IMG/VR virus record: IMGVR_UViG_3300047510_000578
Coordinates: 1-24,505 of that record
Reading direction: 5' to 3' (one strand)
Source of the DNA: a virus
DNA: 24,505 nucleotides
The notes below the pieces were generated by a model, which saw nothing but the letters and a program-made list of their open reading frames with translations, had not been told where the DNA came from and did not search any database. Position numbers and translations under genes: made by a program. The stretch's first letter is position 1; every line of letters begins with the position of its first letter. Shown here in pieces: positions 1-24,505 of the stretch.

Positions 1-416
1 TTGCCGCCTAGAGAGAAACCAGATCCCCCACATCCTCCGCCAAATGCTGTCAAACCAAATGCAGTACTATTTGAACCATTTTGATAAACAGTTCCATTAT
101 CTCCATCTGGACCTTCTGGACCACCGGCTCCAATAACAACAGAATAATTTGTAGATGAAACAGTAAAAGAACCTGTTAACATACCACCAGCGCCAGCACC
201 GCCAGTATCAGCGCCGGAGCCGCCACCAGCAACAATTAAGTATTCAACTTGTTGTCCACCGCCAGATGTAACTGTAAAAGTTCCATCGCCAGTGAATGTG
301 TGAATTTTATACAATCCAACTGTTGTGATAGTTCCACCAGTGGCAATTATTTTACCAATACCACCCCTACGACCAAAAGAAGAACCGCTGGAAAATGTAG
401 CAATAATAGGACTCAT
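1..416 (-). CDS. glycine-rich phage fibre/adhesin protein, 3' part missing
   Basis: Translating the minus strand from the ATG at 416 gives at least 138 open codons running off the window edge, so the C-terminus is missing. A good ribosome site (AGGAG in GAAGGAGAAATAAT) fixes the start. The sequence begins MSPIIATFSSGSSFGRRGG and soon reads HTFTGDGTFTVTSGGGQQVE followed by YLIVAGGGSGADTGGAGAGG, then further GGxG runs. This 'YLIVAGGG' glycine-rich pattern is known from phage and bacterial surface or fibre proteins, where glycine-rich stretches can form sandwich folds at receptor-binding tips. It lies directly downstream of the 302-aa structural gene, separated by about 20 bases, and is probably co-transcribed with it. 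A distal fibre or adhesin role is inferred from composition and neighbours only. Confidence 0.75.
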   Translation of the reverse strand, partial: MSPIIATFSSGSSFGRRGGIGKIIATGGTITTVGLYKIHTFTGDGTFTVTSGGGQQVEYLIVAGGGSGADTGGAGAGGMLTGSFTVSSTNYSVVIGAGGPEGPDGDNGTVYQNGSNSTAFGLTAFGGGCGGSGFSLGG

Positions 417-435
417 ATTATTTCTCCTTCAATTA

Positions 436-1344
436 TTATACAAATGAGGTTTTAGAACCGATTACTGTCCATGATGGAGTAGCGGTAGAACTAGTATTAA
501 TTAGAGTAAAGTTCCAAGCTTCTACTCTATTTGCAGTGCCAGTTGGTTGAGTGCCATCTGCCCATTTGATTGTTACTGATGTACTATTAACTGTAAGTGT
601 TGTTCCAATTTTATATGGAGTTCCCCCTTGATTAAAAACAATTACCGCTGAGTGTGTTTTTGACGCGGTTGTAGGAACGTTTGAAATTGTTGGAGTAATG
701 TCTCCGGCAACAGAAGGATGCCAAAAAATTGCCGCAGTTGAATAGTTGTATGTTTGAGCACCAGTTTGAGACGCTGCCCTTACCTCTAGAGATTCTGTTA
801 CTGATTTAATGGAAGATAATCCATCTACTGTCAATGCAGTTAGAGTTCCAAGAGAAGTTAATGATGAATTAACTACAGTTGATCCAAGTGTAGTTGAAGA
901 TAATACTGAAGTTCCATTAATCTCATATATTTTTCCAGAAGCAACATTAAAATCTTCCGTACAATCAAATCTAGTTCCGCCGTGATTATATTGAATAGAA
1001 ATTCCTGTGGTTCCTAAAGTGAACCCTCCAGTATTTACTCCAGACGATGTTGTTTGTCCATCTGCAAGAACAATCAAAGGATCATCAACAGTATATGTTG
1101 ATGAATTAATAGTTGTAGTTGCTCCCTGAACTGTTAAATTACCTTTAATTTCAACAGTTCCAGTATCATCTCCAACTACTGCTGGGTCAATAACTAGTGT
1201 AGATGGTCCTTTGATTTGACCAGTCAATGTAATATCAGCAACTGAAGAAATAGAACTACCAGTCAGATCTAAGTTATCTCCAGTAGGTAACTCTGCCAAC
1301 TGCAAAGTTGTTGTATCTAATACTAGTGGGGTTTTATTTGCCAT
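436..1344 (-). CDS. tail fibre-like virion structural protein (302 aa)
   Basis: This low-complexity, Thr/Ser/Val-rich protein starts MANKTPLVLDTTTLQLAELP. Around residues 65-115 it has the beta-repeat pattern GNLTVQGATTTINSSTYTVD then DPLIVLADGQ, which recurs in T4-like cyanophage structural proteins. The second half (about 140-302) is again predicted beta-rich, with no enzymatic motif visible. A late promoter-like CATAAATA lies just upstream, overlapping the stop of the preceding gene, so it may be transcribed separately as well as by read-through. It sits in a run of five fibre-type genes, which supports a role in the fibre or an adhesin. The exact position in the virion cannot be told from sequence. 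I see no trimerisation chaperone domain. Confidence 0.8.
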   Translation of the reverse strand: MANKTPLVLDTTTLQLAELPTGDNLDLTGSSISSVADITLTGQIKGPSTLVIDPAVVGDDTGTVEIKGNLTVQGATTTINSSTYTVDDPLIVLADGQTTSSGVNTGGFTLGTTGISIQYNHGGTRFDCTEDFNVASGKIYEINGTSVLSSTTLGSTVVNSSLTSLGTLTALTVDGLSSIKSVTESLEVRAASQTGAQTYNYSTAAIFWHPSVAGDITPTISNVPTTASKTHSAVIVFNQGGTPYKIGTTLTVNSTSVTIKWADGTQPTGTANRVEAWNFTLINTSSTATPSWTVIGSKTSFV

Positions 1345-1357
1345 GACAGTTTTCTAA

Positions 1358-1366
1358 TTATTTATG
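1358..1366 (-). promoter_or_regulatory. late promoter-like CATAAATAA
   Basis: The minus strand reads CATAAATAATTAG, matching the T4 late -10 pattern (TATAAATA, first base variable). It overlaps the TAA stop of the 158-aa gene and lies about 14 bases before the ATG of the 302-aa gene. That leaves a very short leader, so it may be weak or fortuitous. Confidence 0.5.
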
Positions 1367-1838
1367 AAAATGTTGATGTAGTCTGGAGAGGAACGTCTAA
1401 TCCATTTCTATTTACAACTGTATCTAAATCAACATAATTATAAGTTGCAGATCTACCAACTATAGATACATCTTTTGCATTTATTCTATATGCAAAAGGA
1501 GTAGTGATTGTTTTTACAATAATTTTTTGAGATACAGTCTCTTCATAAGTAACTGGAATACCATATAGATGTCTAGCTTCAAAAGATAATCCAGAAGCTG
1601 GGGCAGTAGTAAATGTAATTTGATTTGAATTAATTGTGTAATCTTGATTGGGTTTTTGAACAATACCACCAAGTACAACTAATAAAGACTTTGATGTTCC
1701 ATGACTATAAGGAACACTTCCTACGGTCAAATTAAAAATTGTTGTTGATCCATTAAACTGACTACTAATATCATCAAATGATGATATCTGAGTGACTGGT
1801 TGTACAAATGGATATGGTATAGTACCTACGTATGGCAT
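1362..1838 (-). CDS. virion structural module protein (158 aa)
   Basis: The protein starts MPYVGTIPYPFVQPVTQISS. Residues about 25-95 hold a module of the form 'FNGSTTIFNLTVG...SLLVVLGGIVQKPNQDYTIN...ITFTTAPASGLSFEARHLYG'. I know this pattern as a recurring beta-sandwich-like repeat in cyanophage structural and fibre proteins, where a single module often sits inside a longer chain. Here it forms most of a small separate protein. The gap from the preceding 110-aa gene is 11 bases, and a weak ribosome site (AAGG) lies in it. No catalytic residues are evident. The likely role is as a fibre or baseplate-attached accessory subunit, inferred from the module and position. Confidence 0.75.
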   Translation of the reverse strand: MPYVGTIPYPFVQPVTQISSFDDISSQFNGSTTIFNLTVGSVPYSHGTSKSLLVVLGGIVQKPNQDYTINSNQITFTTAPASGLSFEARHLYGIPVTYEETVSQKIIVKTITTPFAYRINAKDVSIVGRSATYNYVDLDTVVNRNGLDVPLQTTSTFS

Positions 1839-1849
1839 TTTTAATTACC

Positions 1850-2182
1850 TTAAGTTTGCTCTAGAACACTCATGATTACATCCACACTTGATGCAACATC
1901 AGATGTTATCTGAATTTTGTCTCCAGCAACCAAAATAATCTTGTTGCCTGCGTTAAATTCAAATGCAGATCCATTTGGAATGGGAATATTTCGCACAAGA
2001 TAAACATCATCGGAAGAAACATCCGCTTTATTAATTAACATGCTGACGTTAATCTGATCACCAGTACGATTTGACAAGTTACAACCAATTACAACTGAGG
2101 TCGTACCTGCAGGAACAGTATATACATCAGTGAGTGATGTACCAATGGATGCTTTTGTATAACTCTTGAATGTATTTGCCAT
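1850..2182 (-). CDS. small virion structural protein (110 aa)
   Basis: This compact beta-rich protein starts MANTFKSYTKASIGTSLTDV. It continues with a pattern of short strands (VYTVPAGTTSVVIGCNLSNR, then VYLVRNIPIPNGSAFEF and GDKIQITSDVASSVDVIMSV) resembling a single jelly-roll or immunoglobulin-like domain. Proteins of this kind are common in cyanophage fibre clusters and are normally labelled only as structural. The start lies 4 bases after the stop of the 492-aa fibre gene, so translation is probably coupled. No signal peptide or membrane segment is visible. A role as a fibre-associated or decoration subunit is inferred and not certain. Confidence 0.75.
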   Translation of the reverse strand: MANTFKSYTKASIGTSLTDVYTVPAGTTSVVIGCNLSNRTGDQINVSMLINKADVSSDDVYLVRNIPIPNGSAFEFNAGNKIILVAGDKIQITSDVASSVDVIMSVLEQT

Positions 2183-2186
2183 AGTT

Positions 2187-3665
2187 TTATCCGAGTGCGA
2201 TTGCCATTACCAAGGCATCTTGGGTTGCTCTTTCTGATGTATAGTACAGGTTTGTTCCTTCAACAATTTGTGTAGTAGAAATTGGATTTCCTTGATATCT
2301 CAGAGTTCCAGTGTAATTAAGATCACCTTGAACTTGAAGTTTATAGGAACTAGTGGTAGTACCAATTCCAACATTTCCAGTGACTGTTAAAGCACTATTA
2401 GTGTTGTTAGTAATATTTAGTGTACCAGTGATTGTATGGCTTGCACTGATAGTTCTATTCTCACTGATATGTACATACTGTAGATGGTCATCATCACCAA
2501 GTCCAGTTAATAATCCGTGATCAGATACTGGTGTAGTACCAGAGATTCCACCACTGGATACTAACTGACGAATATCATAAACTCCCGCAATCCTTGCATT
2601 TGGAGTGTTTGCATAACCAGAATCTGTTTGCCAAATAATTTTGTATAGTGGTCTAAATTCTACGACTGGAAATGCAGTTAGAGTTAAATCTCCAAAGGTT
2701 AGTGCCTCTTCATCGGAGAGTTTATTTGATTGACTTTGCCCCATGATTGCAATCACGGGGTAATTGATATTATTAGTTGCGATTATCCATGATGTTGTAT
2801 AATGCGTATCCGATGGAACATCCAAAGTTGTCCAGGATGCACCATTAAAGAAATTATACTGAATTCTTGCAGTTCCCTGTTTTAGTGCATAATCAGTTAC
2901 TGCATCACGAACCCATCCATTACCACTCTGATAAAATACAGGAATCTGTGATGGCCCTTGTAAGTCCTGTTGCCATGTATCAGAAGTTGGTGTATTACTA
3001 TGAGTAATGATAACTTCCAGATCCTCATCAAAGAATGTACCACCACCTAGATCAAACTGAGCATCTGAGTTATTTGCACCAGTTCCAGTAGCGGTATAAT
3101 TACTGATTGAGAATCCGTTTGCAATGACTGCACCACGGGTTCTATGTAGATATTCATGTGTCTGCCAGTCTAGAACAATACCGTGTCTTTCGTCTGCGAC
3201 GAATGGTGCAGTCCCAGTAGTGGCATTCCAATAAACATATGCAGTTGGTGCATCATTTTCCCAGTCAAAAAATGAAAGTCTATACTGAAGAACTCCATCA
3301 CCATCAAAATAGATGTAATAAATTCCAGTAGTATTTGGAAGATCTACGGTCTGTGCAGTTGTAAAATTATACTTAACTCCTTTACACCATACATTAAATG
3401 ATGTAGATACTGGTTGAATAGTAAACCTTCTGTTTACTGTATTAAAAGATATAACACTTTGCGATTTGTTTTCATGCCCCATAGGCTCACTAGCCTGGAG
3501 AGGAGCAGTTACGTCAATAATTTTATCCGTACCACTTCCATCACCTCTTCTAAGGAACAGTTTACCATCAGCAGTATTAACTGCAAGTTCTCTTAGTGAT
3601 AGGTCTGAAAGTGTGGGTGTTTTTCCAGCTAACGAACTGGATTTTAATTTAATATTTGTCGCCAT
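2187..3665 (-). CDS. tail fibre protein (492 aa)
   Basis: The N-terminus (residues 1-50) carries the phage fibre attachment pattern 'KTPTLSDLSLRELAVNTADGKLFLRRGDGSGTD'. A long unique beta-rich middle follows. Near residue 385 is the collar-like motif VSDHGLLTGLGDDDHLQYVH, and around 432-450 is NVGIGTTTSSYKLQVQG, a pattern frequent in distal fibre segments. A TNLYYTSERA motif sits near the C-terminus. These point to an elongated trimeric fibre. The gene is preceded by a late promoter and by a terminator that separates it from the upstream fibre genes, so it heads its own unit with the 110-, 158- and 302-aa proteins. No enzymatic domain is visible. Receptor specificity cannot be read from sequence. 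Confidence 0.85.
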   Translation of the reverse strand: MATNIKLKSSSLAGKTPTLSDLSLRELAVNTADGKLFLRRGDGSGTDKIIDVTAPLQASEPMGHENKSQSVISFNTVNRRFTIQPVSTSFNVWCKGVKYNFTTAQTVDLPNTTGIYYIYFDGDGVLQYRLSFFDWENDAPTAYVYWNATTGTAPFVADERHGIVLDWQTHEYLHRTRGAVIANGFSISNYTATGTGANNSDAQFDLGGGTFFDEDLEVIITHSNTPTSDTWQQDLQGPSQIPVFYQSGNGWVRDAVTDYALKQGTARIQYNFFNGASWTTLDVPSDTHYTTSWIIATNNINYPVIAIMGQSQSNKLSDEEALTFGDLTLTAFPVVEFRPLYKIIWQTDSGYANTPNARIAGVYDIRQLVSSGGISGTTPVSDHGLLTGLGDDDHLQYVHISENRTISASHTITGTLNITNNTNSALTVTGNVGIGTTTSSYKLQVQGDLNYTGTLRYQGNPISTTQIVEGTNLYYTSERATQDALVMAIALG

Positions 3666-3695
3666 ATGGCATTCTATCTCGGTATATACCTAAAG

Positions 3696-3720
3696 AAAAA
3701 GGAGGGATAAATATCCCTCC
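3696..3720 (-). terminator. rho-independent terminator
   Basis: On the minus strand, GGAGGGATA and TATCCCTCC form a perfect stem of 8-9 base pairs with a minimal loop, followed directly by TTTTT. It lies 22 bases beyond the stop of the 71-aa gene and before the 492-aa fibre gene. It should end transcripts coming from the 1527-aa fibre operon. Confidence 0.85.
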
Positions 3721-3722
3721 TC

Positions 3723-3730
3723 TATTTATG
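3723..3730 (-). promoter_or_regulatory. late promoter CATAAATA
   Basis: The minus strand reads CATAAATAGAGG, matching the T4-type late promoter element. It lies about 60 bases before the ATG of the 492-aa fibre gene. The expected start of transcription, some 6-7 bases downstream, falls inside the 5' arm of the terminator hairpin. Confidence 0.7.
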
Positions 3731-3747
3731 TTTGATTTAAATCAAAC
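3730..3747. repeat. perfect 18-bp palindrome
   Basis: GTTTGATTTAAATCAAAC is its own reverse complement. It contains the TGA stop codon of the 71-aa gene and ends at the first base of the late promoter element. It could be a dimeric protein site or a weak hairpin; the sequence alone does not decide. Confidence 0.6.
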
Positions 3748-3957
3748 TTCTCCTCTCTCTTCTTTAATTTTTTCAACTTCTTCAAGAATTTCTTCTTTGG
3801 AAGGTTTTACTAAAGTTTCATTTTCTGCATAAACAATTTGTTCATACCACGTTGGATCCGTTTCTGGAATAGAATTTGGAAAACTACCTTGTGGGAGCAC
3901 TCCATGAATCCTAGTTAAAGCGGTAGTTATGTATGGATATCCGTACTGTGTTGCCAT
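3742..3957 (-). CDS. hypothetical protein in fibre operon (71 aa)
   Basis: I do not recognise this protein firmly. It starts MATQYGYPYITTALTRIHGV after a clear ribosome site (AGGAG, 7 bases upstream) and follows the 1527-aa fibre gene by 13 bases. The first half is aromatic and proline-rich, with DPTWYEQIVYAENETLVKPS. The last 20 residues form a charged likely helix (KEEILEEVEKIKEERGEV). The 'KPSKEEI' tail is like the C-terminal ends of small proteins found beside phage fibre genes. A role in fibre assembly or as a small fibre subunit is a guess from context. A terminator lies just downstream. Confidence 0.65.
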   Translation of the reverse strand: MATQYGYPYITTALTRIHGVLPQGSFPNSIPETDPTWYEQIVYAENETLVKPSKEEILEEVEKIKEERGEV

Positions 3958-3970
3958 GATTTTCTCCTAA

Positions 3971-6900
3971 TTAAACGTCAGCACTTACAATCATACCATG
4001 AGCGGCATGTTCATTGATCAATGATAGTCCACTTTGTTTGTAGACATAGTATATTCTGTGTAGACCCGCACCCAAACTTCTTGACCAGCTTGTATTTACT
4101 GTTTGGTTATCTGCTTGAGTTTCACCATAGAAAGCATCAACTGGAACAAATACACCTGCACCTGCACTAATTTCCCCAGACAAACCAGAACCAGCAGCGT
4201 CAACTGTAGTTCCAACATCAACAGAATCTAGTCCAATTGTGTGATAACAAATTGTGATTGCTGGGCTAGCACCACCGGCGCCTGGGTTGTTGTAAATATC
4301 ACTGAATGAAGTGATTGAAGAATCATCAGCAGTTAAAACTTCAATTCGTGCTTTTGCACCATAGGTTGGAGGATGTCCCCATGCATAGTATTGAGTTGTG
4401 TTCCATGAACTTGCAAACATGAATCTTTGTGAAGATCTATATGTATTATAGAAGTTTGCAATTCCAATAGTTGGAACATCCGCTTCTGCCAAGTTATTGG
4501 CAAGTCTTCCACCGAGTTTAACTGAGCAAGTACCAGCAGTTCCACCAGTCTTAACGAGACCGATGTATCTCTTAGAAGCATCAACTCCACCAACGTTACC
4601 CTTAGTGACAATACCTTGTACTCTACCTCTAGAAGGTGGAGTGTGGAAGTCTGACCATGCAGCATACTCAACTCTTAGATCTGGAGTGGTAACACTACCA
4701 GCATTATAGAGATAAACATCATACACAGTGTTTGCTGTTAGTGCAGTACCACCAGCAAGACCAGTATTTGTTAAAAAGAATTGCTTACTGTTTTCAGGAA
4801 CAGGAACAATAGTCCAAACATTATTCTGATAATCATATAGAGAAATTTCATTACCTCTAAATGGGTGTAAGTACCAGGAAGTTGCATCACTAACATCTAC
4901 AGTTGGATATAAGAATCCAGTTCCAACACCAGGAGCATTCAGTGACATTCTAATATTGGTTAGACCCTTGATACTAGATGCAGTCTTACTGGATAGTGCA
5001 AGTGGTGTAATTGCAATATCTTCAGCAGTACCGAGTGCAGCTTCTGCAGTTGTTGATAGTCTTACGATACCAGCAGCAGTTGTTGAAGCAAGTCCAAGAT
5101 CAGATGTAACACCCGAAATTGCAAGTCTGGTTGAAACAGTCAGAGTTGAGATCGTTGCGTTATCCTGAACCGTCAAACTGGTTGTGGTGAAGGAATTTGC
5201 AAGACCCTGCAACTGACTTGTGAATGCAGACTGAAGTTGCGAAACGTTATTCGTGAGTGACTGGTTAACCTGTGCAATACTATTAGTGATAGAGTTGAAG
5301 GTGTTTGAATAGTCAATCAGACGAGTCTGTGAAGAAGTTCTAACTGCAGGAACGTTAAGAGTAATACTCTCAAAACCACCAGCGTCTTGAATGTTATTAC
5401 CGATGTAGAATTCACCAGAACTGTTAGTACCAGTTGAAGCATTCAAACCACCGTTGAGGTCAAGAGTCTGAGAGATAAACTGTTCTTGTCTTGAAAGTAC
5501 AACTTGGTGGAACTGTGGTAGTGAGGTTGAGTAGTTACCCGAACCATAACCTAGATACTCCCATGTGTGTGCGGAAGCACGAATGATAGAAGGTCTATGT
5601 AGTTTGACGTTAACATCATTAACATCAATTCTTCTTGAAGAAGATCTAATATCCTTACCGTGAGTATTTGCAGTTGTATCGGACTGATATGGTGTAGCAG
5701 TATTTACTGCAGTTGTTGTTCCATTGTATTGGATACCGAACTGAGTAATAACTTTATTAATTGTCTCTCTTGTGAGAGAAGTGAACTGAAGATCTGTACC
5801 AGTTGGAACTGAGATGTTAAGATTCTTCTTATATGTATTATTATTGGACTGAATATCTAGAATTTGAACCTTGGATACAGAAGCACTTGGGTTCCAATCT
5901 GGTTCGTCTTCGTCAATAACTGGATATAGGTAGTTAATATTCTGAGTAACACCATCAACAAGAGTGCTTACACCTTCATAGAGGTAAATTACACCTGGAG
6001 TTGTAGATGTTTCAGTTGTATTCTTAACAGTACCGAGCAAGCAAGTTAGGTAGTAAATACCATCCTGTTCACCGAAGATGTAGTCCTGTTCAGTATCAAT
6101 ACTTAGAATATAGAATACGTCACTTGTATTTCCGCCAGATTGTGGTTGAAGAACAAATCTTCTTTCTGGTGGTTTACAGTTTAGACCTTGTGGTAGAGTA
6201 TACTCAATTCTCCAAAGTAGTTCGGAGTTTGAGATAGAGGTTCTGGTATCAGCAACTCTCTCTACGCCAATATTAGTAGTACCAGCAGTGAAGTAGTACT
6301 GATAGGTTAGTTTACTTGCAACTTCAATTCTAGTATGAAGAACACCGAGAATACCAGATGAGGTATTTGGAGTTGCTCTTCTTGTGAATGTATAAGCATC
6401 CGATGTGCTGGAAGCAAATGTCAATGCAGGACCACTGATGGTTCTAGCGAGTTTGAAGTTATTTCCAGATTTACCAACAATATAATATGGTAAATTTGGT
6501 TGAAGTTGACCTAGGTTATCCTGTGGAGTTGGATATGTTGCAGTTGTACTGATTAGAACTTCATCACCATTAGCAAAGTTGTTTGTTGCTGCGGTGAATG
6601 TTCCGTTAGTTGCAAGTGCAGACGCTGCAACAACGGTAGAACTACCAGCTGTTGGAGCAGTATTCAACTTGAGATATAGATAACCAAACTTTTTACCAGC
6701 ATTTGGACCAGACTGGACGGTTCCCATGATGTCAAAACCATAACCGAGTCTTTCTCCGTTATTGGAGTCATCATAACTTGGGTCAGCAGTTGATGCCGAA
6801 GTTCTGACGGTATCGGTGTAAGTTGTACCAGAAAGATTAAAGAGAAGAGTCTCGTTTGGTCTCTTGGTTAGCAGATATGAATTTGTAGTACCAAATGCAA

Positions 6901-8554
6901 GATATCTATTGAATGTTCCATTCTCCGCAAGTCTGAGTTCTGGAATCTCGTCTTCGTTGATGAGTCCACCGATATAAAGAATCTTGAAATCACTTTGAAG
7001 ATTCGTTGACAGAGTACCTGCACTTGCATACGAAGCTGGCTCACTATTTGCTTCTGCAAATAGAGTTCTTTCTACATTAGGGAAGTCAATCTGAATCGTT
7101 GAAGTACGTAGATCTGGATCAATACCTCTAGGTGGAATAATACCAGTGATTCTTCCGTTTGAATTCTGAGGATATGCGACAGATTGGAAACCTCTAGTCT
7201 TCAGAGCAGTGTTACCAAAGTTGGAGTTAGAGTTGGTGATAGACATGTCACCACCACTATCACAATAGAAGTGATCAGCGTAACCAACCGCGAAAACAGA
7301 AACGATCTGAATGAACGCAGAATTGGATGCCTTAATGTGATAGTTTCTCCAATTATCCTTATAGTTGTCAAATACAGTTCTTGGATTGTTATTAATAAAC
7401 GCTCTGGCATCTTTCTGTAGAGAAATACCAGTGAACTGTGCAACAACCATGGATGCGAAACCAGTTGCATCAGCACCATTAGCGTGCATACCACTCATAC
7501 CCCAGACAGATCTGAGTGAGCAGTTGAATACGTATGGAGAAGCAGATGCTACAGTATCAACAGTGTTTGCATCATTGTAGTTACCAACGATTCTGTTCTC
7601 TTCAACTCTCTTATAGAGTTCAAAGATAGAGTTGCCAGTAGCAGGGATATTACCATCAAGTTGATCAACCTTTCTGTAGTATGAATTTAGGTCTGCTGCA
7701 GTAGCAAACTTAAATGCAACTAGTCTGTGGTGAGAGAAACTTGAGTTTGGATGAACACTTGATTGTGTTGCATATGGTTGACCTTCCGAATCCTTAATTG
7801 TAAGTTGCCAAATATAGCAACCACCAGTGAGGCGGAAGATTGCAGCTTCAGAACCAGTACCTTCTGGATCTGGGCAGTACTTAGGACGGATAATTGTCTT
7901 TCTGAGGTCCATACCAACGATGGAAGTACCTCTAGGAACAATTAGACCACCATTCGCTGCGTTGAACTTGTAGTAGTCGTTTGGTGATAGTGAGTTTTGA
8001 GTAATTAGAGTGCTGTAATCACCACTCCACTCTGGACTTGCACCTTGGAATACACCAGGACGGTTATCAACTGTATATTGACCAGGATAAACGATAATGG
8101 TGAAATATTCAAATTGGTCAGCACCTGCTTCACCAGCAGATTGTCCAACACCTTGAACATAAGATCTTCTTGCGGACTCAATTAGAGCACGTTCAATCGT
8201 CTTGAAAGGTCTTGCAAGGTTTTCTCCATTGTTGTCAAGGGCATCGTCAGATTTGCTGTCGTTACCGTTAACGTATAGAGTTTTACCAGTTAGTGAAATT
8301 GTGCTTGAGCTGTCTGTGACGGGAAGGAAAGTTGGTTCCTCTTCGGTTCCAAGAATAATCTTACCGTCTGCATTAATTCTAAATCTCTCAACACCGCCTG
8401 TTGAGATTGCAATTGTATTTGCTGCAGGACTGTAAATACCTGTATCTGTGTCGGTATCAAAGCTAATCGCTGGAGCGGTTGGGGAGTTGTTTTGATCAAA
8501 CTTAATCTCCACACCAGGAGCGATACCGCCAGATGTAACTCTAGTTAGAGCCAT
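3971..8554 (-). CDS. giant tail fibre/spike-like structural protein (1527 aa)
   Basis: The N-terminus starts MALTRVTSGGIAPGVEIKFD, with a 'TGIYSPAANTIAISTGGVER' fibre motif near residues 38-57. From about residue 90, KTLYVNGNDSKSDDALDNNG followed by ENLARPFKTIERALIESARR looks like the opening of a right-handed parallel beta-helix, as in pectate-lyase-like phage spikes. Further helix-like repeats run to about 480. Residues about 1085-1125 are a likely coiled coil (SITNSIAQVNQSLTNNVSQL). Near 1158-1185 lies the tail-fibre repeat motif AGIVRLSTTAEAALGTAEDI, then AITPLAL. The last ~300 residues look like a separate beta-rich distal domain. A late promoter 39 bases upstream drives it. No clear active site is visible, so depolymerase activity is possible but not shown. 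Confidence 0.85.
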   Translation of the reverse strand: MALTRVTSGGIAPGVEIKFDQNNSPTAPAISFDTDTDTGIYSPAANTIAISTGGVERFRINADGKIILGTEEEPTFLPVTDSSSTISLTGKTLYVNGNDSKSDDALDNNGENLARPFKTIERALIESARRSYVQGVGQSAGEAGADQFEYFTIIVYPGQYTVDNRPGVFQGASPEWSGDYSTLITQNSLSPNDYYKFNAANGGLIVPRGTSIVGMDLRKTIIRPKYCPDPEGTGSEAAIFRLTGGCYIWQLTIKDSEGQPYATQSSVHPNSSFSHHRLVAFKFATAADLNSYYRKVDQLDGNIPATGNSIFELYKRVEENRIVGNYNDANTVDTVASASPYVFNCSLRSVWGMSGMHANGADATGFASMVVAQFTGISLQKDARAFINNNPRTVFDNYKDNWRNYHIKASNSAFIQIVSVFAVGYADHFYCDSGGDMSITNSNSNFGNTALKTRGFQSVAYPQNSNGRITGIIPPRGIDPDLRTSTIQIDFPNVERTLFAEANSEPASYASAGTLSTNLQSDFKILYIGGLINEDEIPELRLAENGTFNRYLAFGTTNSYLLTKRPNETLLFNLSGTTYTDTVRTSASTADPSYDDSNNGERLGYGFDIMGTVQSGPNAGKKFGYLYLKLNTAPTAGSSTVVAASALATNGTFTAATNNFANGDEVLISTTATYPTPQDNLGQLQPNLPYYIVGKSGNNFKLARTISGPALTFASSTSDAYTFTRRATPNTSSGILGVLHTRIEVASKLTYQYYFTAGTTNIGVERVADTRTSISNSELLWRIEYTLPQGLNCKPPERRFVLQPQSGGNTSDVFYILSIDTEQDYIFGEQDGIYYLTCLLGTVKNTTETSTTPGVIYLYEGVSTLVDGVTQNINYLYPVIDEDEPDWNPSASVSKVQILDIQSNNNTYKKNLNISVPTGTDLQFTSLTRETINKVITQFGIQYNGTTTAVNTATPYQSDTTANTHGKDIRSSSRRIDVNDVNVKLHRPSIIRASAHTWEYLGYGSGNYSTSLPQFHQVVLSRQEQFISQTLDLNGGLNASTGTNSSGEFYIGNNIQDAGGFESITLNVPAVRTSSQTRLIDYSNTFNSITNSIAQVNQSLTNNVSQLQSAFTSQLQGLANSFTTTSLTVQDNATISTLTVSTRLAISGVTSDLGLASTTAAGIVRLSTTAEAALGTAEDIAITPLALSSKTASSIKGLTNIRMSLNAPGVGTGFLYPTVDVSDATSWYLHPFRGNEISLYDYQNNVWTIVPVPENSKQFFLTNTGLAGGTALTANTVYDVYLYNAGSVTTPDLRVEYAAWSDFHTPPSRGRVQGIVTKGNVGGVDASKRYIGLVKTGGTAGTCSVKLGGRLANNLAEADVPTIGIANFYNTYRSSQRFMFASSWNTTQYYAWGHPPTYGAKARIEVLTADDSSITSFSDIYNNPGAGGASPAITICYHTIGLDSVDVGTTVDAAGSGLSGEISAGAGVFVPVDAFYGETQADNQTVNTSWSRSLGAGLHRIYYVYKQSGLSLINEHAAHGMIVSADV

Positions 8555-8592
8555 AAATTTGTCTCCGATGAAAAATAGAATACATCTGAGAT

Positions 8593-8600
8593 TATTTATA
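8593..8600 (-). promoter_or_regulatory. late promoter TATAAATA
   Basis: The minus strand reads CCTATAAATAATC, an exact match to the T4 late promoter element. It lies 39 bases before the ATG of the 1527-aa fibre gene. No sigma-70 -35 box accompanies it, as expected of this promoter class. Confidence 0.8.
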
Positions 8601-8663
8601 GGCGTCTAAATTTTTTGACTTAGAATTTTACTATTTTTGATGTAAAAATTCCGCTGTTTTTGA

Positions 8664-8933
8664 CTAGTCTTGCGGGAGGTCTTCTGGGTTCTCCAAATCC
8701 ATCTCAAATAGCATCGGATGGGCCTGTTCGTCTATCAAATAGAAGGAAGTTTTATACAAATCATCGGGTTCAAATGTACGTTGCTTGTCTGCCGCTTCTA
8801 TATAAGCAATATCGTACATTTCTTCTGGATCAACTTCATCAAAAGTAAACGGAATTTCATTGATGAAGTACATCTTCACTATCTGGGTTCCTTGATTGTA
8901 CCAACAATAAGCTTGTGTGATTCTGTACTTCAT
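8664..8933 (-). CDS. hypothetical acidic protein (89 aa)
   Basis: I do not recognise this protein. It begins MKYRITQAYCWYNQGTQIVK and becomes strongly acidic (FDEVDPEEMYDIAYIEAADK; C-terminal MDLENPEDLPQD). There are no membrane segments, cysteine pairs or known motifs. A GGAGAGGG ribosome site lies about 8 bases before the ATG, supporting this start. It follows the HNH gene after a 44-base gap with a T-rich run. Its small size and its place among a tRNA, an HNH gene and a sigma-70-driven small gene suggest an accessory rather than a virion protein. That is inference from position. Confidence 0.65.
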   Translation of the reverse strand: MKYRITQAYCWYNQGTQIVKMYFINEIPFTFDEVDPEEMYDIAYIEAADKQRTFEPDDLYKTSFYLIDEQAHPMLFEMDLENPEDLPQD

Positions 8934-8977
8934 GGAAAAAACCCTCTCCAGATGTACTATTTAATACAATAAAAAAA

Positions 8978-9316
8978 TTACTCCAGAATAAGTTCTGCTA
9001 AATTATTATGAAGTAATCTATGACAGATCGCACACAGAGGAACACATTTATCAATTTCTTCTTGAAGTTTTTTATAAGAACCCATTCTCATCATACCACT
9101 AATACCACCCATATTTTTCGTTGATGGATCAATGTGATGTAAATCCATAGCACATGGAGGATATTTGACTTTACAAATAGAACAAGGTTTATCTTTTGCT
9201 TCTTCAACCATAGATTTTCTCTTGTTATGAGAAGTTTGGTTTGATTTAGAAATTTTGTGGTTAGAGTGCCACTTTTTTTGATATTCCTTTTGTTTTAATT
9301 TATCTTTATATGGCAT
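8978..9316 (-). CDS. HNH endonuclease (112 aa)
   Basis: This is a small, lysine-rich HNH nuclease. Residues 45-48 are CSIC, 59-63 are LHHID and 95-99 are CAICH. The two CxxC pairs would bind structural zinc, and His60/His61 with His99 would form the metal-dependent active site. The basic N-terminus (MPYKDKLKQKEYQKKWHSNH) is typical of free-standing phage HNH enzymes and may contact DNA. Its length matches that of small homing-type nucleases. An exact late promoter lies 21 bases upstream, between it and the tRNA. No split gene or intron is visible next to it, so it appears to be free-standing. Cleavage target and function are unknown; homing or a role in DNA processing are possibilities. Confidence 0.85.
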   Translation of the reverse strand: MPYKDKLKQKEYQKKWHSNHKISKSNQTSHNKRKSMVEEAKDKPCSICKVKYPPCAMDLHHIDPSTKNMGGISGMMRMGSYKKLQEEIDKCVPLCAICHRLLHNNLAELILE

Positions 9317-9337
9317 TTGGGTTCAAATATCTAATGA

Positions 9338-9345
9338 TATTTATA
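9338..9345 (-). promoter_or_regulatory. late promoter TATAAATA for HNH gene
   Basis: The minus strand reads GGTTATAAATATC, an exact T4-type late element. It lies in the 37-base gap between the tRNA 3' end and the HNH start codon. No clear ribosome site follows, so the leader would be about 15 bases and nearly free of Shine-Dalgarno signal. Confidence 0.75.
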
Positions 9346-9353
9346 ACCAAAAA

Positions 9354-9437
9354 TGCGAGCAGCCAGAGTTGAACTGGCACGAAGTTGCCTTCAGCGGCTT
9401 TTAAGGCCGATGTGTCTACCGATTCCACCATACTCGC
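9354..9437 (-). tRNA. tRNA-Leu (anticodon UAA)
   Basis: The 84-base minus-strand sequence folds as a class II tRNA. The acceptor stem GCGAGTA pairs with TGCTCGC (one G-T pair), followed by discriminator A. The D-arm segment is GTGGAATCGGTAGACAC, the anticodon loop is CTTAAAA, giving UAA, there is a long variable arm as leucine tRNAs have, and the T-arm is GCCAG-TTCAACT-CTGGC. CCA is not encoded, so host maturation is needed. It would read UUA/UUG, frequent in this AT-rich genome. It lies downstream of a sigma-70 promoter and a hairpin. Confidence 0.95.
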
Positions 9438-9457
9438 TTAATAATTTTACCAGAAAA

Positions 9458-9505
9458 CCCCGAAAAGGCCACAGACCGATTTTGGCCTGGAATTTTTTTT
9501 CGGGG
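9458..9505 (-). terminator. terminator-like hairpin between promoter and tRNA
   Basis: On the minus strand CCCCGAAA pairs with TTTCGGGG and AGGCCA with TGGCCT. A 9-base bulge lies on the 5' side, the loop is 11 bases and TTTT follows. The GC-rich outer stem stands out from the AT-rich surroundings. It could terminate the 63-aa gene transcript, attenuate the tRNA transcript, or be a processing structure; its effect is unproven. Confidence 0.55.
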
Positions 9506-9523
9506 ATTTAGGTAAACATGGCC

Positions 9524-9545
9524 GAATTTTCGCCTGGGAAAATTC
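9524..9545 (-). other. perfect hairpin at predicted 5' end of tRNA transcript
   Basis: GAATTTTC and GAAAATTC form an 8-bp perfect stem around a 6-base loop. Its first base (9545) lies 7 bases after the TACAAT -10 box, where transcription should begin. The RNA would therefore start with a stem-loop, a feature known in other systems to protect 5' ends. Confidence 0.55.
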
Positions 9546-9551
9546 TTTTAA

Positions 9552-9580
9552 ATTGTACTATAGGTTCCGTACTTTGTCAA
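9552..9580 (-). promoter_or_regulatory. sigma-70 promoter for tRNA-Leu
   Basis: On the minus strand TTGACA (9580-9575), a 17-base spacer and TACAAT (9557-9552) make a near-consensus host sigma-70 promoter. The TGA stop of the 63-aa gene lies inside the -35 box. The predicted leader to the tRNA is about 108 bases. Confidence 0.8.
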
Positions 9581-9768
9581 TAAAGATACTCAATCATATC
9601 CTCAGTCAGATCTTCATGCGTATTAAGGAATTCACACATCCTGGTGAACTCATCTGAAGTATTATTTTCTACAGACAACACTTCTCCATTATCACTATAC
9701 ATCGTTACAACTCTACTCAAAATATTTACTTCAACCTTTTGTAACTTTGATTTAGGATTAATGGACAT
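9577..9768 (-). CDS. hypothetical small early-type protein (63 aa)
   Basis: I do not recognise this protein. It begins MSINPKSKLQKVEVNILSRV, then VTMYSDNGEVLSVENNTSDE, and ends in an acidic likely helical segment (HEDLTEDMIEYLY). It has no cysteine motif, membrane segment or signal peptide. A near-consensus sigma-70 promoter lies just upstream, giving a leader of roughly 18 bases with only a weak CAGG ribosome site. Because host-type promoters in T4-like phages normally drive early genes, this gene is probably expressed early although it sits within a late structural cluster. A takeover or regulatory role is conceivable but nothing in the sequence shows it. Confidence 0.65.
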   Translation of the reverse strand: MSINPKSKLQKVEVNILSRVVTMYSDNGEVLSVENNTSDEFTRMCEFLNTHEDLTEDMIEYLY

Positions 9769-9792
9769 GACAGGGAACCTGAGTACCTGGCT

Positions 9793-9821
9793 ATCATACC
9801 ACAGGATCCAGAGCCTGTCAA
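9793..9821 (-). promoter_or_regulatory. sigma-70 promoter for 63-aa gene
   Basis: On the minus strand TTGACA (9821-9816), a 17-base spacer and TATGAT (9798-9793) form a near-perfect sigma-70 promoter. The -35 box begins one base after the TGA stop of the gp5-like gene. The expected start point is about 18 bases before the ATG at 9768. Confidence 0.85.
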
Positions 9822-9822
9822 G

Positions 9823-12234
9823 TCAGTTGAGGGAGATGATCGGCGCGGTGAGTTTCAGTACAGCAAATGAAGTGTTTCCAAGAACACCTTCTGCAGTATC
9901 CAACAATAGACCAGTTGTGTTCTTAAATGCTGCTGCAGCAATAGAATCAAAGTACGCACCCTGTTTTGTGAATGCTGTGATACCAGTAGTATTTTCTTGG
10001 TCAATTGCAAGTTTGTTCTCTGTCCACACACCCAAACCAATCTGATTGTGTTTACCGCCCCACCATTCGTTTTCCAATCCAGTCTGGAAAACATTGGATA
10101 TTCCTAATCCCTGTTCAAAGTTAGTTCCAACACGAGCATAGACGTTGTTACCACCAACTAATTTAAGTTTATTCAAACCAATAAAATTATTTTGGAAAAG
10201 AGTGATAACATTATGAGATCCTAAACAGAAATGATTTTGTTCTGTAGTCCAGGAAGTAATAATTGGTGAGAATATTTCATACTGGCCAGAACAAGTGACA
10301 CCTAGTTTTGATGCAACTAGTGCGAGTCCATTGTTTGCTTCAATTCTGGAGTCATTCTTGTAGTATGTCTCATGTTCACCAGCATATGTAATCTTACTCT
10401 CTCGGTTTACTGCCATATTATAGTAACCAAGAACTTCAACGTGCATATCTCTACCAACTTTCAAATGGTAGTCACCATCCACGACCATCTTATAATTTCC
10501 GTGAATAATAATTTCTTCATCCTTAATAGTAACCTCTGTCTTTTTAGCAGAGTTGGTAATTCTTACATCACCATTATCATAAACATGAATACCTGATTTA
10601 CTTGGACCATGTTCAATAACTAGACGACTATTATATGGAGTATCATCCATCATAACCATCGTGCCAGTTTCGGAGAAGGTTCCAATCATCTTGGAGTATT
10701 CTGGATTTATCCTTCCAGGTATTCCTGAGATATCAATTCCATAACCTCCTGCGCCACCACAACTTCCCAAGTTTGCTAGATCACACATTGAGAATGTGAT
10801 TGCAGTTGGATCTCTAGTGTCTCTATCGCAACCAATGTTGAGAAGACCGAAAATGAAATCTAATATACTTACAACATTTAATTGAGCAAGATTTGATAAG
10901 TTACTTAGATCTCCAACTGAACTGAATGATGAAACGATGTCACTAACCAATGAAATAATTTGATCAGCAAGAGATACTAGATTAATGATGGTTCCGAAAA
11001 CTGCATCAACAACGCAACCAGCAGCACCAAGAGCACCACTAACGAGATCCATGATTGCATCTTCAATACCAGACATCAAAGCATCTATAAGTGCTTGGTC
11101 CAGGATACATGCGATCTCTTTTAGGATGAATAGAATTACATCGGTGAGTAGTTTACCAAACAAGGGAATTGCAGAGATTGCTGCGATACCAATTGCATTT
11201 AGAATTTTTGTGATCTGACCCATCAAGAATGACTTGATCTGATTCACTACCCACCATAGAGAATCTTCAATAAATTCTAACGCACTATCAATGGTTCTTT
11301 TTATATCAACTAAACTATGGATAAAGGATCCTGCAGTATCTCCCTCTTCTGAAGTACCACCAGCACCACCTTGATATTCTCCTTTCTTTACCAGTGAAAC
11401 TGTTGTACCTTTTGTGTGTCTCTTCGGTGTTGAACCATCTTGTCCCCTCTTAGCGAGAACAAAGGTCTTTGAGTTTTTATTATTATAACCAATCTTCTCA
11501 CCACCAACATTCAACATACCAACACTAGGAAATCCCTGAGTGCTTTGAACTGGGATAGCCTGTTCTTCCGAATCAATGTCTACTGATAGTGTGGTAGTGT
11601 CTGGTTTGATTGTATCTGCATACTTTAAAGTTGCAACCAGATGATTAATCGCATAGGAAACGTTTGATGTAAAAGTCTTGTCCCCTGCATTCTTACCATC
11701 AGCAATCGGAATAGACTTTACTACACCAGATGGGTTTGTATCAGAGTGTGGGGATGAAGCCGCAGCAGCAGACATTGATGCTTGTTCTGCAAGTGTGGCA
11801 ACACTGGAACCTCTATCACTCACATCAGATTTAGTTCTCTGTACTGTGTTCTCAAATGAACCAGGATAATCCCATCTGTCCTGAGATGTTGGATCAACAA
11901 CGTCTTCAATCTTACTGAGAAGAGTTCCAATAACTACTGGTTGTTGACAGTCTGGGTAATCTAGAAAAAATCCTACAACAAAACTTCCTGGTTTAAGTTG
12001 TGCGGGAGCACTACCAACCCCGTTTGCACCAGCAGAATCTGTTGGTGCCATTACAAGTGCCCATGGCAGATCCTCTGGTTTCTCTTTAGGTCTATGATAA
12101 CCTAAAATGTTTACCTTAACTCTGCCAAGTTTTGCATCTTTATCATCTGCATTCAATACAGTACCTAGCCACCATCTCCAGTCATCATTTCCAATAAAAC
12201 TAGTGGTAGATAATGTAGGGTTAGTGGATGCCAT
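9823..12234 (-). CDS. 5: gp5-like baseplate hub spike protein, no lysozyme domain (803 aa)
   Basis: The N-terminal residues 15-110 (DWRWWLGTVLNADDKDAKLG ... GSFVVGFFLDYPDCQQPVVI) match the OB-fold of T4 gp5/VgrG-type spike proteins. Residues about 213-285 hold a small beta module with STQGFPSVGMLNVGGEKIGY. Residues about 310-470 are unusually hydrophobic and helical (KILNAIGIAAISAIPLFGKL and similar). Residues about 545-660 (SGIHVYDNGDVRITNSAKKT; IIHGNYKMVVDGDYHLKVGR) are the repeated strands of a gp5-type triple beta-helix needle. T4 gp5 carries a lysozyme between OB-fold and helix; I find no such domain here. The neighbour order, after a gp27-like hub, supports the assignment. The stop overlaps the spacing of a sigma-70 promoter. 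Confidence 0.85.
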   Translation of the reverse strand: MASTNPTLSTTSFIGNDDWRWWLGTVLNADDKDAKLGRVKVNILGYHRPKEKPEDLPWALVMAPTDSAGANGVGSAPAQLKPGSFVVGFFLDYPDCQQPVVIGTLLSKIEDVVDPTSQDRWDYPGSFENTVQRTKSDVSDRGSSVATLAEQASMSAAAASSPHSDTNPSGVVKSIPIADGKNAGDKTFTSNVSYAINHLVATLKYADTIKPDTTTLSVDIDSEEQAIPVQSTQGFPSVGMLNVGGEKIGYNNKNSKTFVLAKRGQDGSTPKRHTKGTTVSLVKKGEYQGGAGGTSEEGDTAGSFIHSLVDIKRTIDSALEFIEDSLWWVVNQIKSFLMGQITKILNAIGIAAISAIPLFGKLLTDVILFILKEIACILDQALIDALMSGIEDAIMDLVSGALGAAGCVVDAVFGTIINLVSLADQIISLVSDIVSSFSSVGDLSNLSNLAQLNVVSILDFIFGLLNIGCDRDTRDPTAITFSMCDLANLGSCGGAGGYGIDISGIPGRINPEYSKMIGTFSETGTMVMMDDTPYNSRLVIEHGPSKSGIHVYDNGDVRITNSAKKTEVTIKDEEIIIHGNYKMVVDGDYHLKVGRDMHVEVLGYYNMAVNRESKITYAGEHETYYKNDSRIEANNGLALVASKLGVTCSGQYEIFSPIITSWTTEQNHFCLGSHNVITLFQNNFIGLNKLKLVGGNNVYARVGTNFEQGLGISNVFQTGLENEWWGGKHNQIGLGVWTENKLAIDQENTTGITAFTKQGAYFDSIAAAAFKNTTGLLLDTAEGVLGNTSFAVLKLTAPIISLN

Positions 12235-12236
12235 AA

Positions 12237-12449
12237 TCAGTTATCGTAAATTCTGCATTCTGGTTCGCTGGGATTTTGATCACAAAATAATTCTAATGGA
12301 GTTGGATCGTGAGTATCGTTTGGATGTGACTCTTTATATTTTTGTAGAGACTCTAGTTCTCCTTCTATGTGCCTTCTAGCCTGAGAAGAAGTAAGAGGAT
12401 CATCTAATATTTTTTTGTCTCTTTCAATATGATCGTCTATTGTTGACAT
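12237..12449 (-). CDS. conserved hypothetical small protein between hub genes (70 aa)
   Basis: The protein starts MSTIDDHIERDKKILDDPLT and is acidic and probably helical at first (ARRHIEGELESLQKYKESHP). It ends with DPTPLELFCDQNPSEPECRI, containing two cysteines nine residues apart. It resembles small proteins I recall from the same position in cyanomyovirus genomes, with no known function. A strong ribosome site (AGGAG, 7 bases upstream) fixes the start, and the stop is 2 bases before the gp5-like start. Its fixed place between the gp27-like and gp5-like genes suggests a hub-assembly or spike-tip role. That is inference; I see no PAAR-repeat pattern. Confidence 0.75.
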   Translation of the reverse strand: MSTIDDHIERDKKILDDPLTSSQARRHIEGELESLQKYKESHPNDTHDPTPLELFCDQNPSEPECRIYDN

Positions 12450-12461
12450 ATGTAGCTCCTG

Positions 12462-13805
12462 TTAGTTTTTACCTTCTAACATAATCTGACCAACTCTGGT
12501 CTCTTTTTCATCTGGAACTGGTTTACCGCCAAATGAATCTCTTGTTAGAGTTATAGTTGTCCTCAGTTCTGATCTATTTAGTATGGTGTGCTTGATAGAA
12601 TTGACAAGATATCTACCACTAACTCTTTCATCTTCTTTGATACTTCCATCTTTATTTTTCTTTGGAGATGGAATAGAAAGATATATTACATTACCACATC
12701 TATTCTCCAGATCTCCAGGAACAGAAATTTCCATCTGGTTATATTCTAAGAAATAATATCTATAGAATGCCTTCTCAAAATTCTTATTAACTTCATCTAT
12801 ATTATCAGTTCCTTCTGTACTTTGGTTTTCATTCCAAGCACCCCAAGTACTTATTGTAGATGGTCTGTAAATAAATCTACTACCTCTCTTTAATAATTCA
12901 ACAGCACCATCAAATGTTTTTGTCTTATATGGTTTTACTTTATCAAGATGACTACTCTTATCCCAGAAGTCATCAGCATTACTTCTGAATACTCTGTAGG
13001 ATCTGTTATTAATATCAACGTATATACATTCATGGGCGAATGCCCCTCTTCTCAAGTCATCATACATATCAAATGCTTTTGGAGATGCATAGTTCATAAC
13101 ACGGAATCTCTCATCAACATCAACTCCAGCTGATTTTTGATTTCCCTGGAAGTAAATATATTTTATCTCTTCATTTGGATATCTTGGTTGATCAAACAAA
13201 ACATCAATTGATCTATATGAGAATCCATCAAAGGTTTCATAGAATAAGAATCCAATAGAGTCTTTCTTGTATTCGGGAACGGATCTTCTTGCTAACCAGA
13301 TTATAGTATCAAATGGTCTCCAGTTTGGTATGTACATCTGGAATGGATACACCGTTGCATCAGGCGTAAATATTTTTTTGGTGGTGAAATTGCTTTGTTC
13401 TAAAATTTCTTTCATCAAAACTTCAGACTTCTTTCCATCTACTCTTTCACAGATTCTAAAGTTTTCATTCCTCAAACCTTCCACCGAAACACAAGTCATG
13501 ATGTAGGTTTGATTCTTTTCCTTCATCGTCCTACCATCAATCTTGTAAATATAATAATTCAAATCATACCATATATTATTGCTTTGAATGATCATTTGAA
13601 TCCTTTCTTCGCCCATGATTGGCAAAGTGTTAATCAAGTTTTCTCCAATATCCTGAATAAAAATTGTACACTGCAAACTGGCAGACAAAACACTCTCGTA
13701 TAAAGTGATCTCTCCGACTAGGTTTTTAATATCAATCCTCTCGGAAAAGTGTGGATATAACCATACTTCCTTTAAAGAAAAATCACCTGGAAACTGATTT
13801 GCCAT
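12462..13805 (-). CDS. gp27-like baseplate hub protein (447 aa)
   Basis: The protein starts MANQFPGDFSLKEVWLYPHF and continues ERIDIKNLVGEITLYESVLS. The 'field of strands plus YESVLSASLQCTIFIQDIGE' opening is typical of hub proteins of the gp27/gpD/VgrG type, which form the trimeric ring binding the gp5 spike. A C-terminal part (VSGRYLVNSIKHTILNRSEL, then RTTITLTRDSFG) also fits, where such proteins end in a tube-like beta-barrel. Length is close to that of T4 gp27 (391 aa). Its ATG overlaps the stop of the preceding tape-measure gene by one base (TAATG), so the two are translationally coupled. Position before the gp5-like gene supports the hub role. Similarity to T4 gp27 itself is weak by eye. 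Confidence 0.7.
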   Translation of the reverse strand: MANQFPGDFSLKEVWLYPHFSERIDIKNLVGEITLYESVLSASLQCTIFIQDIGENLINTLPIMGEERIQMIIQSNNIWYDLNYYIYKIDGRTMKEKNQTYIMTCVSVEGLRNENFRICERVDGKKSEVLMKEILEQSNFTTKKIFTPDATVYPFQMYIPNWRPFDTIIWLARRSVPEYKKDSIGFLFYETFDGFSYRSIDVLFDQPRYPNEEIKYIYFQGNQKSAGVDVDERFRVMNYASPKAFDMYDDLRRGAFAHECIYVDINNRSYRVFRSNADDFWDKSSHLDKVKPYKTKTFDGAVELLKRGSRFIYRPSTISTWGAWNENQSTEGTDNIDEVNKNFEKAFYRYYFLEYNQMEISVPGDLENRCGNVIYLSIPSPKKNKDGSIKEDERVSGRYLVNSIKHTILNRSELRTTITLTRDSFGGKPVPDEKETRVGQIMLEGKN

Positions 13806-16800
13806 TATAGTAGATTAAGGTTTGCTGTTTCTGATACCGTCATATTATTTAGATTGCCCATATGGAATGTACTACCATTATAATTCATAGATTTGTTAAT
13901 GATCATGGTTGGTATTTCAACTCCATGTGCAGCAGACATTTTCTTATCCAAAGTAAACTGACTACTCATAGATGGCAAAGAAGTTGATCTAGAAGGAGTT
14001 GGAGTTGGCAATTTTGGTGCCGGTGGTGCTGGAGTTGATGGTGGAACTGGTGGCGCCGGTGTCGCTGGGCCAGGAGCTCTTCCAGTTAACATAGTGAAAA
14101 GATCTCTCAGCATCCCAATATCCAATGATGGTTCTGGAGCAGATGTAGACTGACCTCCACCACCGCCGGAAGAACTTCCAGATGTACCAGATTCTGTATC
14201 AGATGCTCCTACAGTTCCAGATCCACCCAGTCTAATACCAGCAGCAAAGTTCCATATACCACCCTCCTTTGGAGCTCCACCACTAGTTGATTGGTGTAGG
14301 ATCTTTCCTGGTTTATCCGAAGCAATAGATACGTGAGTAATTGCACCAGGAGTATAATTACCGTAAGTATTCTTATGTAGAACAACATCTCCAGGTTGTA
14401 ATGCAGATTGACTTCTAATAACTGCACCCATATCAGAACCAGCAAAAGATGCTGCAAAGTTTCTTCCACTATATGCAGTTCCGTCTGGGTCTAGGTCTCC
14501 TTTTTGAGTGACCTTTTCTGCTGCAGGATGTCCTGCCATTCCAAGAACCATTCTAACCCATGAAGCACATGGAGGAGTTGCTGGACCTCTTCTTCCTTCA
14601 GCAACTGCTTTCTTTGCGGATTGAATGATACCACCAGATGCAAGTTGAAGCAAACCACCCTCGGAATGTCCAGGAGCAGTATTCTTTACGTCTCTTCCCT
14701 TCTTGTCAAACAATCTTAGTACACCAGGATCTTCTACTTCACCACCTTGAGCCATAAGTGGTACTACTCCTCCACTAGAAGCACCCTTCTTTGGAGTCAT
14801 GTTTGCTTTTCTGAAGTTTGCAGCGAGTGCATCAGTATATTTTGTTCCTTTGGTTCCGAAACCATCAGCACCAACTTGACCAGTGTTAAGCCACTTTTCT
14901 GCTCCTCCCATGCCCTGGTTATGAGCATATCCAAGTATCTCTAGTTTTCTTTCTATTGCAGCATCTTTATATTTCTTATTACCCATCAAATAATTATGAT
15001 TTGCCAAAGTATATCCAGCAAATAATTTCTCTTGTAAGTCTGCATTCTTTCTAAAGGCTTCTCTTGCAGATGCACTATGACCAGGATCTTTTAATCCTGC
15101 TGCACGAGCACCATCTGTTTTTGCAGCAGCACCAAGTTGATATCTTCCATCATAGTGACCACCAGATCCACCAGCAATATCATACTTACCACCAGATTCA
15201 ATACCAGCAATAGTATTTCTGAATATATCCCACTGTTGTTTGTTTGCACCCAGTTTACTCTGCACAAATTCATATGGTGCTCCTTTTGTATTTTCTGCCA
15301 TACCAGGAGCTGGACTTCCACCAGGATCAGTTGATGGAGATGCACCACTACCTCTTCTACCACCCATACCACCACCAGCTGGTTTGTATGGATCTTCTTT
15401 ATCTGTCAAATAATCTGATGGATCTGCCGATTCTTTTGCAGCTGCAGGTGACATGAATAAATCAACACCTTTACCTAGTCCACTAGAAAATGTTTCAACC
15501 GATATTCCAAACACTCTAATGAATGGATTAAACATTTGAAGTGCAAGAGGAGACAACATGGATCCAACAGCACCCATTGATTTAAGAACTGCCATCGTTG
15601 ATCCAATGATGATAGATGCAACAGTCTTGTATGGTTTTAGTGCAATGTCCTTTAATTTATCAATTGGGATAACAGCTTCAGTTCCATGTAGAGTTACATC
15701 ATATCCACTCTCTGGTCCAGAAGCAATACCACCAGTGTTTAATTGAGGTTGATCTTTCTTTCCACCGAATATAGTTTTTCCTAGAGGAGCAATGACAGAA
15801 TCATATAACCACCCAGCAAGAAAATCACCCAATAAACCACCTGCTATTGCACCAAGTACAGTACCTGCACCAGGAACGATACTACCAAGAGCACCAACTA
15901 CAAATGTTCCGATACCAGCACCGATTGCTTTTACTGCAGCTTTATCAATTGGATCTCCCAAGAACATGTTAATTGGGATAGCCAATAAAGTTCCAACTAC
16001 TGGTACTCTTGTTACTAATTTTGCAAGAGGTCTAACTAAAGTCTTGGTTACTTGACCAACAAATGGTTTTAGGAAAGTAAATATATTCTTACCAAATACT
16101 TTCAAGAATACTCTTTGTAGAGCACCTTGCAAACCTTTCTTGAATATACTTGCTGTCTTTGGGAAGATTTGTTTTATTGCATCACCAACTCCAGCTAAAT
16201 TTTTGGAGAACAGTGACTTGAATAAGTCTTTAAAGTTGCTCGCATTCTTTAGTGCCCATTTTATATCACCAATAAGTTTCAGTGGATTTAATACTCTGGT
16301 GAATCCTTTGAATAAGAATACTCCAAGTAATAATTGAAGTCCACCAAATACTCTTTCTAATATAGAACCACCACCAAACAATCTAGTAAATCCTCCAAGA
16401 AGATTACCAACCATTGAACCAACATAGAAATCAAAGAACTTAAAGATACCCATGAAGAGTTTGACAAACCCTTCAACCATATTTCTGTTCTCTGGTTTTG
16501 AAATGAAATCTAAAATTGCATAGGAGATCAGTGCTTTTAGTATTCCAAATAATCCACCACCTACCTTTGCAGCTGCATCAGTTGCAAAACCAGTTAGTAT
16601 ATTCTTACCACCAGAAGGTCTGGATTCCATTCCAGATTCTTCTTTCTTTCTTTTACTCTTCTCTCTCGCTACTCTTTGAGCTTCAGCAAATTTAGATTCC
16701 AGTCGGACTCTTTCTTGTTTTACTTTGAATAATTCATCTGCAACTTTTTTAACTTCAATTAATTTTTCAATGACTCTAAAATTATATCTCTTAACCAAAG

Positions 16801-16990
16801 CTCCGGCGCCACCATCATCTCCCCCTCCACCATTTCGTTTCATCAAAGCAGAATCTTTTCTTGCACTAACATACCCAGACCTTGGCTTTCTCCCAAGAGA
16901 CTTTCTAAAAGCTTCCTTTCTCTGTTCTGGAGTGAGGTACTTTCCAGTTTTTGGATCTACACCAGATTGTGCAATTGAGTTTAAGTCCAT
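13805..16990 (-). CDS. second tape-measure-like protein with lysozyme-like and NlpC/P60-like domains (1061 aa)
   Basis: Residues 65-125 are a charged coiled coil, and residues about 130-510 are hydrophobic, helical and Gly/Ala-rich like a tape measure. They include the segment ISYAILDFISKPENRNMVEG, shared with the upstream paralogue, and the tape-measure motif SGPESGYDVTLHGTEAVIPI (424-443). Residues about 572-730 look like a lysozyme/transglycosylase fold (NTIAGIESGGKYDIAGGSGG, then HYDGRYQLG; Glu598 as possible acid). Residues about 800-915 resemble NlpC/P60: PCASWVRMV with Cys808, LQPGDVVLH, and ITHVSIA with His886. Proline-rich linkers follow. It would help open the cell wall at DNA entry. 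It starts 6 bases after the first copy. Confidence 0.8.
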   Translation of the reverse strand: MDLNSIAQSGVDPKTGKYLTPEQRKEAFRKSLGRKPRSGYVSARKDSALMKRNGGGGDDGGAGALVKRYNFRVIEKLIEVKKVADELFKVKQERVRLESKFAEAQRVAREKSKRKKEESGMESRPSGGKNILTGFATDAAAKVGGGLFGILKALISYAILDFISKPENRNMVEGFVKLFMGIFKFFDFYVGSMVGNLLGGFTRLFGGGSILERVFGGLQLLLGVFLFKGFTRVLNPLKLIGDIKWALKNASNFKDLFKSLFSKNLAGVGDAIKQIFPKTASIFKKGLQGALQRVFLKVFGKNIFTFLKPFVGQVTKTLVRPLAKLVTRVPVVGTLLAIPINMFLGDPIDKAAVKAIGAGIGTFVVGALGSIVPGAGTVLGAIAGGLLGDFLAGWLYDSVIAPLGKTIFGGKKDQPQLNTGGIASGPESGYDVTLHGTEAVIPIDKLKDIALKPYKTVASIIIGSTMAVLKSMGAVGSMLSPLALQMFNPFIRVFGISVETFSSGLGKGVDLFMSPAAAKESADPSDYLTDKEDPYKPAGGGMGGRRGSGASPSTDPGGSPAPGMAENTKGAPYEFVQSKLGANKQQWDIFRNTIAGIESGGKYDIAGGSGGHYDGRYQLGAAAKTDGARAAGLKDPGHSASAREAFRKNADLQEKLFAGYTLANHNYLMGNKKYKDAAIERKLEILGYAHNQGMGGAEKWLNTGQVGADGFGTKGTKYTDALAANFRKANMTPKKGASSGGVVPLMAQGGEVEDPGVLRLFDKKGRDVKNTAPGHSEGGLLQLASGGIIQSAKKAVAEGRRGPATPPCASWVRMVLGMAGHPAAEKVTQKGDLDPDGTAYSGRNFAASFAGSDMGAVIRSQSALQPGDVVLHKNTYGNYTPGAITHVSIASDKPGKILHQSTSGGAPKEGGIWNFAAGIRLGGSGTVGASDTESGTSGSSSGGGGGQSTSAPEPSLDIGMLRDLFTMLTGRAPGPATPAPPVPPSTPAPPAPKLPTPTPSRSTSLPSMSSQFTLDKKMSAAHGVEIPTMIINKSMNYNGSTFHMGNLNNMTVSETANLNLL

Positions 16991-16996
16991 TGGTTA

Positions 16997-19900
16997 TTAG
17001 AGATTAGTTTTAAATACAGACCAATTACCATCTCTTGGTAGAGTTTCTCCAAGACTAGCAGTATCAAATGATTGTTTTACGTTTGATTCCATTTGACCAG
17101 CGGCATTAATAACAGAAACTCCACTACCAGCTCCAGCCCCAAATGCAGAAGTAATAAGGTTCTCTGTCTGTAGTGATTTAAATGCACCTGAGTAATTGGG
17201 GACTGCATTCAATCCTGGTACAAGACTTGTGCCTGCATTAAATGCAACATCAGTTATAGATTTTCCATCTAACAAACCACCCAATGCACTACCGGCTGCA
17301 GAACCAAGTGGTCCGCCAAATATTCCCCCAGCAATACTACCAAGTCCACCAAATAACCCAGAACCTCCACCACCAAACATTCCACCAAATAACCCACCGC
17401 CAGAAGATCCCGATCCTGGGCCGCCATTTAACATAGCATTCAAATCTTTTAACATATCTATAGTTAATGCGGGGGATCCTCCTCCGCCTCCACCACCGCC
17501 TGTGGCTCCACCTCCAGACCCAGCAGTATCTGGTTGAGTTCCATCTTGATTTCCTTGATTTTTAGAATCTCCTGGAGCAATTCCAGCACCTTTAAATTCA
17601 AAGTGTCCACCATGAGATCCTGGATAATCATTTGGAACCCAACCATACTTAGATCCGTTTGCACGTATCCATGAACCAGAAGATCCATGAATATCCATCG
17701 CTACACCATACATGTGTTTTGAACCACTGGCGCCACCGACAGCTTTATTTTTGGCAGGACTTCTCTTACTACTTGCAACATCAGATCCCTTAACCTTTCC
17801 ACCAGATGCAGTCATCATCTGAGCAAATGCTTGTGCTGCTGGTTGAGAGAAAACAATTGGTCTTCCCTGTTGATCCGATGCGCCCTTAATAGTATATCCT
17901 GGGCCAGTATCCCATACACCATCAGTCTTAACGACTCCACCAGAAGCATAAGGAAGTGCATATCCACCGTTCTTAGCTTCTCTGATTCTTCTACCAACCA
18001 ATCCACCATTACTTCTAGTGGATGGAGTATCAAATGGAATCACAAAAGCACTGGATACACTTCCACCAGAAGCTTTCTTGAATCCAACCCACTCAGTTCC
18101 ATGACCAATAAATGAAGTTGATTTTCCTCCATCAAGAGATACTGGATAACCTGACTGTGGACCAGTGATCCATCCACCTTCCTTCTTAGATGGCATAAAC
18201 TTTTTGTATGCGCCAGTCTTATGAACAGTCCAGGCATTCCATCCCTGACTATCCTTAATCATCTTAGCAGCCTTGGCGTTGGTTGCAGGATCAAACAGTT
18301 GTTCGTTTGATGAAATACCTAACTGTTTTCTTCTTGCAGGTCCAAGGTTTCCGATCATATTGATCTGCCAGAGACCATATGAATTATCTGGCGGAGTAGA
18401 ATTATGAGCTCTTGGATTTCCAGAAGATTCTGCCATCGCAATTGCAGCCATTCTGGATGCATCTGCATCATTAAATCCTGCATTTCTTGCGTATGTTTTT
18501 AATTGTTCAAAATTAAGAGAACCACCTGGCGCACCTGGAGCAGTTCCACCAGGAGTCCCACCAGGAGAAGATCCATCAGCAGCAGGAGATGAACCATCAG
18601 AACCAGTACTGGATGGATATGGAGACTCTTTTCCAGTCAACATAGAAAACAAATTTCCAACATTACCAGAGTTTACATCTTCTTTTTTTCCTGCAGTTTG
18701 TGAAGTAGATCCACCAGTCTTTGACTCTGGTTTCTTTTCTGTTTCTTCCTTCTTTTCTTTTGGTGCCTTTCCAGATAGTACACCAGCAATTGATGGTGGT
18801 AAATCAAACTTGGAAATAATACTCTGTAGTAATGGATTTATAAATGGACCTACACCAGGAATCTTACCAATGGTATTCATGGTAAGTGCAATTAATCCTG
18901 CACCAACCAACTTGAATGGCATCGTCAATAAATCCATAAACATCTTGGATGTCTTCTTGACTGAAGACAGTATTCCAGATGCTTCAGCAATATCATCTAA
19001 TGGTTCAACAGAAACTCCAGACCCACCTTTGGTTGGACCGACTACACCACCTTCTCTTAGTTGCGGTTTATCTTTATTTCCACCACCAAACATCCCACCA
19101 ACCATATTGGTGAGAGCACCAATAGGATTCAATACCGCACTTGCAATACCTTTGATTGCATTACCAGCTTGAGCTATTGGATTTGGTTTTTGTTCTCCAG
19201 CTCCTGGTTGTCCTGTTGGGGAGATACTTGCAGCTTCTGTCTCTTGATCTTTTTTATCTCCACCAAGACCGAAAAGGTTCTTTATACCATCTTGAATTAT
19301 CTTTCCAGCAGCATCAGCTAATCCGAACGTTAGGAAGTTGATAAGTGAAGATAGTATATCTGGGATTACCTTTAATAAAGTTTTTGGAATGTTCAATATC
19401 CCATCAATAAACTCCTTGGGATTTGTCAACCACTTCAAAGATATCAAATCAATGAGAGACTTCGCCAAGTCCATAAACAAATTCAATCCACCACCAAGAA
19501 TAGATTGAATTAATTTTGTAAATGGACCAATGAATCTTTCATGAAGTAGTTGGAACATCTTAACTACATTCATGAAGAACTGGATAGTTCCTTGAATTAA
19601 TTTTTTATTCTCTGGTTTTGATAACCAATCTAATATTTTATACTTTATAAATGTACCTACTAAATTTTTTATGAAGTCAAATATACCACCAAAAGCTTTA
19701 GTTGCTTTCTTAACTATTGGATTCTTTTCTGCTTTGTCGGATTCTTTTTTAGATTTCTCTTGTTGATCTTGCTCAGAAGTTCTTGCGTCTTGTTCCGAAG
19801 ATCTTGCAAAACTTAATACTTGATTTCTTACTGCTTCTAAAGATTCTCTTTCCAATTCCAACATTCGTTGGAGGATTCTTTTTATCTCATCTAACCTATC

Positions 19901-20356
19901 AACAACCTGATCTCCACTCTTAGTGATCGCAGTTGATTCTCTACTTGTTAATGGACTACCACCGAATGGAACTATAGCACCTCCTCCTCCATCTCCAGCA
20001 CCAGTTGCTCCTTTGACTGCACTAGCGAATCCTTCTACTACACTTACCTTTACTGGTTCTATTGTCTGATCTACATCTGTACCACCCATGCCGCCGGCAC
20101 CACGGCGGCCCCCACCGAGAGCTGTACCCAGAAGGTCATCACCCAAGTTTCTAACGAGTCTCCCAGCACCCCTGACACCTGTACGAAGTCCCCTCGCAAT
20201 ACCTGCCCTGGCTCCTCTACCGATCCCTGCTCTCGCCCCCATACGGACACCAGCACGAGCGACACCGCGAGACGCCATTCCTAGACCGGCTCTACCAGCG
20301 GCCATTAATCCTGTTCTTCCCAGTAGAGCCCCAATTCCTAGAAGTGGTACTGCCAT
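16997..20356 (-). CDS. first tape-measure-like protein with lysozyme-like and M15-like domains (1119 aa)
   Basis: The first 90 residues are an Arg/Gly/Ala-rich repeat region. Residues 150-215 are a coiled coil. Residues about 216-530 are hydrophobic and helical with IKYKILDWLSKPENKKLIQG, matching the next gene. Residues about 614-722 form a lysozyme/SLT-like domain: MAAIAMAESSGNPRAHN with Glu643, then NSYGLWQIN. Residues about 830-922 resemble an M15 D,D-peptidase: SKHMYGVAMDIHG (His881, Asp888) and GGHFEF (His918). The usual Asp/Glu three residues before the last histidine is a histidine here. The role is probably tail length and wall penetration. It starts one base after the end of the gp26 frameshift extension, fitting the chaperone-then-tape-measure order of tailed phages. 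Confidence 0.8.
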   Translation of the reverse strand: MAVPLLGIGALLGRTGLMAAGRAGLGMASRGVARAGVRMGARAGIGRGARAGIARGLRTGVRGAGRLVRNLGDDLLGTALGGGRRGAGGMGGTDVDQTIEPVKVSVVEGFASAVKGATGAGDGGGGAIVPFGGSPLTSRESTAITKSGDQVVDRLDEIKRILQRMLELERESLEAVRNQVLSFARSSEQDARTSEQDQQEKSKKESDKAEKNPIVKKATKAFGGIFDFIKNLVGTFIKYKILDWLSKPENKKLIQGTIQFFMNVVKMFQLLHERFIGPFTKLIQSILGGGLNLFMDLAKSLIDLISLKWLTNPKEFIDGILNIPKTLLKVIPDILSSLINFLTFGLADAAGKIIQDGIKNLFGLGGDKKDQETEAASISPTGQPGAGEQKPNPIAQAGNAIKGIASAVLNPIGALTNMVGGMFGGGNKDKPQLREGGVVGPTKGGSGVSVEPLDDIAEASGILSSVKKTSKMFMDLLTMPFKLVGAGLIALTMNTIGKIPGVGPFINPLLQSIISKFDLPPSIAGVLSGKAPKEKKEETEKKPESKTGGSTSQTAGKKEDVNSGNVGNLFSMLTGKESPYPSSTGSDGSSPAADGSSPGGTPGGTAPGAPGGSLNFEQLKTYARNAGFNDADASRMAAIAMAESSGNPRAHNSTPPDNSYGLWQINMIGNLGPARRKQLGISSNEQLFDPATNAKAAKMIKDSQGWNAWTVHKTGAYKKFMPSKKEGGWITGPQSGYPVSLDGGKSTSFIGHGTEWVGFKKASGGSVSSAFVIPFDTPSTRSNGGLVGRRIREAKNGGYALPYASGGVVKTDGVWDTGPGYTIKGASDQQGRPIVFSQPAAQAFAQMMTASGGKVKGSDVASSKRSPAKNKAVGGASGSKHMYGVAMDIHGSSGSWIRANGSKYGWVPNDYPGSHGGHFEFKGAGIAPGDSKNQGNQDGTQPDTAGSGGGATGGGGGGGGSPALTIDMLKDLNAMLNGGPGSGSSGGGLFGGMFGGGGSGLFGGLGSIAGGIFGGPLGSAAGSALGGLLDGKSITDVAFNAGTSLVPGLNAVPNYSGAFKSLQTENLITSAFGAGAGSGVSVINAAGQMESNVKQSFDTASLGETLPRDGNWSVFKTNL

Positions 20357-20357
20357 A

Positions 20358-20546
20358 CTATCCGTTCATCCTTTGTTTTTGTCTATCGTTTTCTTCTTTG
20401 ATGTATTCCATCAACATAGTAACGTACACTTCTCTTTCCCAAGGAATCATATTTTCAAGTTCAGTTAGACTGTACTTGTGGTGCTGCATGAGAGCAAAAT
20501 TTACTGTATAGAAATTTTCAATACTCTCATGAGCTAGTGCTATACG
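20358..20546 (-). CDS. -1 frameshift extension of gp26 (62 codons; G/GT-type chaperone tail)
   Basis: This frame is open from just before the gp26 stop to TAG at 20358-20360. It encodes RIALAHESIENFYTVNFALM, then QHHKYSLTELENMIPWEREV and YVTMLMEYIKEENDRQKQRM-NG. The only internal ATG (20489) would give 43 residues and has no ribosome site before it. The reading frame upstream of that ATG is open back to the slippery site, so the natural route is a -1 shift from gp26. The 'HHKYSLTELENMIPWEREVY' part looks like the helical tail of lambda gpGT-type tail assembly chaperones. In T4 the gene at this place is 51, needed for hub assembly; equivalence is possible but not shown. The fusion would be 298 aa. 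Confidence 0.75.
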   Translation of the reverse strand, partial: RIALAHESIENFYTVNFALMQHHKYSLTELENMIPWEREVYVTMLMEYIKEENDRQKQRMNG

Positions 20547-21253
20547 AAAAAAGACGCAAGACCCTCAATTACAATCTCGTTCTCCTTTCCAGTTTCTGGA
20601 TTGGTGACAGTAATAGTATGAGAAAGTTTTGGCATTGTTTCAAAGAATTTTTGAACACTCAAGAATTGTTGAGTACTCATCTCTTCTAAGAATGCAAGAA
20701 GTTCTTTTTTAGAAAAGTTACCAGCTTCATATACATCTTCACCCTCTACGATTTGAGAGATACATGATGCAGCAATTTCAAAAACATCATCAACATTAGA
20801 AGTTTGGGAGATGTTGTTCTTTACAAATAGTTCCATACTTGGATACTTCATCACCATGGAAACACCACCACCAAGATCAATGATATTAGAATGTTCCTTA
20901 TCTTTCTGAACTTTGATATCATCAATATCAATAGAGAATGGAACAACAGTCACTCCATCATCTGGACATGTTACGTTAAGTTCAATCTCTTCACCAACAG
21001 ACTTACCACGAATGTTTAAGAAGAGATATTCAATGTCAAAAAGAGCAAGATCTTCAACCTTAATCTTTGCGGTCTGAATACAATTCTTCAGAATCACTTT
21101 AACCGCTTCAGTCATCTGTTTTTCATCTTCAGATTCCATAGCAAGTAGAAGAATTTTTTCTTCTTTAACTAGGAATGGGCGATACTTAATCTTTTGTCCT
21201 GTTGATGGAAGTTCCAACTCATATGTTGGCGTAACAAGTTTTGGTAAAGGCAT
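20540..21253 (-). CDS. 26: gp26-like baseplate hub assembly / tail chaperone protein (237 aa)
   Basis: The protein starts MPLPKLVTPTYELELPSTGQ, then KIKYRPFLVKEEKILLLAME and further SEDEKQMTEAVKVILKNCIQ. This is the typical N-terminal pattern of the T4 gp26 base plate family. It continues with FDIEYLFLNIRGKSVGEEIE and later CISQIVEGEDVYEAG and LSVQKFFETMPKLSHTI, all family-like. Length is near T4 gp26 (208 aa). A strong AAGGAG ribosome site lies 6 bases before the ATG, and a late promoter overlaps the end of the preceding gene. In T4 this protein acts in hub assembly; in this gene order it would chaperone the tape measures. Its last codons carry a slippery site leading to a frameshift extension. 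Confidence 0.85.
   Translation of the reverse strand: MPLPKLVTPTYELELPSTGQKIKYRPFLVKEEKILLLAMESEDEKQMTEAVKVILKNCIQTAKIKVEDLALFDIEYLFLNIRGKSVGEEIELNVTCPDDGVTVVPFSIDIDDIKVQKDKEHSNIIDLGGGVSMVMKYPSMELFVKNNISQTSNVDDVFEIAASCISQIVEGEDVYEAGNFSKKELLAFLEEMSTQQFLSVQKFFETMPKLSHTITVTNPETGKENEIVIEGLASFFV
20546..20552 (-). other. -1 programmed frameshift slippery site T TTT TTC
   Basis: In the gp26 frame the codons are TCT TTT TTC GTA TAG, giving the classic X XXY YYZ heptamer T TTT TTC. A TGA in the -1 frame lies just upstream and the 0-frame TAG just downstream, so the shift window is only about nine codons long. A GAGGG sequence at 20562-20566, 9 bases upstream of the heptamer, could act as a stimulatory Shine-Dalgarno-like element, as in dnaX. 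Confidence 0.75.
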
Positions 21254-21289
21254 GACAACTCCTTATGATATAGAATAATTATCTGAAGT

Positions 21290-21297
21290 TATTTATC
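21290..21297 (-). promoter_or_regulatory. late promoter GATAAATA for gp26 operon
   Basis: The minus strand reads GGTTGATAAATAAC, matching the late promoter element except for its variable first base. It overlaps the TGA stop of the gp54-like gene and lies 36 bases before the gp26 ATG. It would drive gp26, both tape measures and the hub genes. Confidence 0.7.
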
Positions 21298-22162
21298 AAC
21301 CATTGACAGCATCAAGAATGTTGCCAAAGACACTACCAGATCCAGTCAATGCAGTTGTGGTATAAGTTTCATATTCAAACGTAACAGATAATTTTGCCAA
21401 AGATGATGCACCAGAATTTAAAGGAACCGATGCAATGTTTGAAGGGAATGCTTTGAACATTCTAGTAGAATGAACTGCAGTTGCTTTATAGAACCTGGAC
21501 AGTTCATCTCCTTCACCTGGAGCTTGAGGAAAATCTGGAATGATTTCTTTCTTAGTAAATGCTTTCAACTTAACATTACTAAAGTTCTTTTTGCTGCTAG
21601 GTGGTTTTTCATATTTGATTACGATAATATCAATTGCATAATCATCACGATATCTGGTTCTAAGTCTATGATTAATATTATTTGGATTGACCAAAAATTG
21701 TTGTACTGAACTTGTGTCTACATTATTATCAACTGCATATCCATACATGAAAGCAGTCCAGATATCAAATACTTTTTTGATTGTTGAATTGGCATCCATG
21801 ATAAATGAAAAGTTTGTTTCACTAAAAACAGAACCATATGCATACTTTAATTGTGGAGTATTGTTAATTCTATACTCACCTGTTGTCATTTGAATGCCTG
21901 GAATTGAACACTCGTCTGTATACAACCTCATCAGACGAGTTGTATCACTTACAGTTCCTCCGAAGTCAGAACTAAATTTACTAACAATTGAAGAGTACAG
22001 TGGAGAGTTTGCATTGATTTCAAAAATTACATCATAAAAGTTATTGATACTGAAACCATAAGTTTGTACCGCAGTTTTAAATTCTGCGTAGTTGGTCATT
22101 TCAATATCACTGTTTAAAACAGAAATATTATATGGATTAAAGATATCGTTTATTGTACTCAT
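21296..22162 (-). CDS. gp54/tail-tube-like baseplate protein (288 aa)
   Basis: The protein begins MSTINDIFNPYNISVLNSDI. Residues about 80-142 contain LYTDECSIPGIQMTTGEYRI, then NTPQLKYAYGSVFSETNFSF and IKKVFDIWTAFMYGY. This 'CSIPG ... Y..G.VFSETNFSFIMD ... F..W' pattern is typical of T4-like tail-tube-fold proteins (gp19, gp48, gp54). C-terminal strands (LAKLSVTFEYETYTTTAL) close the barrel. The length fits T4 gp54 (320 aa), which starts tube growth from the baseplate; a second gp48-type protein is encoded divergently, so gp54 is the best guess. The start overlaps the preceding stop by ATGA. I separate it from gp19, the main tube protein, by its length. Confidence 0.7.
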   Translation of the reverse strand: MSTINDIFNPYNISVLNSDIEMTNYAEFKTAVQTYGFSINNFYDVIFEINANSPLYSSIVSKFSSDFGGTVSDTTRLMRLYTDECSIPGIQMTTGEYRINNTPQLKYAYGSVFSETNFSFIMDANSTIKKVFDIWTAFMYGYAVDNNVDTSSVQQFLVNPNNINHRLRTRYRDDYAIDIIVIKYEKPPSSKKNFSNVKLKAFTKKEIIPDFPQAPGEGDELSRFYKATAVHSTRMFKAFPSNIASVPLNSGASSLAKLSVTFEYETYTTTALTGSGSVFGNILDAVNG

Positions 22163-22710
22163 TGATTAGTTTCTCCCCAGACGGCTGATTTGCTATACTG
22201 CTGATACATACCTTTTCTTCGTGTAACAAAATTCTCAACGGGAAGAAATATGGCGGTCTTATAGTCTTCTCTATTTATTTTGAATAGTGGTGTTTCTAAA
22301 CCAGATAGTACATAATAATGATAACACTGTTTGGGAAATTTGGCTCTACCTTTTTCAAGTCCTAACACCACATTCATTCTAGACCTATGATTTAGATAAT
22401 GTAAGTTTGCACCATAGAATTTCTTACCACCTTCCAATACATATACCAAAGGAAACTCATCATAATATTTTAACTTCTGTGCATACATTGCTTTATATTC
22501 AAACATGTAAAGTTCACCTCCAGAAGGAATCATCGTGTCCTCCAAAGTTCCCATTGTCTGATATACATCACTCTTTGTAGCGAGAGATCTTACAGTATCT
22601 CTGTACCAAGAATATGATCTTGGTTCTGTCCCCGCAAGTTGACGAACTTCTTGGAACAGAGTTAAATTATTATTCTTGGTTACTGAGTCTCCGCCTCTAA
22701 GTTGTGTCAT
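22159..22710 (-). CDS. conserved phage protein, role uncertain (183 aa)
   Basis: I cannot assign this protein firmly. It begins MTQLRGGDSVTKNNNLTLFQ. A striking central block (residues 61-112) reads IPSGGELYMFEYKAMYAQKL, then KYYDEFPLVYVLEGGKKFYG and ANLHYLNHRSRM. Blocks like 'MFEYKA...YYDEFPLV...FYG.NLHYL' occur in small proteins of large T4-like myoviruses, some of which carry tail or head completion labels such as DNA end protector. In T4, gene 2 (end protector) adjoins gene 4, as here, but that is only positional support. The gene overlaps gp4 and the gp54-like gene by 4 bases each (ATGA), so it is tightly coupled to them and most likely a virion-assembly protein. Confidence 0.75.
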   Translation of the reverse strand: MTQLRGGDSVTKNNNLTLFQEVRQLAGTEPRSYSWYRDTVRSLATKSDVYQTMGTLEDTMIPSGGELYMFEYKAMYAQKLKYYDEFPLVYVLEGGKKFYGANLHYLNHRSRMNVVLGLEKGRAKFPKQCYHYYVLSGLETPLFKINREDYKTAIFLPVENFVTRRKGMYQQYSKSAVWGETNQ

Positions 22711-23147
22711 ACTTTTAGTTCGTCTTCTGTGATTATTTTAAACTGCATTCTATTATCTTCACAGAATTCTTTTGCGGCTTCCCACTTAGCCTGATTCTTT
22801 ACATACTCAGAAACTTCATAGAGATATGATTTAGTCATTCTCTGTTGTTTCTTTGGTTCCTTAGTTTGTTTCTTTGGTTTTACTTCCACCAAATACTTTT
22901 GAATATTACCATTGACATCTCTAACTTTGATATAAAAATCAACAAAGTATCTGTGAATCTTTCCATCCAATGGAGACCTATAGGGGATGGCAATTTCTTC
23001 ACTGCCCCACTCAAGAATATTTTGATTCAAGTCACAGTATTTCATGAACTTTAATTCCCAAGAAGACCTATAAATAATGTTACGATAGTCTCCTCTGTAC
23101 TTTGATGTATTTCTAGGAATAAATTTTCCCTTCAAAGTATTTGTCAT
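22707..23147 (-). CDS. 4: head completion protein gp4, PD-(D/E)XK nuclease fold (146 aa)
   Basis: The protein starts MTNTLKGKFIPRNTSKYRGD, the standard T4 gp4 opening (T4 gp4 is 150 aa). Motifs of a TnsA/PD-(D/E)XK nuclease fold are visible: RSSWELKFMKYCD with Glu31, RYFVDFYIK with Asp70, and YLVEVKPKKQT with Glu88 and Lys90. gp4 acts late in head maturation after DNA packaging, before tail joining. A late promoter lies 25 bases upstream, overlapping the start codon of the divergent gp48. The upstream GAGG-type ribosome site is rather far (about 15 bases) from the ATG. The stop overlaps the next start as ATGA. Confidence 0.9.
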   Translation of the reverse strand: MTNTLKGKFIPRNTSKYRGDYRNIIYRSSWELKFMKYCDLNQNILEWGSEEIAIPYRSPLDGKIHRYFVDFYIKVRDVNGNIQKYLVEVKPKKQTKEPKKQQRMTKSYLYEVSEYVKNQAKWEAAKEFCEDNRMQFKIITEDELKV

Positions 23148-23154
23148 ATAAAGA
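23147..23154 (+). promoter_or_regulatory. late promoter-like TATAAAGA for gp48-gp53
   Basis: The plus strand reads CATATAAAGAATAA, one base from the TATAAATA element, 23 bases before the gp48 ATG. It touches the gp4 start codon on the other strand. A ribosome site (AGGA at 23167-23170) lies between. The mismatch makes this less certain than the others. Confidence 0.45.
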
Positions 23155-23172
23155 ATAATACACCTCAGGAAA

Positions 23173-23180
23173 TATTTATG
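23173..23180 (-). promoter_or_regulatory. late promoter CATAAATA for gp4
   Basis: The minus strand reads CCATAAATATTTCC, matching the late element. It overlaps the ATG of plus-strand gp48 (23178-23180) and lies 25 bases before the gp4 ATG, so promoter and opposite start codon share bases. Confidence 0.7.
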
Positions 23181-24158
23181 GCAACCGCATCAAAGTCATA
23201 CAGTAGAAGTAGAGCATCAATTGATAAGTTGATGTGGCCTGCCAATCTTACTAGTGTATTTGATTATTTGCAGATTGATATCGTTGAATTTATTCCTATT
23301 GCACAAGCAACTTCAACCACAGCAAGTAATACAACCACTCCATCAGCACCAGTTTCTGCGAGTTCTATAACTTCTGGTATTGTATCAATTGCAGGAGGTC
23401 TAATTAATGGTGGACTCAGTAATGTTCAGTTATCAAATCCACAAGCAGATGTAAAGCAAACAGTTCTCTTACCAGTACCAGAGAATTTAAATTATACTGA
23501 TGCGTTAAAATGGAATGAAGTTGATATTGGAGTTATGGGCAAAATGTTACCTGGACTTGCCGCTGGAGTTCTAGGTGGAGATGCAGGTGGTGCAACGAAT
23601 GCAATTCAAAATTTGGCAAAGGGTGGAAAGATAGGAGTAATTCTTGAAGCAATAAAAAGTATGGGTTTGAATGCCAATGCCATTACACAGGGGATTGGTG
23701 GGAAAATTGCAAACCCATATACTGAACAAATTTTTGAAGGTATTAATATGAGAAACTTTGACTTGAGTTGGAAGTTAGTTCCAAGGAGTCAACCAGAACA
23801 AATAAAAATATATGAAATGATTAAAGAGATAAGAAAATATGCATTGCCAAACTACTCTGGTACTCTAGGTGGAACTGGATTGGAATCTAATGCAGGAGAT
23901 ACTCTTTCAGATAGATGGTTAGAAGTTCCATACATATTCAGACTGAGTTGGAAAAAACCAGGGGGAGGAGAACTGGTATCACTACCAAAGATCAAACCAT
24001 GTGTTCTAAAAAATATTCAAGTTTCTTATACACCAGACAATGTATGGGCAACTCACATGGTAAATAGTTCTGATCCATATCCAGTCGCATACAACATAAC
24101 GATGAATTTCACAGAAACAGAAATCATCACCAGGAACGATGTAGAAAGCGGGTACTAA
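23178..24158 (+). CDS. 48: baseplate tail tube cap gp48 (326 aa)
   Basis: The protein starts MATASKSYSRSRASIDKLMW. Residues about 177-228 (NPYTEQIFEGINMRNFDLSW, KLVPRSQPEQIKIYEMIKEI, RKYALPNYSG) and the C-terminal stretch (PYIFRLSWKKPGGGELVSLP; LKNIQVSYTPDNVWATHMVN; PVAYNITMNFTETEIITRND) match the T4 gp48 family, which caps the baseplate and joins it to the tail tube. Residues about 55-175 form a Gly/Ala-rich region. It is close in length to T4 gp48 (364 aa). The AGGA ribosome site is 7 bases before the ATG. It is one base ahead of gp53 on the same strand, so the two form a small operon. Confidence 0.9.
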   Translation: MATASKSYSRSRASIDKLMWPANLTSVFDYLQIDIVEFIPIAQATSTTASNTTTPSAPVSASSITSGIVSIAGGLINGGLSNVQLSNPQADVKQTVLLPVPENLNYTDALKWNEVDIGVMGKMLPGLAAGVLGGDAGGATNAIQNLAKGGKIGVILEAIKSMGLNANAITQGIGGKIANPYTEQIFEGINMRNFDLSWKLVPRSQPEQIKIYEMIKEIRKYALPNYSGTLGGTGLESNAGDTLSDRWLEVPYIFRLSWKKPGGGELVSLPKIKPCVLKNIQVSYTPDNVWATHMVNSSDPYPVAYNITMNFTETEIITRNDVESGY

Positions 24159-24159
24159 A

Positions 24160-24505
24160 ATGTTTTTTAATTCAATCCCAGATTTTTTATATCCAGACTT
24201 TAAAGTTGCTGGAAAATATAAACTCTCTAAAAACATTTTTAGACGAGTAAGAGCAAGAGATAGTTTCAATGCAATATATACTACCTCAACATCGTATACG
24301 ATTCAAGATGGAGAGACACCAGATAGTATAGCATATAAAGAGTATGGAGATTCCGAGTGGTTCTGGACCATCTTAATACTCAATAACATCATAGACATAC
24401 ATGATATGTGGCCAATGGCTGCAGACGAACTTGACAAGTACATCCAGAAAAAATATAACGGATACGAAAACAAACCTCGTTACTGGGAAACTACAGAAAT
24501 TAAAA
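24160..24505 (+). CDS. 53: baseplate wedge protein gp53, 3' part missing
   Basis: The ATG at 24160 follows the gp48 stop after a single base. The first 115 codons are open and run off the window. The sequence begins MFFNSIPDFLYPDFKVAGKY, followed by SKNIFRRVRARDSFNAIYTT. A LysM-like segment (TSYTIQDGETPDSIAYKEYG, then DSEWFWTILILNN) follows, as in T4 gp53 (196 aa), which clamps the baseplate wedges together. The tail PRYWETTEIK is typical of the family as well. The remaining C-terminus lies beyond the window. The context, directly after gp48, agrees. Confidence 0.9.
   Translation, partial: MFFNSIPDFLYPDFKVAGKYKLSKNIFRRVRARDSFNAIYTTSTSYTIQDGETPDSIAYKEYGDSEWFWTILILNNIIDIHDMWPMAADELDKYIQKKYNGYENKPRYWETTEIK

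Follow-up and report, generated by a model that had tools for sequence, protein, structure and literature searches.

Does translation of the gp26 gene in this marine T4-like phage always end at its stop codon, or do some ribosomes carry on in another frame and join a second protein sequence to it? The window (the whole stretch of viral DNA that we analysed: 24,505 nt, from IMG/VR record IMGVR_UViG_3300047510_000578) has its gp26 gene on the minus strand, where the window's other features described below also lie. The gene (20540..21253; PF12322, T4_baseplate) specifies 237 amino acids in the zero frame, the putative short form (TAC-N, G-like) of a tail assembly chaperone; it matches the Pfam family with an E-value of 2.5e-73 and PHROG 150 with 2.3e-80, and the AlphaFold2 model of the protein has a pLDDT of 87.

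The 3′ end of gp26 reads GAG GGT CTT GCG TCT TTT TTC GTA TAG. It contains the candidate slippery heptamer T TTT TTC (20546..20552), one codon ahead of the zero-frame stop TAG (20540..20542), and a Shine-Dalgarno-like GAGGG (20562..20566), a probable stimulator, separated from the heptamer by 9 nt. The −1 frame is closed by a TGA (20565..20567) 4 codons 5′ of the heptamer; the gp51-like extension encoded in it (20358..20552) runs for 62 amino acids past the two phenylalanines of the heptamer to a TAG at 20360-20358, a single base away from the next ATG, at 20356. It would form the C-terminal part of a gp26-gp51 fusion of 298 amino acids.

A first-pass annotation, made from the letters of the window alone, had proposed a programmed −1 frameshift here. 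Its heptamer and the GAGGG 9 bases upstream are where it had placed them (20552-20546 and 20566-20562), as are the TGA a few codons before the heptamer (20567-20565) and the 62-codon open frame ending at 20358, one base before an ATG, and the length of about 298 residues that it had expected of the fusion is correct. It had counted one internal ATG in the −1 frame, lacking a ribosome site. There are five, and the frame has no start codon ahead of the first of them, which lies at 20489-20487 (codon 22 when counting from the heptamer's first F); the missing ribosome-binding site did hold for the first ATG of relatives, as described below.

Relatives were fetched with gp26 as the query (L019-L098) and, separately, with the extension (L099-L178), and annotated phages were added. 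Whole-family alignments were too diverse to scan the collection with, and narrower alignments worked. Removal of identical junctions left 163 loci, all outside the T4-type group. Among the gp26-family relatives, where the first-pass annotation had suggested looking for conservation, gp26 has a T TTT TTN heptamer at its 3′ end and the −1 frame encodes the extension in 163 out of 163 non-redundant junctions (79/79 from the gp26 query, 68/68 from the extension query and 16/16 others), which do not amount to 163 independent lineages because the relatives from viral contigs are mostly marine cyanophage-like. The heptamer is TTTTTTC in 154 of the 163, and the zero-frame stop has the same spacing as in the window in 148. 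The arrangement is found in Kyanoviridae, in Schizotequatrovirus and other Straboviridae, in Emdodecavirus, in Pootjesviridae, in an Aeh1-like Aeromonas phage and in a Desulfovibrio phage. Beyond the 163, Citrobacter phage Ci1 and Vibrio phage EniLVp02 agree, with T TTT TTC, as does a Methylophilales phage, the sequence of which, on manual reading, has a longer T run.

T-rich genomes produce such runs, and two consecutive phenylalanines at the end of a gene might by chance lie beside an open frame that is not used. Yet TTTTTTN occurs in frame at 14 out of 33,206 other gp26 codons, as against 144 out of 144 diverged relatives at the junction site, and the feature is thus far beyond chance. The conservation data refute a chance origin, to which we give practically no credence, and the −1 frame, moreover, holds a recognised protein family.

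The choice of codons around the heptamer, calculated for the 144 junctions below 85% identity, is strongly biased. The codon preceding the TTT of the heptamer ends in T in all 144, while the residue that it specifies varies (S, D, N, A or G). The first F of the heptamer is always TTT (144/144; background 71%), and TTC is used for the second in 134 of 141 cases (background 29%). Further upstream, glutamate is specified by GAG in 87 of 118 cases (background 30%) and glycine by GGG in 42 of 144 (background 5%), and these preferences create a GGAGG at 10 nt or a GAGGG at 9 nt upstream of the heptamer in 87 of the 144 junctions. Pairing with the anti-Shine-Dalgarno sequence upstream of the heptamer is stronger than in synonymous-codon shuffles (z −13.7).

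A second candidate stimulator lies downstream. In the window, a stem-loop is predicted at 20483..20534, starting 11 nt after the heptamer (MFE −18.9 kcal/mol; z −3.47; 0 of 200 shuffles). In the relatives, the 60 nt that begin 9 nt past the first base of the heptamer form more stable folds than their synonymous shuffles (z −2.45), a signal that fades to about −0.4 further downstream. RNAalifold yielded no consensus fold for the pooled downstream sequences of the relatives. A stimulatory stem is likely, by these predictions, to follow the heptamer, its form varying since no single fold is common to the relatives. GTATAG and CTATAC in the window could also pair into a pseudoknot, a candidate that we dropped because the heptamer is touched by one of the arms.

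The site being a T run, it could be RNA polymerase, rather than the ribosome, that slips on it. Transcriptional slippage favours longer runs. Here, the run is exactly six in 137 out of 144 junctions, and TTC is chosen over TTT for the second F by 134 to 7, opposite to the background preference for TTT. The X XXY YYZ register, the Shine-Dalgarno-like element at 9–10 nt and the downstream fold all fit slippage by the ribosome, and we judge the transcriptional alternative very improbable.

Ribosomal frameshifting also has to be weighed against the possibility that gp51 is a small protein made on its own, from an internal ATG, once translation of gp26 has terminated (by translational coupling or reinitiation). 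The public annotation of P-SSM2, S-PM2 and others does have a separate gene, and the first ATG stands at codon 5 (counted from 0), near the gp26 stop, in 67 of the 144 relatives. Across the relatives, however, the position of that ATG ranges from codon 3 to codon 34, the protein sequence upstream of it is still conserved, and the first ATGs are essentially devoid of a Shine-Dalgarno sequence (anti-Shine-Dalgarno energy ≤ −6 in 0–3%). In 143 of 144 relatives, the −1 frame has no ATG, GTG or TTG ahead of the heptamer. In the 33 relatives that have no start until codon 16, extension codons 4–15 have a pN/pS of 0.24 in the −1 frame, the other two frames giving 1.29 and 1.37; these values are to be read as a contrast between frames and not as a formal test, because the compared pairs are not independent. 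This points to purifying selection on the −1 frame in codons that precede any start. An internal start would, in addition, leave unexplained the invariant heptamer and the T-ending codon before it, and in T4, gp51 has the extension domain fused to a gp26-like domain. Altogether, we hold a separately started gp51 to be very improbable; the case for frameshifting over a separate gene is made most strongly by the pre-start pN/pS, the scarcity of upstream starts and the first ATGs without Shine-Dalgarno sequence. Programmed −1 frameshifting at gp26, as the first-pass annotation had it, is thus strongly supported by comparative evidence of three kinds: conservation, codon choice and coding selection ahead of any start.

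The extension that would be reached by frameshifting matches PHROG 634, “baseplate hub assembly catalyst” (gp51), with an E-value of 4.1e-29 (profile positions 56-116 of 121), and also the long end of the gp26 family PHROG 150 (E 1.9e-7). What had been described at first as a hidden GT-like tail extension is, therefore, gp51 itself and not just a GT-like tail; the G/GT-like reading behind that description stands, given the gene order and the family links. A tblastn search with the extension matched 587 phage records, mostly of cyanophages, followed by phages of Vibrio, Aeromonas, Sinorhizobium and others. Among phage records, a Megablast search brought up no close relative. None of the records that we opened shows gp51 joined to gp26 in its annotation, which gives either a short separate gene or no gp51; the gp51 entries that we inspected in public marine phage genomes, separate or missing as annotated, should be joined to gp26. 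The extension query hit two places in Sinorhizobium phage phiN3, which could mean that there is a second gp51-like sequence elsewhere in that genome.

Directly upstream of gp26 lies the gene for the tail tube protein (21296..22162; PHROG 45, tail tube, E 1.4e-23), and downstream of the extension lies a large ORF of 1119 amino acids (16997..20356), the tape-measure role of which is deduced from its position, its best PHROG matches being families of the virion endolysin type. The order in the window is, thus, tail tube, gp26, extension and the large ORF in the tape-measure position. This ORF is adjacent to another one of 1061 amino acids (the two span 13805-20356), also in tape-measure position, and both match the virion endolysin-type PHROGs 1200 and 5867; they could be a tape-measure/lysozyme pair or a duplication. 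The extension and the large ORF nearly abut in the window; in several relatives (L003, L010 (phiN3), L014 and L183), a small extra ORF is situated between the two.

We consider it highly probable that a tail assembly chaperone of the lambda G/GT type is made from this locus in two isoforms, by means of programmed −1 frameshifting at gp26. The G/GT-type reading is supported by gene order and family links. Compared with the PDB, the AlphaFold2 model of gp26 had its highest probability, among the matches listed, with the HK97 chaperone 2ob9_B, a weak match (0.66; E 1.5); a sequence profile search of the PDB returned chance kinase matches only. In T4, both gp26 and gp51 are catalogued as chaperones of hub assembly; the phage needs gp51 to assemble, and the finished particle does not contain it (PMC3004832), which fits the chaperone reading.

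Under the proposed mechanism, most ribosomes would end at the gp26 stop and release the 237-residue short form. A minority would be paused by the GAGGG 9 nt upstream and by the stem-loop downstream (both presumed pausing elements), slip back by one base on T TTT TTC and continue in the −1 frame to complete the gp26-gp51 fusion of about 298 residues. By analogy with gpG and gpGT of lambda (PMC5009743), the short form of gp26 would coat the tape measure protein, and the extension in the fusion would recruit tail tube subunits.

In T4-type phages, the same two products appear to come from two genes. T4, the RB49-like phage W115, Klebsiella phage 15882-3-2 and Aeromonas phage Aes508 have a divergent gp26/gp51 pair, where gp26 is about 200–210 amino acids and lacks a slip site (its gene has TTC TTT), and gp51 is about 250 amino acids; in T4 itself, the separate, divergently oriented genes encode 208 and 249 amino acids, respectively. 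In profile comparisons, T4-type gp51 matches gp26 over residues 5-199 (probability 97.9%; E 5e-13) and the −1 extension with its C-terminus (96.3%; E 1.5e-9), and it matches T4-type gp26 with a probability of 98.5, while controls with column-shuffled and reversed profiles gave at most 6.2%. Since gp51 matches gp26 plus the extension in one frame, T4 gp51 corresponds to the joined protein in a single frame. The suggestion of the first-pass annotation that the frameshift is perhaps used “in place of a separate gene 51” was right in substance: T4-type phages appear to replace frameshifting by a short gp26 and a long gp51. T4 gp26 also carries an annotated internal in-frame product, 26′ (4803-5090), a further short form of this chaperone-like gene.

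G-T frameshifting is widely conserved, with T4 as the exception (Atkins et al. 2016, PMC5009743), and the gp51 of cyanophages and vibriophages has been reported, without explanation, to lack the first ~200 residues of T4 gp51 (Sullivan et al. 2010, PMC3037559). Both observations would be accounted for if those phages encode gp51 as the −1 tail of gp26 and T4 has the joined form as a gene of its own. We think it likely that frameshifting at gp26, with a doubly stimulated T TTT TTC, is a widespread and perhaps ancestral state in the T4 superfamily, that a gene duplication in the T4-type lineage replaced it by a short gp26 and a long gp51 encoded in one frame, and that the gp51 published as “truncated” in cyanophages and vibriophages is nothing more than the −1 tail of gp26. 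It thus becomes testable whether the two-gene and the frameshift versions can substitute for each other.

The novelty is limited, in that the chaperones, the two-gene arrangement and the poly-T slip sites in T4-like phages are already known. Tail assembly chaperones of T4-like phages are credited to Vladimirov, Gautam and Davidson 2022 (PMID 34826709), a study that is cited in a passage of the PRFect paper (PMC10885494) for the arrangement of a short gene and a long fusion gene, and in a passage of the Adele paper (PMC12846349) for poly-T slip signals in T4-like TAC-N genes. Added here are the extent to which the site is conserved, a pair of candidate stimulators and the connection with the truncated gp51, any of which may also be contained in Vladimirov et al. 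2022.

The order of the genes in the window is as in lambda V-G-T-H. The slip site of lambda differs from T TTT TTC, and gp26 bears no detectable sequence relation to gpG. With T4, the window shares homology in both parts of the fusion, its gp26 being homologous to T4 gp26 and its −1 extension to the C-terminus of T4 gp51, but in T4 the two forms are separate genes, a gp26 that lacks a slip site and a gp51 that has the gp26-like domain and the extension in one frame. The TAC of Pakpunavirus Adele (PMC12846349) resembles the system described here in its conserved poly-T −1 site and in a downstream frame mis-annotated as a separate gene; it differs in belonging to the Vandenendeviridae and in its motif, GTTTTT.
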